A stretch of DNA of 64,000 nt from positions 1 to 64,000 of the forward strand of contig JAFSCS010000014.1 in the NCBI GenBank assembly GCA_017436675.1, written 5' to 3'. The stretch comes from Clostridia bacterium (GTDB lineage Bacteria > Bacillota > Clostridia > Oscillospirales > CAG-382). Made by a program: the position numbers and the translations under genes. The notes beneath the pieces are model-generated. The model was not told where the DNA came from. It did no database searches and worked only from the letters and a program-made list of their open reading frames with translations. Positions 1 through 64,000 of this stretch are shown here, one piece after another. Positions within the stretch are counted from its first letter, which is position 1. Every line of letters starts with the position of its first letter.

Positions 1-74
1 AAAAATATTACTGCACCGTACTTACCGAGTGCTTGTTTTTCCTTTAAGAAGAGCACCCTTTACTCTTCAATTAC
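1..74 (-). other. 5' leader of a transcript leaving the window
   Basis: This stretch is what would be transcribed leftward from the promoter at 75-102. It contains an AAAGGA-type Shine-Dalgarno-like run at about 40-45 and a weak GCAC/GGTGC pairing near 13-33, but no convincing start codon before the window ends. It is either a leader or the start of a small RNA; the sequence does not decide. Confidence 0.35.
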
Positions 75-102
75 ATTATATCACCCCCCCGCAAAATGTC
101 AA
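75..102 (-). promoter_or_regulatory. sigma-A promoter, leftward
   Basis: On the minus strand TTGACA (97-102) is followed by a 16-bp spacer containing a run of G and a perfect TATAAT (75-80). Both hexamers match consensus. The gene it serves lies outside the window. Confidence 0.7.
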
Positions 103-181
103 TAGGTTTTATCAACTCCAAATGTAAACAATTTATGAACAAAACGGTGAATATTAGCGTTTTGCCTGAATAAAATAATAA

Positions 182-205
182 AAAGGACGGCGGAAGCCGT
201 CTTTT
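182..205. terminator. bidirectional intrinsic terminator
   Basis: AAAGGACGGC pairs with GCCGTCTTTT around a GGAA loop, with A and T tracts on both sides. The upstream region (103-181) is AT-rich and shows no gene. It resembles the terminators at 657-682 and 39107-39132 that close the related repeat mosaics. Confidence 0.6.
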
Positions 206-339
206 CGTTTGTCGGATTTTAGGGTGCGCCATCAGGCGCACGACTGTACCGTTGCTTTAATCAAGACAGAAATATATTAAGATGGGTGTTTTTTTGCGCC
301 ACACAAAAGCAGTTCGAGTATGATGTCGCTTTCAAGGGG

Positions 340-656
340 TTCTGCACCCCTTGACCCGCACAACCTTTGAAAAGGTTGACGAAACTTTCAATTCTATGGT
401 GACGTAGCCGTTTCGCCACCGAAAAAGCTTCACGGAATACGGCGCTGCCGCCGGCAGAAAAGGTTGACGAAACTTTCAGTTGTCGATGTCGAAACGGTTA
501 CATCACCAACAATCAAAAGTTTTACTCAATTTTTTTCAAAAAATTGTGCGGGTCAAGGGGCGCATAGCCCCTTGGATATAACAGCCAAGATACGCCTCGG
601 CTTTGCAACCATTTTCAACCAAACCGTCGCCTTATGGCGACCAAATTTCACGAATT
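340..656 (-). repeat. intergenic repeat mosaic, copy 1
   Basis: No gene is visible here. The stretch carries the same building blocks as 5355-5580 and 38781-39106. A 51-bp block at 409-459 (inverted here) is identical to 5402-5452. About 25-bp units of the type CATCACCATAGAATTAAAAG occur at 378-405 (inverted) and 497-520. A GTCGCCTTATGGCGACCA block at 626-643 matches 39074-39091. Any reading frames over it are by-products of the repeat. Confidence 0.75.
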
Positions 657-682
657 TAAAAAGGACGGCTTACGCCGTCCTT
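657..682 (-). terminator. terminator of iorAB
   Basis: AAGGACGGC (661-669) and GCCGTCCTT (674-682) form a 9-bp stem with a 4-nt loop, followed on the minus strand by a T-rich tail. It lies 11 nt past the iorB stop. Confidence 0.75.
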
Positions 683-693
683 AATAACAATAT

Positions 694-1254
694 CTAAGCT
701 CCGAAGAACTCGTCGAGCAGGTGGAGCGCCGCCTTTTTGCTCTTTTCGGGCATCGCCTTTTCGACCGCATAGCGAAGGCTCTCCTCGGACAACCCGAGCC
801 CCCCCGATTTGACCGCCGTTGCGAGAAGCTTTATGTTGATGTTTCTGTTGCTTTCCTTTTTCATATCTACCTCGATAACGTTTTCGGCGTTTTCGTGGAG
901 ATAATGGAGCAAAACGTTCGTCTCATAGCTGTGCGCGAGAGCCGAAGCAACGGGAATAACGGGACGGGTGCAAACGATCACCGTTCCGCCCTTCTTGAGA
1001 TAGTGCAGATGCCTGACCGCTTCGGCAGGCTCAAACGCTATCAAAACGTCTGCCTCGCCGTCCGAGATGAGCGATGAATGGATCTTTTTCCCGAATCTGA
1101 CGTGGCTGACAACACTTCCTCCGCGTTGCGCCATACCGATCGTATCGCTTGCCTTGACCTCCAGCTTCTGATAAAGTGCTGCGGTGGAAATGAGCGTCGA
1201 TGCCAAAACAGTGCCTTGCCCACCGATGCCGCATAATAAACAGTTGGTCTTCAT
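694..1254 (-). CDS. iorB: indolepyruvate:ferredoxin oxidoreductase, beta subunit
   Basis: 186-residue small subunit that pairs with IorA in the CoA-dependent oxidative decarboxylation of aryl pyruvates such as indolepyruvate, passing electrons to ferredoxin. The N-terminal GIGGQGTVLAS loop is the family signature of the pyruvate ferredoxin oxidoreductase gamma-type domain, which spans most of the protein; length is normal for IorB. The start at 1254 is chosen because AAGGAG sits 9 nt upstream; a start 21 nt further upstream has no such site. The gene follows iorA by 24 nt and is clearly in the same transcript, ending at the terminator 657-682. Cytoplasmic. The substrate could be a broader set of aryl pyruvates. 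Confidence 0.93.
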   Translation of the reverse strand: MKTNCLLCGIGGQGTVLASTLISTAALYQKLEVKASDTIGMAQRGGSVVSHVRFGKKIHSSLISDGEADVLIAFEPAEAVRHLHYLKKGGTVIVCTRPVIPVASALAHSYETNVLLHYLHENAENVIEVDMKKESNRNINIKLLATAVKSGGLGLSEESLRYAVEKAMPEKSKKAALHLLDEFFGA

Positions 1255-1278
1255 ACTATTTTTCTCCTTTCGCACCTA

Positions 1279-3063
1279 TCAGACGTATTCCTTGATCGTA
1301 TGTATCTGGCATATCTGTGCACACAGACCGCAGCCGTTACAAATGCTGCTGTCGATACGAACGACGTCGTCATATATCAATATCGCAGGGCAACCGAGCT
1401 CGCGAATACATTTTTTACAAGCAACACAGCTGCCGCTGACGTAGAACTTCTTCGTCGGCTTCGCAATAGCCGCGCAGGGCGACTTGAACACAATCGCGCG
1501 AACTCCCTTGACGTCTGCTGCCGCACGGACTGCATCTATCGCCTCGTCGAGCATCATCGGGTCGATCGTCTTGACGTATGAGAGCCCAAGCGAACGGAGC
1601 ACGGCTTCGATATCGATACCGCTCTTGTCCGAGCCCATCATCGTCATACCTGAGCCGGGGTGTGGCTGTTGCCCCGTGAGTGCGGATGCCGAGTTGTCGA
1701 GAATACAAACGAGCAGGTCGGCTTCGTTGTGCGTTGCGTTGACGATACCCGAAAAACCCGTTGCAAAGAACGACGAGTCGCCCATAAAAGCAACGTTGAG
1801 CGTGTCGGGTTGGATTCGGTGAATGCCTTGCGAAAGCGTTATTCCCGCGCCGAGCGACAGACAAGTGTCGATCATCTCGAGCGGTGCGGCGCTTCCGAGA
1901 AGCGAGCATCCGACGTCACCGCCGCAAACATATTTTTTGCCCTTGAGGGCTTGCTTTACAGCATAAAGTGATGCACGGTGCGGACAACCTGCGCAAAGCG
2001 TCGGCGTACGAACGGGGAGAACGGGCAATGCTTCCTCTTGCTTCGCCTCGGGCTCGATCCCGAAAACGAACCTTCCGATAGCATCACTGACTATCTTCGG
2101 GGTATATTCACCGGCAATAGGCATAGCTCCGTCGAGCTTACCGCTGATCTGCTTTTTGAGACCGTGCTTTCCGCAAAGATAAGTCAGCTCGCGCTCGATA
2201 ACGGGATCAAGCTCCTCAATAACGAGCACCTTTTTTACGGAGCGTAAAAACTCGAGTGCCTTCTTCTCGGGGAACGGATATGGCGTGCCGACCGTGAAGA
2301 TGCGGACGTTGGTGACACCCTCGAGTGCCTCACGAACGTAGCCGCAGCTGATGCCGCTGACCGCAACACCGATCTTGCCTCTGCCGGAGATGGAATTATA
2401 TTTTAGCTCGGAGAACATATCCGCAATAATGGGATTGCGTTTTTCTATCTTGATGTGATTGATGTGCGCGTTCTTCGGATAGGGTACCCATTTTTTCGGG
2501 TCTTTTTCGAATCCCGTCGGAACGTGCGGAACACGTCTTCTGACGAAAACAGCACTTTTTCCGAGACAAACACGAGTTGTCGGACGGAGGATAACGGGAG
2601 TGCCGTAAAGCTCCGAAACGCGAAAAGCCTCGCCGATCATCTCATACGCCTCCTCGGGCGATGACGGATCGAATATCGGGATCCTTGAGAGCGCGGCGAA
2701 CGAGCGGGTGTCTTGCTCGGTGTGTGATGCGTGCGGGCCGGCATCGTCAGCCGATACGATGACCATACCGCCCTTGATACCCATATAAGCGAGCGTCAAA
2801 ACGGAGTCGGAAGCATCGTTGAGTCCCGATTGCTTCAACGCGACCATAGTTCTTGCACCTGCTATCGAAGCACCGGCGGCGACCTCGAGCGCAGCTTTTC
2901 CGTTGGCTGACCATTCAACGTAAACAGAGCTGTCCTTGTGATCAGCGATCGTTTCCAAGATCTCGGTGGAAGGTGTGCCGGGGTAACCGCAAACAACGTT
3001 GACTCCTGCGGTGAGCGCACCGAATGCAATAGCGTTGTTGCCGGTAAGAATTCGTTTTCCCAT
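1279..3063 (-). CDS. iorA: indolepyruvate:ferredoxin oxidoreductase, alpha subunit
   Basis: 594-residue large subunit. The N-terminal part (GYPGTPSTEI, about residues 28-37) is the pyrimidine-binding domain. The thiamine diphosphate domain follows, with GDSSFFATG and a downstream DNSASALTG. The C-terminus carries two ferredoxin-type clusters, CVACKKCIRELGC and CNGCGLCAQIC. IorAB degrades aromatic amino acids through their keto acids, giving arylacetyl-CoA and reduced ferredoxin. The ATG at 3063 has GGAG 6 nt upstream; an in-frame TTG four codons earlier lies on the far side of that site and is rejected. Expression is likely controlled at the inverted repeat 3104-3140 under the promoter 3141-3169. 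No arylacetyl-CoA ligase gene accompanies it here. Confidence 0.95.
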   Translation of the reverse strand: MGKRILTGNNAIAFGALTAGVNVVCGYPGTPSTEILETIADHKDSSVYVEWSANGKAALEVAAGASIAGARTMVALKQSGLNDASDSVLTLAYMGIKGGMVIVSADDAGPHASHTEQDTRSFAALSRIPIFDPSSPEEAYEMIGEAFRVSELYGTPVILRPTTRVCLGKSAVFVRRRVPHVPTGFEKDPKKWVPYPKNAHINHIKIEKRNPIIADMFSELKYNSISGRGKIGVAVSGISCGYVREALEGVTNVRIFTVGTPYPFPEKKALEFLRSVKKVLVIEELDPVIERELTYLCGKHGLKKQISGKLDGAMPIAGEYTPKIVSDAIGRFVFGIEPEAKQEEALPVLPVRTPTLCAGCPHRASLYAVKQALKGKKYVCGGDVGCSLLGSAAPLEMIDTCLSLGAGITLSQGIHRIQPDTLNVAFMGDSSFFATGFSGIVNATHNEADLLVCILDNSASALTGQQPHPGSGMTMMGSDKSGIDIEAVLRSLGLSYVKTIDPMMLDEAIDAVRAAADVKGVRAIVFKSPCAAIAKPTKKFYVSGSCVACKKCIRELGCPAILIYDDVVRIDSSICNGCGLCAQICQIHTIKEYV

Positions 3064-3103
3064 ATTACTCTCCAATCAAATTTATATAAAGATCAATAAA
3101 TGC

Positions 3104-3140
3104 AAAAGGTGACAAATAAGAATAAATTTTGTCACCTTTT
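3104..3140 (-). promoter_or_regulatory. 13-bp inverted repeat, putative operator of iorAB
   Basis: AAAAGGTGACAAA (3104-3116) and TTTGTCACCTTTT (3128-3140) are a perfect inverted repeat with an 11-bp centre. It begins directly at the -10 box, so it covers the transcription start. It could be a repressor site or a 5' mRNA hairpin; no regulator gene is adjacent. Confidence 0.6.
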
Positions 3141-3169
3141 ATTATATCATATAATTTATGCTATTTCAA
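3141..3169 (-). promoter_or_regulatory. promoter of iorAB
   Basis: Minus strand TTGAAA (3164-3169), 17-bp spacer, perfect TATAAT (3141-3146) preceded by TGA. Confidence 0.8.
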
Positions 3170-3178
3170 CAATTTTTG

Positions 3179-3385
3179 CTAATCTTGTAACACGTTAAAA
3201 CAACTTTTTTCTGCTTTTTTCTCGCTCTTTTCGACGGGAACGTCAAAAAGATGCGAATAAGCCTCCGCCTCCTCGCTTTCAAACGGCATCTGCTGTACGA
3301 ATCCCGTAAAATCGTTTGCCGAAGCGGGCGGCGTCTTGAACATCGCATCCTCGCTCGGATGCTTTCTTCTTTTTCTTATCTTCAT
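3179..3385 (-). CDS. small charged protein of unknown function
   Basis: 68 residues, strongly basic at the N-terminus (MKIRKRRKH) and acidic in the middle, with no membrane segment or signal peptide. I do not recognise it. It is listed because GGGAG stands 10 nt before the ATG, the composition looks protein-like, and nothing overlaps it. It ends 10 nt before the -35 of the iorAB promoter, so it is probably transcribed separately from upstream. A TTG one codon earlier is an equally possible start. Confidence 0.5.
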   Translation of the reverse strand: MKIRKRRKHPSEDAMFKTPPASANDFTGFVQQMPFESEEAEAYSHLFDVPVEKSEKKAEKSCFNVLQD

Positions 3386-3439
3386 CAAAATTCATCTCCC
3401 TTCAAAATTATTTTTTGCCAAAATATCATTTTCACTCGC

Positions 3440-3468
3440 TTGACATCGGCAATAGTGTATGTTAAAAT
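3440..3468 (+). promoter_or_regulatory. promoter of the 3493-4021 genes
   Basis: TTGACA (3440-3445), 17-bp spacer, TAAAAT (3463-3468). Confidence 0.7.
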
Positions 3469-3492
3469 ATCCCACAAAGGATGGTGTCTTCT

Positions 3493-3651
3493 TTGAAAAA
3501 ATTATTTCTTTGTTTAACGATAATTTCGATGATATTGACCGTCATAGGTGTGGTCGCCGTCGCATCGTCGGGCGGAGAAGCAAGTCCGCTTTTTGCGGCA
3601 ATACCGAGCGTTTTGGCGCTTCTGTTTTATACTTTGATGAAAAAACAATAG
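3493..3651 (+). CDS. 52-residue two-helix membrane protein
   Basis: Short protein with a positive N-terminus (MKKLF) and two hydrophobic stretches, about residues 4-21 and 33-47, separated by a small SSGGEASP turn. It is probably a helical hairpin in the cytoplasmic membrane. I do not recognise a family. The TTG start is preferred because AAAGGATGGTG, a near-complete Shine-Dalgarno, lies just upstream. An ATG at 3481 in the same frame abuts that site and is only about 13 nt past the -10 box. The next gene, a DUF2500 membrane protein, begins 13 nt later, so the two are likely co-transcribed. Confidence 0.55.
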   Translation: MKKLFLCLTIISMILTVIGVVAVASSGGEASPLFAAIPSVLALLFYTLMKKQ

Positions 3652-3664
3652 GGAGGTAGAATTA

Positions 3665-4021
3665 ATGGAAGTATTCTTTGTAATTTTTTTCTTGATGTTC
3701 TTTGCGGTCTTCGGCTTGGTGTTTTATAATATCATTTCGGAGATATCAAGAAAACAAAAGAATAGAAATTCGCCGCGAATAAGCGTTAATGCGAAGGTGG
3801 TTGCAAAACGAATGCAGGTTCATGGCGGGACACACACAGCCAACCACCATCACCACGGTTATACGAAATATTTCGCAACGTTTGAGTTCGAAAGCGGCGA
3901 CCGTCTCGAGCTTAGCGTGTATGACACCGATTACGGACTTCTCGTTGAGGGCGACGAGGGAAGCTTGACCTTCAGAGGAACGGAATTTCTGAGCTTCGAG
4001 CGAAAAGAAGTGAAATTTTAA
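3665..4021 (+). CDS. DUF2500 family membrane protein
   Basis: 118 residues. One N-terminal membrane helix (about 3-24) is followed by a short basic linker and a soluble beta-rich domain of about 75 residues. The pattern (KVVAKR near the start of the domain, YFATFEFESGDRLEL in the middle, GTEFLSFE at the end) fits DUF2500, the family of E. coli YhhM, whose function is unknown. A histidine-rich HHHHGYTKY patch lies in the loop before the first long strand; this may be incidental. AGGGAGGT precedes the ATG. Likely one transcript with the small protein upstream and possibly with the permease 14 nt downstream. Confidence 0.8.
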   Translation: MEVFFVIFFLMFFAVFGLVFYNIISEISRKQKNRNSPRISVNAKVVAKRMQVHGGTHTANHHHHGYTKYFATFEFESGDRLELSVYDTDYGLLVEGDEGSLTFRGTEFLSFERKEVKF

Positions 4022-4035
4022 ATCAGCAGGTAAAA

Positions 4036-5250
4036 ATGAAAGAAAAAAAGATCGAACAAAAGAAAAACAATACACTTCCCGAAACGGCAAAAAATGAGGA
4101 TGAAAAAATAGTGATCCCGCTTTCAAAGAAGCTTTTGAAATCAGTATTGCTTATTATCACGTTTACCGTCGTTTTATGCTGGGTGTTTACGCATTTTGAA
4201 ACGGTAAAAAGTACTTTTTATTACTTTATATCAATAATAACGCCGTTCACGATAGGGATCGTCATCGCGTATATCGTCAATACCGCAATGAACCCGCTCG
4301 AGCGGCTTTGGGACCTCGTTTTCAAAAAGAGAAAAAAACCGCTTCCGCGTCTTCGCCGTGCGGTGTGTCTGATACTTGCAATATTGATCGTACTCGGAAT
4401 AATCTTTGCCGTGTTCTTTATGCTCATCCCCGAATTGATGAATACCGTCAAAAAGTTCGCCGACAGTCTCCCCGGCTATGCGACTACGATAAATAAATGG
4501 TACGAAATGCTTTCCGATTGGCTCGAGCAGTATAATTTCGATATCCCCGAGATCAGCATCAACACCTCTGAGCTCGGAAAATATCTCAACACCTTCTTGA
4601 CTAACTACGGCAGCCAGTTCCTCGATAAGACCGTCAACGTCACGACACAGATCGTCAGCGGTATCGTCAACCTTGTGCTCGGGCTCGTCGTGTCCGTCTA
4701 TCTTTTGGCAGGAAAGGAAAAGCTCATCAGCCAATCAAAAACTGTCGTAAAAGCACTCCTTTCCGAAAAACACGCGACCGAGCTCATCGATTTTGCATCG
4801 CTTTGCAACGATACTCTCTCGCGTTTCGTCAACGGTCAGCTCATCGAAGCGGTGATAATCGGTGTGCTCTGCTTTTTTGGGATGCTCATCTTCAATATGC
4901 CGTATGCGTGGCTCATCTCCATTGTAGTTGCGTTCACCGCACTCATCCCCGTTTTCGGCGCGTTCTTCGGAACAGCGGTCGGTGCAGTACTGATACTGCT
5001 CGAGGATCCGATGAAAGCCGTCTGGTTCGTCGTGTTCATAATAGTGCTCCAACAGATCGAGGGCAACCTCATCTATCCGAAGGTGGTCGGAAAATCGGTA
5101 GGTCTCCCGGGCATCTGGGTATTGCTCGCAGTAACGATCGGCGGTAACGCGTTCGGACTTATCGGAATGCTGTTCGGCGTTCCCGTCTGCTCCGTGCTCT
5201 ATTGTGTCGCACGCGAGTTCATCAAAGCACGAACTATCAAAAAACGCTGA
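4036..5250 (+). CDS. AI-2E family (PerM/TqsA-type) membrane permease
   Basis: 404 residues with about eight membrane helices and the usual arrangement of the family: two helices near residues 32-80, a third near 110-135, a soluble stretch with amphipathic helices (about 135-205), and a C-terminal helical block. That block contains FGAFFGTAVGA and an EGNLIYPKVVGKSVGLP motif, the best conserved part of the family. Members export quorum-sensing furanones or act as sodium/proton exchangers, so substrate is open. The first 30 residues are lysine- and glutamate-rich, an extension seen in many Firmicute members. The gene ends close to a strong hairpin at 5273-5310. Confidence 0.9.
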   Translation: MKEKKIEQKKNNTLPETAKNEDEKIVIPLSKKLLKSVLLIITFTVVLCWVFTHFETVKSTFYYFISIITPFTIGIVIAYIVNTAMNPLERLWDLVFKKRKKPLPRLRRAVCLILAILIVLGIIFAVFFMLIPELMNTVKKFADSLPGYATTINKWYEMLSDWLEQYNFDIPEISINTSELGKYLNTFLTNYGSQFLDKTVNVTTQIVSGIVNLVLGLVVSVYLLAGKEKLISQSKTVVKALLSEKHATELIDFASLCNDTLSRFVNGQLIEAVIIGVLCFFGMLIFNMPYAWLISIVVAFTALIPVFGAFFGTAVGAVLILLEDPMKAVWFVVFIIVLQQIEGNLIYPKVVGKSVGLPGIWVLLAVTIGGNAFGLIGMLFGVPVCSVLYCVAREFIKARTIKKR

Positions 5251-5272
5251 ATTTTTATTATGAGAACCTTTT

Positions 5273-5310
5273 TTGAGGGGGGACTTTTTTTCGAAAAAGT
5301 CCCCCCTCAA
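5273..5310. terminator. 17-bp stem with a TTCG loop
   Basis: TTGAGGGGGGACTTTTT (5273-5289) and its exact complement (5294-5310) flank a TTCG tetraloop. It probably ends the permease transcript, although the T run is inside the stem rather than after it. A second hairpin, CCCCAAAA/TTTTGGGG, follows at about 5316-5340. Confidence 0.55.
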
Positions 5311-5354
5311 ACTCCCCCAAAAAAACTTAAATTTTGGGGATGACTTGTTGGTAA

Positions 5355-5600
5355 TTGAAACAGTTACATCACCATAGAATTAAAAGTTTTGATCGAACTT
5401 TTTCTGCCGGCGGCAGCGCCGTATTCCGTGAAGCTTTTTCGGTGGCGAAACGTTTCTATTACCATAGAATTAAAAGTTTTACTCGGTTTTTTCTAAAAAA
5501 TCGCGGGTGGAGGGCGTTTTTGGCGAGGCCAAAATCCAAACCTATTTGCAAAGCAAATAGGTTGAGCCCTTCCGAAAAGCTGCCCGACGAAACTTTTATT
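5355..5600 (+). repeat. intergenic repeat mosaic, copy 2
   Basis: No gene. Two units of the CATCACCATAGAATTAAAAG type (5369-5392 and 5460-5483) flank the 51-bp block 5402-5452, which is identical to inverted 409-459. A TTTTTGGCGAGGCCAAAATCC hairpin-like block and a CTATTTGCAAAGCAAATAGG hairpin (about 5517-5562) recur at about 38965-39012. The stretch happens to be open in the frame of the next gene, but that gene starts at 5682. Confidence 0.75.
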
Positions 5601-5621
5601 CTCACTAATTTGCTTCTGTGC

Positions 5622-5650
5622 TTGAAAAATCGATCGGGATATGATAAAAT
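5622..5650 (+). promoter_or_regulatory. promoter of the GH2 gene
   Basis: TTGAAA (5622-5627), 17-bp spacer ending in TGA, TAAAAT (5645-5650). Confidence 0.75.
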
Positions 5651-5681
5651 ATCCTCGAATAAAACCGAAAGGAATAATGAT

Positions 5682-7364
5682 ATGAAAAATATACCGAGAA
5701 GTGAGCATCCGTTTCCGCATTTTTGCCGTGATACTTGGCAAAACCTCAACGGTGAATGGAGCTTCCAAATAGATGACGACCATATACTCGGAGAGGAGAT
5801 CGTGAAGGGCGAAAAACAGCTTTCGGGAAAAATACTCGTGCCGTTTTGTCCCGAAAGCGTGCTCTCGGGCGTCGGATACACCAACTTTATGACTCGCGTG
5901 TGGTACAGCCGCGGCTTCGAGCTTAGCGAGATAAAAGGACGCACCATCCTTCATATCGGTGCGTGCGACTATATAACAAACGTCTACGTCAACGGAAACC
6001 ACGTCGGAATTCACCGCGGCGGCTACGTTTCGTTTGCGTTTGATATCACCGAATTCGTTCGCCTCGGCGAGAATACGCTTGTCATCTGCGCCGACGACGA
6101 TACACGTTCGGACAGCAGTCCCTCGGGAAAACAATCCCCGAAGCTCGAATCGTACGGTTGTCACTATACTCGTACAACGGGAATCTGGCAAACGGTATGG
6201 CTTGAATTCGTTCCGCCCACATACATAAAATTTGCGAAATACCAACCCGACGTTGCCGCAAAAGCTCTCATCGCCGATATTGAGTGTGTATCGCCCTATG
6301 GCAAGCTCACCGCCGTTGCATATTATGACGGACGTGAAGTGGGAAGAGCGGAATGCGACGCCAACAACTATAACAGATTGACACTACAGCTTTCCGAGCT
6401 TCATCTTTGGGAGGTCGGAGACGGGCGACTCTATGACCTCGTTTTGACGCTTGGTGACGACGTTGTAAAAAGCTATTTCGGAATGCGCAGCGTATCGCTC
6501 AAAAACGGAATGATGTATATCAACGACCGCCCCGTGTTCCAAAGACTCGTGCTTGACCAAGGCTTCTATCCCGACGGAATATACACCGCATCGACCGATG
6601 AGGAGCTGAAGGGCGACGTGCTTCGCTCGATGGCGATGGGATTCAACGGCGCAAGACTCCACGAAAAGATATTCGAGCCTCGCTTCCTCTACCATTGCGA
6701 TAAGCTTGGATATATCGTTTGGGGCGAGCACGCCAACTGGGGCTTGAATATCAGCGGACAAAACGGATATACCGATTTTATTGCCGAATGGGTAGAGGCA
6801 ATGCGCCGCGATTTCAACCACCCCGCGATAATCGGCTGGTGTCCGCTAAACGAAACACAGGAAAACCAAAACAACGAATTCGTACGCGACTTGATGATGA
6901 TAACTCGCACCATCGATCCGCTCCGTCCCGCTATCGATGGCTCGGGCTGGCAACACGTTGACGACGTTTGCGAAATATACGATTGTCACGACTACGACCA
7001 AAACCCCGAATCGTTCAAAGCGAACCACGACCGCCGTATGAACGGAGAATGCTCGATAGATGCACGAAGAGTTCCCGCACGCTACACATTTATGAGTGAG
7101 TTCGGCGGCATCGGATGGGCAACGCACGGAAACGGATGGGGCTACGGAGTGCCCGCATCGATCGAGGAGTTCTATGCGCGTTTCGAAGGGCTTTGCAACG
7201 CGTTGCTCGACAACACCGCGTATTTCGGATTTTGCTACACCCAGCTTACCGACGTTGAACAAGAGCAAAACGGACTCTATACCTATGACCGCAAGCCGAA
7301 ATTCGATCCCGAGCGCATCAGTGCTATCGTATCGCGCACCGCGGCGTTCGAAAAAAGCGAATGA
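5682..7364 (+). CDS. glycoside hydrolase family 2 enzyme
   Basis: 560 residues in the GH2 order: sugar-binding jelly roll (about 5-175), immunoglobulin-like domain (about 180-270), TIM barrel (about 275-555). The acid/base glutamate is Glu391 in WCPLNE and the nucleophile is Glu473 in MSEFGG, both in the normal family context. There is no signal peptide, so the enzyme acts in the cytoplasm on imported oligosaccharides. At this length it resembles short beta-glucuronidase- or galactosidase-like members; specificity cannot be read off. AAGGA lies 8 nt before the ATG. The stop overlaps the next start by 4 nt (ATGA), so the two are translationally coupled. Confidence 0.9.
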   Translation: MKNIPRSEHPFPHFCRDTWQNLNGEWSFQIDDDHILGEEIVKGEKQLSGKILVPFCPESVLSGVGYTNFMTRVWYSRGFELSEIKGRTILHIGACDYITNVYVNGNHVGIHRGGYVSFAFDITEFVRLGENTLVICADDDTRSDSSPSGKQSPKLESYGCHYTRTTGIWQTVWLEFVPPTYIKFAKYQPDVAAKALIADIECVSPYGKLTAVAYYDGREVGRAECDANNYNRLTLQLSELHLWEVGDGRLYDLVLTLGDDVVKSYFGMRSVSLKNGMMYINDRPVFQRLVLDQGFYPDGIYTASTDEELKGDVLRSMAMGFNGARLHEKIFEPRFLYHCDKLGYIVWGEHANWGLNISGQNGYTDFIAEWVEAMRRDFNHPAIIGWCPLNETQENQNNEFVRDLMMITRTIDPLRPAIDGSGWQHVDDVCEIYDCHDYDQNPESFKANHDRRMNGECSIDARRVPARYTFMSEFGGIGWATHGNGWGYGVPASIEEFYARFEGLCNALLDNTAYFGFCYTQLTDVEQEQNGLYTYDRKPKFDPERISAIVSRTAAFEKSE

Positions 7365-8089
7365 GTGAGCGATTTGAGAACGCACTCTCAAGGGTGCTTG
7401 AGCACCATCACCGCGAGGGGATAGGAACGCTCGCCGAGGGTACGCTCCACGCGGTAATAAAGTATTTTCTCGATCCCGACGAGAGCCACCACGAGCAAAA
7501 GCTCGGACGGTCTGTCTGCGACGTATATAACGGAGAGCGCATCTTTGAGATCCAGACGCGTCAGCTGTATAAATTGAACGCCAAGCTCGGCAGGCTGTTG
7601 CCCGAGAATAACGTGACGGTGGTGTTCCCGATAAGCGCCGAAAAGCACGTGTATTGGCTCGACAAGCAAACGGGTGAGATTTCGGGCGGACGAAAAAGCA
7701 CTCGCAAGGGCAGGGCGACCGACGTTCTACCCGAGCTGTATGGGATACGCGAGCACTTGACGGATGCGAATTTTGAGGTGTTGGTGCTGCTTTTCAAAAT
7801 GGATGAATACCGTAACCTCAACGGATGGGGCAGAGGCGGGAAGCGCGGGTCTTCGCGCTACGATCGTGTTCCGCGCGAGCTGACGGATGAGCATCTTTTG
7901 TTTGATGCCGACTCCTACCGCGAGCTGTTGCCACCCGAGCTGCCAACGTCTTTTTCCGCGAAGGAGTTCGCAAAGCTGACGAAAATGAGCCAAAACGCCG
8001 CCTACCAAGCACTCTTGGTGCTGGAAACGGTAGGTGCTGTCAAAGTGCAACGGAACGGCAGAACCAATACGTATCATCTTTGCAAATAA
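7361..8089 (+). CDS. nuclease-like protein with C-terminal winged helix, unknown function
   Basis: 242 residues, soluble. The N-terminal half contains Glu and Gln/Lys residues arranged as CDVYNGERIFEIQTRQ (about residues 50-65), a beta-hairpin with D...E-x-Q that resembles the PD-(D/E)XK nuclease core with Gln in place of Lys; a helix follows it (KLNAKLGRLL). The C-terminal 70 residues (SAKEFAKLTKMSQNAAYQAL to the end) look like a winged helix-turn-helix. I know similar hypothetical proteins from Clostridia but no function. It overlaps the GH2 stop by 4 nt and is followed by a terminator, so it is the distal gene of a two-gene operon. Confidence 0.75.
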   Translation: MSERFENALSRVLEHHHREGIGTLAEGTLHAVIKYFLDPDESHHEQKLGRSVCDVYNGERIFEIQTRQLYKLNAKLGRLLPENNVTVVFPISAEKHVYWLDKQTGEISGGRKSTRKGRATDVLPELYGIREHLTDANFEVLVLLFKMDEYRNLNGWGRGGKRGSSRYDRVPRELTDEHLLFDADSYRELLPPELPTSFSAKEFAKLTKMSQNAAYQALLVLETVGAVKVQRNGRTNTYHLCK

Positions 8090-8116
8090 TGGGATAAATT
8101 AACGATAATTCTTTTT

Positions 8117-8150
8117 TACACGATGGGTGCTTGACCGCTCATCGTGTTTT
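8117..8150 (+). terminator. intrinsic terminator
   Basis: ACACGATG (8117-8124) pairs with CATCGTGT (8139-8146), followed by TTTTTT. It ends the GH2 operon. Confidence 0.85.
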
Positions 8151-8293
8151 TTATATACATAAATATCGAAAATGGAGTCCCGAGCCTTCCGAACGGAAGA
8201 TAACAGTAACGGGTATTGATACAAAACGACAGTGTTTATTTGTGTTATCACTTGTCCCGATTTTAGATTTATTGAAGAATATAAAGCTTACTG

Positions 8294-8322
8294 TTGAAAA
8301 ATAAGCAAATATGGGTTATAAT
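8294..8322 (+). promoter_or_regulatory. promoter of the 8353-11600 operon
   Basis: TTGAAA (8294-8299), 17-bp spacer, perfect TATAAT (8317-8322). Confidence 0.85.
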
Positions 8323-8352
8323 GAGCACAATAAGTCTAAAGGAGCTATGACT

Positions 8353-10896
8353 ATGGATAAGAAGCTGTTTGAAGTATTAAACGGACACGAGGAAAACTAT
8401 ATTTTCCCGTTCTATTGGCAACACGGAAATCATACAGAACGCATTCCCGAACAGGTAAGAAGAATAAGATCAAGCGGAGCAAGAGCACTTTGTGTTGAGT
8501 CACGTCCGCACGGAGATTTTTGCGGTGAAACGTGGTGGCGCGATATGGACCTTATCCTTGGCACTTGCGAGGAAGAGGGTATGGAGGTCTGGTTGCTCGA
8601 CGATAGCCATTTTCCGACGGGATTTTCAAATGGCGCCGTAAAATCAAACCCCGACAAACGTAAGCTTCACCTAATGGAAACGCACGTTGACTTCATCGGC
8701 CCGATGAAAAACGCAACTTGTATCGTCCGCTACGTTGGTGAGTATCCGCGCCTTGTCGGTGCATATATGTATAAACGCTCCGATTCGGGAAAACTTACCG
8801 AAGAATTTATTGAGGTTACCGATAAAATAAAGGACGAGGTCTTGACCGTTGACGTCGGCGCGGGATATTGGAGAGTATTTTTCCTTTTCGCCGCATACGG
8901 AGCTGACCTTTTCCCGAACTATATCGATATGATCAACCCCGAGTCTGTTGACCTTCTTATCGATACAGTATATGAAACGCACTACGAACATTATAAGGAT
9001 AAATTCGGAAAGACCTTCCGCGGATTCTTCAGCGATGAACCCGCATTCGCTAACGGCCGCTTCAATACCGCAATGCCCGATAGAGGCATCTATGACTATA
9101 CGCTCGGAATGAACGGACTCGCGCTTCCGTGGAGCAACGAGTTGAAGGAAATGCTCGATTCTTCACTCGGTAAAAATTCGATACCATACCTCCCGCTTTT
9201 GTGGTTCGAGGGCGAAACGATGACCGAGGAAGCCCGTTTTGCATATATGGATGTCGTAACCGAATTATATAATAAACATTTCACCCGCCGTCTTGCTCGT
9301 TGGTGTCACGTCCACGGAGTCGATTATATCGGCCACGTCGTTGAGGATATGAACGTAAGCAGCCGCTTCGGATACGGCAGCGGTCACTATTTCCGCGCGC
9401 TCACGGGACAAGATATGAGCGGATACGATATCGTTTTGCACCAAGTAATGCCGGGATACGCGACAATGCCCAACGTCGGCAGCTGTTACGAGGGCGAGAT
9501 GGAGACGGAGTTTTTCCATTATGTTCTCGGAAAGCTCGGCTCGTCGCTTTCTCATTTTGAACCCAATATGAAAAACAGAACGATGTGTGAGCTTTTCGGC
9601 GCATATGGATGGGCAGAAGGCACAAGAACGATGAAATGGCTCGCCGACTTCGCGCTTGTAAGAGGCTCGAACCGTTTCGTTCAACACGCATTCTCGCCAA
9701 CCTTCCCCGACTACGATTGCCCGCCTCACTTTGGCGCAGAGGGTAACGACCCGCAATATGAAGGCTTCGGAAAGGTTATGGACTATCTTAATAAAGCAGC
9801 CCATCTTTTTGAAGATAGCGTTCACCAATGTGATGTATTGTTGATGTACGATGCCGAGAGCGAATGGATGAACGGCGACGGTAATATAATGCGCACCCAA
9901 GTTTGCGCCCGCGCACTGTGGGATAAACATATCGATTTTGACATCGTTTCTTGTGACTACCTCATAAAGATGAAGGTTGAAAACGGTGAAATATTGCTTA
10001 ACGAGGAGAAATATAAAGCACTCGTCATTCCGTTCTCGCCAAAATATCCGAAAAAGCATTGTGACACAATGAAAAAACTCGTCTCGCTCGGCGCGAAGAT
10101 AGTCTTCGTCGATGCTTCACCCGAAAACGAAGAATTCGATATCGTGCCTCTCTCCGACCTCGCAGATGAGATGAAAAAGCTCGGAACACACGTTTCTATC
10201 GACGGATGCCCGCTCCTTCGCCATTACCTCGTTCGCCGCGGAGAAACGACCGTTTTGATGCTCTTCAACGAATCGATGACCGAAATTGCCGAAACGACCG
10301 TGAAGCTCGATGCATCGGGCGACTGCGTAGAGCTCGACCTTTTGGGCGACACGATCAAAAAAGGAAAATGCGAAGGCTCGCTCAATATCAGCTTGAAGCC
10401 GTATCAATCGGCAATATACGTTATCGGCGACGTTGCGGATGTGTGCCACACTCTCGAATATAAGGAGACATCCTCCGAAAAATATGAAGGAAACTACAAA
10501 ATAAGCACCTCGAAGTATAACGATATGGATTCGTTCACATATATGAAGGACTCCGCTTCACCCGAAATAAGCACCGAGCTCGGCAGATTTGCGGGAAAGA
10601 TAAAATACGAATTCGAGCTTGAGGCAAAGAAAGATGAAAAGACCATCGTTGAGTTCGATAGCCTCGGCGAGAACGGAAAGCTTCTCTGTAACGGCGTTGA
10701 ATGCGGCCTTCGCGTGTGCCCGCCGTATCGCTTCGATATAACTAAAGCATTGAAGGACGGCAAAAACGAGCTTGAACTTATTTGCTCGACAACGCTCGCA
10801 TTCGCGTTCCCCGATAACTTCTCGAGATATATGCAAATAGCACCGCTCGGAATAAGCGGCGACGTGACCGTCAAAAAGTATGAAGAGGTTAAATAA
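8353..10896 (+). CDS. large glycoside-hydrolase-like protein
   Basis: 847 residues, no signal peptide. The first 400 residues look like a TIM barrel: GARALCVESRPHGDF, MEVWLLDDSHFPTG and FRGFFSDEPA end in acidic residues at positions typical of barrel strands, which fits GH-A or GH106-like enzymes. A Rossmann-like segment (about 500-620, KYKALVIPFSPKYPKK, GAKIVFVDASP) resembles the amidotransferase-like domain found after the barrel in such proteins. The C-terminal 130 residues look like a beta-sandwich. The start at 8353 is chosen because AGGAG lies 8 nt upstream; an ATG at 8311 sits inside the promoter. Annotated homologues I recall are only called glycosyl hydrolase, so the substrate is open. 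It overlaps the next start by one base. Confidence 0.75.
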   Translation: MDKKLFEVLNGHEENYIFPFYWQHGNHTERIPEQVRRIRSSGARALCVESRPHGDFCGETWWRDMDLILGTCEEEGMEVWLLDDSHFPTGFSNGAVKSNPDKRKLHLMETHVDFIGPMKNATCIVRYVGEYPRLVGAYMYKRSDSGKLTEEFIEVTDKIKDEVLTVDVGAGYWRVFFLFAAYGADLFPNYIDMINPESVDLLIDTVYETHYEHYKDKFGKTFRGFFSDEPAFANGRFNTAMPDRGIYDYTLGMNGLALPWSNELKEMLDSSLGKNSIPYLPLLWFEGETMTEEARFAYMDVVTELYNKHFTRRLARWCHVHGVDYIGHVVEDMNVSSRFGYGSGHYFRALTGQDMSGYDIVLHQVMPGYATMPNVGSCYEGEMETEFFHYVLGKLGSSLSHFEPNMKNRTMCELFGAYGWAEGTRTMKWLADFALVRGSNRFVQHAFSPTFPDYDCPPHFGAEGNDPQYEGFGKVMDYLNKAAHLFEDSVHQCDVLLMYDAESEWMNGDGNIMRTQVCARALWDKHIDFDIVSCDYLIKMKVENGEILLNEEKYKALVIPFSPKYPKKHCDTMKKLVSLGAKIVFVDASPENEEFDIVPLSDLADEMKKLGTHVSIDGCPLLRHYLVRRGETTVLMLFNESMTEIAETTVKLDASGDCVELDLLGDTIKKGKCEGSLNISLKPYQSAIYVIGDVADVCHTLEYKETSSEKYEGNYKISTSKYNDMDSFTYMKDSASPEISTELGRFAGKIKYEFELEAKKDEKTIVEFDSLGENGKLLCNGVECGLRVCPPYRFDITKALKDGKNELELICSTTLAFAFPDNFSRYMQIAPLGISGDVTVKKYEEVK

Positions 10897-11600
10897 TGAA
10901 AATAGGAATATTCAGTGATCCGCATTATTGTACAATGGAGCGCATCGGTCAGTCCGACAGATATCCGCTTCGTTCACTTGAAAAGATGAAAACGATCGTC
11001 GAACGAGTTAGATCGGAGAACATCGAGCTGCTAATTTGCCTCGGCGACTTCGTCAATATGGAGGGAAGCGAGGAACAGGATAAAATAAATATCAAGACCG
11101 CAGCCGACGTGCTTCGCGAATGCGGTGTGAGATGCGTATGCTGTATGGGTAACCACGACGGCGAGGTCGTGACGCGCGATACGTTTGAAAGACTCAGCGG
11201 ATTTGAGCTTGCACCGTGTGTGATCGAATATGAAAACGGAAAACAGCTCGTGTTCTTGGATGCGAACTATACGAGCGAATATAAGCCCTACGAACGCCAT
11301 AAGGTCAATTGGAAGGACGCCAATGTACCGCCCGAGCAGATCGAATGGCTGAAAGATACGTTGAAAAAGGGCGAGAGCATCGTCTTCATCCACCAAAACG
11401 TCGACAAAACGCTCGACGGCCACCACCACGTAAAAAACCTCGACGAGCTCGTCGAAATATTCAAAGAGTATGGCGTCAAAACGGTTTATCAAGGTCACTA
11501 CCATTACGGTGGCGACACTATGACCGATGGCATCCATTATATAACTCTCAAAGCCACCTGCGTCTTCGACGAAGATTACTTCATCGTCACCGAGGTGTAA
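10896..11600 (+). CDS. calcineurin-like metallophosphoesterase
   Basis: 234 residues with all metal-binding motifs of the family in order: DPH (residues 7-9), GD (GDFVN), GNHD, a lone His in FIHQN, and GHYH. These bind two metal ions that hydrolyse phosphomono- or diesters. No signal peptide, so cytoplasmic. The start overlaps the stop of the large hydrolase by one base, so both come from one transcript. The natural substrate is unknown; the neighbourhood suggests sugar-phosphate or phosphodiester-linked glycan breakdown. Confidence 0.9.
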   Translation: MKIGIFSDPHYCTMERIGQSDRYPLRSLEKMKTIVERVRSENIELLICLGDFVNMEGSEEQDKINIKTAADVLRECGVRCVCCMGNHDGEVVTRDTFERLSGFELAPCVIEYENGKQLVFLDANYTSEYKPYERHKVNWKDANVPPEQIEWLKDTLKKGESIVFIHQNVDKTLDGHHHVKNLDELVEIFKEYGVKTVYQGHYHYGGDTMTDGIHYITLKATCVFDEDYFIVTEV

Positions 11601-11610
11601 TAGAATTCAG

Positions 11611-11639
11611 TTGACAATCAGCCGCTTCTGTGTTATCCT
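11611..11639 (+). promoter_or_regulatory. promoter of the lipoprotein gene
   Basis: TTGACA (11611-11616), 17-bp spacer, TATCCT (11634-11639). Confidence 0.65.
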
Positions 11640-11688
11640 AAAAATAACATAGAGGCGGTTTGCCTTAAAAATCCAAAGGAGAAAAGAT

Positions 11689-13185
11689 ATGAAACGCATT
11701 TTATCAGCTTTATTGACAGCGTTGATGCTTCTTACTATCGTTGCGTGTACTCCGAACGAAACCAACAGCACGCCTGCGACGGAGAGCACCGCTACTTCCA
11801 CCGACGTCTCCTCTGACGTTAGCGAGGAGATATATAAGAAGCCGGACAAGTTTTATAAGGACAGAACGCTCAGTATCCTCGGCAAACGCGAGGGCGCACA
11901 TTTCTATTCCGAGCGTCAATGGATATATAACGAGGAGCTTGATGGTGAGATCATCAACGACAACGTTTTCATCCGTAACGAATGGATAAAAGAAACTTTC
12001 GGTGTTACGATCGAATATACCGCCGACACCGAATACTTTATCCTCGATACCGTGATCCAAAATAAGAATGCCGATTTCGACGAGTACGATCTCGTTTGCG
12101 ACGGCTTGACGACAATGGGCTCACTTGCGATCCAAGGTGCGCTCGATCCTCTTAACGACACAGAATATATCAACGTTGAAGCACCCTATTGGGACACCCG
12201 TTGCACAGATGCGCTCACGATCGGCGACAACGTGTATTTTCTCGCAGGAGATGCCTTCATCACCGATGACGAATATACGTATTGCGTTCTTTATAATAAG
12301 ACGATGTTCCAAGATCTCGCGCTCAACTCCGAAACCGACGGCAAGGACGTATATACCGTTGTTGACGAGGGAAAATGGACGTATGACGTATATGGAAAGC
12401 TTTCGAAGGCTGCTGCCGCCGATATCGACGGTGTTTCGGGCATGAGCCACGAATCAGACCGCTGGGGTATCGTCTCCGACACAGGATGTGTCTACGTTAT
12501 GATGGCGGGAAGCGGCTATAAGACGATCGGCTTTGACGGTGACGGTGAGCTTATCGTCAACCCGCTTGACGAGAACGCCGTGAACGTATTTAACGCAGTA
12601 TCAGAAGTCCTCAATCGTGCGGAGAGCAGCAAATATGCCGAGCGTATCGTAGCGTCCGACGGACAATATTATGCTGCGGCAGAGCGTATGTTTGGCGAAA
12701 ACAGATCGTTCTCGCAAATATGTAAGGTCAACAGCGTGTCGTCCTATGCGTCCAATTTCGACGTGGATTTCGGCGTGTTGCCGATCCCGAAGTATACCGA
12801 TGATCAGGACGGATATTATAACTCCGTAGCTTGTCTCCACTTCTCAACGATCGGTATCCCGACGACCAACACAGAGGACGCGGAGATGACTCGAGTTGTT
12901 ATGGAAGCGCTTGCATATAAAGGACAAGAGCTCATCACCCCCGCATATATCGAAACGACGTTGAAGCTCAAAAAGCTCCAAGACGAGCGCGACGTAAAAA
13001 TGCTCGAGCTTGTTTTGAGAACAAGAAGCTTCGATATCGGTGTTATCTATGATATCGGTAAGCTCTCGGGCTTCCACGGCAAATTTGCCGCAACGGGTAA
13101 TACCAATATAACGTCCGAGTGGCAGGGCATCCAAGGTGCGATCGAGGTCGACCTCAATAAACTAAAAGCCGCTTTTAATAGCTGA
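11689..13185 (+). CDS. extracellular solute-binding lipoprotein
   Basis: 498 residues. The N-terminus is a lipoprotein signal (basic MKR, hydrophobic core, LTIVAC lipobox with Cys20), followed by a Ser/Thr-rich linker and a body typical of family-1 sugar-binding proteins of ABC importers. AAGGAG lies 7 nt before the ATG. No permease or ATPase gene is nearby. The protein may therefore serve a transporter encoded elsewhere or work alone on the surface. Its position after two carbohydrate enzymes suggests a glycan-derived ligand. Confidence 0.8.
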   Translation: MKRILSALLTALMLLTIVACTPNETNSTPATESTATSTDVSSDVSEEIYKKPDKFYKDRTLSILGKREGAHFYSERQWIYNEELDGEIINDNVFIRNEWIKETFGVTIEYTADTEYFILDTVIQNKNADFDEYDLVCDGLTTMGSLAIQGALDPLNDTEYINVEAPYWDTRCTDALTIGDNVYFLAGDAFITDDEYTYCVLYNKTMFQDLALNSETDGKDVYTVVDEGKWTYDVYGKLSKAAAADIDGVSGMSHESDRWGIVSDTGCVYVMMAGSGYKTIGFDGDGELIVNPLDENAVNVFNAVSEVLNRAESSKYAERIVASDGQYYAAAERMFGENRSFSQICKVNSVSSYASNFDVDFGVLPIPKYTDDQDGYYNSVACLHFSTIGIPTTNTEDAEMTRVVMEALAYKGQELITPAYIETTLKLKKLQDERDVKMLELVLRTRSFDIGVIYDIGKLSGFHGKFAATGNTNITSEWQGIQGAIEVDLNKLKAAFNS

Positions 13186-13327
13186 TCAAAATAATAAACG
13201 TACAAAAATCAATATTACAACTCAAAAGGAGCTCCCGAGAAAGGGCGATGTTCTTAGCGGAGAAATGAGGGCATGCGCATAGTCCGATGCATTTGTAAAA
13301 CAAATGCGAAACTTGCGATAAATGAAG

Positions 13328-13367
13328 AAAGAGAGTTAACGGCTTTTCAGCCATTAACTCTCTTTTT
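13328..13367 (+). terminator. intrinsic terminator
   Basis: AGAGAGTTAACGGC (13330-13343) pairs with GCCATTAACTCTCT (13350-13363) and is followed by TTTT. It can end the lipoprotein transcript 145 nt after its stop. Confidence 0.75.
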
Positions 13368-13374
13368 CTGCTTT

Positions 13375-13581
13375 GTGAAGTTTTTGCCGTTGCAAAAGTG
13401 AAGTTGTGCTGTGCACAGTGATGTTGTTCGCCACGGGCTCACAGTGAAGTTAAGTTTGCCATAACTTCGCCGCGAGGCGAAACTTCACTCACGAAGTGAA
13501 CTTCACTATCGAAGATAACTTCACTTACCCGAAGGGCAAACTTAGTTTTAGCGTGTTCTCCGTTAAGGATAACACGCTAAA
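13375..13581 (-). repeat. GTGAAGTT/AACTTCAC hairpin array, copy 3
   Basis: Read on the minus strand it opens with a hairpin TTTAGCGTGTT/AACACGCTAAA, then ACTAAGTTTGCCC. Small hairpins separated by GTGAAG follow, then hairpins separated by AACTTCACT, up to 13375. The order matches the plus-strand arrays at 48457-48674 and 51059-51277. Stems change in compensating fashion: TTATCTTCGATA here stands where TTGCCTTCGGCA stands in the other two. Confidence 0.85.
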
Positions 13582-13634
13582 TCGGGAGCTCCTTTTGAAT
13601 AAGCTATATAAAAAGTAACGAAAGGGAAATTATG

Positions 13635-15236
13635 TTATTGGTTATATGTCAAATATGTTGCGAGTGCGGTGTTGTCATAATCCTCGGGGATCGCTAAATC
13701 GCTTGTATTATCACTCATACCATATCCGTAGAGGTATTGTATCGTGAAAAAGTTGCCCGGCAATACCCAATTCACATATTCCTCAAGAAGATCCTTCCTG
13801 ATATACGGCAAAAGCGTATGCTCGCTGAGCTCGTTGATCTTGTCAACATATTTTTCGGCGATACCGTCGCAAAGCTCTATCGCAAGGTTCGTTATTCCGC
13901 GATTTATTCCCCACGGCACGATCGGCATAGTCGGATAAAGTCCGCCGTCCTTTTCCTTGAGGTATCCGCGCTTGATGAATTCCGCAGCCTTATATTTCTC
14001 CGTTTCCGTCAGCTCGAGCTTGGGATCATCGAAAAGTCTCATAAAGAGGTCGATATTCCCCTCGCCAAATACGTTGTCGCGCTCACCAAACGGCTTACAC
14101 TCAAAAATATTGCCGTACATTACCCATTTATAATTCGTCGTCGAGAAGGTCTTGTGCAGATTCGACCAGCCTGCCTTCGGCGTTTCGGTCTCCTTCGGCT
14201 CATAATTCTCGTCGGGCAAGATATAGGAACAGCAGAGGCGATAACCTTTTCCGTTGTCTGCGGGGACCTTATCTTTCCAACGGTGTGAGTTTTTCTCGTT
14301 CATTTTTATCTGGAGCGCATCACTGAAAACAAAGTACAAATACCAAAGAAGCTCCCCAAACGGCATATCGTTGCCGTAGAATTCAAACTCTCTGAATTTT
14401 CTCTCGTTTTCCTTGATCAACTCGGTCACCTCGCGGCCGAGATCCTTATAGATCTTCGCCACCTCGTACCCGTTGTTGTTCCAAACCTCTGCGGGAAGCA
14501 CACAAAAATCGGTGATATATTTTCCGTTCGTCGTTTCCTTGAGAAACTTGTTATCAACGAGATATTGGAGCTTTTCCTCGAAATATACGGGCGCACATCC
14601 GATCTCGTCGGCGATCTCCTTGATCGTCTTTCCTTCTGCTCGACAGCAAACGAAGATCTGCTTCGTCATCTGATCGCTTATATTATTCCAATAATCAGGT
14701 ATCCCGTATCCGCCCCACATACCGACTTGGGCGGGCGCATATGATGATCTTCCATAGTTGTTCATTTCTTCAAATCCTTTCTTGATATCCTTTCGAGCGT
14801 CGAAGAGCCTGCGCTTGACCGTCCCCTCGGGAACGTCAAGTTGACGCGCTATCTCCTCGACAGACATCTTTTGCAGATAATACATTATAATTACGTTTCG
14901 GTGCAGGTGCGAGAGCCGTGAGATATGATAATTGAGCTCACTGATCTCCTCCGACTTGAGCAGCTCGCTGTCGAGTTCGGGCTCACCTGATGAAATATCG
15001 ACGAATTCATCGATGAGAAGCGCGCCGTTTTTCTTCATTCGGTAGAAGGCACTGATCTTGTTTCTTGCCATTTGCCAAAACCAAGCATAAAAGCTATCGA
15101 TCTTTTTGCCGCGAGTCGCCAACGCCTCGAGCAATATCTCTTGCGTGAGGTCCTCGGCATCGTTTGGGTCGCTTACGTGCTTTAAACAGAATCGGTACGT
15201 TGACTCCAAAAGCTCGCCGTCGAGCTTCATATCCAT
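13635..15236 (-). CDS. ECF sigma factor with long C-terminal extension
   Basis: 533 residues. Residues about 1-75 hold sigma region 2 (DAEDLTQEILLEAL, then FYAWFWQMARNKI) and about 105-160 hold region 4 with its helix-turn-helix (MSVEEIARQLDVPEGTVKRR). These direct RNA polymerase to a dedicated promoter set. The remaining 370 residues are not part of a normal sigma factor. They begin with a second helix-turn-helix-like segment (KTIKEIADEIGCAPVYFEEK) and continue as a soluble domain of unknown fold; no membrane helix or separate anti-sigma gene is seen, so the extension may be the sensor. GGAGG lies 9 nt before the chosen ATG. It has its own sigma-A promoter and a palindrome in its leader. Confidence 0.88.
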   Translation of the reverse strand: MDMKLDGELLESTYRFCLKHVSDPNDAEDLTQEILLEALATRGKKIDSFYAWFWQMARNKISAFYRMKKNGALLIDEFVDISSGEPELDSELLKSEEISELNYHISRLSHLHRNVIIMYYLQKMSVEEIARQLDVPEGTVKRRLFDARKDIKKGFEEMNNYGRSSYAPAQVGMWGGYGIPDYWNNISDQMTKQIFVCCRAEGKTIKEIADEIGCAPVYFEEKLQYLVDNKFLKETTNGKYITDFCVLPAEVWNNNGYEVAKIYKDLGREVTELIKENERKFREFEFYGNDMPFGELLWYLYFVFSDALQIKMNEKNSHRWKDKVPADNGKGYRLCCSYILPDENYEPKETETPKAGWSNLHKTFSTTNYKWVMYGNIFECKPFGERDNVFGEGNIDLFMRLFDDPKLELTETEKYKAAEFIKRGYLKEKDGGLYPTMPIVPWGINRGITNLAIELCDGIAEKYVDKINELSEHTLLPYIRKDLLEEYVNWVLPGNFFTIQYLYGYGMSDNTSDLAIPEDYDNTALATYLTYNQ

Positions 15237-15270
15237 TTTTCTCCACCTCCGTTTCATTGTTTTCCGATCG

Positions 15271-15287
15271 GACACTAATATAGTGTC
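15271..15287 (-). promoter_or_regulatory. palindrome in the sigma gene leader
   Basis: GACACTA-ATA-TAGTGTC is a perfect 7-3-7 inverted repeat located between the promoter (15331-15359) and the start codon. It could be an operator or a leader hairpin. Confidence 0.4.
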
Positions 15288-15330
15288 AAAAAGAAAGGAT
15301 CAGTTCGGTATCTTTATAAAACTTTTTTAA

Positions 15331-15359
15331 ATTATATCAAAAAAACCTCCCTCGGTCAA
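15331..15359 (-). promoter_or_regulatory. promoter of the ECF sigma gene
   Basis: Minus strand TTGACC (15354-15359), 17-bp spacer ending in TGA, perfect TATAAT (15331-15336). Confidence 0.75.
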
Positions 15360-15390
15360 TAAATCCACCTCGCAAATACTACGACACCAC

Positions 15391-15419
15391 TTGATTTTTG
15401 CGAGATAATGTGTTATAAA
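15391..15419 (+). promoter_or_regulatory. promoter of the fur-znu operon
   Basis: TTGATT (15391-15396), 17-bp spacer, TATAAA (15414-15419). The -10 box overlaps the palindrome that follows. Confidence 0.75.
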
Positions 15420-15440
15420 TTAATAGTCACTATCAATTTA
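15416..15440 (+). promoter_or_regulatory. Fur/Zur-type operator
   Basis: TAAATTAATAGT, a central C, and ACTATCAATTTA form a 25-bp palindrome with 11 of 12 pairs matched. Its centre and AT-rich arms are like Fur-family boxes, and it overlaps the -10 region, so binding would block transcription. The likely binder is the Fur-family protein encoded 13 nt downstream, in an autoregulatory loop. Confidence 0.75.
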
Positions 15441-15452
15441 GGCGGAGAAAAG

Positions 15453-15866
15453 ATGAAAAAAGAGTACAATACAAGATCGAAAACGATAATAAAGAATATT
15501 TTTTCCGAGAACGAGGGGAAGGAGCTCACCTCACGTGACGTGATCGAGCTGACTCGCGGCAACGTCGGCGAAGCGACGGTGTATCGACTTTTGAACACGC
15601 TTTCCGAGGACGGAACGGTCGAACGCCGCTTGACGAGCGATGGTGCCGTCTATTCCTACGTCGATCATCACGGCGATTGCGGATGCGGGTTCCATTTGCA
15701 TTGTGTCGGATGCGGCAACGTGTTACACCTTCGTTGCGAGACGATGAGTGGGATGCGTCACCATATTATCAAAGAGCACGGATTCGTACCGCTCGTCGAG
15801 ACCACCGTCATCGACGGCTACTGTGATAAATGCAAAAAAACGAACGCGAGGGAAGTGAGCCGATGA
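15453..15866 (+). CDS. Fur-family metal regulator, probably zinc-responsive
   Basis: 137 residues: N-terminal winged helix (about 8-65, including GEATVYRLLNTL, the recognition helix) and C-terminal dimerisation/metal domain. The structural zinc site is intact, with HLHCVGCGNV and CDKC supplying the four cysteines; His residues in HHGDCGCGFHLH supply regulatory metal ligands. Its linkage to a zinc-type ABC importer and the operator at 15416-15440 make a Zur role likely; Fur or PerR specificity cannot be excluded by sequence. GGAG precedes the ATG. The stop overlaps the next start by 4 nt. Confidence 0.88.
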   Translation: MKKEYNTRSKTIIKNIFSENEGKELTSRDVIELTRGNVGEATVYRLLNTLSEDGTVERRLTSDGAVYSYVDHHGDCGCGFHLHCVGCGNVLHLRCETMSGMRHHIIKEHGFVPLVETTVIDGYCDKCKKTNAREVSR

Positions 15867-16786
15867 AAAAGCTGTCTCTTATACTCGCTTTGATAATGTT
15901 GATTTCGTGCGCTCTTGTTGGATGCACTCTTCCCGAGGACGAACTTGACGGAATAAAGGTCATCACGACCGCTTTCGTTGGCTATGACCTTGCGCGTCAG
16001 GTCGGTGGTGACGATGTCAACGTCAGCCTGCTTTTGCCCGTCGGCGCCGAATCGCACACCTACGAGCCGACGCCGAGAGATATTATCAACATCTCAAAAT
16101 GCGACCTCTTCATCTATGTCGGCGGTGAGTCGGAGAGCTGGGTGGATGAGCTTTTGAATGACGATATCAAGCCGAAAATGATGATAAAGATGATGGACCT
16201 TGTTGAGCTGCTCACCGAGGAGCACGACCACGACCACGACCACGATATCGGTAAAACAGCTTATGACGAGCACGTTTGGACCTCGCCAAAAAACACACTG
16301 AAGCTTCTTGATGCGGTCAATGATGCGCTGACAGAGATCGACGCCACGAAAAAAGAAGCGTTTGAAAGTAATTACAAGAAATACAGGTCCGAGATAGAGG
16401 TGCTCGACAACGGATTTAGAGAGTTTTTCGCCACGTTTGAAAAGCCGACGCTCGTGTTCGGCGACCGATTCCCGCTTTCCTATTTTGCGCACGAGTACGG
16501 GATCGATCACTATTCGGCGTTCCACGGCTGCTCAAGTGAGTCCGAGCCGTCCGCGCAGGTCGTCGCATCGCTCATCGACAAGGTGAAAACGGAAAATATC
16601 CCTGCCGTATTCTACATCGAGCTATCGAACCACAAGGTCGCCGATACCATCGCAGAGGCGACCGGTGCAAGGACGGCGCTCTTTAACACTTGTCACAACG
16701 TCACCTTGGAGCAATTCGAGTCGGGCGAGGGATACGTATCATTGATGAAAAAGAATTTGGAAACACTGAAGGAGGTGCTCGGGTAG
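15863..16786 (+). CDS. znuA: zinc ABC transporter, substrate-binding lipoprotein
   Basis: 307 residues, cluster A-I metal-binding protein. The signal ends in an LVGC lipobox (Cys20). A flexible loop HDHDHDHD (residues 121-128) is the histidine/acid-rich zinc-collecting loop typical of ZnuA. Metal ligands are expected at His in AESHTYEP, at DEHVW and near the GDRFPLSYFAHEYG segment. The protein delivers Zn(II), possibly Mn(II), to the ZnuB channel. It starts inside the regulator's stop codon and ends overlapping the ATPase start by one base. Confidence 0.9.
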   Translation: MKKLSLILALIMLISCALVGCTLPEDELDGIKVITTAFVGYDLARQVGGDDVNVSLLLPVGAESHTYEPTPRDIINISKCDLFIYVGGESESWVDELLNDDIKPKMMIKMMDLVELLTEEHDHDHDHDIGKTAYDEHVWTSPKNTLKLLDAVNDALTEIDATKKEAFESNYKKYRSEIEVLDNGFREFFATFEKPTLVFGDRFPLSYFAHEYGIDHYSAFHGCSSESEPSAQVVASLIDKVKTENIPAVFYIELSNHKVADTIAEATGARTALFNTCHNVTLEQFESGEGYVSLMKKNLETLKEVLG

Positions 16787-17499
16787 TGGCATTGATAAAA
16801 TGTGAAAACGTAAAGCTGTCATACGAAAACAAAGTCGTGCTCGAGGGACTCGATTTCGAGGTGCAAAGCGGTGATTATCTTTGCATCATCGGTGAGAACG
16901 GCTCAGGAAAAAGCACACTTGTGAAGGCGTTGCTTTCGTTGAAATCGGTCGACGGCGGAAGCATCACCTTTGGCGACGGCTTGAAAAAGACCGAGATAGG
17001 ATACTTGCCTCAGCAGGATGGCGCAAGAAAGGACTTTCCCGCTTCCGTCGGAGAGGTCGTGCTCTCGGGACGCTTGAACAAGCGCGGGCTCCGTCCGTTC
17101 TACAGCAGCGAGGACAAAAAAGCTGCACGATCATCTATGGAGCAGCTTGGGATATGGGAGCTTCGAAAAAAGTGTTTTCGCGAGTTGTCGGGCGGACAAA
17201 TGCAACGTGTTCTGCTCTCTCGCGCGCTCCTTGCTACGTCGAGGCTGATACTTCTCGACGAGCCGGTCTCGGGGCTTGATCCCGTTGTCACGAACGAGTT
17301 TTACAAGCTGATCAGCGAGCTTAACAAAAACGGGTTGACTGTAATTATGGTCACTCACGATATATCCGCATCACTCAAATACGCCTCCCACGTGCTTCAT
17401 CTCCATTCGGAAAAGCCGTTTTTCGGGACGAAGCACGACTATTCGAAATGCGAGTGCTGCAAGGAGTTCATCGGAGGTGAAGAAAAATGCTGTCATTGA
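16786..17499 (+). CDS. znuC: zinc ABC transporter, ATP-binding protein
   Basis: 237 residues. Walker A is GENGSGKST, the signature is LSGGQMQR, Walker B is LILLDEPVSGLD, and the switch His is in MVTHD. The GTG start at 16786 overlaps the znuA stop (TAGTG) and has GGAGG 10 nt upstream. The C-terminus is Cys-rich and His-rich (KCECCKEF...KCCH), which could bind metal directly; such tails are unusual for the ATPase. It overlaps znuB by 13 nt. Confidence 0.92.
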   Translation: MALIKCENVKLSYENKVVLEGLDFEVQSGDYLCIIGENGSGKSTLVKALLSLKSVDGGSITFGDGLKKTEIGYLPQQDGARKDFPASVGEVVLSGRLNKRGLRPFYSSEDKKAARSSMEQLGIWELRKKCFRELSGGQMQRVLLSRALLATSRLILLDEPVSGLDPVVTNEFYKLISELNKNGLTVIMVTHDISASLKYASHVLHLHSEKPFFGTKHDYSKCECCKEFIGGEEKCCH

Positions 17500-18305
17500 T
17501 AAAGGAGATGCTCTCATATCCGTTCCTCGTTCGAACCTTCGTTGTCGGAATACTCGTATGCACCTGCGCCGCGCTGCTCGGTGTGAGCCTCGTGCTGAAG
17601 CGATATTCGATGATCGGTGATGGACTCAGCCACGTCGGGTTCGGCGCGCTTGCCGTTGCAACGGCACTTAACCGCGCACCGATGGCTATCGCGATGCCCG
17701 TTGTAATACTGACTGCGTTCTTCCTCTTGAGAATGAGCGAAAACGGAAAGCTGAAGGGTGACAGTGCCGTTGCGATGCTCTCCTCAAGCGCGCTCGCGAT
17801 CGGTGTTATGGTGATGTCGTTCTCAAACGGGATGAACATAGACGTTTATAACTATATGTTCGGATCTATACTCGCCGTAACCAGAAACGACGTGATAATA
17901 AGCGTATTGCTCTCCTTGTTCGTTATTGTGCTCTACGTGGTGTTTTACACGAAGCTGTTCGCCGTTACCTTCGACGAAACCTTCGCAAAAGCAACGGGTA
18001 CAAAAGCAGGGCTGTATAATATGCTCCTCGCACTCTTGACCGCAGTAACGATCGTCGTTGGTATGCGGTTGATGGGCTCGCTTTTGATCTCCTCACTCGT
18101 GATATTCCCTGCTCTCACATCTATGCGACTGTTTAAAAGCTTTAAAGCCGTAGTGATCAGCTCCGCAGTCGTCTCCATCGTCTGCTTCGTCGTCGGTATC
18201 TCACTCTCGTTCTTGTTCTCAACACCCGCAGGCGCTACCGTCGTCTGTACTAACCTCGCCGCCTATCTCCTCTTTTGCCTGTTACGTATATCCCCGACGG
18301 TTTGA
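17487..18305 (+). CDS. znuB: zinc ABC transporter, permease
   Basis: 272 residues, eight or nine membrane helices, ABC-3 family. The motif DGLSHVGFGALA near residue 45 and the helix with GMRLMGSLLISSLVIFPA are conserved in ZnuB/MntB permeases. Its last codons run into the first copy of the 20-bp intergenic repeat (ccccgacgg). It is the last gene of the fur-znuABC operon. Confidence 0.92.
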   Translation: MLSLIKEMLSYPFLVRTFVVGILVCTCAALLGVSLVLKRYSMIGDGLSHVGFGALAVATALNRAPMAIAMPVVILTAFFLLRMSENGKLKGDSAVAMLSSSALAIGVMVMSFSNGMNIDVYNYMFGSILAVTRNDVIISVLLSLFVIVLYVVFYTKLFAVTFDETFAKATGTKAGLYNMLLALLTAVTIVVGMRLMGSLLISSLVIFPALTSMRLFKSFKAVVISSAVVSIVCFVVGISLSFLFSTPAGATVVCTNLAAYLLFCLLRISPTV

Positions 18306-18339
18306 TATACCCCCGACAGCTGTATTATGCCTTCGGCGA

Positions 18340-18390
18340 CCAAAGACAACTTTCTATAGAAAGTTTTCTTTGGAATCTTTCAAAGATTTT
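18340..18390 (+). terminator. terminator of znuABC
   Basis: CCAAAG-x2-AACTTTC and GAAAGTT-x2-CTTTGG (18340-18373) pair around TATA. AATCTTT-C-AAAGATT and a T run follow. A variant of the same hairpin follows rnhA at 38705-38739. Confidence 0.65.
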
Positions 18391-18410
18391 TTAATTATTT
18401 TTTCGAGGAG

Positions 18411-18447
18411 ACACCCTTGTTGTTTATAAACAAGGGTGTTATTTTTT
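18411..18447 (+). terminator. nested terminator hairpin
   Basis: ACACCCTTGTT (18411-18421) pairs with AACAAGGGTGT (18429-18439), followed by a T-rich tail. It sits inside the outer palindrome 18398-18474. Confidence 0.65.
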
Positions 18448-18819
18448 GCGCTTTAGGGCATCTCCTCGAAAAAATGGTTAGAAAAGTCGCTGAGAGGCTC
18501 TAAAGAGAATTTTCTAAAGAGAGTTATCCTTGATCGCAGGAGGTATAACAAAGCTGTAGGAGGCATAACAAAACCGCAAGGGAATATAGGCAGCAGGGGA
18601 AAGAGCGGATATATTATCTCCAACGAATTTATTATATCTCTGACGATCTAATATATTTCCGACAGTTTAAGAGAACTCTTGAGAAGCTTCCTTAGAGTCT
18701 TTAAGCCTCTTAACTACTTTTTTCGATGAGGGACTCAAAGAAGCACAAAAAAAGAACTCCCGAATAATTATCGGGAGTCCCTCATCGAAAAAAGTCAATC
18801 AAAAAGGTTTGAAAGGATT

Positions 18820-18854
18820 CCTAAGGGAAACTTTCCTCAAAAGTTTCCCTTAGG
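18820..18854 (-). terminator. terminator of trpB
   Basis: CCTAAGGGAAACTTT (18820-18834) and its exact complement (18840-18854) form a 15-bp stem 53 nt past the trpB stop on the minus strand. The following T run is weak. Confidence 0.55.
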
Positions 18855-18907
18855 CCGTCGGAGACATATCAAACCCGTCGGAGACATACTAAACTCCGTC
18901 GGGGATG

Positions 18908-20125
18908 TTATCTCATGCCGTACTGTTCGAGTACGAAGTCCATATCCTTATCGCCTCTACCGGAGAGTGTGATGAGCACTGAGCCTCTACCCATAGTTTT
19001 TGCGAGCTTCATACCGTAAGCGACGGCGTGGGAGCTTTCGATAGCGGGGATGATACCCTCGAGGCGCGAGAGTGTGAAGAATGCTTCGATGGCTTCTTCA
19101 TCGGAGATAACGTCATATTTAACTCTTCCGAGGTCACGGAGGTAGGCGTGTTCAGGTCCTGAAGAGGGGTAGTCGAGTCCGCTTGCGATAGAGTAAACGG
19201 GCGCGGGATCGCCGTTTTCGTCCTTGAGCATAATACTGTTAAATCCGTGCATAATACCTTCCGTACCGTATGTAAGGCTGGCAGCGTGATCGCCGAGCTT
19301 TGAGCCCTTGCCGAGCGGCTCAACGCCATAGATATCAACGGGATCGTTGAGGAATCCCGAGAACATACCCATCGAGTTGGAGCCACCGCCGACACAAGCG
19401 ACAACGGCGTCGGGGAGCTCACCTGTCATATCGAGAAACTGCTCACGCGCCTCGATACCGACAACACTTTGGAAATCACGAACCATCATCGGGAACGGAT
19501 GCGGTCCGAGTACGGAGCCGATGCAGTAGATGGCATCCTTGTATTCACGTGCGTATGCATCAAACGCCGCGTCGACCGCCTCTTTAAGAGTAGCGAGTCC
19601 GTGCGTTACCTCGATAACGTTCGCACCGAGTATCTTCATACGAGCGACGTTGGGCGCCTGCTTTTTGATATCGACAGAGCCCATATAGATGTCGCATTCG
19701 AGACCATAGTAAGCCGCCGCTGTAGCGAGCGCAACACCGTGCTGACCTGCGCCCGTCTCGGCGATGACCTTCTTTTTGCCCATATATTTAGCAAGTAGAC
19801 CTTCGCCCATGCAGTGATTGAGCTTGTGTGCGCCCGTGTGGTTGAGGTCCTCGCGCTTCGCATAAAGCTGAACGTTACCGAGCGACGCGGAAAGACGTTC
19901 GAGGTGCGAAACGGGAGTCGGTCTTCCTTGGAACTCCTTGCGAATGCGGCGAAGCTCGCTGATGAACTTGCTCGATTTACAGATCGTGAAATACGCCTCC
20001 GTTATCTCGTCCATAGCCGCTTGAAGCTCGGGCGCAATGAACGAACCGCCGTATTTACCGAAATAACCGTTTTTGTCGGGATGGTGTTTAAAATATGTTT
20101 CAAAATCAACGTCGTTAAATTTCAT
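18908..20125 (-). CDS. trpB: tryptophan synthase beta chain
   Basis: 405 residues, PLP enzyme that joins indole and serine to tryptophan. The PLP lysine lies in HTGAHKLNH, the glutamate of AETGAGQHG is the catalytic carboxylate, and GGGSNSMG is the phosphate-binding loop. The sequence is of the usual TrpB1 type, which normally partners TrpA. No other trp gene is in the window, so it may work with a distant TrpA or salvage free indole. The tryptophan T-box at 20247-20536 controls it. Confidence 0.95.
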
Positions 20126-20246
20126 TTTCTTTTCTCCATAATTAATGATCTATATATTATATTTGATATTTGGTTTGTGTCGAAAAAAGCTCAATTTCGC
20201 CATCGTTTAGTTAAGAGCGTCATAGTGTCCATCCTTTCGCGTCAAG

Positions 20247-20536
20247 AAAAAAATCCTTGACAGAACTATAGTATCTGTCAAGGACGAATAACCAAAAAGT
20301 CTATCCGCGGTGCCACCTTGAATTCACCTAAACGGTGCGCTTAATAAGGATACCAACATATCCTCGGCAACTGACGTATGCCCAAACGTTGCGAACTACT
20401 GATAAAAACGTTCATCCGCACCCTCAGCGGTCCATTTGCCAAACAGTTTCTAACCCTACTCTCAGCACCGAGGGCTCTCTGTGTAGTCTTAAAAGGCTTT
20501 ATCTCCGCGTCAACGGTTTAAACTATATTTTTAATC
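20247..20536 (-). promoter_or_regulatory. T-box riboswitch, tryptophan-specific
   Basis: The minus-strand leader of trpB has the invariant T-box AAGGTGGCACCGCGG (20305-20319). A strong terminator follows (TCCTTGACAGA/TCTGTCAAGGA, 20254-20284, plus seven T). Stem I has a GTT-GA-CGC/GCG-GATG-AAC base and an AGAGAG segment. The candidate specifier is TGG (20434-20432), placed just after the GCC/GGC helix and followed by A. TGG is the Trp codon. Uncharged tRNA-Trp would favour the antiterminator and turn trpB on. Confidence 0.92.
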
Positions 20537-20565
20537 ATTATATCACCGCGAAGATGACTTGTCAA
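20537..20565 (-). promoter_or_regulatory. promoter of the T-box-trpB transcript
   Basis: Perfect consensus on the minus strand: TTGACA (20560-20565), 17 bp ending in TGA, TATAAT (20537-20542). It starts just after the CDF gene stop. Confidence 0.9.
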
Positions 20566-20573
20566 TAGCATTT

Positions 20574-21743
20574 TTATGAAATATACGATCTGTCGATGTT
20601 GACGACCGTGAAATATTTTTCGTTTTCCTTTTTCACCGCATCATCAATGAGCTTTTTCGTTTCGCTTACCCCGAGCTTCCAATCAAACGGAATAACGACG
20701 TCAAAAATGAGATTCGTGTGTGTCGGCCCGCTGACGATACGAAAATCGTGGAGAGTGATCCGCTCGTCGATCGACCTGATCGCCGAAAGCGCCGCCTCCT
20801 TTGCCTCAAGCGTCTTCTCGTCGCGAGTGTCGATCGGATCCATATGTATTACCGCCTCGCATCCGAGCGACTTGCCGAGCGTGCGTTCAACGTTGTCGAT
20901 CTCGTCGTGCAGCTCGAGAATGTTTCCGTCCGCAGGCACCTCCGCGTGAAGCGAGATAATAACTCTGCCGGGCCCATAGTTGTGTACGATAAGGTCGTGA
21001 ATACCGACTACGTTCGGCGACGAGCGAACGATAGCCTCGATCTGCTCAACGAATTCCTTTTCGGGAGGCTGACCGAGAAGCAGGTCGATCGTTTCCTTCG
21101 CAGTGCGAAATCCTGCAATAAAAATGAATATAGCAACCGCAATGCCGCAATATCCGTCAATGGCGAGAGACGTGAAATGACCGACGATCATCGAGATGAA
21201 TACGACTGACGTCGCGATCGCATCACTCACGCTGTCCGTTGCGACCGCCTTCATCGATGCGGAATCTATCTTTTTCCCAACACCCCTGTTGTAGAAAAAC
21301 ATATATAGCTTTATCATAACGGAAACCAAAAGTATCACCGCGGGAACGAGCCCAAACTCAACACTTTCGGGCGAGATGATCTTTCCGATCGAGCTTTTGA
21401 TAAGCTCAAATCCCATAAGGAGTATCACCCCCGAAACGATAAACCCCGAAATATATTCAAATCTGCCGTGACCGAACGGATGGTCAGCGTCGGGCTTCTG
21501 GTCGGCAAGCTTGAAGCCGATAAGCGTGATAAACGACGAAAAAGCGTCTGAAAGGTTGTTGAACGCATCGGCGGTTACGGCGATCGATCCCGAAATAGTG
21601 CCGGCGATCATCTTGATCGCAAACAGAACGACGTTGAGAAATATCCCGAGAACACTGCAAAGCGTACCGTATGCAAGCCTGACCTTGCTGTTCGCATAGT
21701 CAAAGCGGTCTTTTATAAAAAATTTCGAAAGTAAAGCTACCAT
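20574..21743 (-). CDS. cation diffusion facilitator metal transporter
   Basis: 389 residues. Six membrane helices (about 15-210) are followed by a cytoplasmic domain, the CDF plan. Helix II has TADAFNNLSD and helix V has ATDSVSD, giving the DxxxD/D-x3-D metal site; HPFGHGRFEY is the conserved His-rich loop. The C-terminal domain is about 90 residues longer than in classic zinc CDFs, as in several Firmicute members. It exports a divalent metal (Zn, Mn, Fe or Co) against protons. The ATG at 21743 is chosen because GGAG is 7 nt upstream; a TTG four codons earlier overlaps that site. Confidence 0.92.
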   Translation of the reverse strand: MVALLSKFFIKDRFDYANSKVRLAYGTLCSVLGIFLNVVLFAIKMIAGTISGSIAVTADAFNNLSDAFSSFITLIGFKLADQKPDADHPFGHGRFEYISGFIVSGVILLMGFELIKSSIGKIISPESVEFGLVPAVILLVSVMIKLYMFFYNRGVGKKIDSASMKAVATDSVSDAIATSVVFISMIVGHFTSLAIDGYCGIAVAIFIFIAGFRTAKETIDLLLGQPPEKEFVEQIEAIVRSSPNVVGIHDLIVHNYGPGRVIISLHAEVPADGNILELHDEIDNVERTLGKSLGCEAVIHMDPIDTRDEKTLEAKEAALSAIRSIDERITLHDFRIVSGPTHTNLIFDVVIPFDWKLGVSETKKLIDDAVKKENEKYFTVVNIDRSYIS

Positions 21744-21798
21744 ATCATTCTCCAAGCTATATATTGCAACTGTAATACTGTCAATAATATATAGTAAA

Positions 21799-22683
21799 CT
21801 AAATTTCCGACTTTGTCAATGCTTCGCCGACACGTTCGGCATTTTTATTTTCAATTTCAACGAGAGGCAGCCTCACCTCCGCCGAGCATAACCCGAGTAA
21901 CGATAACGCGTATTTTATCGGGACCGGACTCACCTCGCAAAACATCGCGCTCATCAGCGGGAGCAATTCGTGGGAAATCAGCCTCGCCTCATCATATTTT
22001 TTAGCAATCACCAAATGGCACATATCCGCCATCCTTTTCGGTACGGCGTTCGATACGACCGATATCACCCCACGCCCACCGCAGCAAAGCGTGGGAAAAG
22101 CGTGCTCGTCGTTGCCCGTGTAGACGGCAACCCCGCTCGGAAGCTTTGAGATCATCTCTTGTATCTTCGAAAAAGAAGGACTCGCTTCCTTTATTCCAAC
22201 GACGTTTTTGAGCTTCGATAGCTCCAAAACGGCATCCACGTCGATATCAACACACGTTCGAGTCGGAACGTTATAAAGTATGATAGGTGTTCGAACGGAT
22301 TCGGCTATGGCGGTGTAGTGGCGAATAAGCCCCGTCCTTGTCGCCTTGTTGTAGTAGGGTGTGACGACCAAAAGCGCATCATAACCGATCTCCTCGGCAA
22401 TGCGAGACATCTCGATCGCGTAAGCGGTGTTGTTCCCGCCCGTCCCCGCGACGACCGTCACTCTGCCGTCGACGTAGGCGTGGCAGAATCGAAGGAACTC
22501 GCACCTCTCCTCGTGAGTGAGCGTACAGCTCTCGCCCGTGGTCCCGCAAAAGAGAAGCGCATCAACACCCGACTCGATCTGGCGGTCGATCATCGTCGCC
22601 GCGGCAAAATAATCTATCTCTCCATTGCAAAAAGGAGTCACGAGCGCAGTGCAAACGCCCTCGAATATGAGTTTTTTTGTCAT
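21799..22683 (-). CDS. dapA: 4-hydroxy-tetrahydrodipicolinate synthase
   Basis: 294 residues, class I aldolase fold. The Schiff-base lysine is in VVGIKEAS, the catalytic Tyr in LYNVPTRT, and CGTTGESCTL is the pyruvate carboxylate-binding loop. It condenses pyruvate and aspartate semialdehyde at the entry to lysine and diaminopimelate synthesis. It stands alone, upstream of the CDF gene on the same strand. DapA-like aldolases (N-acetylneuraminate lyase, dihydrodipicolinate-like) are alternatives, but the motifs fit DapA well. Confidence 0.88.
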   Translation of the reverse strand: MTKKLIFEGVCTALVTPFCNGEIDYFAAATMIDRQIESGVDALLFCGTTGESCTLTHEERCEFLRFCHAYVDGRVTVVAGTGGNNTAYAIEMSRIAEEIGYDALLVVTPYYNKATRTGLIRHYTAIAESVRTPIILYNVPTRTCVDIDVDAVLELSKLKNVVGIKEASPSFSKIQEMISKLPSGVAVYTGNDEHAFPTLCCGGRGVISVVSNAVPKRMADMCHLVIAKKYDEARLISHELLPLMSAMFCEVSPVPIKYALSLLGLCSAEVRLPLVEIENKNAERVGEALTKSEI

Positions 22684-22739
22684 AAAGTGTAAACCCTTTC
22701 TATTTTTTGTGAAATATTTTTAAAAAATCAAAAACACTG

Positions 22740-22768
22740 TTGAAAAGCTGAGCAAATCGTTGTATAAT
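22740..22768 (+). promoter_or_regulatory. promoter of queA
   Basis: TTGAAA (22740-22745), 17-bp spacer, TATAAT (22763-22768). Confidence 0.85.
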
Positions 22769-22851
22769 AAGATGATAAAATATGGAGTAATATTATTTTA
22801 TTGAGAAAAGAGCGGTTTTGTTACCGAAAAATAAAGGAATAAAGATAAATT

Positions 22852-23883
22852 ATGAAAGACCTTTTGAAGCTCTCGGCGTATGATTATCATCTTCCCGAGG
22901 AGCTGATAGCTCAAACGCCGATAAAACAGCGTGACAGCTCAAGACTTTTGAAAATAGACAGATCGAGCGGTGAATATACCGACTTGCATTTTTCTGATAT
23001 ATTAAGCTTTTTCAACGAGGGCGATTGCCTCGTGCTGAACGAGACTCGCGTCATCCCGGCGCGCCTCTACGGTAACAGTATGAACCATAGCGGACAAGTC
23101 GAGGTCGTGTTGCTTTCTCGTGAAGAGGGCGACGTTTGGAAATGTATGACTCGTCCGGGCAAAAAAACGAAAGTCGGTGAGAGCGTTGATTTCGGCGAAA
23201 TGAAGGGACACGTTGAGAAGGTGCTTGACGACGGACTTCGTCTGATCAGATTCGAGTACGAGGGCGTGTTTAATGAGGTGCTCGATCGTATCGGAATAAT
23301 GCCGTTGCCGCCGTATATAAAGGAACGCCTCGAGGATAAGGAAAGATACCAGACCGTGTATTCCAAGACCGAGGGCAGCGCGGCAGCGCCAACCGCAGGG
23401 CTCCACTTCACGAACGAGCTTCTTGATGCCTTGAAGAAAAAGGGAGTCATCATCGCAAAGGTGCTTCTCCACGTCGGGATCGGAACCTTCCGCCCCGTAA
23501 AGTGCGAGAACATCACAGACCATAATATGCACCGCGAATATATAAAAGTAACGAAAGAGACCGCAGACACCATCAACGAAGCGAAAAGACGCGGCGGAAG
23601 ATTGGTCTGCGTCGGCACGACCTCGTGCAGAACGATAGAGAGCGTCGCCGATGAGAATGGAGTGGTCCACGAATTCGAGGGCGAAACGGGAATATTTATC
23701 TATCCGTCCTATAAGTTCAAGGCTATGGATGCGCTGATAACGAATTTCCATCTCCCCGAAAGCTCACTCTTGATGCTTGTATCGGCGTTCGGCGGCTATG
23801 ATAACGTGATGAAGGCGTACGAGCACGCCGTCAGCGAACGGTATCGCTTCTTTTCGTTCGGCGACGCGATGCTGATAGTATAA
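22852..23883 (+). CDS. queA: S-adenosylmethionine:tRNA ribosyltransferase-isomerase
   Basis: 343 residues, normal QueA length. It transfers the ribosyl moiety of SAM to preQ1 in tRNA to give epoxyqueuosine. Family motifs include the opening YDYHLPEELIAQTP, LNETRVIPARL, SAAAPTAGLHFT and the C-terminal NFHLPESSLLML. No queuosine neighbours (tgt, yajC) follow. The next gene, miaA, is another tRNA-modification enzyme after a 268-nt gap. Confidence 0.96.
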   Translation: MKDLLKLSAYDYHLPEELIAQTPIKQRDSSRLLKIDRSSGEYTDLHFSDILSFFNEGDCLVLNETRVIPARLYGNSMNHSGQVEVVLLSREEGDVWKCMTRPGKKTKVGESVDFGEMKGHVEKVLDDGLRLIRFEYEGVFNEVLDRIGIMPLPPYIKERLEDKERYQTVYSKTEGSAAAPTAGLHFTNELLDALKKKGVIIAKVLLHVGIGTFRPVKCENITDHNMHREYIKVTKETADTINEAKRRGGRLVCVGTTSCRTIESVADENGVVHEFEGETGIFIYPSYKFKAMDALITNFHLPESSLLMLVSAFGGYDNVMKAYEHAVSERYRFFSFGDAMLIV

Positions 23884-24151
23884 AAGATTTATACTATCAG
23901 CAGAGAAGAGATAAGAGAGAATAGATAAGAGAAAAGGAAGCTTTTTGCTTCGCAAAAAGCAACCGTTTCTTTTCACTTTTCACTCTTCACTTTTCTCTCA
24001 TCGAAGTTTTGCATCTTATATGCTATAAACTTCGATGATGCGATGCTTATTATATAAGCGAAAATGAATAATGATAATTGTTGAGCGATCGCTAAAAAGC
24101 TGAGCCCGATATTATCCATCATTCATCAAAATATCAATTACAGGGTGAAAC
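23884..24151. other. hairpin-rich gap between queA and miaA
   Basis: No gene. CTGATAGTATA/TATACTATCAG straddles the queA stop (about 23873-23900), GCTTTTTGC-TTC-GCAAAAAGC lies at 23940-23961, and a TCGAAGTTT/AACTTCGA pair spans about 24001-24036. The first two may end the queA transcript; none has a good T tail on plus. Confidence 0.5.
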
Positions 24152-25120
24152 GTGAACAAAATACCACTTCTTGTGATCGCGGGGCCGACCGCATCGGGAA
24201 AAAGCGCACTTGCGTTCAAATGTGCAAAAAAGCTTTGCGGAGAATTGATCTCGGGAGATTCGATGCAGATCTATAAGGGTATGGATATCGGAACGGCAAA
24301 GCCGACGAAGGCGGAGCAAGCCGAGGTGAAGCATCATCTCGTCGACGTGATAGAAATTTCCGAGGGCTATTCCTCGGGAGACTTCAAGGATGCCGCGAAA
24401 TCAGCCGCACGCGAGATCTTCTCGAGAGGAAAACTGCCGATACTCGTCGGTGGCTCGGGGCTCTACGTTGAGCTTGTTGTGAACGATTTTTCACTCCCCG
24501 AGATAAGCTCGTCCGATAAGCTGCGCGATGAGCTGTATGGGATCGCAAGGGAAAAGGGAAACGAATATCTCCATTCGATGCTCGGCGAGATCGATCCCGA
24601 ATCGGCTGAAGCGATACACTTCAACAACGTGAAGCGAGTCGTCCGTGCGATAGAGGTCTATCGCGGAACGGGCGTAACGATGAGCGAATGGAACCGTCGC
24701 TCAAAAATGAACGAAAACGAATTTGAGCCGTATTGCGTATATCTCGATTGGGATCGCGAAAAGCTCTATTCGAGAATAAACGAGCGAGTTGACGAGTTCG
24801 TCAAAAACGGACTCCTCGACGAAGCAAGAACGCTCTATGAAAACGGGCTCGAATCGACTCCGACAGCCTCGAAGGCGATCGGATATAAGGAGCTTCTCCC
24901 ATATTTGAAGGGAGCGTGTGAGCTTGACGAATGCATCGATGCATTGAAGCAAAGCACCCGAAATCTTGCAAAACGACAGGTGACCTATTTCACCAGAATG
25001 AGATTTGACAAAAAACTTGACCCCGATAAAAGATCGTCCGACGAGCTTTTCGAAGAGCTTCTCGCCGACGAGGGATTTTCGGAATTTATAAGGAACTTTA
25101 ATAATGAATCTAAGGCTTAA
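24152..25120 (+). CDS. miaA: tRNA dimethylallyltransferase
   Basis: 322 residues. The P-loop is GPTASGKS, followed by the substrate-binding SGDSMQIYKGMDIGTAKPT. It isopentenylates A37 of tRNAs that read UNN codons. The GTG start follows AGGGTGAAAC. The C-terminus (RNLAKRQVTYFTRMR) is the tRNA-binding helix. It opens the division-cluster operon and overlaps or abuts the next gene. No mutL/hfq neighbours. Confidence 0.96.
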   Translation: MNKIPLLVIAGPTASGKSALAFKCAKKLCGELISGDSMQIYKGMDIGTAKPTKAEQAEVKHHLVDVIEISEGYSSGDFKDAAKSAAREIFSRGKLPILVGGSGLYVELVVNDFSLPEISSSDKLRDELYGIAREKGNEYLHSMLGEIDPESAEAIHFNNVKRVVRAIEVYRGTGVTMSEWNRRSKMNENEFEPYCVYLDWDREKLYSRINERVDEFVKNGLLDEARTLYENGLESTPTASKAIGYKELLPYLKGACELDECIDALKQSTRNLAKRQVTYFTRMRFDKKLDPDKRSSDELFEELLADEGFSEFIRNFNNESKA

Positions 25121-26351
25121 AATGACCATGCGTCAATTCGCAATGTCGGTGATAGCTCTTTTGATAATAGCATACATCATCCTTCAGTTCGTCCTGTCAG
25201 TTGGTGATATTGTCACGACACAGGTAGCCGAATACGTTGAGATAGCCGACCTTGTTCCGCTTGAAGCGGCAATATTTCGCGATGAAACGGTAGTATATAA
25301 CAATACGAACGGAACCGTCTGCTATCTTGTTGACGACGGAGAGAAGGTCGGTGCACACCAAGCGGTCGTCGATATATACGACGTTGCGGACGATGCAGGC
25401 ATCCAAACGCGAATAAAAGCACTTCGCGATAAAATAGAAATATTGACGAAATCATCCGCCGCGGCATCAACGAGCGACTTGAAATTTCTCGATTCGGGCA
25501 TCTCGGCGATGATAATGGAATGCGTCAGAAATACCGACGACGGAGTTATCTCTTCAACGCTGCGAAAAAAAGATGAGATATTGATCTATATGAATCGCCG
25601 AATGGCTGTATTGAAGCTCGTCGAGGGCTTTGATAAGCAGATAGTTGCGATGAACAACGAAATATCCCGTCTCGAATCGGGAATAAAAGGGACGAAAAAT
25701 ACTATCCGCTCGAACGAGGCGTCAAACTTCGTCTATAACGTCGACGGATATGAAAACGTGTTCAGCATCGATAAGCTCGAAGGGCTCACGATAAGATCGT
25801 TTGACGAGCTGCTGAAAACGGAATACGATAACGATATCCTGAACCGCGGCATCGGAAAATTCTATAACGACTCGACGTGGTATTCCGTCATCCGCGTGAC
25901 AAAGCGTATGGCGAACGATTTCGTGCTCGGCGAAGCGTATGATATCGTCTTTCCGTATTCGCTCGATACAGAGCTTGAGATGAAGCTTGAGAAAAAGATC
26001 ACCCAAACGGATAGCGACGACGCTCTTTTGGTATTCTCGTCGAGAACCAATTACCCCGATTTCAGCTTCTTGCGTTATCAGCCCGTTGAGCTGAAACATA
26101 AGACCTATAAAGGACTCAGCGTCCCGAAGGCGGCAATACGTGTCAAGGACGGCAAGGAGGGCGTATACGTCCTCGACGGAAACGTCGTAAAATTCAAGGA
26201 AGTCGAGATATTGTTCGAGCAAACGGGAAAATACGTCTGCAAATTGCCCGACGATTATAACGTCGCTTATATCGACGAGGAGAAGCTCTCGCTCTATGAT
26301 ATAATCATCGTCGAGGGTAACCAGATCTACGAGGGAAGGGTGCTAAGCTGA
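25104..26351 (+). CDS. HlyD-like membrane-anchored protein of the sepF cluster
   Basis: 415 residues. One membrane helix near residues 13-35, then an extracytoplasmic part with half-lipoyl motifs (TVCYLVDDGEKVGAHQAV) and a helical hairpin (about 110-210). A beta-barrel-like region follows. The plan is that of HlyD/RND adaptor proteins, and a protein of this kind often precedes yggS-sepF in Clostridia. No efflux pump is adjacent, so a role in envelope or division is an inference. The ATG at 25104 overlaps miaA by 17 nt; an ATG at 25122 with AAGG upstream would abut it instead. It overlaps yggS by one base. Confidence 0.7.
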   Translation: MNLRLKMTMRQFAMSVIALLIIAYIILQFVLSVGDIVTTQVAEYVEIADLVPLEAAIFRDETVVYNNTNGTVCYLVDDGEKVGAHQAVVDIYDVADDAGIQTRIKALRDKIEILTKSSAAASTSDLKFLDSGISAMIMECVRNTDDGVISSTLRKKDEILIYMNRRMAVLKLVEGFDKQIVAMNNEISRLESGIKGTKNTIRSNEASNFVYNVDGYENVFSIDKLEGLTIRSFDELLKTEYDNDILNRGIGKFYNDSTWYSVIRVTKRMANDFVLGEAYDIVFPYSLDTELEMKLEKKITQTDSDDALLVFSSRTNYPDFSFLRYQPVELKHKTYKGLSVPKAAIRVKDGKEGVYVLDGNVVKFKEVEILFEQTGKYVCKLPDDYNVAYIDEEKLSLYDIIIVEGNQIYEGRVLS

Positions 26352-27040
26352 TGACGGAGCTTGAAAGAACGGAAATAAAGGAAAACCTCGATCGCATCTT
26401 TAATGCGGTGAAGGATAAAAACGTGACCGTCGTCGCCGCCACGAAAACGGTCGACGTAGAGCGGATCAACTACGCGATAGAATGCGGACTTAGAGACGTC
26501 GGAGAAAACCGTGTCGGCGAGCTGCTCGAAAAGTATGAGCATTACGATAAACGAGCGAGAGTGCATTTTATCGGTCAGCTCCAACGGAATAAGGTCAAGT
26601 ATATCATCGATAAGGTGTGCTTGATACATTCGGTCGACAGCATCCCGCTTGCCGACGAGATCGAGAAGCAGGCGCGAAAGCACGGCATCGTGATGGACGT
26701 TTTGGTCGAGGTCAACATCGGAAGAGAGGCGTCAAAGGGCGGAGTAATGCCCGAGGATCTCGACGAGATCTTGGACCATATTCGCTCCTTGGAGCACGTA
26801 AAAGTGCGCGGATTGATGACTATCGGCCCAAAAATTGAAAATGTTGAAAATAAATCTCACTTTTTTTCAAAAATGAGTGAAATTTTTATTGACATATCGA
26901 CCAAAAATGTAGATAATAGTAATATGGATATACTGTCGATGGGTATGTCCGCGGATTACCTCGAAGCCGTCGAGTGCGGAGCGACGATGATCCGTCCCGG
27001 AACAGCTTTGTTCGGGAAAAGAAATTATGATATCAAATAA
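26351..27040 (+). CDS. PLP homeostasis protein, YggS family
   Basis: 229 residues, alanine racemase-like barrel that binds PLP. The PLP lysine is in VVAATKTV. Conserved GENRVGELLEKY, HFIGQLQRNKVKYI and the closing MGMSADYLEAVECGATMIRPG are all present. It has no enzyme activity in known members and keeps B6 vitamers in balance. Position before sepF is conserved across Firmicutes. Confidence 0.94.
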   Translation: MTELERTEIKENLDRIFNAVKDKNVTVVAATKTVDVERINYAIECGLRDVGENRVGELLEKYEHYDKRARVHFIGQLQRNKVKYIIDKVCLIHSVDSIPLADEIEKQARKHGIVMDVLVEVNIGREASKGGVMPEDLDEILDHIRSLEHVKVRGLMTIGPKIENVENKSHFFSKMSEIFIDISTKNVDNSNMDILSMGMSADYLEAVECGATMIRPGTALFGKRNYDIK

Positions 27041-27067
27041 TAAATAATAAAAACGGAGGATAAAATA

Positions 27068-27520
27068 ATGGGAGTGTTCAAGAGATTTTTCAAAGAGTTT
27101 ACTGAAGACCAAGATGAGTATGTAGACGATTACGAAAACGAGATCGATGAAGAAGAGGAAGAAGAGATTCGCCGTGTTGAGCCGCAGGAGAAGCCTGCAC
27201 AAGCACAACGCAGCAGCGTTTCAATGAGCTCTTCCGCTTTGGAAATGAAGGTCGTTAAGCCTGTAAAATATGAAGAGGTTACTCAGATCGCAGAATACCT
27301 TCTCCAACGTCACACAGTAGTACTTAATCTCGAAGATACCAACAAGGATACGATAAAGCGTATTATCGATTTCCTTTCCGGCGTAGTATTCGCGATCAGA
27401 GGCGATATTAAGAGAGTTGCAAACTCGACCTATATCGTAACACCGAGCGGAGTAAACGTGTCGGGTGATCAGATGGCAGAAACAGTGGAAAAGACCACAA
27501 ATGCAAAAGAGCTTTTCTGA
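27068..27520 (+). CDS. sepF: cell division protein SepF
   Basis: 150 residues. The N-terminal amphipathic helix (MGVFKRFFKEF) anchors it to the membrane; an acidic linker (residues 18-45) follows. The C-terminal SepF domain carries RHTVVLNLE and IDFLSGVVFAIRGDIKRVANSTYIVTP. It tethers FtsZ and shapes the septum. GGAGG precedes the ATG. A terminator follows the gene. Confidence 0.95.
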   Translation: MGVFKRFFKEFTEDQDEYVDDYENEIDEEEEEEIRRVEPQEKPAQAQRSSVSMSSSALEMKVVKPVKYEEVTQIAEYLLQRHTVVLNLEDTNKDTIKRIIDFLSGVVFAIRGDIKRVANSTYIVTPSGVNVSGDQMAETVEKTTNAKELF

Positions 27521-27541
27521 TCGAATAGATTTGAGCTTTAG

Positions 27542-27591
27542 CCGAAAGAGTGTTTTCACAGGGATGACCCTGTGAAAACGCTTCGGTTTTT
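27542..27591 (+). terminator. terminator after sepF
   Basis: GTTTTCACAGGG and CCCTGTGAAAAC pair around ATGA, extended by CCGAA/TTCGG, then TTTTT (27587-27591). It lies inside the division cluster and would lower expression of the distal genes. Confidence 0.85.
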
Positions 27592-27627
27592 GCACATTAA
27601 TACCCAAATACCAAGGATAAATCAGGA

Positions 27628-27903
27628 ATGGAAGTAATAGTATATATTTTTGCAAAAACAGTTTCGTTTTTTCTGTTTGCCGTGACGATCTGTATGTTCG
27701 GCAGAGCGATAAGAAGCTGGTTTTCAGGCGACGAGACAAGCATCGACAGATTTCTGTTCACAATGACGGAGCCGTTTGTGATGCCGTTTCGTAAGATGCT
27801 CGAAAGAAGCGAGCTTGCCGCATCGTCACCGATCGACATAGCGTTCTTTATGGCTATGATGGTCGTGTATCTGGCGTTCAGTATTTTGAATATAATCGTA
27901 TAA
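27628..27903 (+). CDS. YggT family membrane protein
   Basis: 91 residues, two membrane helices (about 3-25 and 67-90) joined by a loop with DRFLFTMTEPFVMPFRKM, the YggT motif. Usually found between sepF and divIVA; thought to assist division or osmotic tolerance. Its context here is the standard one. Confidence 0.88.
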   Translation: MEVIVYIFAKTVSFFLFAVTICMFGRAIRSWFSGDETSIDRFLFTMTEPFVMPFRKMLERSELAASSPIDIAFFMAMMVVYLAFSILNIIV

Positions 27904-27946
27904 CACGAAAAATAAATTAAACACACGAAGAGAAAGGAAATGAAAA

Positions 27947-28639
27947 ATGCTTGCACCGCACGAATTGAAGAATAAACCCTTTTCAAAAAGCGTACGTGGA
28001 TATAACCCCGCCGAAGTAGACGAATATATCGAATTGCTTATTGAGAAGTATACAGAGCTGTATCGTGAAAATAATGAGCTGGAGCGTAAGCTCAAATCAG
28101 TCGGCTCAAAGCTTGACCAAATGCGCGACGAAGAGGAATCGATCCGTTCGACTCTCCTTAACGCTCAAAAAATGGCTGAAAAGATCGTTACCGATGCCAA
28201 CACAAGAGCAGATGCCATAACAGCATCAATAAAGGAGCGGTGCGACGGCATTATTGCAAAATTCCGTGCAGAGCTCAGCGAGGAGAAGGATGAGATGTGG
28301 GAGATACGTACCCGTATCCTCGACTTCAAAAAATCTCTCTTTGATGCATATCGTGAACACATAAAATCGCTCCAAGAGCTTTCCGTCAACGAGATCGAGG
28401 ACATCGTTTTGCCTGACGAGGATAAGATCGTTTCGGATATCATATCCGACGTCAAGGACGCAGTAATGATCGAAACTCAGACGATGCAGTTCGAGGAAAT
28501 TAAATATGAACCCGTAGTAGAGATGGATCAGCTGAAGGAAACGGCTTTAGAGGATGCTAACGACGCTCCTGCCGAGGAGATCGATTTCATCGAGCAGCTC
28601 GAAGCATCCGAAAGCGAGATAAAGGAAGAAAACGACTAA
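27947..28639 (+). CDS. divIVA: DivIVA domain protein
   Basis: 230 residues. The N-terminal membrane-binding motif FSKSVRGYNPAEVDEYIE is followed by two long coiled-coil stretches (about 22-75 and 85-160) and an acidic tail. DivIVA senses negative membrane curvature at septa and poles and recruits division or wall-synthesis factors. It lies before ileS, the usual order in Gram-positive bacteria. Confidence 0.93.
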   Translation: MLAPHELKNKPFSKSVRGYNPAEVDEYIELLIEKYTELYRENNELERKLKSVGSKLDQMRDEEESIRSTLLNAQKMAEKIVTDANTRADAITASIKERCDGIIAKFRAELSEEKDEMWEIRTRILDFKKSLFDAYREHIKSLQELSVNEIEDIVLPDEDKIVSDIISDVKDAVMIETQTMQFEEIKYEPVVEMDQLKETALEDANDAPAEEIDFIEQLEASESEIKEEND

Positions 28640-28721
28640 TGCCTTTACCGACGAAGGTGTTATAAAATAAAAGAAAATAAAACAAAAAAGAAAATTCTTG
28701 TCGGAGAAATGGAAAAAAATC

Positions 28722-31529
28722 ATGCCCGCGGATTATGCGAATACTTTGAACCTACCAACTACCGCGTTCCCGATGCGTGCTAATTTGCCGCAAAAAGAAC
28801 CCGAAACACAAAAATATTGGGAAGAGATAGACCTCTATAAATTGATGCAGGAGACGTCTGCCGAAAAGCCCGTCTTCTTGTTGCACGATGGCCCTCCCTT
28901 CTCCAACGGTAATATACATATGGGCCACGCGCTCAATAAGCTTTTGAAGGATTTCATCTTGAAGCACAGAGCGATGACAGGCTACAGAACACCGTTCACA
29001 CCGGGTTGGGATAACCACGGTATGCCGATCGAAAGTGCGATCATCAAAAAGAATAAGCTCAACAGAAAAAATATGTCCGTGTCCGAGTTCAGAAGTGCTT
29101 GTGAAGCGTTTGCGATGGACTTCGTTGATCTTCAAATGGCATCCTTCAAGCGTCTCGGCGTAACGGCAGATTGGGAAAATCCCTATCTCACAATGGCTCC
29201 TGAGTTTGAAGCTACCGAGGTCAAGGTCTTTGGCGAAATGTTCAAAAAAGGCTATATCTATAAAGGCTTGAAGCCTGTTTATTGGTGCGCCTCCGACGAG
29301 ACCGCTCTCGCAGAAGCGGAGATTGAATATAAAGACGATAAATGTACGTCTATCTACGTTAAGTTCAAGGTAAACGACGATAAGGGCGTGCTTGACGGCG
29401 TATGCGACAAGAATAATACATACTATATAATCTGGACGACAACGACTTGGACTCTCCCCGGAAACGTAGCCATCGCGCTCCATCCGAGAGAGGATTATGC
29501 AGTCGTAAAGGCAGGAAACGGCGAATGCTATATCGTGATGGAAGCCCTCGTTGAAAAAACGATGAAGGCAGGCGGAGTCGATGAATATGAGATCCTGAAG
29601 ACCTTCAAGGGTAGCGAGCTCGAGCTTATGACCGCCGCACATCCGTTCTTGGAGCGTGACAGCCTTGTCGTAAACGCAGATTACGTAACCGCAGAAAGCG
29701 GTACGGGATGCGTACATACCGCACCCGGCTTCGGTGTGGATGACTATTTCACGGGTATGAGATATAAAATGGATATCATCGTTCCCGTTGATGACAGAGG
29801 ATATCAGACCGAGCTTGCAGGAAAATTTGCAGGTCTCAGATATGACCAATCCAACGCGGCTATCCTCGAGGACTTGAAGGAAACGGGCGCATTGTTCGCT
29901 TCCGAGGAAATGGTCCACCAATATCCGCACTGCTGGAGATGTAAAAACCCGATAATCTTCCGCGCAACTCCTCAATGGTTCGTTTCCGTTGAAGCGTTCA
30001 AGGAAGATGCAGCAAAGGCTTGCGAGCCTGTAACTTGGCTTCCCAAATGGGGCGGCGACAGAATGGTGTCGATGCTCAAGGAAAGAAGCGACTGGTGTAT
30101 TTCCCGTCAACGTCATTGGGGACTTCCGATACCTGTCTTCTATTGTGAGGATTGCGGCGAGATCATCTGTAACGATGATACCATCGAGTCTGTTTCGACG
30201 GTTTTCGCCGAAAAAGGCTCTAACGCTTGGTTCGACCTCGACGAAAAGGATCTTCTCCCCGAAGGCTACGTTTGTCCGAAATGCGGAAAAACACACTTCA
30301 AAAAAGAGACCGATACACTCGACGGTTGGTTCGACAGCGGATCGACTCACATCGACGTGTTGAAAAATAATCCCGACCAGGCTTGGCCCGCTGACGTTTA
30401 TCTCGAAGGCGCTGACCAATACAGAGGCTGGTTCCAAAGCTCACTCTTGACCGCAGTAGGCGCACTCGGCGAGGGCGCACCCTATAAGGCAGTGCTCACA
30501 CACGGCTGGGTAGTTGACGGCGAGGGTAAAGCAATGCATAAATCCCTCGGAAATACGATCGCACCCGAGGAGATAATCAAAAAGTACGGCGCAGATATGC
30601 TTCGTCTTTGGGTAGCATCAAGTGACTACCACGTTGACGTAAGAGCGTCTGAATCAATATTCAAGCAGCTTTCCGAAAGCTACCGCAAGATCAGAAATAC
30701 ACTTCGTATCCTCCTTGCGAACCTCGGTGACGGAAACGACTTCGATCCGAATCGTGATATGGTCGCGCTTTCCGACCTCGAGCCTATCGATAAATGGATA
30801 CTCTCCCGCTTCAATAAACTCGCGAAGAGCGTTAATGAATCATACGAAGGATATTCCTTCCACGAGATCTATCACGATATCCATAACTTTTGCTCGATCG
30901 AGCTCTCGAAGCTCTATATCGATATCACAAAGGATAGACTCTATACGGCAAAGAGAAAATCCAAAGAACGTCTCAGCGCACAAACAGCCATCTATATCAT
31001 CGTAAAAGGACTCGTTAAGCTCCTTGCTCCGATATTGGCGTACACCTGCGAAGAAACGTGGCAATTCCTCAACCTGACCGACGGCGACGACAAGCGCAGC
31101 GTATTCCTCAATGATATGCCAAGCTATGACGAAAGCCTCAACTTTGAAGCAGAGGAAGAAAAATATGAAAAGCTCTTCAACGTGCGTGACGACGTAATGA
31201 AAGCACTCGAGCTTGCGAGAGCGGAAAAAACGATCGGAAAATCGCTCGATGCAAAGGTAGTTATCTACGGCGACGAAAAGAACGAAGCGATGAAGCTTTT
31301 CGAAGAAAATAAGGATATCCTTGAAACAATATTTATCGTGTCGAAGGTCGAATTGTCAAACGGCAGCGCACCCGAGACAGCGCACAGCGAAACAGAATGC
31401 GGTATCTCCGTTGAGGTAGCGGCCGCAGAAGGCGAGAAGTGCGTAAGATGCTGGATGTATACGACAGAAGGAGTAGCGGACGAGGACGGCCAAGTGCTTT
31501 GCCCGAAATGCCGCGAGGCTTTGAAATAA
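28722..31529 (+). CDS. ileS: isoleucyl-tRNA synthetase
   Basis: 935 residues, class Ia. HIGH-type motif PFSNGNIHMGHALNK, the KMSKS-type loop as AMHKSLGNTI, an editing domain with TAPGFGVDDY, and the C-terminal zinc site (CVRCWMYT...CPKCREAL). These features match bacterial IleRS. The ATG at 28722 matches the usual N-terminus (MPADYANTLNLP) and has GGA 8 nt upstream. A TTG at 28698 lacks a site. No T-box leader is seen: only 82 nt separate it from divIVA. The stop overlaps the lspA start by one base. Confidence 0.96.
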   Translation: MPADYANTLNLPTTAFPMRANLPQKEPETQKYWEEIDLYKLMQETSAEKPVFLLHDGPPFSNGNIHMGHALNKLLKDFILKHRAMTGYRTPFTPGWDNHGMPIESAIIKKNKLNRKNMSVSEFRSACEAFAMDFVDLQMASFKRLGVTADWENPYLTMAPEFEATEVKVFGEMFKKGYIYKGLKPVYWCASDETALAEAEIEYKDDKCTSIYVKFKVNDDKGVLDGVCDKNNTYYIIWTTTTWTLPGNVAIALHPREDYAVVKAGNGECYIVMEALVEKTMKAGGVDEYEILKTFKGSELELMTAAHPFLERDSLVVNADYVTAESGTGCVHTAPGFGVDDYFTGMRYKMDIIVPVDDRGYQTELAGKFAGLRYDQSNAAILEDLKETGALFASEEMVHQYPHCWRCKNPIIFRATPQWFVSVEAFKEDAAKACEPVTWLPKWGGDRMVSMLKERSDWCISRQRHWGLPIPVFYCEDCGEIICNDDTIESVSTVFAEKGSNAWFDLDEKDLLPEGYVCPKCGKTHFKKETDTLDGWFDSGSTHIDVLKNNPDQAWPADVYLEGADQYRGWFQSSLLTAVGALGEGAPYKAVLTHGWVVDGEGKAMHKSLGNTIAPEEIIKKYGADMLRLWVASSDYHVDVRASESIFKQLSESYRKIRNTLRILLANLGDGNDFDPNRDMVALSDLEPIDKWILSRFNKLAKSVNESYEGYSFHEIYHDIHNFCSIELSKLYIDITKDRLYTAKRKSKERLSAQTAIYIIVKGLVKLLAPILAYTCEETWQFLNLTDGDDKRSVFLNDMPSYDESLNFEAEEEKYEKLFNVRDDVMKALELARAEKTIGKSLDAKVVIYGDEKNEAMKLFEENKDILETIFIVSKVELSNGSAPETAHSETECGISVEVAAAEGEKCVRCWMYTTEGVADEDGQVLCPKCREALK

Positions 31530-32044
31530 TGATCCTATCCGTATGCTTGATCGTTGGCATCGTCTTGCTCGATCAGATAACAAAGTGGATCGTCGTTGAA
31601 ACGATACCGCTTCACGGACACGTTCCGTTTCTGGAGGGATTTGTTCGCTTCACCTACGTTCGAAACGAGGGCGCGGCGTTCGGAATGCTCTCCGATCAGA
31701 GATGGGTGTTCCTCGTGCTGAGCACGGTCGGAATAATCGGAATGTGTTACGTTTTGTATAAATATGGAAAAGAAAGCGCATTGATGCGATGGTCGATCTC
31801 CTTTATCGTCGGTGGCGGTATCGGAAATATGATCGACCGCCTCTTCCGCGTCGGCGAGGCAGGAGAACGGTTTGTCGTTGACTTCATCGATTTTCAATTT
31901 ATGGAGTTTGCGGTGTTCAACGTTGCCGATTCGTTTATATCGATCGGTGCAGTTATCTTCGTCTTGTACGTTATCAAGGATGAGATAGTCGCAACAATGA
32001 AGAAAAAAGGCGAAACGGATGAAAGTATTGCTTCCGATAACTGA
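31529..32044 (+). CDS. lspA: prolipoprotein signal peptidase II
   Basis: 171 residues, four membrane helices. The catalytic aspartates are in NMIDRLFR and FNVADSFI. It cleaves lipoprotein signals after lipidation, so it processes the three lipoproteins encoded in this window. Start codon is shared with the ileS stop (TAATG). It overlaps the following gene by 26 nt. Confidence 0.95.
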   Translation: MILSVCLIVGIVLLDQITKWIVVETIPLHGHVPFLEGFVRFTYVRNEGAAFGMLSDQRWVFLVLSTVGIIGMCYVLYKYGKESALMRWSISFIVGGGIGNMIDRLFRVGEAGERFVVDFIDFQFMEFAVFNVADSFISIGAVIFVLYVIKDEIVATMKKKGETDESIASDN

Positions 32045-32936
32045 TGAAAACGTCGGAAAACGCCTCGATGTGTATTTGAGCGAAGCGTTGGAGATGAGCA
32101 GAAGTGCCGCACAGTCGTTGGTGACGTGTGACAAAAACGGTACGGTTCTTTCAAAAAATTATAAATTGCGAAATGGCGACGAGCTGACCGTTGATATCCC
32201 CGAGCCGAAGCAGCTCGAGGCTGTCCCGCAGGATATCCCCGTTGATATCGTCTATGAGGACGAATGGCTGCTCGTTGTTGATAAACCGCAGGGTATGGTC
32301 GTACACCCCGCCGCAGGCAACGAGGACGGAACGCTTGTCAACGCGTTGCTCTATAAATGCGAAGGAAGGCTTTCGTCAATAAACGGAGTCATCCGTCCGG
32401 GGATCGTCCATCGTATCGATAAAGATACCTCGGGCTTGCTCATCGTCGCTAAATGTGACGAGTCGCATTCATCTCTCGCCGAGCAGATCGCCGAGCATAG
32501 CTTCACGAGGCGATATGAAACGATAGTCGTCGGCAACATCAAGGACGACACGGGAACGATAGATGCACCGATCGGACGCCATAAGACCGACCGAAAAAAG
32601 ATGTGTGTGAGATCCGATAATTCAAGAAACGCCGTGACACATTACCGTGTGATAGAACGCTATCGCGGATATACTCGTCTTGAGCTGACACTTGAAACGG
32701 GACGTACCCACCAGATAAGAGTGCATATGAAGCATATCGGTCACCCTGTAGTCGGCGACGCCGTCTATGGAAGCGAAAAAAATGAATTTGGTCTGAAGGG
32801 TCAGTGCCTGACAGCTAAATATATCAAGTTTGTCCATCCGATAACGAACGAAACGCTTGAGTTCGAGGCAAAAATGCCCGAATTCTTCACAAAAACGTTG
32901 GATAAGCTCGAAAAACAGTATAAAATAAAGACGTGA
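32019..32936 (+). CDS. RluA/RluD family rRNA pseudouridine synthase
   Basis: 305 residues: S4 RNA-binding domain (about 1-60) then the catalytic domain. The catalytic Asp is in HRIDKDTSGLLIVAK; GRTHQIRVHM and VVGDAVYG are conserved. It most likely modifies 23S rRNA as RluD does. The lspA-rluD coupling is usual in Firmicutes. Confidence 0.93.
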   Translation: MKVLLPITDENVGKRLDVYLSEALEMSRSAAQSLVTCDKNGTVLSKNYKLRNGDELTVDIPEPKQLEAVPQDIPVDIVYEDEWLLVVDKPQGMVVHPAAGNEDGTLVNALLYKCEGRLSSINGVIRPGIVHRIDKDTSGLLIVAKCDESHSSLAEQIAEHSFTRRYETIVVGNIKDDTGTIDAPIGRHKTDRKKMCVRSDNSRNAVTHYRVIERYRGYTRLELTLETGRTHQIRVHMKHIGHPVVGDAVYGSEKNEFGLKGQCLTAKYIKFVHPITNETLEFEAKMPEFFTKTLDKLEKQYKIKT

Positions 32937-32953
32937 GAGGGAACACTGTCAAA

Positions 32954-33781
32954 ATGGAACAGAACTTGCAAAAAAAGCTTGAAACAGCAGCCAATAACAT
33001 ACGTATATTATCAATAGAGGGCGTATATCACGCAAAATCGGGACACCCGGGCGGATCACTTTCCATCGCTGATATTATGGCATATCTCTATTTCTATAAG
33101 ATGAACCAATCGTCAAGCGATCCGAAGGACCCCGACAGAGACAGATTCGTTTTGTCGAAGGGACACGGTGCACCTGCACTCTACAGCGCTTTGGCACTCA
33201 ACGGATATTTTCCCATTGAAGATATGAAGCTTCTCAGAGAGAAAAACAGCTATCTCCAAGGTCACCCCGATATGAATAAAATAAACGGTGTTGATATGAC
33301 GACAGGCTCACTCGGTCAAGGCATCTCGGCAGCTTGCGGTATGGCACTCGCAGGAAAAACAAAGGGTAAGAGCTATAAGACCTACTGTGTCATCGGCGAC
33401 GGTGAAATGCAGGAGGGACAGGTTTGGGAGGCAGCGATGTTTGCCGCTCACTATAAGCTCGGCTCACTCACAGTCTTTGCAGATAATAACGACCTCCAGA
33501 TCGACGGTAACGTCAGAGACGTAATGAACGTTCATCCCATCGGCGAGAAGTTCAAGGCGTTCGGTTGGCACGTTATCGAGATCGACGGCCATGATTTCGA
33601 CGCTATCGATGCGGCAGTTACCGCAGCCGAAAAAGACGAACGTCCGACCGCTATCGTATGTAAGACGATAAAGGGTAAAGGCGTGTCCTATATGGAAAAC
33701 GAAGCAGGCTGGCACGGTAAAGCACCCGGAAAAGAGCTCTATGAACAAGCGATGCTTGAACTCGGTGAGTTGGTGCTCTAA
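32954..33781 (+). CDS. transketolase, N-terminal subunit
   Basis: 275 residues, the thiamine diphosphate-binding half of a split transketolase. It has the GHPGGSLSIADIMA opening, KGHGAPALYSAL, and the ThDP motif GDGEMQEGQVWEAAMFA...NN. The start at 32954 is taken at MEQNLQ; an in-frame GTG seven codons upstream overlaps the rluD stop. With the next gene it forms a heterotetramer that interconverts pentose and hexose phosphates. Confidence 0.93.
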   Translation: MEQNLQKKLETAANNIRILSIEGVYHAKSGHPGGSLSIADIMAYLYFYKMNQSSSDPKDPDRDRFVLSKGHGAPALYSALALNGYFPIEDMKLLREKNSYLQGHPDMNKINGVDMTTGSLGQGISAACGMALAGKTKGKSYKTYCVIGDGEMQEGQVWEAAMFAAHYKLGSLTVFADNNDLQIDGNVRDVMNVHPIGEKFKAFGWHVIEIDGHDFDAIDAAVTAAEKDERPTAIVCKTIKGKGVSYMENEAGWHGKAPGKELYEQAMLELGELVL

Positions 33782-33805
33782 TAGTTGAAAGGCAGGGAAA
33801 AAGAA

Positions 33806-34741
33806 ATGGCTGAAAAGAAAGCAACAAGAATGGGCTACGGCGAGGCACTCGCTGACCTTGGAAGTAAATATGACTTTTTTGTAATGGATGCGGACCTCTC
33901 GAAATCGACGATGACCGACTTGTTCAGACAAAAGCATCCCGATAGATTTTTCAACAGCGGTATTGCGGAAGCAAATATGATGTCCGTAGCGGCAGGTATG
34001 GCTTCAACGGGAACACCCGTCTTCGTGTCTTCGTTTGCAATGTTCGTTTGTGAACGTGCATTCGAGCAGATCAGAAACTCCGTTGCATATCCTCACCTCA
34101 ACGTGAAGATCGGCGCGTCCCACGCAGGCATCACAGTCGGCGAAGACGGTGCAACACACCAATGTAACGAGGATATCGCACTTATACGTTCGCTCCCGGG
34201 CGTAACGATAATCAACCCCGCTGATGCCGTAGAGGCATATGCGGCTGTTGAAGCAGCATTGAAGATCGACGGTCCCGTGTATCTTCGCCTCGGCAGATAT
34301 GCTGTTCCGACGGTATTTGATAAAGAGACCTATGAATTCCGTCCCGGCGAAGCAGTAGTGCTCGAGGATGGAAGCGACGTAGCTATTATGGCAACGGGAA
34401 TTATGGTTGCTGAAGCGCTTGAGGCAAGAAGGCTCTTGAAGGAAGAGGGCATCGATGCCGCAGTTATCAACGTTCATACCATTAAACCGCTTGACAAGGA
34501 TACGATAGTAAAGTATGCCGAAAAATGCAAGTACGTCGTTACCGCAGAGGAGCATTCGATAATCGGCGGTCTCGGAAGTGCAGTGTGTGAAGCAGTTGCA
34601 GAGTCTTGCGATGCAAGAGTGCTTCGCATCGGTATCAACGACGAGTTCGGTCATAGCGGTCCTGCAGGTGAGCTCATCAACCAATTTGAGCTTAACGGTG
34701 CCGCAGTAGCCGAAAAGATCAAAAAGTTCTTGGGAAAATAA
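33806..34741 (+). CDS. transketolase, C-terminal subunit
   Basis: 311 residues, the pyrimidine-binding and C-terminal domains of the split enzyme. DADLSKST, FFNSGIAEANMMSVAAG (catalytic Glu), and the C-terminal transketolase domain with TAEEHSIIGGLG are seen. AGGGA lies 8 nt before the ATG at 33806; a TTG seven codons earlier is less likely. It lies 24 nt after the N subunit. The pentose-phosphate role may link to the deoxyribose phosphate made by DeoC at 41 kb. Confidence 0.93.
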   Translation: MAEKKATRMGYGEALADLGSKYDFFVMDADLSKSTMTDLFRQKHPDRFFNSGIAEANMMSVAAGMASTGTPVFVSSFAMFVCERAFEQIRNSVAYPHLNVKIGASHAGITVGEDGATHQCNEDIALIRSLPGVTIINPADAVEAYAAVEAALKIDGPVYLRLGRYAVPTVFDKETYEFRPGEAVVLEDGSDVAIMATGIMVAEALEARRLLKEEGIDAAVINVHTIKPLDKDTIVKYAEKCKYVVTAEEHSIIGGLGSAVCEAVAESCDARVLRIGINDEFGHSGPAGELINQFELNGAAVAEKIKKFLGK

Positions 34742-34764
34742 TAAATTTAGAATATATTTTTTTA

Positions 34765-34799
34765 CGGTCAGCGGACTGAATACGTCCGTTGACCGTTTC
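34765..34799 (+). terminator. hairpin after the transketolase genes
   Basis: ACGGTCAGCGGAC and GTCCGTTGACCGT pair with one wobble around TGAATAC. The T tail is short (TTTCG), so termination may be weak. Confidence 0.5.
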
Positions 34800-34843
34800 G
34801 TGCCGAATAAAAGCAACTCGCATCGGCGCGGGAAAGGGTTATT

Positions 34844-35890
34844 ATGTTGAAGGTATTGATCCTTTTTGGAGGCGTATCGACTGAGCACGAGGTATCGTGC
34901 GTGAGCGCATCCAACGTTTGTAAAAATATCGACAAAGAAAAATTCGAATATATAAAGCTCGGAATAACCAAAAAAGGTGTTTGGTGGGTATATAACGGAA
35001 GCGAGGACAAAATGGCTGACGGAAGCTGGGAATATGACACCGAAAACCTCGTTCCCGCCGTTGTTTCGCCCTGTAGCGCACACCACGGAATAATGGTGCT
35101 CAATAAAGCAACGAAAACGTATGAGATCATCCGCGTTGACGTTGCGTTCCCCGTTCTTCACGGAAAAAACGGTGAGGATGGCACTATGCAAGGCTTGATG
35201 AAGCTCGCAGGCATCCCTTGTGTCGGCTGTGATACCTATTCTTCGGCAGTATCGATGCATAAATGCGCCGCAAAAATAATCGCAGAAACTGTCGGTGTAA
35301 GAACGACTCCGTTCGTTCGCTTGAGAAAATGCGAGCGTGACACCGCAGTCGATGCAGTGAAGAGCTTGAAGCTGCCTATTTTCGTAAAGCCCGTAAACGG
35401 CGGCTCGTCGGTCGGTATCACTAAGGTGAAATCACTCGATGCACTCGAGGAAGCACTCGACGTCGCGTTTGAGACCGATGACCTCGTCATCATCGAGGAG
35501 GGCGTTGTCGGAAAAGAGATCGAGGTAGCCGTGCTCGGCAAGGATGACGTTTTGGCATCCGTCTGCGGCGAGATCGTTGCGGGAGCAGAATTTTACGATT
35601 ACGAAAATAAATATAAGGACGACACCGCAGAGTATTATATCCCTGCGCGTCTCGATGACGTTGTCGCACAAACAGTTCGCAAAAACGCCGTTGAGGTGTA
35701 TAAAGCACTCGACTGTAAAGGATTTTCTCGTGTTGATTTCTTCGTGACCGAAAGCGGCGACGTGCTTTTCAACGAGATCAATACCATCCCCGGCTTTACT
35801 GCGATAAGTATGTATCCGAAGCTGATGGCTGAATGCGGCATCCCCTACAGCGAGCTGATAACAAGACTCATTATGGCAGAAGCGGAGTAA
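34844..35890 (+). CDS. ddl: D-alanine--D-alanine ligase
   Basis: 348 residues, ATP-grasp. FGGVSTEHEVSCVSA at the N-terminus, HGKNGEDGTMQGL, FVKPVNGGSSVGI (ATP loop), and the C-terminal NEINTIPGFTAISMYPK are all Ddl motifs. It makes the D-Ala-D-Ala end of peptidoglycan precursors. The C-terminal Met-Tyr-Pro supports D-Ala rather than a lactate ligase, although sequence alone is not final. It ends 5 nt before the next start. Confidence 0.94.
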   Translation: MLKVLILFGGVSTEHEVSCVSASNVCKNIDKEKFEYIKLGITKKGVWWVYNGSEDKMADGSWEYDTENLVPAVVSPCSAHHGIMVLNKATKTYEIIRVDVAFPVLHGKNGEDGTMQGLMKLAGIPCVGCDTYSSAVSMHKCAAKIIAETVGVRTTPFVRLRKCERDTAVDAVKSLKLPIFVKPVNGGSSVGITKVKSLDALEEALDVAFETDDLVIIEEGVVGKEIEVAVLGKDDVLASVCGEIVAGAEFYDYENKYKDDTAEYYIPARLDDVVAQTVRKNAVEVYKALDCKGFSRVDFFVTESGDVLFNEINTIPGFTAISMYPKLMAECGIPYSELITRLIMAEAE

Positions 35891-35895
35891 AGCCG

Positions 35896-36297
35896 ATGAA
35901 GTACATAATCGATATAGAAACGAAGCGCACCGAGGTCGAAAAGGGAAGCGATGACGTTAATATATATTCCGCAACAGTGCTTGCCGACGTTGAGCTTGGC
36001 GAGGATGAGGCTCGGATCGAGTATACCGACGATAGCTTAAAAACGGTGATAACCGCATCGCAAAAGCTCGTGACCGTATACGCAAGCGGAGCCGCAAGAT
36101 CATCGCTCGTGTTCGCTGAAGGAAAGCATTGCAACGGTGAATATTCGATCACCGAGGGAGCTTTGCAGGTCACGACGTATGCCTACAAGATCACCAATAA
36201 CCTGAATTCACCCGAAAAGACTTTGACGATAGACTACGAAATAGACTTTGGCGGCAATATGTGTGACCGCAGCATCATAACCTACAAATTGAAATAG
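35896..36297 (+). CDS. DUF1934 domain protein
   Basis: 133 residues, all-beta, lipocalin-like fold expected. No signal peptide. It matches the DUF1934 pattern (a strand with TVITASQKLVTVYASG, then YEIDFGG near the end). Function unknown; common in Firmicutes. It follows ddl by 5 nt and is in the same operon. Confidence 0.78.
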   Translation: MKYIIDIETKRTEVEKGSDDVNIYSATVLADVELGEDEARIEYTDDSLKTVITASQKLVTVYASGAARSSLVFAEGKHCNGEYSITEGALQVTTYAYKITNNLNSPEKTLTIDYEIDFGGNMCDRSIITYKLK

Positions 36298-36311
36298 GTA
36301 AGGTCAAAATA

Positions 36312-37238
36312 ATGGAAGAAAAAAGAAAATATTCGAGCTCGATCAACGACGTAATGCTTCTCCCGAGATCCGCGTTGGAGTTTTTGAAGGAAGCAAGTGC
36401 GATCGAGCTGAAGGTCTTGATATATATATCCTCACAAAACGGCGTTTTTGAAAACGAAGACGTATGCGAAGCATTGAATGTCACCGAAAGTGAGCTTTCG
36501 TCAGCGCTCGGATTTTGGCGCGGGGCGAAGGTGTTGCGCATCGGCGATGCGAAGGAGATCCCGAAAAAAGCGTCGCAATCAAAGATGGACACAATGCAGG
36601 AATACGACGCGAAGGAGCTCGCTGAAGCGAAAACGAACGACAGCGCGTTTGCGACCGTTTGCGAGTTTTTCTCGTCACAATTCAACAAAGCAACGCTAAC
36701 GAGAGCAGACCTCAATTCGCTCTACTATCTCTATCAATACGTTGGGATCCCTTGTGAGCTCATTTGCGAATATATAGACTATTGTGCGAAAAACGGAAAG
36801 CGCGGAACACAGTACCTCGTGAAGACCTCGCTCGGCTTCTATGAGGACAGTGAGCTTGACACAACGGAAAAGTTCAGGGAATATCTCTCTCTTCGCGAGG
36901 TTGCTGATGAAAACGTCAACAAAATGCGTCAGCTTCTCGGGATCGGAGGCCGCGCACTCACAACGACACAAAAGCAATATTTCACCCGTTGGTTCGAGGA
37001 GCGTCAGCATACCTTTGAGCTTGTGAGATATGCGTATGAGATAACCGTCGATAAGATAGATAAGCCCAATTTGAAATATATGGACACGATCCTTGAGCGT
37101 TGGTTCAGCCAAGGCATTCTCACCGTTGAACACGCCGAGAAGGATCGCGAAAGCTATAAGAAGGAAACCGAAGGCGAAAACAACGATACGTTCGATTTCG
37201 ATGAATTCCTGGCAATAGCGAAAAACCGAGATATCTGA
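36312..37238 (+). CDS. DnaD domain replication-initiation protein
   Basis: 308 residues. N-terminal winged-helix part (about 20-80) and two helical DnaD domains (about 115-190 and 210-285), the second with LKYMDTILERWFSQGI, the DnaD/DnaB signature. It helps load the helicase at the origin or at restart sites with the next gene, a DnaC/DnaI-like ATPase. The two genes are 19 nt apart. Confidence 0.9.
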   Translation: MEEKRKYSSSINDVMLLPRSALEFLKEASAIELKVLIYISSQNGVFENEDVCEALNVTESELSSALGFWRGAKVLRIGDAKEIPKKASQSKMDTMQEYDAKELAEAKTNDSAFATVCEFFSSQFNKATLTRADLNSLYYLYQYVGIPCELICEYIDYCAKNGKRGTQYLVKTSLGFYEDSELDTTEKFREYLSLREVADENVNKMRQLLGIGGRALTTTQKQYFTRWFEERQHTFELVRYAYEITVDKIDKPNLKYMDTILERWFSQGILTVEHAEKDRESYKKETEGENNDTFDFDEFLAIAKNRDI

Positions 37239-37257
37239 TAAATAAAGGAGCAAAAAA

Positions 37258-38214
37258 GTGAGCACTGCATTTGAACGTGTGAACGAAATGTTCGCAGAAA
37301 AAAGAGAAGCCGCAAAAATAAACGCCGACGCGAGAAGACGTCGACTTTGGCGAGAGCTTCCCGAAATAAAAGTGATCGACGATCAGCTGATGAAAACGGG
37401 CTCACGTATCATAGCGGAGATAACGAAGGGCAAGGATCACATCGATGAACGCCTCGAGGCGATAAAGGTTGAGAACCTCGCGCTTAACGAAAAACGCGCA
37501 AAGCTCCTCGTTGAAAACGGATATCCTGCCGATTTCTCGCGCGAGAAATACGAATGTGAGAAATGTGAGGACAGCGGTTACGTAGGCTTGAAAATGTGCG
37601 ATTGCTTCAAAAAAGCGCTCTATGCCGAGCAATATACGGAAAGCGGACTCGGTAACTCAATGGCTGATAAGAGCTTTGAAACTCTAAACGTCGAGCTTGC
37701 CTACGGAAAGAGTGAAAACGGAGTAACTCCGCGCGAAAACCTCGCCGAAATAGTCGAGATTTGCAAACGATTTGCCCAAAACGTAAAGACTAAGCCGCAA
37801 TATCTTTTGATGTACGGCGGAACGGGGCTCGGCAAAACTCACGTCACCGCGGCGACGTGTAAGGAAGCGATCAATAACGGGGCATCGGTCATCTACGACA
37901 GCATCCAAAATATCGTCCATGCTTTTTGGAACGATGCCGATTCGGCATATGCGAAGTATATGAATTGCGACCTTCTTGCGATAGACGATTTCGGAACGGA
38001 GTTCTCAACTCAACATAGTGTATCCGTGATATATAATATAATAAACACACGTATGCTCGAGGAGAAGTCGATCCTGATCAACTCGAACCTCGATGCGCGA
38101 GAATTTGAAAAACGATACGGAGCACGTATCTGCAGTCGGATCTTCGGCATCTTTAAAATAGTAAGATTTTTTGGCGAGGATATGCGAAAATATTTCGCAC
38201 TCAACGGTAAATAA
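37258..38214 (+). CDS. DnaC/DnaI-type helicase loader ATPase
   Basis: 318 residues. Walker A is GGTGLGKTH, Walker B is DLLAIDDFG, sensor 1 is ILINSN. Before the ATPase domain lies a four-cysteine cluster ([17 protein letters not shown], about residues 99-115) that should bind zinc and single-stranded DNA or helicase, as in DnaI. The GTG start has AAGGAG 7 nt upstream. It overlaps rnhA by one base. Confidence 0.9.
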
Positions 38215-38657
38215 TGAAAAGAGTAAATTTATACACCGACGGCGCTTGCAAAGGCAACCCCGGACCGGGCGGATACGGTGTAATATTGGAATACAAGGGA
38301 AACGAAAAAGAGATCAGCGACGGTAACAGATCGACGACTAACAACCGTATGGAGCTGATGGCGGCGATAGTAGGGCTCGAAACGTTGAAGGAGCCGTGCG
38401 AGGTGATGCTCTATAGCGACAGCAAATACCTCGTTGATGCGATCGAAAAGGGATGGTTGGCTAATTGGCGCCGTAATAATTGGCGTAAATCGGATAAATC
38501 ACCCGTGCTCAACGTAGATCTCTGGGAACGCCTTATCGTTCAGCTCGAACGTCATAATGTCATCCTCAATTGGATAAAAGGTCATAACGGCCACCCGAAA
38601 AACGAACGCTGCGACAGACTTGCCGTTGCCGCCGCCGAACGAGTGATGCTCGGCTAA
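38214..38657 (+). CDS. rnhA: ribonuclease HI
   Basis: 147 residues, standard length. Catalytic acids are in [12 protein letters not shown] (Asp), RMELMAAI (Glu), YSDSKYL (Asp) and the C-terminal ERCDRLAV (Asp). It removes RNA from RNA-DNA hybrids. Last gene of the run that starts with ddl. Confidence 0.96.
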
Positions 38658-38663
38658 GATTTT

Positions 38664-38780
38664 GGGTGTTTGGCTTTTATATCTGTCTATATGCCTTCGG
38701 CGACTTAGGGGAAACTTTCTATAGAAAGGTTTTCCTTAATCGCAGGAGAAATATAAACAGCTACAAAGGACATACAACCA
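38664..38780. repeat. terminator-like hairpin and 20-bp repeat relatives
   Basis: ATGCCTTCGGCGAC followed by a hairpin with AAACTTTCTATAGAAAG (38691-38739) is a second copy of the 18330-18373 structure. AGGAGAAATATAAACAG and AAGGACATACAACC (38744-38780) resemble the AGGAGGTATAACAAA units at 18.5 kb. It likely ends the rnhA transcript. Confidence 0.55.
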
Positions 38781-39106
38781 AAAGTTTTAGTCGAGATTAT
38801 TTGTGTTGAAACATATTCGTCACCAAAGAATTAAAAGTTTCGTCAACCTTTTCTGCCGGCGGCAGCGCCGTATTCCATGAAGCTTTTTCGGTATCGAAAC
38901 GGTTTCATCACCATAGAATCTAAAGTTTCGTCAACCTTTTCAAAGGTTGTGCGGGTCAAGGGCTTTTTTGGCGAAGCCAAAATCCAACACTATTTGCAAG
39001 GCAAATAGTGTGTGCCCACTAAGAAGCGACAGCCTTGATACGCCACGGCTTTGAAACCATTTTCAGTCAAGGCGTCGCCTTATGGCGACCATATTTCACG
39101 AATTAA
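38781..39106 (+). repeat. intergenic repeat mosaic, copy 3
   Basis: No gene. Two units of the CATCACCATAGAATTAAAAG type (38820-38848, 38907-38938) flank the 51-bp block at 38851-38901, which differs from copies 1 and 2 at three bases. The GGCGAAGCCAAAATCC block, a CACTATTTGCAAGGCAAATAGTG hairpin and the GTCGCCTTATGGCGACCA block follow in the order seen, in pieces, in the other two copies. Confidence 0.75.
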
Positions 39107-39132
39107 AAAGACGGCAATTTTTTGCCGTCTTT
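39107..39132. terminator. bidirectional terminator
   Basis: AAAGACGGCAA pairs with TTGCCGTCTTT around TTTT. It closes the repeat mosaic as at 657-682. Confidence 0.65.
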
Positions 39133-39190
39133 GTCGTTGTTCATAATTTTGTTTATAATGCAAAAGCGCTCATATTTACCGCTTGTTCCT

Positions 39191-39222
39191 AAAAAGAAAC
39201 GACATCCCGCAGGATGTCGTTT
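39191..39222 (-). terminator. terminator of the nucleoside operon
   Basis: AAACGACATCC (39198-39208) pairs with GGATGTCGTTT (39212-39222); on the minus strand a CTTTTT tail follows. It begins 5 nt after the last stop. Confidence 0.75.
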
Positions 39223-39226
39223 TGTG

Positions 39227-39898
39227 TTATCTGAGATTGTTTTTGAGTCCGCCGATATAATGTATGTGCGACGTATCGCCAAGGTATTCGCATTGGACCT
39301 GCGCATATCCGCTCTTGTTGTAGTCGCTGAATACGAATTTCGAAACGGAGGTCGTTCTGACTTGGAATTTCATCCAACCGAAAGCAGGCGGATAACCCAT
39401 AAGATGCGCCATCCACGCACTGCCGAATCCGCCGTGACAGAAGCAAGCAACTCTCTTGTGACATCCGCCGTCAATGATCTTGTAAAGACCGCCCTCACGC
39501 TTATAACCGTGACGCTCGAAAAACTCGTCGGACGACGCGATCATCTTCGCCAAAAACTCTTCTCTCGGGTTTTCGTGGTGATATTCCGTAAATCCTTGAA
39601 CGCCCTTGTCGAACGAGAATTCATATCTCGTTGCTCTTTGGTCAGCCTCTGAAAATTGAGGTGTGCGCATATAGTGCATATCCTCGTTCATCCATTGCTC
39701 GATGCTGCCCTTGATCCCCGTTCTTCTGCAGGTCGGCTCGCTCGTCGCAATAGCTCTTCCGCGCGGTGACGTATAGATAAGGTCAAGCTTGCTTTTGGCC
39801 ATTCTTTCGCCGAGCGCTTCCGCTTCCTTCCAGCCGAACTCTGTGAGCGAGTCAATGCTGTAATCGGGGTCAGCGTGTCTGATAACGTATAAGATCAT
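39227..39898 (-). CDS. histidine phosphatase family protein
   Basis: 223 residues, phosphoglycerate mutase-like fold. The phospho-acceptor is His8 in the RHAD motif (normal RHGE), and CFCHGG carries the second histidine. Arg in SPRGRA is the third site residue. It overlaps the uridine phosphorylase gene by 4 nt, so it belongs to the nucleoside operon and may act on a sugar phosphate or nucleotide made there. Substrates of this family vary too much to name one. Confidence 0.85.
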
Positions 39899-40674
39899 TT
39901 TGAAATTCCTTTCTTTTTGTCGCTTTCGATGAGAAGCTTTATCGCTTCAACACCGATGCGGATCGCTTTGTCAGTATCCTCGTCGGGCTTTTGGATCAGT
40001 CCGAGCTTTTCTCTTTCTTGGTTCCAAACGATGTGGAACACACCGCCGCAACGTGCTCCGAGCGTTGAGCCGACAACGAACTGAGTCGCCGCCTCCATCT
40101 CGCTGCAAAGCACACCGAGCCGCTTCCAAGCCTCCCATTGTGCCTCAAGCTGATATGAAGTCGCCATTCGTTCGGGCGAATGCTGACCGTAGAACGAGTC
40201 CTTGCTCTGTACGATACCGACGTGATGCGAATGACCGAGCTTCTCGGCGGCACTCTTAAGTGCGGCAACCACCTCGAAATCAGCAGTAGCGGGGAATTGG
40301 AACGGCGCATATTCATAGCTCGTTCCGTCTTGACGCACGGCACTCGTCGCGATGATACAATCACCTGCACAAACCCTCGTGTCTATCCCACCTGCCGTAC
40401 CGACTCGAACGAACGTGTCCGCACCGCAAAGGAATAATTCTTCCATCGCAATAGCAGATGACGGACCGCCGATACCCGTAGAGCAGACCGAGACCTTTTC
40501 TCCGAGAAGCGTTCCCGTATAGATGACGTACTCTCTGTTTGAACTGACGAATCTCGCGTCGTCGAAATACCGCGCGATCAGCTCACATCTCCCCGGATCC
40601 CCCGGCAAAATACAATATTTGCCGACGTCACCGTAATGTATCTTCAAATGATATTGTAATTCCATCTCTTGCAT
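39895..40674 (-). CDS. udp: uridine phosphorylase-type nucleoside phosphorylase
   Basis: 259 residues. [12 protein letters not shown] binds phosphate, [14 protein letters not shown] and VRVGTAGGI are the family core, and SEMEAATQF holds the ribose-binding Met-Glu pair. It splits uridine or deoxyuridine to base and (deoxy)ribose 1-phosphate. Downstream of cytidine deaminase (9 nt gap) and coupled to the phosphatase. Context favours a pyrimidine over a purine phosphorylase. Confidence 0.88.
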
Positions 40675-40683
40675 AACAACACC

Positions 40684-41070
40684 TCAATTCAAGCTTTCCG
40701 AAGTGAACGCGTTTGGCAAAAGGTCGCCAAGCGTAAATCGTTTTTCTTCACTATCCGTCGCAACGATGATCGGAAACTCACATCCGCAAAACTCGGAAAT
40801 GACCTGACGGCAAATCCCGCACGGCAACGGCAGCTCGTCTGCCGCAACGGCGAGCATCAAAAACTTCGTTTTTCCTTCGCTGACCGCCTTGAATATTGCA
40901 GTACGCTCGGCACAATTCGTTGCACCGTACGATGCATTCTCAATATTACATCCCAAATATACGCTTCCGTCCTCGCAAAGCAGAGCCGCCCCGACCTGAA
41001 AATGCGAATATGGTGAATATGAACGCTTCTTTGCCTCAAACGCAAGTGCGATCAATTCGCGTTCTGTCAT
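40684..41070 (-). CDS. cdd: cytidine deaminase
   Basis: 128 residues, tetrameric small type. The zinc site is NCAERTA (Cys, catalytic Glu) and PCGICRQ (two Cys). YSHFQVGAALL and GCNIENASYG bind the nucleoside. It converts (deoxy)cytidine to (deoxy)uridine, the substrate of the phosphorylase encoded next. It overlaps deoC by 4 nt. Confidence 0.95.
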   Translation of the reverse strand: MTERELIALAFEAKKRSYSPYSHFQVGAALLCEDGSVYLGCNIENASYGATNCAERTAIFKAVSEGKTKFLMLAVAADELPLPCGICRQVISEFCGCEFPIIVATDSEEKRFTLGDLLPNAFTSESLN

Positions 41071-41729
41071 AATATCTCATCCTCCGCATCGCGAAGCATC
41101 TTCAAAAGTGAGCTCGAGCCCAGTCTTGATGCACCCGCATTAATGAATCTGACCGCATCCTCGGGCGACTTGATGCCTCCCGCCGCCTTGACCTTCTTGC
41201 CCTTGCAATGCTTTGCAAAAAGCTCAACGTCCTCGAGCGTTGCACCGCCCGTTGAGAATCCCGTAGACGTCTTTATGTATTCGGCACCCGAATTTGAAAC
41301 GACCTCGCTGATGAATATCTTTTCTTCGTGAGTGAGCATACAAGCCTCAACGATGACCTTCAAAAGCGCACCGCGACAAGCACTCTTGACAGCGTTGATC
41401 TCCAAAAGAAGCTCCTTTTCCTTGCGCTCCTTCAAAAGTGCCATATTGATCACCATATCGATCTCAACAGCTCCCTGCTTCACCGCGTCAAGCGTCTCAA
41501 AGCATTTCGAACCGGTCGTAACGTATCCGTTCGGAAACCCAACGACCGTGCAGATCGGTATCGTGTCCTTCGCGTATAAATATGCCTCCTCAACAAAATA
41601 GGGCGGAATACAGACCGAGGCAGTACCGAACTCCTTCGCATCATCAATAAGGCGCACAATGTCGTCGGTCGTTGCATCACGTCTAAGCTCGGTATGGTCG
41701 ATATATTGGAAAATATCTGTCTTTTTCAA
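41067..41729 (-). CDS. deoC: deoxyribose-phosphate aldolase
   Basis: 220 residues. The Schiff-base lysine is in LLKVIVEA, the second active lysine in KAAGGIKSPEDA, and the YIKTSTGFSTGGAT loop binds phosphate. It cleaves deoxyribose 5-phosphate to acetaldehyde and glyceraldehyde 3-phosphate. With cdd and udp it forms a deoxypyrimidine catabolism route; a phosphopentomutase must be encoded elsewhere. Confidence 0.95.
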   Translation of the reverse strand: MKKTDIFQYIDHTELRRDATTDDIVRLIDDAKEFGTASVCIPPYFVEEAYLYAKDTIPICTVVGFPNGYVTTGSKCFETLDAVKQGAVEIDMVINMALLKERKEKELLLEINAVKSACRGALLKVIVEACMLTHEEKIFISEVVSNSGAEYIKTSTGFSTGGATLEDVELFAKHCKGKKVKAAGGIKSPEDAVRFINAGASRLGSSSLLKMLRDAEDEIL

Positions 41730-41741
41730 ACTTGCTTCCTC

Positions 41742-41930
41742 CTAATTCTGTTTTCTTACGCTCAAATACTCGTCATAAAAGCGATAATGCGGACAGCTTT
41801 TATATCTTCCGGCGGCGTATCGCTCCATTTCGTCCTCGTCGAGATCGATCTTGCAATAATATTCGCCATATTCCTCGTCAAGCACATAGTTTACACATGA
41901 CTCGCAATTAGTCTTTATCTCTCTGTCCAT
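41742..41930 (-). CDS. DUF6472 family small cysteine protein
   Basis: 62 residues with four cysteines (CESC near the start, YYC in the middle, SCPHY near the end) and many acidic residues, the DUF6472 pattern. A zinc-ribbon-like fold is likely. Function unknown. It opens the nucleoside operon, 12 nt before deoC. The ATG at 41930 is chosen because the family begins here and GGTGG/GGTG lies upstream; longer in-frame forms run through the promoter. Confidence 0.8.
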   Translation of the reverse strand: MDREIKTNCESCVNYVLDEEYGEYYCKIDLDEDEMERYAAGRYKSCPHYRFYDEYLSVRKQN

Positions 41931-41961
41931 CTTTGTCACCACCGCATACTTTATTAAGGTT

Positions 41962-41990
41962 ATATTACCATATTTACATCTTTTTTTCAA
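41962..41990 (-). promoter_or_regulatory. promoter of the nucleoside operon
   Basis: Minus strand TTGAAA (41985-41990), 17-bp spacer, TAATAT (41962-41967). Confidence 0.65.
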
Positions 41991-42053
41991 CAATTATTTC
42001 GTCCGTCGACCAAAAAATTCCGTTCGATCGTGTCAAAAACAATATCCTTCCTC

Positions 42054-42082
42054 TTGAATAATCGGCAGATATTTGATATAAT
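42054..42082 (+). promoter_or_regulatory. promoter of the Rnf-like operon
   Basis: TTGAAT (42054-42059), 17-bp spacer ending in TGA, TATAAT (42077-42082). Confidence 0.8.
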
Positions 42083-42117
42083 AAAATGAATTATAATATT
42101 ATTATGGAGATGATCTG

Positions 42118-43413
42118 ATGCCTGTAGCGTTCGTTGGCGGAAAAAAAGTATATAGAAGTCTGAATTCACTCGACAGCAAGATAAAAGAAATGACTCCACC
42201 CGAAACAGTGGTAATATCATTGAAGCAGCATATTGGAACGCCTGCGAAATGCGTCGTCTCGCTTGGCGAATACGTCACCGTCGGTCAGCTCATCGGCGAA
42301 GCAGACGGAGATTATAGCGCCAACGTCCATTCGAGCGTCAGCGGTATCGTGTGTGCTATCGAGCTCGATGAAAACGGCATCTATTGTATAAAGATAGAAA
42401 ACGACGGAAGCAACACCGCTTCCGATCCGACGCCCTATACCGCCTCGCTTCTCACGTCGACTCCCGAGCAGCTTGTCGAAGAAATATCGAAATACGGGAT
42501 CGTCGGACGCGGCGGTGCCGGATTTCCAACACATACAAAGCTGAAAAATACACTCGGCAACGTCAATAAGTTCTTGATCAACTGCGTTGAGAGCGAGCCG
42601 TTTATGACGAAGGATGCCGCACTCCTTCGCGAATATCCCGCCGATATCGTCAGCGGAATAAAAATTATGATGAAGATATTGCAAATAAAAAAAGCAGACG
42701 TCTTCGTCGGCGAGCAAATGCTCGAGCAGGGATATAATTTCTTGAACTATTTGAAGGACAGATCGTTTATCGACGTAAACCTTTGCGACGATAAATACCC
42801 CCAAGGTGACGAGCGTCAATTGATCGCCGCAGTCTACAAGACCGAGATCCCCTACGACAGACTCCCGCCCGATACCTTCAGCGTAGTCTTCAACGTGGAG
42901 ACCTGCTTCCAAATATACGATTGCCTCTCAAAAGGAACTCCGATAACAAGATCGTTGATCAGTGTCGACGGCGACGGCATCGAAACACCGCAAAACATCC
43001 TCGTCCCATTGGGAACGAGCATAGCCGACGTCATCAAGTTTTGCGGCGGCTTGAAGGATAACTGTAAATGCGTCGTTGTCGGCGGCTCGATGATGGGAGA
43101 TGCTGTCAACCCGTTCGATACCTACGTAACAAAAACAACGTCGAGCATCACCTGCTTCAAAAACCCGCCTGAGCATAAGGGTGAGGATTGTATCCGTTGC
43201 GGCAGATGTGAGGATGTGTGTCCGATGCATATCCCCGTGCCGCTTTTGAATAGATTATGGGAGATAGACGATATCTCCGAAGCAAAGATAAATATGGCGC
43301 ACATCTGCGTTGGCTGCGGAGTGTGTACCTACGTTTGTCCCTCCGACCTGCCATTGAAGGACAGAGTTGAGGAATTGAGAGAAAAAATAATAATGGAGGC
43401 GGAAAATGAGTAA
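42118..43413 (+). CDS. RnfC-like NADH-binding iron-sulfur subunit
   Basis: 431 residues with the RnfC order: N-terminal barrel-sandwich part (LKQHIGTPAKC, SSVSGIVCAIE), the FMN/NADH-binding Rossmann region (GRGGAGFPTHTK, NCVESEPFMTKD), an SLBB-like stretch, and two [4Fe-4S] motifs, CIRCGRCEDVCP and CVGCGVCTYVCP. In a normal Rnf this subunit exchanges electrons with NADH. The redox motifs are intact here, unlike in the other subunits. It starts the operon and overlaps the D subunit by 8 nt. Confidence 0.9.
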   Translation: MPVAFVGGKKVYRSLNSLDSKIKEMTPPETVVISLKQHIGTPAKCVVSLGEYVTVGQLIGEADGDYSANVHSSVSGIVCAIELDENGIYCIKIENDGSNTASDPTPYTASLLTSTPEQLVEEISKYGIVGRGGAGFPTHTKLKNTLGNVNKFLINCVESEPFMTKDAALLREYPADIVSGIKIMMKILQIKKADVFVGEQMLEQGYNFLNYLKDRSFIDVNLCDDKYPQGDERQLIAAVYKTEIPYDRLPPDTFSVVFNVETCFQIYDCLSKGTPITRSLISVDGDGIETPQNILVPLGTSIADVIKFCGGLKDNCKCVVVGGSMMGDAVNPFDTYVTKTTSSITCFKNPPEHKGEDCIRCGRCEDVCPMHIPVPLLNRLWEIDDISEAKINMAHICVGCGVCTYVCPSDLPLKDRVEELREKIIMEAENE

Positions 43414-44413
43414 GTTAGGAACCTTTACCGCACCGTTTATCAAGGATAAAGCAAAAGCCGAAACGCTTTATCTCGACGTTATAGTTGCGCTTTTACCGCC
43501 GCTCGCCTGGGGCGTGTATATCTATGGCGCTCGTTCAATAGTAATAACGCTCCTTTCCGTTTTGGGTGCAGTATTGACTCAGCTGATTTGGAGCGCATCG
43601 ATAAAAACAAAGCTTTTTGACCTCTCGTCAGTAATAACGGGGATCATCGTTGCGCTTCTTTGTCCGGTGTCAGCTCCGCTTTGGTTAGCACCGCTTGGAT
43701 CGGCTTTTGGCATCCTCGTCGGAAAGCTTATCTTCGGCGGTGTCGGAAGAAACCTCTTTAACCCCGCCGCGCTCGGAGTAGTGTTTTTGAACGTAGCATT
43801 TGGCGAAAAAATGAATACGTTTGTCGCACCGTTCGAAAAGCTGCCTGCCTTCGCATTAGCACCGACGACGGCAGAGCTGATGGAAAACCCGCTCGTGACG
43901 TTGAAAAACGGAATGATGGACGTTTCGAATATTTGGGAAAAAATATATGGAATGATCTGCGGAAACATCGGCGAGATGTCGAAGATAATGATCGTGCTTG
44001 CGTTTTTGTACCTCTTTGTCAGAGGCACCGTCAAGCTCGAAAAAACACTCTCCTATATCGGCGGAATGGTGTTCTTCGTCGCATTGTATTGCTACCTCGT
44101 CGCTATGCCCGAGCCGTTCGAATATGCGGCGGCGCATCTTTTCAGCGGAAGCACTGTCTTCGTCGCCGTATTCTTGTGTAACGACTATTCAACAACACCG
44201 ACCACCTCTAACGGCGCGATCTTCTTCGGAGTGATCTGCGCAATGCTGACGACCGTGCTCCGCGTGTTTTGTGATATTCCCGACGGCGCAGTCTTTGCCG
44301 TTTTGATAACGAACGCCCTCGTTCCTGCCTTGGAGCGCAAAACGAGAATGGCATATTTCGGTCAATTTTTCAAACAACGTGAAGTGAGGGTGAATGCTGA
44401 TGAAACAAAATAA
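43406..44413 (+). CDS. RnfD-like membrane subunit without flavin-attachment motif
   Basis: 335 residues, about nine helices. The GRNLFNPAALGVVFLNVAF and FLCNDYSTTPTTSNG segments align with the RnfD/NqrB family. Where RnfD has the S/T-G-A-T-P-L motif whose Thr covalently binds FMN, this protein reads AELMENPLVTLKNG, so the Thr is lost. In the second conserved motif the usual T-D-P reads N-D-Y. The subunit is therefore divergent and probably lacks the covalent FMN. It overlaps the next gene. Confidence 0.85.
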   Translation: MSKLGTFTAPFIKDKAKAETLYLDVIVALLPPLAWGVYIYGARSIVITLLSVLGAVLTQLIWSASIKTKLFDLSSVITGIIVALLCPVSAPLWLAPLGSAFGILVGKLIFGGVGRNLFNPAALGVVFLNVAFGEKMNTFVAPFEKLPAFALAPTTAELMENPLVTLKNGMMDVSNIWEKIYGMICGNIGEMSKIMIVLAFLYLFVRGTVKLEKTLSYIGGMVFFVALYCYLVAMPEPFEYAAAHLFSGSTVFVAVFLCNDYSTTPTTSNGAIFFGVICAMLTTVLRVFCDIPDGAVFAVLITNALVPALERKTRMAYFGQFFKQREVRVNADETK

Positions 44414-44984
44414 AGACGTCTACTTTGATATAGCATCATCGTCCCCGCTTTTCGATTCGTTTCTCGGGTTGAGCGGTGCACTTTTGTGTGCGAGAACTCT
44501 CCAAAGCGGTGCAGTGCTCTGCGTTTTCGCAACGATACTCGCACTCAGCCTTTCAATACTTTCAAAGCTCGTCTCGAAAAAGCTCAGCGAAACGCTCACC
44601 TTTTGGTCAACGATGCTTTCGGGGGCGGTCGTATCGTTCCCGCTGACATATTTGCTCGGCATCATCCAAAACCCCGAATCCTCCGTTCTTTTCTTGGTTG
44701 TCGGAATAACGGTCGCATATGCGGTCGCAAACAAAGAGCCCTCCGACGATCTGAGATCCGAGATACGTTCGTCGCTCCGCTTTTCGCTTACGTATTCCGT
44801 TTCCGTGATCCCGTTTGCGTTCGCTCGTGAGCTTTTGGCAAACGGAAGCATCCTCGGAGCAAAGCTTTTTGAAGGAATAGCGTTTTTTGAGACCTTCTAC
44901 GGCTCGATTTTCGTGCTTGTGCTCGTTGCGATCGTGTATAAAACGGTAGCAATAATGCTAACGAAAGAAAGGAGATCCGAATGA
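44400..44984 (+). CDS. RnfE-like membrane subunit lacking cluster cysteines
   Basis: 194 residues, six helices. It aligns with RnfE/RsxE: SPLFDSFLGLSGALL matches the first conserved loop, which in RsxE reads LVQLLGLCPLLAV; the ligand Cys is Ser here. The second loop (RsxE VTNCIVVGRAEAF) reads VVGITVAYAVANKEP, so Asn and Cys are both gone. FARELLANGSILG matches RsxE LREIIGNGTLF. The ATG at 44400 has GAGGG 9 nt upstream; an ATG two codons earlier is possible. It overlaps the A subunit by 4 nt. rnfG, normally just before rnfE, is absent. Confidence 0.8.
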   Translation: MKQNKDVYFDIASSSPLFDSFLGLSGALLCARTLQSGAVLCVFATILALSLSILSKLVSKKLSETLTFWSTMLSGAVVSFPLTYLLGIIQNPESSVLFLVVGITVAYAVANKEPSDDLRSEIRSSLRFSLTYSVSVIPFAFARELLANGSILGAKLFEGIAFFETFYGSIFVLVLVAIVYKTVAIMLTKERRSE

Positions 44985-45550
44985 AAGAATATATCTTGAT
45001 ATTTCTGTCCTTGATCTTCGCAGATAATATATTGTTCAAAAAAATGCTCGGACTCGAGTTTGCGTTGGTGCTTAGAAAGGAAAAAGCATTAACACCTATC
45101 TTTTGGGCGTCAAGCGTAGTCCTCACGGCATTGATGTCGGTCGGAGCATGGTATTTCGAAAAAAACAGCTTTGATCAGCTCGTTTGTGCCGCACTTTTCA
45201 TAATAGTGGCAGTCATCTTCGGCGCGATCTTCGACCTCTCGTTTTCCAAAACGAAAGCGTCACGCACCTTCGCGGTCGCACTTTCGATGAATACCGCCAT
45301 CCTCGGACTCGTTTTTTCGATGAGCTCGGTAGACTCTCTTTCCAAAGCACTCGTCATCGGCTTGAGCCACGGCGTTGGCTTGATGCTCTCGAGCGTGTTG
45401 ATGAATTGCATCGAAGAAAACGTAAGGTTCGCGCGACCTCCGAAATTCCTCGGAAAAGCACTTTTGACTCTCGTCTGTGTTGCAATAGTTGCGATGGCGT
45501 TCAGCGCATTCGACGGCTTTGCGCTGAGATACGAAAATATAAACTCATAA
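44981..45550 (+). CDS. RnfA-like membrane subunit lacking cluster cysteines
   Basis: 189 residues, six helices. It is clearly RnfA-related at the C-terminus: RPPKFLGKALLTL and MAFSAFDGF match RsxA APFRGNAIALI and LAFMGFSGL. The first cluster loop, FLGLCPFMGV in RsxA, reads MLGLEFALVL (Cys to Glu). The second, TTNCAVLG, reads SMNTAILG (Cys to Thr). Thus the [2Fe-2S] cluster shared with RnfE cannot form in the known way. AAGGAG precedes the ATG. No rnfB follows; the next gene is capA-like. Confidence 0.82.
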   Translation: MKEYILIFLSLIFADNILFKKMLGLEFALVLRKEKALTPIFWASSVVLTALMSVGAWYFEKNSFDQLVCAALFIIVAVIFGAIFDLSFSKTKASRTFAVALSMNTAILGLVFSMSSVDSLSKALVIGLSHGVGLMLSSVLMNCIEENVRFARPPKFLGKALLTLVCVAIVAMAFSAFDGFALRYENINS

Positions 45551-45565
45551 AAGGTTGATAAAATA

Positions 45566-47050
45566 ATGAAAAAAGTAGTAACCCTGTTGATGACGCTCTT
45601 TGTCGTCGTCGTGTTGACGATAGCAATAGCGTTCGTCGTTAAAAACGAAACACCGGATAACTCATACGGTGACGTGTCTGCACCGATAACGGATGTCAGC
45701 ACCCAAGATACGTCCAATGATGCTAACAGTACTCCCGAAACCTCAGACGAGGCATCGACCGAAAGCTCGGATCGATCCGAGTCTCCGTCCCTTCCGCCCG
45801 AGCAAAGCAAGGATGAAAGCAAAGCGGAAAGCAAAGATGAAAGCAAGGACGAGAGTAAGGACGAGAGTAAGGACGAGAGCAACACGAGCGGAAAAAAGGT
45901 AATCAGCTTCTTGGCTTGTCCCGATAATATAATGCATACCTCAACGCTCCACGATGCGCTCGAAAAATATGCCGAAAAGAACGGGACCTCCGTGAAATAC
46001 AGCGACCTTCATAACCAAGGCTATGATTTCGACTTGATGTATAAAAACGTCGCAAAGCTGATCAAGGAAGCGGATATATCCTTCATAAACGTCGAAACGA
46101 TGATAGGCGGTCAGTCCCAAGCAGTCAGCGGCTCGGCTTCAGTCGGATTTAATGCACCCGCTGCATCGGGAGAAAAGCTCGTTGACCTCGGATTTGATAT
46201 AATGAACCTCGCGCATAACCATATGCTCGATTCGGCAGATTCTACCTATCTCAAATATTGCGATAAATTCTTCAAAAACCTCGGCGTAACACCGATCGGC
46301 TACTATCCGAACGAGGAGGATATCGTTATCTATGAGCACGAGGGCGTAAAAATAGCCTTCTTGACGTATACCGAGCATACTAACGGATATACGAAGCATT
46401 CAAGCGATAAGACCGTCATCCCATATATGAGCTATTCCTTGATGAAGCGCCAAATAAAGCTCGCAAAGGAAAAAGCAGACCTCGTTTTCGTCGTAATGCA
46501 TTGGGGCGACGAGGATAACGAAACGGCAACGGGCCAACAATTCAAGGATAACTATTATTCCAACGAAGACCACGTCGACTTTTTGCTCAGCCAAAACGTT
46601 GACCTCATCCTCGGTATGCACTCGCACGTACTCGAAACTTGTGAGTGGCGAACACGCGCCGACGGAAAACAAACCTTTATAACCTATTCACTCGGAAACT
46701 TTATCTCCGGAATGAACTACGGACGTAACGCACCGGGCGCACTCCTTTCGCTCGATATCGTCAAGGATGGCGACAAGGTGTATATCGAAAACCCGATGCT
46801 CATCCCAACGGTGACACATTTCACCCAAGGCGAAGCAACAACGAGCAGAGATACGGGATACCGCGACTTCCAGATCTACTTCTTGGAGGACTATAGCGAG
46901 GAGCTCGCGAAGGAGCACGGATGTCATAGAAAGGACGATCCGAAATTCTCCGCATCGGATAGGTTTACCTATGAAAATATACTCAAGCGATTTGAAAAAA
47001 CAATACCCGAGGAGTTTTTGCCCGACTATATCGTCGATCTCTTCGGTTGA
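45566..47050 (+). CDS. CapA family membrane-anchored metallophosphatase-like protein
   Basis: 494 residues. One membrane helix (about 4-24), then a low-complexity Ser/Glu/Asp/Lys linker (about 32-110) with repeats of KDES. From about 113 the CapA (PGA_cap) domain follows: INVETMIGG, MNLAHNHMLD, VVMHWGDED and GMHSHVLE give the metal-binding Asn, His and Asp residues. Such proteins face outward and are linked to poly-gamma-glutamate or other capsule-type polymers, but no capB/capC genes are near. The gene starts 15 nt after the Rnf-like cluster and may share its transcript. Confidence 0.88.
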   Translation: MKKVVTLLMTLFVVVVLTIAIAFVVKNETPDNSYGDVSAPITDVSTQDTSNDANSTPETSDEASTESSDRSESPSLPPEQSKDESKAESKDESKDESKDESKDESNTSGKKVISFLACPDNIMHTSTLHDALEKYAEKNGTSVKYSDLHNQGYDFDLMYKNVAKLIKEADISFINVETMIGGQSQAVSGSASVGFNAPAASGEKLVDLGFDIMNLAHNHMLDSADSTYLKYCDKFFKNLGVTPIGYYPNEEDIVIYEHEGVKIAFLTYTEHTNGYTKHSSDKTVIPYMSYSLMKRQIKLAKEKADLVFVVMHWGDEDNETATGQQFKDNYYSNEDHVDFLLSQNVDLILGMHSHVLETCEWRTRADGKQTFITYSLGNFISGMNYGRNAPGALLSLDIVKDGDKVYIENPMLIPTVTHFTQGEATTSRDTGYRDFQIYFLEDYSEELAKEHGCHRKDDPKFSASDRFTYENILKRFEKTIPEEFLPDYIVDLFG

Positions 47051-47082
47051 TGTGAGCATCGTATTTTTGTTTCGTGTCGCAG

Positions 47083-47110
47083 TCGGGACGGCACAGCTGT
47101 CCCGATTTTT
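47083..47110 (+). terminator. intrinsic terminator
   Basis: TCGGGAC (47083-47089) pairs with GTCCCGA (47099-47105), then TTTTT. It separates the Rnf-like/CapA unit from rlmD. Confidence 0.85.
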
Positions 47111-47130
47111 GTTTTAAATAAAGGAAATAT

Positions 47131-48489
47131 ATGAAAAAAATACTTTTAGATGAATTAATAACGATAAACGATATAAATTCCGACGGCGTAGGCGTCGGAA
47201 AGCGTGAGTGCGGAAAAACAATATTTGTTAAAGGTGCCGTCGTCGGCGATGTAGTAGAGGTTGGTATAATAAAGGAATCGAAAAACTATGACGTCGCGAC
47301 AGTGGAGAATATCGTCACCCCGTCCGAGTGGCGAGTGGATTGCGATTGCCCCGCATTTAACCGTTGCGGCGGCTGTGTCTACCGTAATATCAGCTATGAA
47401 AAGGAGCTCGAGCTGAAATATAATATCGTGAAAAACGCATTGAAGCGTATCGGAAAAACAAACGCACAGCTCGAGGGGATAACGAGTGACAGCGAGTTTG
47501 ACTATCGTAATAAGGTGCAGTACCCCATATCCACCAATAAAAACGAAGAACTCGTCTTCGGCTATTATGCAAACCATACCCACGAGGTCGTCCCGCATAC
47601 GAGCTGTAAGCTCCAAAGCGACGATTTTTCAAGAGCAGCATCTGCGTTCATCGAAAAAGCAAAGGAATTGGGTATGACCGCGTATGACGAAAAAACGGGA
47701 AAAGGACTTCTAAGGCACCTCGTTATGAGACGAACACACGATGGGAAAATGTCGTTTATGGTGGTCGTGAACGCCAAAAAGCTCGAAAATTGGAACGTTT
47801 TGCTCGACGCAGTAAGAAATAGCGGAGTGGATGTCGTGTCGTTTTCCGTCAACAGTAATATGAAAAATACCAACGTCATAGTGGGCGAGCGCGCCGAGGT
47901 GATGTGGGGAGAATGCGGTATCGTTGAAGAATTGTGCGGAAAAAGGTTCAGTATCTCGCCAATGTCTTTCTATCAGGTCAATCGAAAAATGACCGAAAAG
48001 CTCTATAATAAAGTAAAAGAGTATGCAAAGCTCGAAAAGGGAGAAACACTCCTCGACCTCTATTGCGGTATCGGAACGATAGGACTCTGTGTCGCAAATA
48101 ACGATAATACCCTCGTCGGAGTCGAAATAATTCCCGATGCAGTGAAAAACGCAGAGTATAACGCGGCACTCAACGGCAGAAACGAAGAGAATACAGTCTT
48201 TGTCTGCGGTGATGCATCAGTTGGTGTAAATACAGTAACGAAGAAATTCGGAAAATGTGACGTCATCATCGTCGATCCGCCAAGAAAAGGGCTCAGCGAG
48301 GAGGTCATCAACGAAACGCTCCGCGCACAGCCAAAGCGCATCGTCTATGTCTCGTGTAACCCGGCAACACTCGCAAGAGACGTCGAAATATACGAAAAAA
48401 ACGGCTATATCTGTGAATCAGCCTCCGCCTTCGACCTTTTCCCCCGAACAGGACACGTTGAAACTATTGTTTGTCTCAACAAACAATAG
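47131..48489 (+). CDS. rlmD: 23S rRNA (uracil-5-)-methyltransferase, RlmD/TrmA family
   Basis: 452 residues. N-terminal TRAM domain (about 5-62), an iron-sulfur cysteine set (CDCPAFNRCGGC), then the SAM domain with LLDLYCGIGTIGL, DPPRKGL and the nucleophile Cys in YVSCNPATLARD. Firmicutes often carry two paralogues (RlmCD types), so the exact uridine is open. The last 33 nt of the gene form one arm and part of the other of an 18-bp hairpin that opens hairpin array copy 1; the stop codon lies inside that hairpin. Confidence 0.93.
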   Translation: MKKILLDELITINDINSDGVGVGKRECGKTIFVKGAVVGDVVEVGIIKESKNYDVATVENIVTPSEWRVDCDCPAFNRCGGCVYRNISYEKELELKYNIVKNALKRIGKTNAQLEGITSDSEFDYRNKVQYPISTNKNEELVFGYYANHTHEVVPHTSCKLQSDDFSRAASAFIEKAKELGMTAYDEKTGKGLLRHLVMRRTHDGKMSFMVVVNAKKLENWNVLLDAVRNSGVDVVSFSVNSNMKNTNVIVGERAEVMWGECGIVEELCGKRFSISPMSFYQVNRKMTEKLYNKVKEYAKLEKGETLLDLYCGIGTIGLCVANNDNTLVGVEIIPDAVKNAEYNAALNGRNEENTVFVCGDASVGVNTVTKKFGKCDVIIVDPPRKGLSEEVINETLRAQPKRIVYVSCNPATLARDVEIYEKNGYICESASAFDLFPRTGHVETIVCLNKQ

Positions 48490-48674
48490 TTTCAACAACT
48501 AAGTTTGCCCTTGCGGGCAAGTGAAGTTGCCTTCGGCAGTGAAGTTCACTGCGTGAGTGAAGTTTCGCCTGACGGCGAAGTGGGGCAAACTTAACTTCAC
48601 TTTGCGACGAAGGAACAAAACTTCACTACGAACGAAGTGAGTAACTTCACTTTTGCGAAGCAAAAACTTCACCA
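48457..48674 (+). repeat. GTGAAGTT/AACTTCAC hairpin array, copy 1
   Basis: It opens with an 18-bp perfect hairpin (48457-48474/48479-48496, loop CTCA). Then comes AACTAAG, and small hairpins TTGCCCTTGCGGGCAA, TTGCCTTCGGCA, TTCACTGCGTGAGTGAA and TTTCGCCTGACGGCGAA separated by GTGAAG. After GTGGGGCAAACTTAACTTCACT the polarity flips to AACTTCACT-separated spacers, the last being TTTGCGAAGCAAA. It ends 22 nt before the four-helix-bundle gene, so it also serves as that gene's leader. Confidence 0.88.
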
Positions 48675-48696
48675 AACACCAAAAAGGAGAAAACCT

Positions 48697-49050
48697 ATGA
48701 AAGATTCCGAATTGCGCACAAGAGCAAAAGCTCTTGCCTTACATATAATCACCGTCTGCGATGAGGTAGATACTCGTAAGGGCAGAGGTGTACTTGTCAA
48801 TCAAATAGTTAGGAGCGCCACTTCCATCGGTGCAAACATTCACGAAGCAAACTATGCAGCAAGCAAAGCCGATTTTATAAACAAGCTCCATATCGCACTC
48901 AAAGAATGTGGCGAGACGGAATATTGGATTGAAATGCTCGTTGGTTCAAATGCGATAAGCGAACAAACTGCAAAAGACCTTTTGCAGGAGTGTGGTGTCA
49001 TTCGCCGTATGCTTGTGAAATCTATAACCACAGCAAAAGAAAATCAATAA
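48697..49050 (+). CDS. four-helix-bundle protein (S23/Avd-like family)
   Basis: 117 residues, four amphipathic helices. The core ALHIITVCDEV, GVLVNQIVRSATSIGANIHEA and FINKLHIALKECGETEYWIEML is the signature of the 23S rRNA intervening-sequence / Avd family. Such proteins form barrel pentamers with a basic surface that bind nucleic acid; in diversity-generating retroelements Avd partners a reverse transcriptase, but none is here. AAGGAG lies 8 nt before the ATG. The next gene begins 10 nt after its stop, so the two are an operon. AT-richer than the flanking chromosome. Confidence 0.9.
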   Translation: MKDSELRTRAKALALHIITVCDEVDTRKGRGVLVNQIVRSATSIGANIHEANYAASKADFINKLHIALKECGETEYWIEMLVGSNAISEQTAKDLLQECGVIRRMLVKSITTAKENQ

Positions 49051-49060
49051 GGAGAATAAA

Positions 49061-49960
49061 ATGAATCATAATTTTTCTATCAATCTGAAAAGACTCAGAG
49101 AGAATAATGGATTTACCCAAGAAACATTTGCTCAAGCCACGGGTTTAAAAAGAAACACAATTGCTTGCTACGAAACTGAGAGAAGAGAATGCGATTTTGA
49201 CACACTTCTTCTTTTTGCTAAAGTTTTAAATTGTTCGACTGATGATTTGTTAAAAGCACCCGAAGCAACCGATAAAATACTTACAATGGAAACAGCTTCT
49301 GCCACGAATATCAAAGGTGTAATTTATATTTTGACAAATCCATCTTTCAAAGAATATGTAAAAATTGGATATGCTGATGATGTTGAAAGACGTTTGCAAG
49401 AACTCAACCGAAGCGAGTGTGTCCCTTTCTCTTTCCGCATATATGCTACGTATGCCGTAACTTCAAGATTATCTGATAAGAATGTACATTCAATCATTGA
49501 CAGATTAAACCCCGATTTGCGCACTGTAGAAAATGTAAACGGAAAAAAGCGCGAACGCGAATTTTACGCTATGGAGCCAGAAAAAGCGTACAAAATTCTT
49601 GAAGCTATTGCAGAAATGCACGGATTTACCGACAGACTAAGGCTTTGGTGTCCTACAAGCGCAGAGCAAGTAGAGGAACGAGAAGCTCAAGATATTGAAA
49701 AGGAAAGCAGAACACGCTCTAATAATTTTACATTTTCAGAATGGCAGATTCCTGTTGGAGCAATTTTACAATATCGCCTTGATCCCTCCGTAACCTGTGA
49801 GGTTGTTGACGAAAGAAAAGTAAAGTTTAACGGCGAGACAATGTATTTAACTGGTGTTGCAAAAAAATGTCTTGGAAAAGATAACGGTGTTTGTGGTCCT
49901 GACTACTTCACATACAAGGGCGCAAAACTTTGGGATATCGATGGAAGAATTGGTAATTGA
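49061..49960 (+). CDS. XRE helix-turn-helix / GIY-YIG fusion protein
   Basis: 299 residues in three parts. Residues about 5-65 form an XRE-type helix-turn-helix (NGFTQETFAQATGLKRNTIACYE). Residues about 85-180 resemble a T5orf172/GIY-YIG nuclease: GVIYILTNPSF, then VKIGYADDVERRLQEL with the catalytic Arg. Residues about 225-295 (IPVGAILQYRLD, VKFNGETMYLTGVAKKCLG, GPDYFTYKGAKLWDI) resemble a RAMA/DUF4357-type DNA-reader domain. A self-regulated nuclease of a defence or mobile-element system is plausible. AGGAG overlaps the upstream stop. Base composition is AT-rich, suggesting transfer. Confidence 0.82.
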   Translation: MNHNFSINLKRLRENNGFTQETFAQATGLKRNTIACYETERRECDFDTLLLFAKVLNCSTDDLLKAPEATDKILTMETASATNIKGVIYILTNPSFKEYVKIGYADDVERRLQELNRSECVPFSFRIYATYAVTSRLSDKNVHSIIDRLNPDLRTVENVNGKKREREFYAMEPEKAYKILEAIAEMHGFTDRLRLWCPTSAEQVEEREAQDIEKESRTRSNNFTFSEWQIPVGAILQYRLDPSVTCEVVDERKVKFNGETMYLTGVAKKCLGKDNGVCGPDYFTYKGAKLWDIDGRIGN

Positions 49961-50007
49961 TATGTTTCCTATTACTAGCTAAAAACAATAATATTCCGTG
50001 TTTTTAG

Positions 50008-50075
50008 GGGACAAATGTTACTTTCGAGCGAAACTTGAAAGTTCGTTTTACAGCAGTTTAGTATAACATATCGAA
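50008..50075 (+). repeat. 68-bp cassette 5' element, copy A
   Basis: Begins GGGACAAATGT and ends CATATCGAA. It matches 51284-51351 at 55 of 68 positions with no gaps; GAAAGTTC and TTTTACAGCAGT are exact. It stands 26 nt before the start of the membrane-protein gene. Confidence 0.8.
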
Positions 50076-50101
50076 GTTCCTATAAAGGAGGAGTAAGGCC
50101 T

Positions 50102-51046
50102 ATGACAAGTACCAAAAGAATTTTATTTGTTGTTTTCATACTGATATTTTTCACTGGGATTGCTATCGGTTTGATAGGTAGATCAATATGCACACGAGAT
50201 AACGAAAACTATCAAAATGTGCAGGTAGAACTGTTTGCTCCGGACGAAATTGCTACTGTTTTACATGATGAAGATCTACATCAAATTTATGTATGCTATA
50301 ATGATGCCTCCTATGTAAATGTCTATTCTGAAGAAGGCCGATTTCTTTGGGCGGTATCGACACCTTATTTAAGAAATGTGTACTTTGAGCTTTCCAATAA
50401 TCAACTCATTGTATATAATTCTGCTGATGCTTACATTTATGATTCATCAAACGGAACTTTTGTTGAAAAGAAAAAATCAGATGATATTGATTTGAGTTAC
50501 GATTGGGAAAACGAATATACGGACGATTTCCAAAACGGCGAATTTTATTTTGATACATATCAAGTCTACAAGGCGCAAGAAGATGGATCACTGACTACAG
50601 TCGTTGCACGTCCGTGGTGGTACTGGGTATTTAATTTTGGTGTTTGCTGGTGTGTATCGTTTGTCGGTGCTATTGGAATGGGAACTATCATTTTTCTTGA
50701 AAAACGGAAAGAGTATCGAAAAACGCAGAAAGCTATACACCCTTCAAAGCATTCAATCGCAATAGAAAATCGCAAAGCAAGGTTTATTCTGAAATACTTT
50801 CGGATTACCTCGATCATTCATGTGGTTTATGCCGTTTTAAATATTGTTTTTGGAATTTTGATGGATGGCATTCTTTGCATAGGCATTTTGCCGCTTGCAA
50901 TTCATTTTATTATATCCAGCATCGTGCTTGATCATATTCGTCTCACAAAGGACGAACAAACGATAATCGATTATTGGGAGGTTTTTGAAATAAGTACTTT
51001 TATAATCGCATTCTTGTCTGTTATCGTCGCAGCAATGCTGGCATAA
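50102..51046 (+). CDS. membrane protein with outside sensor-like domain
   Basis: 314 residues. One helix at about 7-27, an extracytoplasmic domain (about 35-172) with short repeated strand patterns (IYVCYNDASYVNVYSEEGRFLWAV, LIVYNSADAYIYDSSNG) that resemble two or three beta-propeller blades. A helix follows at about 178-200, then a basic cytoplasmic loop and three C-terminal helices (about 240-312). I do not recognise a family. GGAGG precedes the ATG. It is bracketed by the 68-bp element and the 13-bp AAATATACCTTTT motif and is AT-rich, so it looks like a transferred cassette gene. Confidence 0.75.
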   Translation: MTSTKRILFVVFILIFFTGIAIGLIGRSICTRDNENYQNVQVELFAPDEIATVLHDEDLHQIYVCYNDASYVNVYSEEGRFLWAVSTPYLRNVYFELSNNQLIVYNSADAYIYDSSNGTFVEKKKSDDIDLSYDWENEYTDDFQNGEFYFDTYQVYKAQEDGSLTTVVARPWWYWVFNFGVCWCVSFVGAIGMGTIIFLEKRKEYRKTQKAIHPSKHSIAIENRKARFILKYFRITSIIHVVYAVLNIVFGILMDGILCIGILPLAIHFIISSIVLDHIRLTKDEQTIIDYWEVFEISTFIIAFLSVIVAAMLA

Positions 51047-51058
51047 AATATACCTTTT
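51046..51058 (+). repeat. 13-bp cassette 3' motif, copy A
   Basis: AAATATACCTTTT begins at the last base of the membrane-protein stop codon. The identical 13-mer stands 5 nt after the stop of the next island gene (51708-51720). Confidence 0.65.
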
Positions 51059-51277
51059 CGTCGAGACTGTCGTGTGTCTCACACGACGACTCGACAACTA
51101 AGTTTGCCCTTGCGGGCAAGTGAAGTTGCCTTCGGCAGTGAAGTTCACTGTGTGAGTGAAGTTTCGCCTGACGGCGAAGTGGGGCGAACTTAACTTCACT
51201 TTGCGACGAAGGAACAAAACTTCACTGTGAGCGAAGCGAACAACTTCACTACGAGCGAGAGCGAGTAACTTCACCAA
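51059..51277 (+). repeat. GTGAAGTT/AACTTCAC hairpin array, copy 2
   Basis: It opens with an imperfect hairpin (GTCGAG...GTCGTGTG/CACACGAC..CTCGAC, about 51060-51085), then AACTAAGTTTGCCC and the same order of elements as copy 1, nearly identical over about 125 bp. Later AACTTCACT-separated spacers differ: GTGAGCGAAGCGAAC and ACGAGCGAGAGCGAGT. It ends 6 nt before the second 68-bp element. Together with 51278-51361 it fills the 315-nt gap between the genes. Confidence 0.88.
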
Positions 51278-51283
51278 AAGTCA

Positions 51284-51351
51284 GGGACAAATGTGAGTTT
51301 TGAACAAAGCTCGAAAGTTCATTTTACAGCAGTAATGGTTAACATATCGAA
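51284..51351 (+). repeat. 68-bp cassette 5' element, copy B
   Basis: 81 percent identical to 50008-50075 without gaps. It directly follows array copy 2 and ends 10 nt before the next start, where its final CGAA runs into the AAAGGAG ribosome site. Confidence 0.8.
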
Positions 51352-51361
51352 AGGAGATAAA

Positions 51362-51703
51362 ATGATTTTATATCGACCCGTAGGAGAGAAAGAAAAGGAG
51401 TTAATCGAAGAAAGCGGTTACACAAAATTTCCACCTAGACTTGATTGGCAACCAATTTTTTATCCCGTTTTGAATCAACGCTATGCCGAAGAAATAGCAA
51501 AAAAATGGAACACGAAAGATTCTGACTCGGGCTACAAGGGATATGTAACTCGATTTGAAGTTGATGATGATTATATTTCTGCATATGAGACGCAAACCGT
51601 TGGAGCCTCTTATCATCAAGAACTTTGGATACCTGCAGAAGAGCTTGAAAATTTCAACAGTCATATTATCGGGAAAATTGAAATAGTCAAGATTCTTTTG
51701 TAA
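51362..51703 (+). CDS. small conserved protein of the 'ADP-ribosylation/crystallin J1' annotation group
   Basis: 113 residues, soluble. YRPVGEKEKELI, FPPRLDWQPIFYPVLN, VTRFEVDDDY, and QTVGASYHQELWIPAEELENFN are the conserved stretches of a family that databases label ADP-ribosylation/crystallin J1. That label is old and no activity is shown to my knowledge. The AAAGGAG 6 nt upstream sets the start. The gene lies between copy B of the 68-bp element and copy B of the 13-bp motif, the same layout as the membrane-protein cassette. Confidence 0.82.
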   Translation: MILYRPVGEKEKELIEESGYTKFPPRLDWQPIFYPVLNQRYAEEIAKKWNTKDSDSGYKGYVTRFEVDDDYISAYETQTVGASYHQELWIPAEELENFNSHIIGKIEIVKILL

Positions 51704-51707
51704 CTCC

Positions 51708-51720
51708 AAATATACCTTTT
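51708..51720 (+). repeat. 13-bp cassette 3' motif, copy B
   Basis: AAATATACCTTTT, identical to 51046-51058. It marks the right edge of the accessory island; typical chromosomal composition resumes beyond it. Confidence 0.65.
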
Positions 51721-51825
51721 GACCTTATGCCCCACATTGGAAGCGTCGTTTATCTGACGCGCTCAGCCAAAGCGACGTGATATAGAACGCCGTTGATTCC
51801 GCGTTAGCGGACAAAGGAGATTATT

Positions 51826-53724
51826 ATGAACACAAACGAAATCTTCCAAAAAAGCAGTTGGATCTATGCCGATTGCACAGAGTCCGACGACCAATATACA
51901 GAATATATCGCTACGATAAATAAACCGACCGATGAAGCAACGCTCTATCTCTCGTGCGATACCGACTATACGGTTTTTATAAACGGAAGCTATGTTGCGT
52001 CGAACCAATACGGTGACTTCGAGCATTATAAAATATACGACACGATAAACGTCACTCCGTTTCTTCGCGAGCCCGTGAACGAAATGAAAATATTGCTCTA
52101 TTATTGCGGTGTCAATACCCAACGCTACAGACGAGCGCAGGCGGGGCTTATTTATGAGATCACCGAAAACGGTAAGACTATTGCATCGAGCGGCAAAAAT
52201 ACGCTCTCGCGCCTAAGTCCGACGTATATTAGCGGCAGAAAGGTGTTCGTTAGCACACAGCTCGGGTTTACGTTCGCCTATGATTCCACAAAGGAGAACG
52301 AGGACGGATACCGCAAGTCGAAGATCGTCGAAAAGACCGTAAATTTCTTCCCGCGCCCGATAGAAAAGCAAAAGGTGCTCCCGCCAAAAGCAATGAAGTC
52401 GGTGAAAATGATAGCTGAAAACACGTATCTGATCGACCTCGGAGAAGAGACCGTCGGCTTTTGCAAGCTGCACCTATATTCCAATACCGCCCAAAAGCTG
52501 AAAATAGCATACGGCGAAAGCCTCGATAACGGCAGAGTGCGTGAAAAAATACATAACAGAAATTTCAGTGTCGAATATATCGCGAAGGAAGGCGAAAACG
52601 ACTTTTGCGACTATATGCTCCGCCTCAGCGCAAGATACCTCGAGCTGAGAGCGGAAAGTCCGATAGAGATAAAATATATAGGTATAGTCCCCCAAATTTT
52701 TGAAACAAAAACGGTCGAAAAAATAATAGATAATAAGCTTGATAGAGATATATACGATATCTGTGTCAATACGCTGAAGCTCTGTATGATGGAGCACTAC
52801 GTCGATACACCTTGGCGTGAGCAGTGTCTCTATGCGTTCGATTCGCGTAACCAAATGCTTTGCGGATACCTTGCGTTCGAAAACGGCAACCGTGACTATG
52901 CAAGAGCGAACCTGAAGCTCATCGGCGAGGATAAGCGTGACGACGGACTTCTTTCGATATGTTATCCTTGCGGAACGGAGCTTGCGATCCCCTCGTTTTC
53001 GCTCTACTATATCTTGGCAATGAGCGAATATGCAAGATATACGGGTGATGGCACGCTCGTGAACGAATATAAAGAGAAAATGGAGTCTGTGCTCGACGAG
53101 TTTTTGAAAAATACGAAAAACGGACTCGTCGCAAAATTCTCGGGAAATGAGATGTGGAACTTCTACGATTGGTCGGAGCATCTCGAGGGAAGTCTGCACA
53201 AAAGCGAAGCAGCGGAGTGTGACCTCGTGATAAATTGCCTTTTCGTGATGGCGCTCGACGCATTCGCGGAAATGTGCGGAAACGATAAATATAAAAATAC
53301 CGCAGATGAAATAAGACGCCGCATCCCCGAGACGTTTGCGGACGATAGCGGAATGCTGACGCTACATAAAGGAAAACGTGAATATACGGCTCTCGGCAAC
53401 TCGCTTGCCGTGCTTTGCGGTGCAGTCGGCGGCGAGCACGCGAAAGCGGTGTGTGACCATATCGTAAAAGGCAACACGACACCGTCGTCGCTCAGTATGA
53501 ACGTCTGGAAATACGATGCGCTGATGAAAACGGACGAGGAAAAATATCGCGAATATATCTTGACGGAAATAAGAAATAGTTATAAAATAATGCTTGAAAG
53601 CGGATCAACAACAGTGTGGGAAACGCTCGACGGTTCGAAAGCGTTCGGAAACGCAGGCAGCCTTTGCCACGGCTGGAGCGCCGTGCCGATATACGTGTAC
53701 CATAGATTAGGGATAGTGAGGTAG
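51826..53724 (+). CDS. GH78-like (alpha-L-rhamnosidase family) enzyme
   Basis: 632 residues. An N-terminal beta-sandwich (about 1-130; LYLSCDTDYTVFINGSY) resembles the carbohydrate-binding domain of GH78, followed by another beta domain and an alpha6/alpha6 barrel from about 300. DTPWREQCLYAFDSRNQM holds the acidic residues of the GH78 active site, and SLCHGWSAVPIYVYHRLG is the conserved end of the barrel. No signal peptide, so cytoplasmic. At 632 residues it is shorter than many rhamnosidases. The next gene starts 4 nt downstream. Confidence 0.85.
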   Translation: MNTNEIFQKSSWIYADCTESDDQYTEYIATINKPTDEATLYLSCDTDYTVFINGSYVASNQYGDFEHYKIYDTINVTPFLREPVNEMKILLYYCGVNTQRYRRAQAGLIYEITENGKTIASSGKNTLSRLSPTYISGRKVFVSTQLGFTFAYDSTKENEDGYRKSKIVEKTVNFFPRPIEKQKVLPPKAMKSVKMIAENTYLIDLGEETVGFCKLHLYSNTAQKLKIAYGESLDNGRVREKIHNRNFSVEYIAKEGENDFCDYMLRLSARYLELRAESPIEIKYIGIVPQIFETKTVEKIIDNKLDRDIYDICVNTLKLCMMEHYVDTPWREQCLYAFDSRNQMLCGYLAFENGNRDYARANLKLIGEDKRDDGLLSICYPCGTELAIPSFSLYYILAMSEYARYTGDGTLVNEYKEKMESVLDEFLKNTKNGLVAKFSGNEMWNFYDWSEHLEGSLHKSEAAECDLVINCLFVMALDAFAEMCGNDKYKNTADEIRRRIPETFADDSGMLTLHKGKREYTALGNSLAVLCGAVGGEHAKAVCDHIVKGNTTPSSLSMNVWKYDALMKTDEEKYREYILTEIRNSYKIMLESGSTTVWETLDGSKAFGNAGSLCHGWSAVPIYVYHRLGIVR

Positions 53725-53727
53725 TGT

Positions 53728-54246
53728 ATGATAACAATAAAAAAGCTGACAAGCCTCGATATTGACGATGCGAATATCCCCAACGAGCCGTTTACCGTTT
53801 GGGGACGGATGACGCCGATTTTTGACGGCGAAAGCTGGAGCAGCAAGCTCACCGTTTTTGACGAAAGCTACGAAATGTGCTTTCCCGACTTTCACTATGA
53901 AATGAGCGACGATTCGACATTTTTCGGTGCATATGATGAAAATGAATGTGTCGGACTTGCAGTTTTGCGAGACGATATGTTTTCATATCTTTGCCTCGAC
54001 GACCTGAAGGTCTGCCGTGAGTATCGAAAAAAAGGGATCGGTCGAATGCTCATCGACGCTTGTATGAGTGAGGCGGAGTCGAGAGGGAAAACGGGAGTAT
54101 ATGCAATAGCCCAAGATAATAACCTCAGCGCGTGTCTGTTCTATCAGCAGTGCGGATTTGAGATAGGCGGATTTGATAACCGAAGCTACAGAGGAACGAA
54201 CCAATCGGAAAAATCGAATATATTCTTCTACCGTGACGTTCGTTAG
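53728..54246 (+). CDS. GNAT family N-acetyltransferase
   Basis: 172 residues. The acetyl-CoA loop is YRKKGIGRMLID, preceded by LDDLKVCREYR and followed by ARG-type AIAQDNNLSACLFYQQCGFEIGG, the standard GNAT motifs A and B. Substrate unknown; similar proteins resemble streptothricin acetyltransferases, which is not proof of resistance. Start is 4 nt after the GH78-like stop. Confidence 0.88.
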   Translation: MITIKKLTSLDIDDANIPNEPFTVWGRMTPIFDGESWSSKLTVFDESYEMCFPDFHYEMSDDSTFFGAYDENECVGLAVLRDDMFSYLCLDDLKVCREYRKKGIGRMLIDACMSEAESRGKTGVYAIAQDNNLSACLFYQQCGFEIGGFDNRSYRGTNQSEKSNIFFYRDVR

Positions 54247-54270
54247 CTTGTTAAAGAGAAAGGAACTAAA

Positions 54271-54819
54271 ATGAAAGAAAAAAGGTATAATTGGAAGATA
54301 TGGTTTATGATCATATTATTTGGCAGCGTTCTTCTGCTTGCGGCACGAGTGGTATATATGCTGGCAGCAAATCAAGTCGTTTATGAATCAAACTTGCCCG
54401 TGCCTTTCGCAATGAGATTGATTTTGTGTTTTATGATCATTCTTGTTTGCAGTACGTATGCGTATACCGTTGTGATGCTTTTGTGGAAGGTGTTAAAGCA
54501 AAACAGCGTTGCTTTTATATTCGATAATAACGGATTGCACGATCCATTGATAATAGTAAACGTTCTTGCATTTGTTTTCACGGCAAGAATAAAATATATC
54601 CCTTGGAGCTCGGTGACCTATATAGATGAGGAAAATGGTAATTTGTATATAAGAGTGAAAAAAAGCGAGATCACAGCGGGCTTTTTCGGAAGACTTTTAA
54701 TTTGGATATGCGGATATCATTTCAACAGCTATATGCTAAAAGAAAAATTAACCTCCGATGATATAAAAAATATAAGATCATATATCTCGAAAAACTCAAA
54801 ACATATAAATAACAAATAA
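54271..54819 (+). CDS. membrane protein with PH-like tail
   Basis: 182 residues. Two helices (about 10-32 and 46-72), then a soluble part beginning FIFDNNGLHDP and IPWSSVTYIDEENGNLYIRV. The order of helix pair plus a WSSV-type strand resembles STM3941/bPH-type proteins of unknown function. AT-richer than its neighbours. The gene probably belongs to the same run as the GNAT gene. Confidence 0.65.
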   Translation: MKEKRYNWKIWFMIILFGSVLLLAARVVYMLAANQVVYESNLPVPFAMRLILCFMIILVCSTYAYTVVMLLWKVLKQNSVAFIFDNNGLHDPLIIVNVLAFVFTARIKYIPWSSVTYIDEENGNLYIRVKKSEITAGFFGRLLIWICGYHFNSYMLKEKLTSDDIKNIRSYISKNSKHINNK

Positions 54820-54857
54820 AAAACAATCGTTTTTTCTCAAAAGAAAGGACAACCAAA

Positions 54858-55628
54858 ATGAACAAAAAATTGATACTGTTTTCAATCGACGGACTTCGCC
54901 CCGACGGAGCGAAGGCTTGCGGAAGCGGATCACTTGAAAAGCTGATGGAGATGTCTACCTACACGTTTTGCGCAAAAACGGTGATGCCGTCAATAACGCT
55001 GCCGTGCCATATGTCGCTTTTCTACGGAGTCGAGCCAACGCGCCACGGAATTCTTTCGAACACATTCGTTCCGCAGGTGCATACGATAAAGGGTATCTTT
55101 GAAAAAACCGCTGCGCTCGGAAAAACGAATGCAATATTCTACGGCTGGGAGCCGCTTCGTGACGTCGCACCCGCGGGAACTTGCAGATATGCGACTTATA
55201 TCAATGCATATACAGACGAAAGCGTCGATACGCTCCTGACCGATAAGGCGATCGAACTGATAGCGGAGAAGAAGCCCGACTTCGTGTTCCTTTACCAAGT
55301 CGATACCGACGAAAAGGGCGGTCACGACAACGGATGGATGAGCGAGGGCTATCTTCAAAGAGCGAAAACAGCGCTCGATAACGCGCTCCGCGTAATCGAA
55401 GCCTTCGGTGATGAATATTCATATATAATCACAGCCGACCACGGCGGTCACGACAGAATGCACGGCTCATCTCTTCCCGAGGACACGACGATCCCGATGT
55501 TCTTTATCGGAGATGAGTTCGAAAAGGGAAAGGAGATCGACGGCGTTTCGATAACCGATATCGCCCCGACAGTCGCAAAAATAATGGGATTTGAGCCTGA
55601 AAAGGAATGGGAAGGAAGACCAATATAA
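54858..55628 (+). CDS. alkaline phosphatase superfamily phosphodiesterase
   Basis: 256 residues. SIDGLRPDG supplies the metal-binding Asp, MPSITLPCHMSLFYGVEPTRHG holds the Thr nucleophile (PSITLP) and the usual TxHG signature, and ADHGGHDRMHG gives Asp and His ligands. It fits type I phosphodiesterase/nucleotide pyrophosphatase enzymes. No signal peptide. Shorter than most members because the C-terminal region is minimal. Likely acts on a phosphodiester or phosphonate metabolite. Confidence 0.87.
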   Translation: MNKKLILFSIDGLRPDGAKACGSGSLEKLMEMSTYTFCAKTVMPSITLPCHMSLFYGVEPTRHGILSNTFVPQVHTIKGIFEKTAALGKTNAIFYGWEPLRDVAPAGTCRYATYINAYTDESVDTLLTDKAIELIAEKKPDFVFLYQVDTDEKGGHDNGWMSEGYLQRAKTALDNALRVIEAFGDEYSYIITADHGGHDRMHGSSLPEDTTIPMFFIGDEFEKGKEIDGVSITDIAPTVAKIMGFEPEKEWEGRPI

Positions 55629-55650
55629 ACGGCTTGCCGAGGTAAGATAA

Positions 55651-56409
55651 ATGAACAACAAAACAAAAGCCATCATCACCGACCTTGACAGAACGCTTTT
55701 GCGGACCGATAAAAGCATCTCCGAAAGAACGAAAAGAGCTCTTGAGGAATGTCGCAAAAAAGGTATATTGATAATGGCGGCGACGGCAAGACCGCCGAGA
55801 GATATTTTGCAATTTGAGAAAATGCTCGAGCCTGTTGCGGTGACGGCTGCCAACGGTGCCGTCGTGCTTTTGCCCGATAAAACGCTGACCTTTGCAATAC
55901 CGAAGGAAAGCGGAGAGAGAATAATAGAAAAAGCCTTGAAATATCCCGACGTATTTTTGTCGATCGAAATGAGCGACGGAATATACTCAAACCGAGATAT
56001 CCCCGAATGGAAGCCCGTAGTCTACGACGGATTCCCGCTTCTCCCAAACGAAACGGAGCTCATCAAAATACTCATAAGCAGCTCAAAGCGACCGTTGTAT
56101 GAAGGGATAGAGGACATCTTGACCGAGGACGTCTATTATTCCTTGGCGAAGGGTGACTTGATACAAATAATGAAAAAGGGTGCAACGAAATGGAACGGCG
56201 TTAAAGCGATGCTCAACCACTTCGACATCTCACAAAGCGATGCGGTATATTTCGGTGACGACAACGACGATATAGAGCCGATAAAGAATTGCGGCATCGG
56301 TGTGGCGGTGAAAAACGCAATATCACCCGTTCTCGCCTGTGCCGATGTGATAACCGAATCGAACGACAACGACGGTGTCGCGAAATATATCGAAGAAAAT
56401 ATCTTATAG
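55651..56409 (+). CDS. Cof-type HAD phosphatase
   Basis: 252 residues. Motif I is DLDRTLLRTD (nucleophile Asp), motif II ATARPP, motif III Lys in KGATKWNGVKAM, motif IV FGDDNDDIEP. A type IIB cap lies between about 85 and 185. Such enzymes dephosphorylate sugar phosphates or FMN. It follows the phosphodiesterase by 22 nt and could act on its product. Confidence 0.92.
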   Translation: MNNKTKAIITDLDRTLLRTDKSISERTKRALEECRKKGILIMAATARPPRDILQFEKMLEPVAVTAANGAVVLLPDKTLTFAIPKESGERIIEKALKYPDVFLSIEMSDGIYSNRDIPEWKPVVYDGFPLLPNETELIKILISSSKRPLYEGIEDILTEDVYYSLAKGDLIQIMKKGATKWNGVKAMLNHFDISQSDAVYFGDDNDDIEPIKNCGIGVAVKNAISPVLACADVITESNDNDGVAKYIEENIL

Positions 56410-56427
56410 CAAAAAAAGGAAGTAAAA

Positions 56428-57246
56428 ATGGAATTTTTTAAAACATTGATCGAAATATTCGACAAAAAGATGCCCGAGCCTCAAATGTTCGGATGGTTTC
56501 ATTTGCTGTGGATAGCGTTGATGATAATAGCTGCCGTAGTATTATGCCGCACCCACAAGAATGGCGACGATAAAAGAGTCAGAAGAGTCGTGTTCGTAAC
56601 AGCCGTGCTGGTTACTGTATTTGAGATATATAAGCAAATATGCTTCAGCTTCACGGTGGTTGACGACGAGATCGTGTTTGACTACCTTTGGTATGCGTTC
56701 CCGTTCCAATTCTGCTCGATGCCGCTCTACGTCGGTCTTTTGACCGGCATCTTCAGAAAGGGAAGAATACATAATTCTCTAATGGCGTTTCTTGCCACCT
56801 ATTCAATATTCGGCGGACTCACGGTAATGGCATATCCGCCCCAAGTGTTCATCGGTGAGATAGGCGTCAATATCCAAACGATGTTCTGCCACGCCTCAAT
56901 GATAGTCGTTGGCATCTATTTGCTATACACAAACTACGTTAAGGCCGAGCATAAAACGATATTGAAGGCGTTCCCCGTGTTTGTAGTTTCGATCGCTTTG
57001 GCAATGCTTATGAACGAGATAGCGAAGTGGACGGGACTTCTCGAAAGGGAAGATTTCAATATGTTCTATATCAGCCCGCATTGTGAGGGAACGCTTCCCG
57101 TGTATTCGATCCTTCAGGGAATATTGCCCTATCCGGTATGCCTTGTGATATATTTCGTTTGCTTCACGCTTATCGCATATCTTATCCTGCTCGCCGCAAT
57201 AGGAATAAAAAAATTGGCGGCAAAAAAGGAGAAAAAGAATGGCTAA
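56428..57246 (+). CDS. YwaF/TMEM164 family membrane protein
   Basis: 272 residues, six or seven helices. WFHLLWIALMI, FQFCSMPLYVGLLTGI and the helix with MNEIAKWTG match the YwaF (TIGR02206-like) family. Function in bacteria is unknown; the eukaryotic relative TMEM164 is an acyltransferase. The next gene overlaps it by 8 nt and is also acyltransferase-like, which supports a lipid-related role by inference only. Confidence 0.8.
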   Translation: MEFFKTLIEIFDKKMPEPQMFGWFHLLWIALMIIAAVVLCRTHKNGDDKRVRRVVFVTAVLVTVFEIYKQICFSFTVVDDEIVFDYLWYAFPFQFCSMPLYVGLLTGIFRKGRIHNSLMAFLATYSIFGGLTVMAYPPQVFIGEIGVNIQTMFCHASMIVVGIYLLYTNYVKAEHKTILKAFPVFVVSIALAMLMNEIAKWTGLLEREDFNMFYISPHCEGTLPVYSILQGILPYPVCLVIYFVCFTLIAYLILLAAIGIKKLAAKKEKKNG

Positions 57247-57811
57247 AGCGAAAAAGAGCGGACCGGCAATATTTATGTATAGCGTGATCGCTCTCGGTCT
57301 GCTGATATCAGCCGTGTGCTTCGTGCTTTATTACAGCAGCTATACCGACAGCAAAGTCGTTTTGTGGATAGGTATCGTCTTTTTTATGATAATCTATCAT
57401 TTTTGGGGAAGACTGATACTTGGAAATATAACGAAGCTTTTCCCGATCCACTATTCTCAGCCGTGGTTTCGTGAACGTAAATTCGAGAAAAAGATTTTAA
57501 AGCTATTCCGTGTCCAAAAATGGAAGGATAAGGTGCTAACTTATAACCCCGAGCTGTTTGATATGAAAACCCGCACGCTTGACGAGGTCGCAATAACGAT
57601 GGCAAAGGTGGAGGTCGACCATTGGGTAAACGAGCTTTTGTCGTTGACGACGATCCTGTTTGCGCTGCTTTGGGGAAATTGGTGGCTTTTCGTGATCCAA
57701 GCCGTTGTGGCAATGGCGTTCGACGGACAGTTTATTCTCGTCCAACGCTATAACCGTCCGAAAGCACTTCGCGTTTTGAAGCATAAGGGGATCATAAAAA
57801 GTAATTCATAA
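57239..57811 (+). CDS. CrtO-like membrane protein (putative acyltransferase fold)
   Basis: 190 residues, four helices (about 10-30, 38-60, 133-150, 150-168). W-K-D-K-V near residue 96, the VEVDHWVNEL helix with an E/H pair, and FILVQRYNRPKALRVL near the end match the family of glycosyl-4,4'-diaponeurosporenoate acyltransferase CrtO. No other carotenoid gene is present, so the real acceptor is unknown. Confidence 0.7.
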   Translation: MAKAKKSGPAIFMYSVIALGLLISAVCFVLYYSSYTDSKVVLWIGIVFFMIIYHFWGRLILGNITKLFPIHYSQPWFRERKFEKKILKLFRVQKWKDKVLTYNPELFDMKTRTLDEVAITMAKVEVDHWVNELLSLTTILFALLWGNWWLFVIQAVVAMAFDGQFILVQRYNRPKALRVLKHKGIIKSNS

Positions 57812-57827
57812 AACACAGAGAAAACGA

Positions 57828-57856
57828 TTGACAAATAATTAATACGGTAGTATAAT
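57828..57856 (+). promoter_or_regulatory. promoter of folT
   Basis: Perfect consensus: TTGACA (57828-57833), 17-bp spacer, TATAAT (57851-57856). Confidence 0.9.
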
Positions 57857-57872
57857 GTAAAAAAATAACAAA

Positions 57873-57967
57873 GCAGAGTAGAGGCCTATGCGTTAAGTGC
57901 CACACGGACGGGGAGTTGCCGTGCGGACGAAAAGATATCTTGCGGTCTAGGTCTCGCATCCCGCTGC
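57873..57967 (+). promoter_or_regulatory. THF (tetrahydrofolate) riboswitch
   Basis: GCAGAGTAGA at the 5' end, GCGTTAAGTG, GGGAGTTG and GACGAAAAGAT in order, closed by GCAGAG/CCGCTGC, match the THF riboswitch (folT motif). Downstream, CATAGG/CCTATG and a CTCCTA segment (57978-58000) can pair with the AGGAGG of folT (58010-58015), suggesting control of translation: bound folate hides the ribosome site. Confidence 0.9.
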
Positions 57968-58023
57968 TACATACATAGGTATCTCCTATGCTTGTAGCGA
58001 ATACAGTTAGGAGGTATTTTTTT

Positions 58024-58566
58024 ATGCAAAAAAGAGAAAAAACAAAAAAGCTCATCGCCCGAATAGTTTTCGATGCGATGATGATCGCGATCTACGTCGT
58101 CCTTGCCCGTTTCCTTGTGATCCCGACACCGATCGTAGAGATATCGATAATCAGCCTGCCGATCCTTCTTTGTGCGAAGCTTTTCGGCATCGGTGACGTC
58201 CTCGTGATCGCAACGATAGGAAGCTTTCTCGAGCAAGCCGTCTCGCCCTATGGACTTATGCCGACAACACCGCTTTGGATGATGCCGATCATTTTGATGG
58301 CTGCTTTCGCGGGAGTAGCGTTCCACTTGACGAGAAATTCGAAAAGAAAGCTTTGGACCTATGTAATAATAATCATCTCAGAGCTCATTTTGACATTTGG
58401 CAACACAGTCGTTTTGATGTTGACGGGCTACGTCGTTTTCGAAATGTCGTTCAAATGGCTGATCGGACTTGCCGCACCGCGACTCATCAACAGCGGATTT
58501 CGGATGCTGATCTCGTGCATCCTTCTTCCAACACTTGTGCCACCACTAAAAAAGATATTAAAATAA
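58024..58566 (+). CDS. folT: folate ECF transporter S component
   Basis: 180 residues, six helices, the size of an ECF substrate-binding subunit. The ATARxxxLA-like entry is present as a short basic N-terminus followed by IARIVFDAMMIAIYVVLARF. The THF riboswitch just upstream makes folate the likely vitamin. The energising module (EcfA1A2T) is not in the window, as usual for group II ECF systems. The ATG at 58024 has AGGAGG 8 nt upstream; longer forms overlap the riboswitch platform. Confidence 0.9.
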   Translation: MQKREKTKKLIARIVFDAMMIAIYVVLARFLVIPTPIVEISIISLPILLCAKLFGIGDVLVIATIGSFLEQAVSPYGLMPTTPLWMMPIILMAAFAGVAFHLTRNSKRKLWTYVIIIISELILTFGNTVVLMLTGYVVFEMSFKWLIGLAAPRLINSGFRMLISCILLPTLVPPLKKILK

Positions 58567-58587
58567 AATTTTGAACGGAGAGCAATT

Positions 58588-59985
58588 ATGAAAAAGACTA
58601 TATTTGCATTTTTTGTATTAATGCTGACAATATCGATCTTTCTTTGCTCCTGCACCCCGAACGATAACGTGTCGAACAGCTTGAGCGTCGATAATAGCGA
58701 GATCGTTTCAAAGCTTGAAGAGACCTCGTCGGAAGAAAGTGAACCTGAGGAGAGTAGGGTAATGATAACAATTAAGGATAACGCAGACTACAAAAACGTC
58801 GCCCTTGAAAAAAGCTACAAAAGAACGTCGCTCTACCCGAACGACGATTCACCATCCTATCCCGACGTGAACGGAAAAGAGATGACCGACGGCAAGCTCC
58901 CGTCCGCAACGGCAAGCTATTCCGATGGCTCATATATAGGCTTCAATAAAAACAGCGAGGATTACGTGCTCAACGGCTATTCATCGATAACAGTAGATCT
59001 CGGTGAGCTTCATCACCTTGATAAATTCGTTTCATACACGGGAAGCGATGCATTTGAGAGCGTCGGCATCAGTGCTCCCGCAATGGTTGTCGTATACGTT
59101 TCCGAGGACGGCGTCGCTTGGAATAAGCTCGGCGAGAGCAAATACGAATGTGAAGACGGCTCAAAGCTCGGAAGATTCGTTTTGGAAACAGAATATGCAG
59201 TCAGCGGTCAATACGTTCAATACCGATTTATCGGAAACCTCAACTGGATGATGATCGCCGAGGTCGAGGCGTACGGTGTGACGGGCGACGAGTCCATCCC
59301 GTTCTATAAGGCGGAAAACGAGCTCTCGTTCTTGTTTATCGGAAACAGCACGACGTATTACTTTAATATCCCATACGAGTTTATGAAAATTACGGAGTCG
59401 GCAGGCGTCAATACCGACGTCACCCTTTGTACGTATGGCGGCGCATACCTTTCTCAATTCGCCGACGGCACTACGACGATGGGCAAGCTGCTAAAGGAAA
59501 AGCTCGCCGCAACAAAATACGACTTCATCGTTTTGCAGGACAACGGAAACGCAGAGTATTCCGATTCAAAACCCGCAATGGATAAATTGATCCCGATGGT
59601 CAAAGAAAACGGTGCAAAGCCCGTGCTTTACAAACGCTATTCGTCCAACGATGATCCCGCCCAAAGACCGTCAAGCGCACTCCGCCACCATAAAAACTAT
59701 AATAAACTCGCAAAAGATTTCAACATAGATATGAACGCACCCGTTGCCGACGCGTTCCTTATCTGCAACCAAAAATATCCGTCGATCAACCTTTATCATA
59801 CCGATAATTCGCACCATAGCGCAGTGGGTGCATACCTCTCCGCGTGTGTAATGGCAATGACCTTCCTTGATATCGACGAGGATGATATCACCTATAACGC
59901 TAACTTAGAGCCTGACGTTGCCGCAAAGCTTAGAGAATGTGCGCGCATCGCGTGTGAAACAGGCTACGATTTCCCCGAAAGCTAA
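58588..59985 (+). CDS. lipoprotein with discoidin-like and SGNH (DUF4886-like) domains
   Basis: 465 residues. Lipobox FLCSC (Cys about 22), a Ser/Glu-rich linker, a discoidin (F5/8 type C) domain at about 65-232, then an SGNH-type hydrolase. Block I reads FIGNSTTYYFN (Asn in place of Asp, as in DUF4886), block III VLQDNGN, block V TDNSHHSAVGAY. It is surface-anchored and likely deacylates glycans or another surface ligand recognised by the discoidin domain. Confidence 0.82.
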   Translation: MKKTIFAFFVLMLTISIFLCSCTPNDNVSNSLSVDNSEIVSKLEETSSEESEPEESRVMITIKDNADYKNVALEKSYKRTSLYPNDDSPSYPDVNGKEMTDGKLPSATASYSDGSYIGFNKNSEDYVLNGYSSITVDLGELHHLDKFVSYTGSDAFESVGISAPAMVVVYVSEDGVAWNKLGESKYECEDGSKLGRFVLETEYAVSGQYVQYRFIGNLNWMMIAEVEAYGVTGDESIPFYKAENELSFLFIGNSTTYYFNIPYEFMKITESAGVNTDVTLCTYGGAYLSQFADGTTTMGKLLKEKLAATKYDFIVLQDNGNAEYSDSKPAMDKLIPMVKENGAKPVLYKRYSSNDDPAQRPSSALRHHKNYNKLAKDFNIDMNAPVADAFLICNQKYPSINLYHTDNSHHSAVGAYLSACVMAMTFLDIDEDDITYNANLEPDVAAKLRECARIACETGYDFPES

Positions 59986-59989
59986 ACAA

Positions 59990-60025
59990 AAAAGATCTTA
60001 CTTTCACACTGAAGTAAGATCTTTT
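59990..60025. terminator. bidirectional terminator
   Basis: AAAAGATCTTACTT (59990-60003) and its exact complement (60012-60025) form a 14-bp stem between convergent genes, with A and T tracts on both sides. Confidence 0.85.
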
Positions 60026-60027
60026 CT

Positions 60028-61158
60028 TTATTTCAATAATCTGTAAATAGTGGGCTCGCATCCGATGTGCCCCAAAAGCACCTCGACCTCCTCGCGAGCT
60101 TCTTTTTTTGCTTTTTCGGGGATCGATGCCTTCACAGCACGTATAAGCACGTTTTTCGGTGTGTGGCTCATATCAACGAATTCCAACACCTTCGTGCTGT
60201 ACCCCTTGGTTATCAGCATATTGGCACGTATAGCGTCGGTGAAAAGCGCCGATGCACGTTCCTTGATAAGCCCGTAACGTTCGAGTATCTTCAATTCACC
60301 CGCTTTCATCTTGCCACATACCTCGTGTTGACAGCAGGGAACCGACATAATGAGCCTTGCGCCCCACGTCACCGCGTTATAAAGCGCAAAGTCCGTCGCC
60401 GTGTCACAGGCGTGAAGCGTAAATACGATGTCGGGTGAGAAGCTCGGCTTGTATCCGTTAATGTCACCGACCTCAAAAGAAAGGTCAGTGTAGCCGTATC
60501 GCTTTGCCGCGGCGTTGCAGCCTTCGATAACGTCACGCTTGAGGTCAAGCCCCGTGATGTGCACGTTATATCCCAAAACCTCGTGAAGATAATAATATAC
60601 GATAAACGTCAAATACGATTTTCCACAGCCGAAATCGATAACGTTCAGCTCCTTTTCCTTCGGAAATCGGTCAAGCTCGTCACAAAACAGCTCTAAGAAA
60701 CGGTTTATCTGCCTGTATTTGTCGTGCATCGTCGAAACGATACGCCCCTCGCGAGTGAAGATCCCCATATCAACGAGCGGAGCAACGACCGTACCCTCGG
60801 GAATGAGATAGTTCTTCTCTCTGTTGTGCGTTTTTTGTGCCGCTCTTCCAATGTCGGATGCACAAGAGCGTGTCAAAACTCGTCCGCTTTTCGTGATACG
60901 GATGGAATATTCCTTTTCCTCGTCCCAAAACACAAGACTGCGAAACTCACTCCCTAAAATTTCGGAAAGATAACCGCGAAGCTCGCTTTCGGGAATGTTT
61001 TTGTGAATATCCTTGTTGTTTTCGTTGTGTGTGAGCTTGTATTGATCGTTCCACTTGGAAACGTTGATCTTTTTTATCGCCGAGCTCTTGTCGATCGGCT
61101 CGCTGAGGACACATCTGGTAACGCTTTTCGTAACGTTTTCGAGAAATTTTTCTTTCAT
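60028..61158 (-). CDS. SAM-dependent methyltransferase, Methyltransf_32 type
   Basis: 376 residues. The SAM-binding motif is VIDFGCGKSYLT; TLHACDTATD and MSVPCCQHEVC are typical of the Methyltransf_32 family, which includes relatives of tRNA methyltransferase TRMT13. The N-terminal 150 residues are a separate domain of unknown role. The ATG at 61158 has GGGGG 7 nt upstream; a GTG seven codons earlier is less likely. RNA is the probable substrate, by family. Confidence 0.83.
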   Translation of the reverse strand: MKEKFLENVTKSVTRCVLSEPIDKSSAIKKINVSKWNDQYKLTHNENNKDIHKNIPESELRGYLSEILGSEFRSLVFWDEEKEYSIRITKSGRVLTRSCASDIGRAAQKTHNREKNYLIPEGTVVAPLVDMGIFTREGRIVSTMHDKYRQINRFLELFCDELDRFPKEKELNVIDFGCGKSYLTFIVYYYLHEVLGYNVHITGLDLKRDVIEGCNAAAKRYGYTDLSFEVGDINGYKPSFSPDIVFTLHACDTATDFALYNAVTWGARLIMSVPCCQHEVCGKMKAGELKILERYGLIKERASALFTDAIRANMLITKGYSTKVLEFVDMSHTPKNVLIRAVKASIPEKAKKEAREEVEVLLGHIGCEPTIYRLLK

Positions 61159-61179
61159 CAAATAACCCCCTTCAATCAC

Positions 61180-62292
61180 CTAAAATAAGTTGAATTGCAA
61201 AGCGCCGACAATATAAAGCACGATGAGGAAAATGAGATTCATTCCCGTGAACATCAAAAGATAACGCTTCGTGCCCGATGGATCTCGCTTCGTATATTCT
61301 CTAAAAGTAATAAGACTCGCAAGCGAGGAAATAAGTGTTCCGACACCGCCGATGTTGACGCCAACGAGAAGCTGCGGATAGTTTTCGGTGAATTGAGAAA
61401 GAAGCACCGCAGACGGCACGTTGCTGATGAATTGACACGATATCGCCGAAACGAGAAGCGTGTTCTTTTCGAGTATCGTGCTGAAAAAGTCGCGAACGAC
61501 TTCAATGCGGCTCATATTTCCCGAGAAAACGAAGAACGCACAAAACGTCAAAAGAAGCGGATAATCGACCGTCTTAAGCGCGTGCCTGTCAGCGAAAAGA
61601 AGCACGAGCGGAACGATGATAAGTCCGATAAAATAGGGAATGACACGGAAAACGATGAGTATCGAGAAAAGGAATAAAAGTAAATAAAGCTCGATCCTTC
61701 TCGGAGACTTGAAATGCACCTCCTCCGTGATGGTAAGAGGCTCCTTCTTAACGAGAAGACAGCAAACTGTTATCATCAAGATCGCAACGGAAAACGGCAA
61801 AGCCAAGATCGCCATAAATTCCCCGTTGGGAATGTTGAATTTCGAATATAAGAAAAGGTTTTGCGGGTTTCCGAACGGAGTGAGCATACCGCCGAGGTTG
61901 GCGGCAATATTTTGGAGAATGAACGTGTATGCCATAAGATGCGTTTTACCCGTTGTCTCGAGAATATAGTATCCGAGCGGCAAAAACGTGATGAGTGCCA
62001 TATCGTTTGCGATTATCATCGAGCCGATAAACGTGATGTATATCAATGCTATCATAACGGATCGAGTGTTGCCGCAAAGAATGATCAGCTTTTTCGCGAG
62101 AATATAGAAAAAGTCGACGTCCTTGAGTGCGCAAATAACAGCGAGCGTGCAGAAAAGACAACTGAGCGTCCTCATATCAAAATAATCCGCATAAGAGCTG
62201 TCGGGCGGAATGATGAATCCGGTGATCACCGCCACAATAATAGCGACCGTCAAAACGACGTTGCCCTTGATAACCTTTTTTACTCTTGCCAT
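61180..62292 (-). CDS. SLC13/ArsB-type anion or citrate permease
   Basis: 370 residues, ten or more helices. NDMALITFLPLGYYIL and FGNPQNLFLYSKF are the paired loops of ion-transporter superfamily members such as ArsB, CitMHS and SLC13; SNVPSAVLLSQF is the second inverted-repeat loop. It probably moves a dicarboxylate, citrate or arsenite, coupled to sodium or protons. The start at 62292 is the first Met after a GGAG 12 nt upstream; an in-frame Met 11 codons earlier overlaps that site. It has its own promoter. Confidence 0.85.
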   Translation of the reverse strand: MARVKKVIKGNVVLTVAIIVAVITGFIIPPDSSYADYFDMRTLSCLFCTLAVICALKDVDFFYILAKKLIILCGNTRSVMIALIYITFIGSMIIANDMALITFLPLGYYILETTGKTHLMAYTFILQNIAANLGGMLTPFGNPQNLFLYSKFNIPNGEFMAILALPFSVAILMITVCCLLVKKEPLTITEEVHFKSPRRIELYLLLFLFSILIVFRVIPYFIGLIIVPLVLLFADRHALKTVDYPLLLTFCAFFVFSGNMSRIEVVRDFFSTILEKNTLLVSAISCQFISNVPSAVLLSQFTENYPQLLVGVNIGGVGTLISSLASLITFREYTKRDPSGTKRYLLMFTGMNLIFLIVLYIVGALQFNLF

Positions 62293-62333
62293 AGCTCGTT
62301 TTTTCTCCTTTTTTGTGAAGCCCACAAAGTTTA

Positions 62334-62362
62334 ATTATACCATCATTCTCCTCCTAAATCAA
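62334..62362 (-). promoter_or_regulatory. promoter of the permease gene
   Basis: Minus strand TTGATT (62357-62362), 17-bp spacer, TATAAT (62334-62339). Confidence 0.75.
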
Positions 62363-62411
62363 CGATTTTTTTAATAAATATTATTTCAAACGAAATACTT
62401 CGTTTGTGTAA

Positions 62412-62440
62412 AAAATAAAAAAGAGTGCCGAAGCACTCTC
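62412..62440 (-). terminator. terminator of the FkbM gene
   Basis: GAGAGTGC and GCACTCTT pair around TTCG, followed on the minus strand by TTTTATTTTT. A second hairpin, CAAACGAA/TTCGTTTG, follows at 62387-62406. Confidence 0.85.
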
Positions 62441-62447
62441 AATAACA

Positions 62448-63491
62448 CTATTTTGCCGTCACAAAAATATCCCAAGCGGGAATATAATCTATCTTCCGAA
62501 GATAAAGCCTGTAGCTCGGATCGTAATATAGCAGAAGCCGTGAAAGATCATAAATATCACCCGCTCTGTGATATACCGCGACGGATATCTCCGGGTGAGA
62601 GTCGCAGATCGTGTTTACCGCACCGTAAAGCACCTCTCTGTCGAGCCCCTCGGCATCGATCTTGATCGCACCGATCTCGTCGCCAAGCCCGTCTATCGTA
62701 ACGACCTCGATCTCGTTTTCGCCCTCGCCGACGTGTGAATTCATACTTCCTTCACCCGAAAACCTCGCTAGTCCCGCCTTTTCTCCTACCGCGGCGTTTA
62801 TCGAAACGACGTTTTCGATGTGAGCGGTATTTTGCTTCAGCTTTTTGAAGCTGTGCGCGTCGGGTTCAAATGCATATATCCTGCTGTACGGAAGCTTTTC
62901 GGAGAAAAACTCTGCCACCGTGTCGCCGTCGTATGCGCCAACGTCAACGTATGCCTTCCCGTGCGGATCAACGGAAAGTCTGTCCCCCTTCACGTTAAAA
63001 AGGTATGAAACGTCACCCGTCACGTTGTATTCCATAATAGATCGGAATACGTTTCGCGATTCGTCATCCTCAAAACGATCGTATATGTATGAAAACCTGT
63101 CGAAATTCTTCAGAATATAGTCCTTGTCGCAGATCTCCTCGCCACAGACCGCTATGTTGGGAGAAATAAGAGTGTGCCTTTTTGAAAATTCGAGAGCAAT
63201 TTTTGTCAACTCTTTGCGAAGCGCAAAGCAAAGCACCGCAACAAAATCGCCGAATCGAGCCACCGCCTCAGCTTCACCGATCACCTTGTGACCGAGAAAG
63301 ACTTGACCTCTCAAAAACTCGTCGCTCGCCATCACTCCGTCAATACCGATCCCGCGTGATCCAAGCACCGAAAAGATCTTTTCCGCACCGTCACCCATAC
63401 CGTATAAAAGGATCGGCAGCTTTTCCTCGCGAAGCCGCGTCGTCCAATCCGTTAAGGCGTTGAGATGCTCAAAAAGCTCACCGCTATGCAC
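62448..63491 (-). CDS. FkbM family methyltransferase
   Basis: 347 residues. A Rossmann-like N-terminal part (about 25-120; LLYGMGDGAEKIF) resembles nucleotide-sugar or effector-binding domains found before FkbM. The SAM domain follows: YVDVGAYDGDTVAEF, YAFEPDAHSFKKLK, INAAVGEKAG, IKIDAEGLDREVL. Members O-methylate sugars or polyketides. Coupled to the kinase upstream by an 8-nt overlap, which suggests a modified-sugar pathway. Confidence 0.88.
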   Translation of the reverse strand: MHSGELFEHLNALTDWTTRLREEKLPILLYGMGDGAEKIFSVLGSRGIGIDGVMASDEFLRGQVFLGHKVIGEAEAVARFGDFVAVLCFALRKELTKIALEFSKRHTLISPNIAVCGEEICDKDYILKNFDRFSYIYDRFEDDESRNVFRSIMEYNVTGDVSYLFNVKGDRLSVDPHGKAYVDVGAYDGDTVAEFFSEKLPYSRIYAFEPDAHSFKKLKQNTAHIENVVSINAAVGEKAGLARFSGEGSMNSHVGEGENEIEVVTIDGLGDEIGAIKIDAEGLDREVLYGAVNTICDSHPEISVAVYHRAGDIYDLSRLLLYYDPSYRLYLRKIDYIPAWDIFVTAK

Positions 63492-64000
63492 GACCGCATT
63501 TCCTCATAAATTCTTCAACTGTGTCAAGCTCGGGGAGTGCGGGCGCAGCACCGCGCTTCGTCGTAGTCAAGGCTCCGACAGCGTTTGCAAAATTACAAGC
63601 ATCGGAGATGTTCTTGCCGTTGCTCATATATCTGTATGTCAAAGCCGACGTGAAAGCATCGCCTGCCGCAGTGGTATCGATAGCATCAACGTCATAAGGC
63701 ATCGCAAAATCACAATATTTTCCGTCGTAGATAAAGCATCCTCTTTCACCGAGCTTCAAAACGACGTATTTTATCTCAGCACGGTTGAAGAGTGCCGAGG
63801 AAGCACGCAAACACGATTCAACGTCGGTCGGACGTATTCCCGTAAGAAGCTCCGTTTCCGATTCGTTTGGTGAAAGTATCTCTATCTTTTCGAGCTTTTC
63901 GAGCGGATAATCCCGCCTTGCAGGGCCGGCGTCAACAAAAAACGGAATATCCATCGACCTTGCCTTTTTTGCTGTGTGTATAACGATGTCCTCACCGATC
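63484..64000 (-). CDS. PfkB-family carbohydrate kinase (5' part cut off by the window)
   Basis: The C-terminal 171 residues are visible; the gene continues past position 64000. IPFFVDAGPARRDY and LSPNESETELLTG are typical, and the catalytic signature is DTTAAGDAFTSAL (usual DTxGAGD, with Ala for the first Gly). The catalytic Asp is in GDAF. It phosphorylates a sugar such as ribose, fructose or a nucleoside. An internal Met at 63954 is not the start, because the frame runs open to the window edge with kinase-like sequence. Confidence 0.88.
   Translation of the reverse strand, partial: IGEDIVIHTAKKARSMDIPFFVDAGPARRDYPLEKLEKIEILSPNESETELLTGIRPTDVESCLRASSALFNRAEIKYVVLKLGERGCFIYDGKYCDFAMPYDVDAIDTTAAGDAFTSALTYRYMSNGKNISDACNFANAVGALTTTKRGAAPALPELDTVEEFMRKCGRA

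Follow-up and report, generated by a model that had tools for sequence, protein, structure and literature searches.

Group IIC introns insert immediately behind intrinsic terminator hairpins. REP/BIME elements are short palindromic units that lie in both orientations in intergenic DNA behind genes and are accompanied by a RAYT (Y1) transposase. Integron attC sites conserve their structure as their sequence changes, and direct repeats may bound their cassettes. The PF05635/S23/IVP protein family has been known since 1993 from rRNA intervening sequences. In 23S rRNA, intervening sequences with an S23/IVP gene (e.g. in Coxiella burnetii) replace the tetraloop of an rRNA hairpin, and the passages of the account drawn on here call them selfish and propose that they are mobile (PMC4990558). 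Gut-1 RNA was described in 2010 as a noncoding RNA from human gut sequence only (Weinberg et al., 2010, PMC2864571). Here we report that hairpin arrays in a 64,000-nt stretch of DNA (the window) are members of an extensive family of small DNA elements in gut Clostridia, apparently mobile and often accompanied by a gene for a four-helix-bundle protein that has long lacked an explanation. On balance, we favor the explanation that these small mobile elements are associated with a PF05635 protein and insert at hairpins or gene 3' ends, probably via a fold-back step.

The initial annotation of the window described three hairpin arrays as copies of one structured element with compensatory changes. 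The arrays are real, and the stem changes quoted for them were confirmed as written. Copy 1, including its opening hairpin, occupies 48457–48674 (+ strand; read directly, with word count and covariation), the array of copy 2 lies at 51095–51277 (+; comparison with copy 1 and a Gut-1 match), and that of copy 3 lies at 13375–13546 (−; read directly, with a Gut-1 match). All 17 instances of the word AGTGAAGTT in the window fall within the three arrays, against 0.52 expected, and over 160 nt the first two copies share 94% identity. A complete unit consists of four linkers W and four linkers W', with a small hairpin separating each neighboring pair. At the polarity flip the first arm recurs inverted: arm a (AAGTTTGCCC, 48501–48510, +) could pair either with its hairpin partner or with its inverted copy a'' (GGGCAAACTT, 48583–48592, +). 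Exact inverted repeats a/a'' of 7–14 nt are present in 57 of 64 elements. Since W' is the reverse complement of W, a single strand would be able to fold into a long branched hairpin.

No named family had been recognized for this plan, a view that is not borne out. Rfam Gut-1 RNA (RF01706, gathering score 50 bits) matches the first array half of copy 1 (48496–48568, +, 52 bits) and copy 2 (51095–51167, +, 51 bits) above the gathering score, and copy 3 (13548–13477, −) below it at 44.4 bits. In copies 1 and 2 the match spans the initial 73 nt, which is under half of the unit. The arrays resemble Gut-1 in the sequence and hairpins of their first 73–77 nt, but here this region opens a longer element that is dispersed, stands behind hairpins, and is linked with PF05635. 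Searches of 61 genomes returned 510 Gut-1 matches, with matches in 39 of 60 relatives and a maximum of 48 per genome; the host genome (54% complete) has 21, some of which are two halves of one element. In contrast to the human-gut-only description, arrays of the same plan also occur in gut MAGs of goat, deer, sheep, and yak.

Covariation was assessed across 47 non-identical elements drawn from many genomes. Because aligning the first halves with MAFFT puts hairpins 2 to 4 out of register, arm pairing was tallied by script on segments rather than on that alignment. Within elements, the arms paired at 98% (h2), 99% (h3), 65% (h5), 87% (h6), and 97% (h7), and swapping arms between elements lowered pairing to 44–54% (0 of 5000 permutations for each hairpin). 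W and W' matched at 97.9% within elements versus 79.5% between them (0 of 10000). These data support the original reading of a single structured element that recurs in several copies and has undergone compensatory change. The possibility that the stems are identical through recent duplication only is rejected because linkers and stems differ between subfamilies.

Of 80 unique junctions, 72 have a hairpin of at least 10 pairs that ends exactly where the element starts; for control positions the corresponding counts are 0 of 240 and 1 of 190 (together 1 of 430). Eight of the 80 junctions lack a hairpin by this test, and some of them, including copy 2 of the window, fail because the stem contains an internal bulge. 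The targets include tRNAs of many kinds, tmRNA, and the 3' ends of protein genes; for most elements the hairpin is either the terminator of a tRNA or a gene end lengthened by its own mirror copy. A T-run precedes 40 of the junctions. The arrays resemble group IIC introns in standing just behind a hairpin, but they show no match to a ribozyme core: the window contains no Rfam match to a group II intron. Reverse transcriptase (PF00078) was not found in six high-copy genomes (G000, G017, G020, G039, G047, G059), although these are drafts and its absence is therefore not certain; it shows no association with copy number, and we reject a reverse transcriptase acting in trans. With REP/BIME, the arrays share short palindromic intergenic units in either orientation. 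A RAYT-driven system is rejected: no Y1 transposase was found in the same six genomes, and one is present in 13 of 32 genomes with at least three Gut-1 matches versus 11 of 28 others (no association).

Site occupancy is polymorphic. A tRNA-Val site is filled in one genome (G020) and empty in another (G036) with the same neighbors, and one tRNA-Ala carries different elements in G017 and G005. We infer that the arrays are mobile. No transposition event was seen in the genomes compared, and dispersal of the element could be old rather than recent. Two loci (L018 and L019) have common termini without a consistent target-site duplication, the right end is undefined for most elements, and neither a precise target-site duplication nor an excision product was found among the elements examined.

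About 22 nt downstream of array 1 starts a gene for a four-helix-bundle protein (48697–49050, +) that matches PF05635 23S_rRNA_IVP (88 bits, cut-off 33.8) and TIGR02436 (102.6 bits); solved structures of relatives (2RLD, 2GSC) are pentameric. Among 30 PF05635 loci from the host's order, selected on protein score only, about 27 show either an array or inverted word arrays when detector output and visual inspection are combined. Of 80 named relatives, 65 carry an array immediately before the gene. A Gut-1 match ends 135–176 nt upstream on the same strand for 12 of 123 PF05635 genes, among the matches listed. At the genome level, PF05635 is present in 30 of 32 genomes with at least three Gut-1 matches versus 13 of 28 others (P = 1e-4), with a rank correlation of 0.75, both by statistics that ignore phylogeny. 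No report tying PF05635 to hairpin arrays at terminators was found in the open-access papers searched. Viral contigs contained only 11 four-helix-bundle relatives.

This arrangement lends some plausibility to the account under which Gut-1 was filed, namely that of a functional noncoding RNA, for example a transcript tail or the autoregulatory leader of the four-helix-bundle mRNA, bound by that protein. Stems and linkers covary strongly, and array 1 of the window would fall in the 5' leader of the PF05635 gene. Covariation in such repeats is, as a caution, insufficient alone to prove a functional RNA, and we consider this account unlikely. The fixed gene neighborhood anticipated in the initial annotation extends to a minority of arrays, those with a PF05635 gene downstream, whereas most have no adjoining PF05635 gene and occur by themselves after a tRNA or protein gene. 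Copies of the tRNA type lie behind the terminator and hence outside the upstream transcript, barring read-through. Moreover, an exact TATAAT lies at most 90 nt upstream of the PF05635 gene in 35 of 91 loci, mostly 29–34 nt ahead of the start among the matches listed, which would place the array outside the leader there; one-mismatch matches are at most slightly above shuffles. Finally, up to 48 copies and polymorphic sites are atypical of a regulatory RNA.

Copy 1 adjoins rlmD, which encodes the 23S rRNA m5U1939 methyltransferase (47131–48489, +; TIGR00479 rumA, 359 bits; PF05958). The left arm L of the opening hairpin (48457–48474, +) is the coding 3' end of rlmD (codons VETIVC), and the right arm L' (48479–48496, +) is its inverted copy, complementary at 18 of 18 positions and containing the rlmD stop codon (48487–48489). 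The hairpins were initially described as differing completely in sequence, which does not hold for copies 1 and 2: both read VET(I/V)VCL, the rlmD gene end. Rather than an independently varying part of the element, the opening hairpin is the flanking target (a gene end or terminator) with its own inverted copy, and its variability is therefore expected. The rlmD ends scored with an array (n = 16) have junction hairpins (median score 8.5, best 19/19), whereas those scored without one (n = 24) have practically none (median score 4; P = 1e-7). A natural terminator at the rlmD end is rejected, as array-less orthologues have no hairpin there. The hairpin arms vary from host to host and track each host's own codons. 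That one gene end bears different arrays, each accompanied by its own host's codons in inverted copy, amounts to a natural experiment that makes the insertion step directly testable. Right arms that mismatch their host (L104, L004, and the second copy of L148) indicate that L' is not copied afresh at each insertion.

Copy 2 opens with the hairpin GTCGAGACTGTCGTGTG-TCT-CACACGACGACTCGAC (51060–51095, +), whose left arm, VETVVC in translation, looks like the 3' end of rlmD although no rlmD lies upstream. The rlmD ends of two relatives (L108 and L114) carry an almost identical hairpin. As direct repeats, copies 1 and 2 enclose 2.6 kb with three genes: the PF05635 gene, a gene for a protein with HTH (XRE) and T5orf172 (GIY-YIG-like) domains (49061–49960, +; profile match), and one for a predicted membrane protein (50102–51046, +) without a family match. 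Such flanking repeats would suit structure-recognized, attC-like recombination sites of a cassette system in which the host keeps the left arm and the element supplies the loop and right arm. The tandem units of L171 and L148, which repeat loop and right arm while the left arm is local, and the foreign right arm of L104, consistent with a crossover in the loop, agree with this idea. The resemblance to attC lies in kept structure under changing sequence and in direct repeats potentially bounding a cassette; the arrays differ in being multi-hairpin ladders, and no integrase gene was noticed beside them in the loci read. In addition, arrays are mostly single, loop length ranges from 3 to 8, and empty rlmD ends offer a recombinase no second arm. 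We judge a cassette system slightly less probable still than a functional RNA. Least credible of all is that replication itself generates the complementarity as a side effect, with template switching (quasi-palindrome correction) keeping the stems of inert repeats perfect without selection: it would fit the tracking of host codons by L' and the linkers homogenized inside each element, but the 4:4 plan and constant spacing are kept across families and differing linker words, and correction alone leaves dispersal to new sites and the PF05635 link unexplained.

Under the mobile-element explanation, a single strand of the element would fold and then enter at hairpins or at 3' ends that are free. 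For targets that lack a hairpin, folding back may copy the target end into L', which would leave the gene an open end and a stop codon. Pentameric in its solved relatives, the four-helix-bundle protein could bind the folded strand and assist insertion. A shared gene neighborhood with PF05635 does not constitute a mechanism, and no known nuclease, recombinase, or reverse transcriptase was identified as a component of the element. On this explanation, Gut-1, an orphan noncoding RNA motif, and the orphan PF05635/S23/IVP proteins become parts of one element, and each gains a testable role. We advance only tentatively, and with more doubt than conviction, the further proposal of an element class that lacks its own transposase, integrase, and reverse transcriptase, in which the pentameric protein delivers a folded ladder strand to hairpins and the 3' ends of RNA genes and the end of the target is copied in inverted form on insertion. 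If true, this transposase-less mechanism would also account for the mobility of 23S rRNA intervening sequences.

The arrays share with those intervening sequences the encoded four-helix-bundle family and insertion within a stem-loop. They differ in site, which is not a 23S rRNA helix: copy 1 stands behind rlmD, and relatives stand behind tRNA or tmRNA terminators. The parts of the published account considered here mention neither a hairpin ladder nor an inverted target copy (PMC4990558), unlike the arrays described above. Stem-loop insertion is seen in copy 3, whose opening hairpin (TTTAGCGTGTT...AACACGCTAAA, 13547–13581, −; read directly and by junction scan) and array sit in the loop of a terminator-like stem; five relatives (L009, L011, L013, L016, L018) likewise lie in terminator loops. 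This outer stem, absent from the initial annotation, pairs its left arm CAAAAGGAGCTCCCGA (13582–13597, −) with its right arm TCGGGAGCTCCTTTTG (13223–13238, −; read directly) at 16 of 16 positions (13597–13582/13238–13223).

The three hairpin arrays lie where the initial annotation had placed them, at 48457-48674 (+), 51060-51277 (+) and 13375-13581 (-) (copies 1, 2 and 3), and their structure had been read well. All 17 occurrences of AGTGAAGTT in the window fall within the arrays (0.52 expected), and copies 1 and 2 share 94% identity across the 160 nt that start at the junction, the junction being the 3' end of the opening hairpin, where the element starts. The arrays had been thought to belong to no named family. 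However, their first half is Gut-1 RNA (RF01706), with forward-strand matches at 48496-48568 in copy 1 (52 bits) and 51095-51167 in copy 2 (51 bits; gathering score, 50 bits); copy 3 scored 44.4 bits, below the gathering score, in the search of its own genome. The RF01706 model spans just the first three hairpins. In its source paper (PMC2864571), Gut-1 is classed as a probable noncoding RNA known exclusively from human gut sequence, and RF01706 was named in no other paper of the open-access literature searched.

Most elements follow the plan W1-h1-W2-h2-W3-h3-W4-h4-a''-W4'-h5-W3'-h6-W2'-h7-W1', where h1-h7 are hairpins, W and W' are the linkers of the two halves (W' being the reverse complement of W) and a'' is an inverted copy of the first arm at the polarity flip. 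The W words are spaced near positions 2, 25, 45 and 65, and the W' words near 100, 125, 150 and 175. Since the h1 arm recurs inverted at the flip (exact 7-14 nt matches in 57 of 64 elements), it can pair locally or over long range. Compensatory stem change, as proposed earlier, was confirmed in 47 non-identical elements: arms pair at 65-99% within elements (h2 98%, h3 99%, h5 65%, h6 87%, h7 97%) vs 44-54% after exchange between elements. The permutation tests ignore relatedness, but each hairpin contributes 11 to 21 different arms to this contrast. The low h5 value may stem from its segment borders, which are the least certain. W matches W' at 97.9% within these elements and 79.5% between them.

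The opening hairpin, which changes from copy to copy, is the target site plus a mirror copy of the target. In relatives, a hairpin ends exactly where the element starts, and often this hairpin is a tRNA or tmRNA terminator (CCA-GAAAA...TTTT|CAAC); of 50 loci preselected for that look, ARAGORN confirmed 43 as having a tRNA or tmRNA. Junction hairpins of at least 10 pairs occur at 72 of 80 unique sites vs 0/240 and 1/190 shifted positions, with a T-run before the junction in 40 of the sites and a CCA-like end upstream in 42. A second junction class has a hairpin with a CTTAAGG-like apex and no T-run, and several of its elements sit inside a terminator, between its left and right arms. Copy 3 is enclosed in this way (13597-13582 with 13238-13223, reverse strand, 16/16 pairs), as are L009, L011, L013, L016 and L018. 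The own-genome copies L018 and L019 are ~98% identical over 401 nt, up to a T-run (GTCTTTTTT). In L018, though not L019, this run pairs with the flank; the right terminator arm therefore appears to have travelled along with the element. At four tRNA-type loci (L131, L158, L162, L164), the tail behind the array has GAGTTCGAATTC-like sequence and then AAAATATCTTTTT, which resembles a tRNA T-arm with a short terminator and is possibly left over from the insertion site.

Copy 1 follows rlmD; the left arm of its hairpin is coding sequence (VETIVC) and the right arm holds the stop codon. We compared rlmD orthologues in relatives, together with rlmD-like ends from later loci. The median junction-hairpin score was 8.5 at 16 ends with an array and 4 at 24 ends without (P = 1e-7), by an automatic and imperfect scoring that counted L116 as filled, which is doubtful, and L104 as empty, yet it has a degenerate array. 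Pairing at the filled ends was 18/18 in copy 1, 19/19 in L189 and 13/13 in L184 and L207. The arms vary by host and match the codons of each host; the right arm is therefore either copied in inverse from the local target or kept equal to it. In three cases (L104, L004 and the second copy of L148) only the left arm looks local, and the loop and right arm seem to arrive with the element. The copy 2 hairpin encodes VETVVC, like an rlmD end, with no rlmD upstream; thus a target-derived hairpin can travel. Near-identical counterparts of it occur in L108 and L114.

Sites are polymorphic among relatives. One tRNA-Val locus, flanked left and right by the same neighbours in both genomes, is filled in G020 (L149) but empty in G036 (L280). 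In the congeneric species G017 and G005, the same tRNA-Ala locus is occupied by elements of different type, ATGAAAT and ATGATAT, respectively. These differences, in which movement is read from the sites rather than observed as an event, support mobility of the element. At L058, an element carrying a PF05635 gene is flanked on either side by the same 19 nt (TTTATACGCGGGTATGGCG, the 5' end of a tRNA-Leu gene), a candidate target-site duplication.

The window's own genome, 1.5 Mb long and 54% complete, holds 21 Gut-1 matches, some of which represent two halves of a single element. Of 60 relatives from its family and order, 39 have matches (maximum 48 per genome), and the total across genomes is 510. 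Linker words differ by subfamily (GTGAAGT, GTGAAAT, ATGAAAT, GTGATAT, ATGATAT, GCGATAT, TCGATAT and others), and they vary at the rlmD site: GTGAAGT in copy 1, TCGATAT in L107 and L114, GCGATAT in L119, TGAATTG in L184 and L207. TGAATTG arrays lie at rlmD-like gene ends (L184, L189, L192, L200, L207), and arrays with GTGAAAT or ATGATAT words follow tRNA terminators. This apparent link between word and target suggests lineages with target specificity.

The arrays are linked to a protein family. The gene that starts ~22 nt behind array 1 on the forward strand matches PF05635 (88 bits) and TIGR02436 (102.6 bits). The 61 genomes contain 123 PF05635 genes; among the matches listed, at least 12 of these genes have a same-strand Gut-1 match whose end lies 135-176 nt upstream. 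By detector and reading by eye, ~13 of 30 loci picked by protein score alone have a hairpin array upstream and ~14 a simpler form, ~7 nt tandem words before the gene and inverse words after it; the simpler-form detector gave 0 positives among 146 control genes. In L053, L055, L056, L057, L063, L067 and L068 the words (e.g. AATGCAT, GTGCAAA, CGGAATT) have no hairpins between them. The simpler form is possibly an ancestral or alternative version of the hairpin-array element. On a weakly resolved protein tree of few columns, the two forms clustered (9 changes for 18 simpler-form loci; 0/500 shuffles as low, in each group).

A named-genome scan returned 80 PF05635 relatives, 65 of them with an array within 330 nt before the gene; the source genomes are Clostridia and Oscillospiraceae MAGs, mostly of ruminant gut origin. 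In the closest, Ruminococcus sp. RGIG1720 (86% identity), the hairpin GCTGATGC-AAA-GCATCAGC adjoins AACTAAG, as in the window, and hairpin and half array are repeated behind the gene. Over genomes, PF05635 presence tracks Gut-1 copy number (30/32 vs 13/28, P = 1e-4; rank correlation 0.75, phylogeny not accounted for); reverse transcriptase and Y1 transposase do not. Six draft genomes (G000, G017, G020, G039, G047, G059) gave no PF00078 or PF01797 match, which makes it unlikely that a reverse transcriptase or RAYT is resident.

The folded element strand may insert at hairpins or transcript ends, and at targets without a hairpin a fold-back step would copy the target end; the PF05635 protein could assist insertion. 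Its solved relatives, 2RLD and 2GSC, have five chains each, and the Xanthomonas one has been described as a homopentamer (PMC4990558). The 23S rRNA intervening sequence (IVS) has been described as a selfish element replacing a tetraloop of that rRNA (PMC4990558). The rRNA IVS and the arrays may be one kind of element, mainly because insertions into hairpin loops contain this protein in both settings. In the open-access literature searched, no paper was found that brings together a hairpin ladder, a hairpin target, an inverted copy of the target and a PF05635 protein.

Elsewhere in the window, a 68-nt repeat (81% identity; GGGACAAATGT...TTTTACAGCAG...AACATATCGAA) precedes two unrelated genes, at 50008-50075 and, directly behind array 2, at 51284-51351; it may be a promoter region common to both genes or a further repeat. 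A THF riboswitch (RF01831, 88.9 bits) lies at 57872-57968 on the forward strand.

Follow-up and report, generated by a model that had tools for sequence, protein, structure and literature searches.

A possible gene-cassette array at the 3' end of rlmD in a Clostridia genome

Why should two unrelated genes lie between the same borders? The question is raised by an island downstream of rlmD in a 64,000-nucleotide stretch of a Clostridia genome (contig JAFSCS010000014.1, forward strand; hereafter the window). A sequence-only reading had described the island as AT-richer than its surroundings, with two unrelated genes each enclosed by a 68-bp element at the start and a 13-mer at the stop, and had proposed cassette exchange with no integrase in view.

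Borders and cargo in the window

47131..48489, + strand: rlmD, 23S rRNA U1939 methyltransferase (Pfam tRNA_U5-meth_tr, 4.1e-24); its 3' end anchors the island
49061..49960, + strand: HTH + T5orf172 gene between joint 1 and cassette 1 (PF10544 1.4e-13, PF01381 4.7e-11)
50008..51058, + strand: cassette 1 (leader, 314-aa ORF, 13-mer), the exchanged unit; block edges 50008/50009 and 51058 in other genomes
50008..50075, + strand: leader 1, 68 bp with a short hairpin; 39 distinct leader copies overall
50102..51046, + strand: 314-aa protein, cargo 1, without Pfam match; 10 relatives
51039..51086, + strand: junction site 1, the 13-mer 51046-51058 plus an rlmD-end copy from 51059 (nhmmer 22.0 bits, E 3.3e-5)
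51284..51720, + strand: cassette 2 (leader 2, 113-aa ORF, 13-mer), with borders taken from the repeat pairs of the window
51362..51703, + strand: 113-aa protein, cargo 2, without Pfam match
51708..51761, + strand: junction site 2 (nhmmer 31.9 bits, E 2.8e-8; also matched in the whole-genome search, E 1.2e-8)
51826..53724, + strand: GH78-like gene (PF17389 1.4e-23)

The descriptive part of the earlier reading held. The island has a GC content of 0.36-0.40 against 0.45-0.47 in the flanks, and the two 68-bp elements (50008-50075 and 51284-51351), here called leaders, are 81% identical and are the only copies in the window's own genome (E 2.3e-12). The 13-mer AAATATACCTTTT is exact at 51046-51058 and 51708-51720; with two matches in the window and none in 100 shuffles, a chance origin was rejected. 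The two enclosed proteins are mutually unrelated and neither has a Pfam match. That cargo 1 is a membrane protein remains the view of the earlier reading alone and was not computed here. Shared borders arising from homology of the two cargo genes were also rejected, since the proteins are unrelated and many other ORFs are enclosed by the same borders.

The 13-mers turned out to form the left portion of a longer junction site, whose final stretch resembles the rlmD 3' end. In the site model, which was built without the window's own copies for the window scores, the right part matches both junctions and rlmD ends, indicating that the 3' end of the gene is duplicated at the junctions. The site search scored just two candidates per genome, so that its site counts are lower bounds. 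The leaders have a mean column identity of 87% and share a hairpin with a 7-bp stem (96.9% paired across 32 sequences). The hairpin is retained but its covariation does not exceed that of shuffles, and the leader was rejected as a covarying RNA.

The island start given by the earlier reading, 48457, falls within the final codons of rlmD. At the other end, the GH78-like gene could be either the last cargo or the first backbone gene, a choice we leave undecided. In the further loci that were searched (L084 upward), tblastn at 1e-8 gave no match to the HTH + T5orf172 gene.

Exchange of cassettes between genomes

The 314-aa cargo is present in nine other cassette loci, all from Clostridia MAGs of the ruminant gut. 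The left flank is visible in 7 of them, and in 6 of these 7 DNA similarity to the window sets in at 50008/50009, the start of the 68-bp element. The right flank is likewise visible in 7, and in 6 of these the similarity ends at 51058, the last base of the 13-mer. Across six genome pairs the cassette is 94.9-96.3% identical, against 60.3-63.5% for the rlmD genes, and the neighbours of the cargo differ in every locus. Cargo 2 was detected in L204, behind rlmD (79% aa), and in L205, close to the end of a contig (84% aa), there without similarity over the leader.

Joints move as well. In L245 the joint types around the 314-aa cargo are swapped relative to the window, whose positions 51059-51351 match L245 8683-8974 at 84.8%. 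Joints and cargo are exchanged independently of each other.

Beyond this cargo, 16 of 394 genomes of the order contain the leader. In many genomes, different cargo at rlmD is likewise enclosed by leader and junction site, in ordered leader-ORF-site repeats of up to six single-ORF cassettes in a row (six in L195); the longest array belongs to genome G254. Wherever the upstream side of an island is visible, rlmD lies immediately upstream (22/22). We sorted 40 cargo ORFs, chosen by position rules and including some doubtful short ones, into 31 families, 8 of which are common to two or three islands. Weak leader matches in G766, with no rlmD nearby, were discarded as chance.

These comparisons show that the island is a mosaic of cargo modules and joint modules. 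The cargo module consists of the 68-bp leader, a ribosome-binding site, one ORF and the 13-mer, and passes as a unit between species of different families. The joint module consists of a copy of the rlmD 3' end, usually with a palindrome, and often a Gut-1-type array with or without a four-helix-bundle gene. That cargo is exchanged as cassettes is very likely. The sequence-only reading is supported on this point: it had proposed checking whether cargo is gained, lost or swapped precisely at the borders, and in the nine other loci the similarity to the window starts and stops at these borders while the neighbours differ. Neither outcome that it held would refute exchange was met, as content is not stable and the border matches do not lie within larger homologous genes.

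The data contained no excision circle, no empty site and no pair of strains. No cassette copy was found in phage records, plasmid records or viral contigs, and a vehicle of these kinds was rejected. Among the Pfam matches of 48 cargo proteins there were no ICE or phage structural families, no conjugation or mobilisation genes and no recombinase families. A defence island was likewise rejected: PADLOC matched 12 families, each in one of the 48 members, nearly all of them DNA methyltransferases.

Two rival explanations bear on these data. In the first, cargo is shuffled by homologous recombination among the numerous borders that resemble one another (leader, junction site, rlmD end, arrays), with no dedicated enzyme. 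The high leader identity, the repetition of joints and leaders within one island, the coincidence of exchange edges with shared repeats and the independent swapping of joints and cargo speak for it. Against it, imperfect identity over 68 bp makes a short substrate, the edges are found at the leader's outer end and not inside it, and it gives no account of arrays always starting at rlmD. We consider it unlikely. In the second, ICEs, IMEs or prophages inserted at rlmD time and again, and every insertion left an att copy and a few cargo genes. The gene, also named rumA, is a known insertion hotspot (PMC4701971; PMC12785378) and some junctions are degenerate, as at 51742-51825; however, the units are regular, hold one ORF each and share leader and site, intact units are found again in different families, and the cargo lacks the structural families noted above. 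Such debris is less likely still than homologous recombination.

Joints, hairpin arrays and the rlmD end

48457..48496, + strand: perfect palindrome with 18-bp arms, comprising the final rlmD codons and the joint start; also folded
48496..48675, + strand: hairpin array 1, Gut-1 RNA at 48496-48568 (RF01706, 52 bits) plus a second half with the reverse-complement keyword AACTTCAC
48697..49050, + strand: four-helix-bundle (IVP/S23-like) gene of joint 1 (PF05635 5.9e-25)
51059..51283, + strand: joint 2, an rlmD-end copy with palindrome plus Gut-1 hairpin array 2 (RF01706 51 bits at 51095-51167; z -4.75)
51742..51825, + strand: shortened remnant of a third joint of the GTGATATA-keyword type, before the GH78-like gene (51742-51791 matches the L157 and L210 joints at 86-88%)

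The two 160-bp hairpin arrays (48492-48651 and 51091-51250) are 94% identical, and both exceed the Rfam gathering score of 50 bits for RF01706 Gut-1. Array 1 with the palindrome (48457-48675) has a folding z of -9.2. The Rfam model spans just the first half of a GTGAAGTT-keyword array. Gut-1, recorded from the human gut only (PMC2864571), is one keyword of a wider hairpin-array family, of which several keyword types stand at cassette joints and before four-helix-bundle genes. In other islands, too, the four-helix-bundle gene lies directly 3' of such arrays.

A hairpin of the rlmD-end kind was found at 21 of 24 array-bearing rlmD-family 3' ends, against 7 of 38 others. These counts are kept as computed: L053 and L188 are apparent false-positive arrays, and arrays were apparently missed in L072 and L075.

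Could the arrays be the recombination sites, one of the two roles (recombination or regulatory) that the sequence-only reading had suggested? This was not shown. Many cassettes are joined without an array, so arrays are not required at every junction, and we rejected them as obligatory sites. It is also very unlikely that the array and the four-helix-bundle gene drive the exchange as an IVS-like selfish element, inserting behind hairpins and taking cargo with it. The pair is often the first unit after rlmD and is also found elsewhere behind tRNA terminators; against this, many joints lack both parts, and the four-helix-bundle family is not known to have a catalytic role.

Candidate enzymes and known systems

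In the mechanism that we propose, cassettes would enter and exit by site-specific recombination at the rlmD-like core (GTCGAGA-type) of each junction, an inference towards which the evidence leans slightly. Each insertion would duplicate the rlmD end, by analogy with SCC elements at rlmH. The sharp left edge coincides with the leader start and not with the rlmD-like core; therefore at least one further exchange point is needed. Cassettes would lack promoters of their own and be transcribed from rlmD; the sole check was a consensus promoter scan, with 16 promoter-like sites against 10.3 expected. The rlmD-end hairpin and array would shape the rlmD transcript rather than catalyse exchange. Taken as a whole, an rlmD-anchored cassette array working in this way is as likely to be wrong as right.

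The enzyme is unproven. With less assurance, we infer an rlmD(rumA)-targeting large serine integrase that passing integrative elements would provide in trans; the balance tips slightly against it. Serine integrases are known to target rumA and swap its C-terminus, and in ICEs/IMEs inserted there attR is located in the integrase gene (PMC4701971). In G337 the site holds the end of a serine integrase gene, after which come a leader, a cargo gene and a further site. Elsewhere in the order, integrases of this kind likewise end in VETV-like rlmD codons. However, G337 is the only case of an integrase adjoining a cassette, the contig ends there, and that integrase may just belong to an ICE using the same target. 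PF07508 recombinases were found elsewhere in 10 of the 16 cassette genomes and not found in six, including G254 and G353. The window's own genome yielded no large serine integrase of this kind.

Another site-specific recombinase (Xer-like or other tyrosine recombinase), perhaps acting on folded single strands as in integrons, is also unlikely. Tyrosine-recombinase matches occur in 16/16 cassette genomes, and a strong hairpin stands at the anchor and many junctions. Against this, no integron integrase (TIGR02249) exceeded the cut-off in any of the 16 genomes, some of them incomplete, and all 14 control genomes have the weak matches too. Many junctions lack a hairpin, and neither a dif-like site nor, in the absence of an attC model, an attC site was identified.

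Integrons (IntI, attI, attC) resemble the rlmD islands in their tandem single-ORF arrays with shared junction sites, swapped between species. They differ in that the islands are anchored at the rlmD 3' end, carry an rlmD-end copy at the junction and lack IntI over the cut-off; integron identity is not supported, although the criterion of a single-ORF cassette array is met. SCCmec and the Enterococcus cassette chromosome at rlmH likewise have a conserved methyltransferase gene as their target, again at its 3' end, with end repeats at junctions and variable cargo (PMC6222049). They span tens of kb with ccr genes, whereas the window units are about 0.4-1.1 kb with one gene each and no recombinase appears among the scanned cargo. 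Of the SCC-type criteria, 3'-end duplication is met, and the rlmH anchor and internal ccr serine recombinase are not. ICEs/IMEs in rumA use the same gene end, and an arrangement resembling their attR-in-integrase one is seen in G337 and relatives, but they are single large elements with integrase and conjugation genes and do not form single-gene arrays. Acinetobacter pdif (Xer) modules are small, flanked by recombination sites and without their own integrase; they differ in being plasmid-borne with dif-like sites, a comparison that was not tested.

In the open-licence PMC literature searched, neither rlmD cassettes nor Gut-1 in such a context were described; absence in print is not established. 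A bolder reading is possible, though less likely than not: a second bacterial gene-cassette system, independent of integrons, in which single-gene cassettes are captured in a chromosomal array at rlmD and swapped across families and structured joints (palindromic rlmD end plus Gut-1-type arrays with switchable keywords) act as folded recombination and/or expression elements. There are no Gut-1 expression data; if true, this would be the first role for Gut-1 RNA, here one of several keyword types at joints. Integrons are the textbook single-gene collecting device, and an rlmD array in gut Clostridia would show a second route. It would also tie the orphan Gut-1 RNA and the orphan four-helix-bundle family to cassette arrays, and give a fixed place to seek recently moved genes of unknown function. 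As the cassette borders are defined to the base, the idea is testable at once.

Edges of the exchanged unit

The window lies on contig C14 of its own genome, a 1.54-Mb assembly that is 54% complete. The sequence-only reading had claimed a 68-bp pair, two 13-mers, hairpin arrays and an AT-rich composition for the island between rlmD and the GH78-like gene, and all four held. The main features are:

47131-48489, + strand: rlmD
50008-50075: 68-bp leader, start of cassette 1 (50008-51058, 314-aa cargo)
51046-51058: 13-mer, end of cassette 1
51284-51351: 68-bp leader, start of cassette 2 (51284-51720, 113-aa cargo)
51708-51720: 13-mer, end of cassette 2
51826-53724, + strand: GH78-like gene

The own genome holds just two copies of the 68-bp sequence, both in the island. 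With the 314-aa cargo as query against a one-genome-per-species collection, we found ten loci, all in MAGs titled Clostridia or Oscillospiraceae bacterium and, where a source is stated, from sheep, goat or roe-deer gut. The leader and/or the junction site (the 13-mer with a copy of the rlmD end) stands at the expected place in nine of them; the tenth relative (L252, 51% identical) lies at another location without leader or site. Six of the nine cassette loci carry rlmD upstream (L245, L247, L248, L250, L251, L253), and the other three begin at contig ends.

In BLASTN comparisons with the window, the high-identity block starts at 50008 or 50009 in these six loci and at 50022 in L249, and it ends at 51058 in L246, L247, L248, L249, L250 and L254; in L245 it extends to 51278 because the joint (the module between cargos) that follows there is a Gut-1 array too. 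The proposed cassette borders, a 68-bp start and a 13-mer end, therefore held as the edges of an exchanged unit. Across the six rlmD-bearing loci, identity to the window is 94.9-96.3% for cassette DNA and 60.3-63.5% for rlmD; L248 is apparently contig C17 of G353, which is listed in a different family of the order. The unit, its borders and its exchange between distant species are shown, and we hold strongly that the island genes exchange as cassettes.

The cargo is diverse: BLASTP grouped 40 position-selected ORFs into 31 families, 8 of which occur in two or three islands. A Pfam scan of 48 cargo proteins yielded 23 families, all but one of which were hit by a single protein. The hits add up to 24, which leaves at least 24 of the 48 proteins without any match. 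The 113-aa cargo recurs at 84% identity in L205 and 79% in L204, where DNA similarity to the window begins only at the last bases of the leader, so leader-less units exist.

rlmD as the anchor of the islands

Of 394 genomes in the order, 16 carry the leader (at 22 places) and 30 have a junction-site match at E <= 0.01, a count that scores only two candidates per genome and includes a weak tail. Both window junctions were recovered by a site model built on 21 seeds, all from outside the window. The leader search of the class sample returned 3 of 391 genomes: the own genome, G499 from another order, and G766, whose match is probably chance. The G499 leader lies ~100 bases behind the rlmD stop, as in other islands. 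To judge by sequence alone, the first cargo behind rlmD there (L287:1585-2427) resembles a restriction endonuclease, with what looks to be a cytosine methylase next to it.

The anchor itself is shown: rlmD stands directly upstream in 22 of 22 islands with a visible upstream side (20 of 20, loci over the same region taken once, plus G249 and G499). Ten more pieces, beginning within about 1.1 kb of the upstream contig end, could not be judged and are outside this count; one of them, G337, has a serine recombinase gene in place of rlmD. By strand, the order is rlmD, (array and four-helix-bundle gene), leader, ORF, site, leader, ORF, site, and G254 packs six cassettes into about 4.3 kb. No description of an rlmD cassette system was found in the open-licence PMC literature searched. 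Expression from rlmD is inferred.

Proposed recombination site and candidate enzyme

The duplication of a gene 3' end in the junction sites indicates site-specific integration at rlmD, and we favour, with moderate confidence, recombination at an rlmD-like core site. rlmD (rumA) is a known serine-integrase target, with attR within the integrase's own gene (PMC4701971), and it flanks prophages (PMC12785378). In G337 the integrase gene ends in a site, followed by leader, ORF and site. Relatives of this integrase occur in 33 of 394 genomes of the order at E <= 1e-30, and at least 9 end in rlmD-like codons (30 loci; 12 without a usable frame excluded). Such C-termini, which are likely the attR of elements in rlmD, were seen in large serine integrases of the order at L216, L218, L232-L235, L238, L241 and L244. 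Separately, the G016 rlmD (L097) has a long C-terminal extension, likely brought by an rlmD-targeting integrative element.

A serine integrase as the enzyme is held only weakly, because no PF07508 protein was found in 6 of the 16 cassette genomes, including that with the longest array; integron integrases were not found in these 16 either. That recombination is active, and by which enzyme, is inferred.

Joints, hairpin arrays and the Gut-1 family

A copy of the rlmD 3' end (codons for V-E-[ST]-V-V-C-L) follows each 13-mer, its right arm often self-complementary. The spacer behind it is a Gut-1 array, another keyword array, an array with a four-helix-bundle (4HB) gene, an A-rich spacer, or absent. 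The modular order is shown. The window reads joint (Gut-1, 4HB and HTH gene), cargo 314, joint (Gut-1), cargo 113, remnant joint, GH78; L245 reads joint (Gut-1), cargo 314, joint (Gut-1 and 4HB), next cargo. As the joint types around cargo 314 differ, joints and cargo are exchanged independently.

Both window arrays, whose first half pairs largely with the second, beat all 200 shuffles in folding (z -9.2 and -4.75), and the first half of each is Gut-1 RNA (Rfam RF01706; 52 and 51 bits, cut-off 50). The array is dispersed: the own genome has 14 scored matches, and 16 of 60 relatives have matches too. Among 62 distinct rlmD-family 3' ends, 24 have a keyword array, and in 21 of these the last codons form a hairpin (MFE <= -12 kcal/mol over 48 nt); of the 38 ends without an array, 7 do (MFE, one-sided Mann-Whitney p 3.4e-9, indicative only, as the sequences are related). 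Any role of the arrays is inferred.

Gut-1 belongs to a wider hairpin-array family, in which the first half carries a 6-8-nt array-specific keyword that recurs as its reverse complement in the second half; keywords include GTGAAGTT, TGAATTG, TCGATATG, GTGATATT, ATGATGT, AATGAAG, GATGAAAT and GCGATATA. Such arrays directly precede four-helix-bundle (PF05635) genes at L113, L114, L117, L118, L122-L125, L127-L130, L132 and L133, several of them immediately downstream of tRNA genes and a terminator-like hairpin. PF05635 genes of classical IVP type (L104-L112, L116, L119-L121, L126) mostly have heptamer-like short direct repeats (e.g. GAGAAATTAGAAATGAG) just upstream, not hairpin arrays.

Gut-1 copies away from rlmD lie on C9, C20, C30, C35, C4, C41, C26 and C34 of the own genome and at 13440-13547 of the window. 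These dispersed copies have another hairpin in front (stem CGTGTT/AACACG around TCCTTAACGGAGA or similar), and several are found at contig ends, where near-identical repeats would be expected to lie. L093 (G009) and L101 (G036) carry a tandem rlmD end, palindrome and array with no cargo gene between copies. Some joint spacers, as in L155 and L157, contain a long MITE-like inverted repeat (CCGTAGGGGCGA... / ...TCGCCCCTACG).
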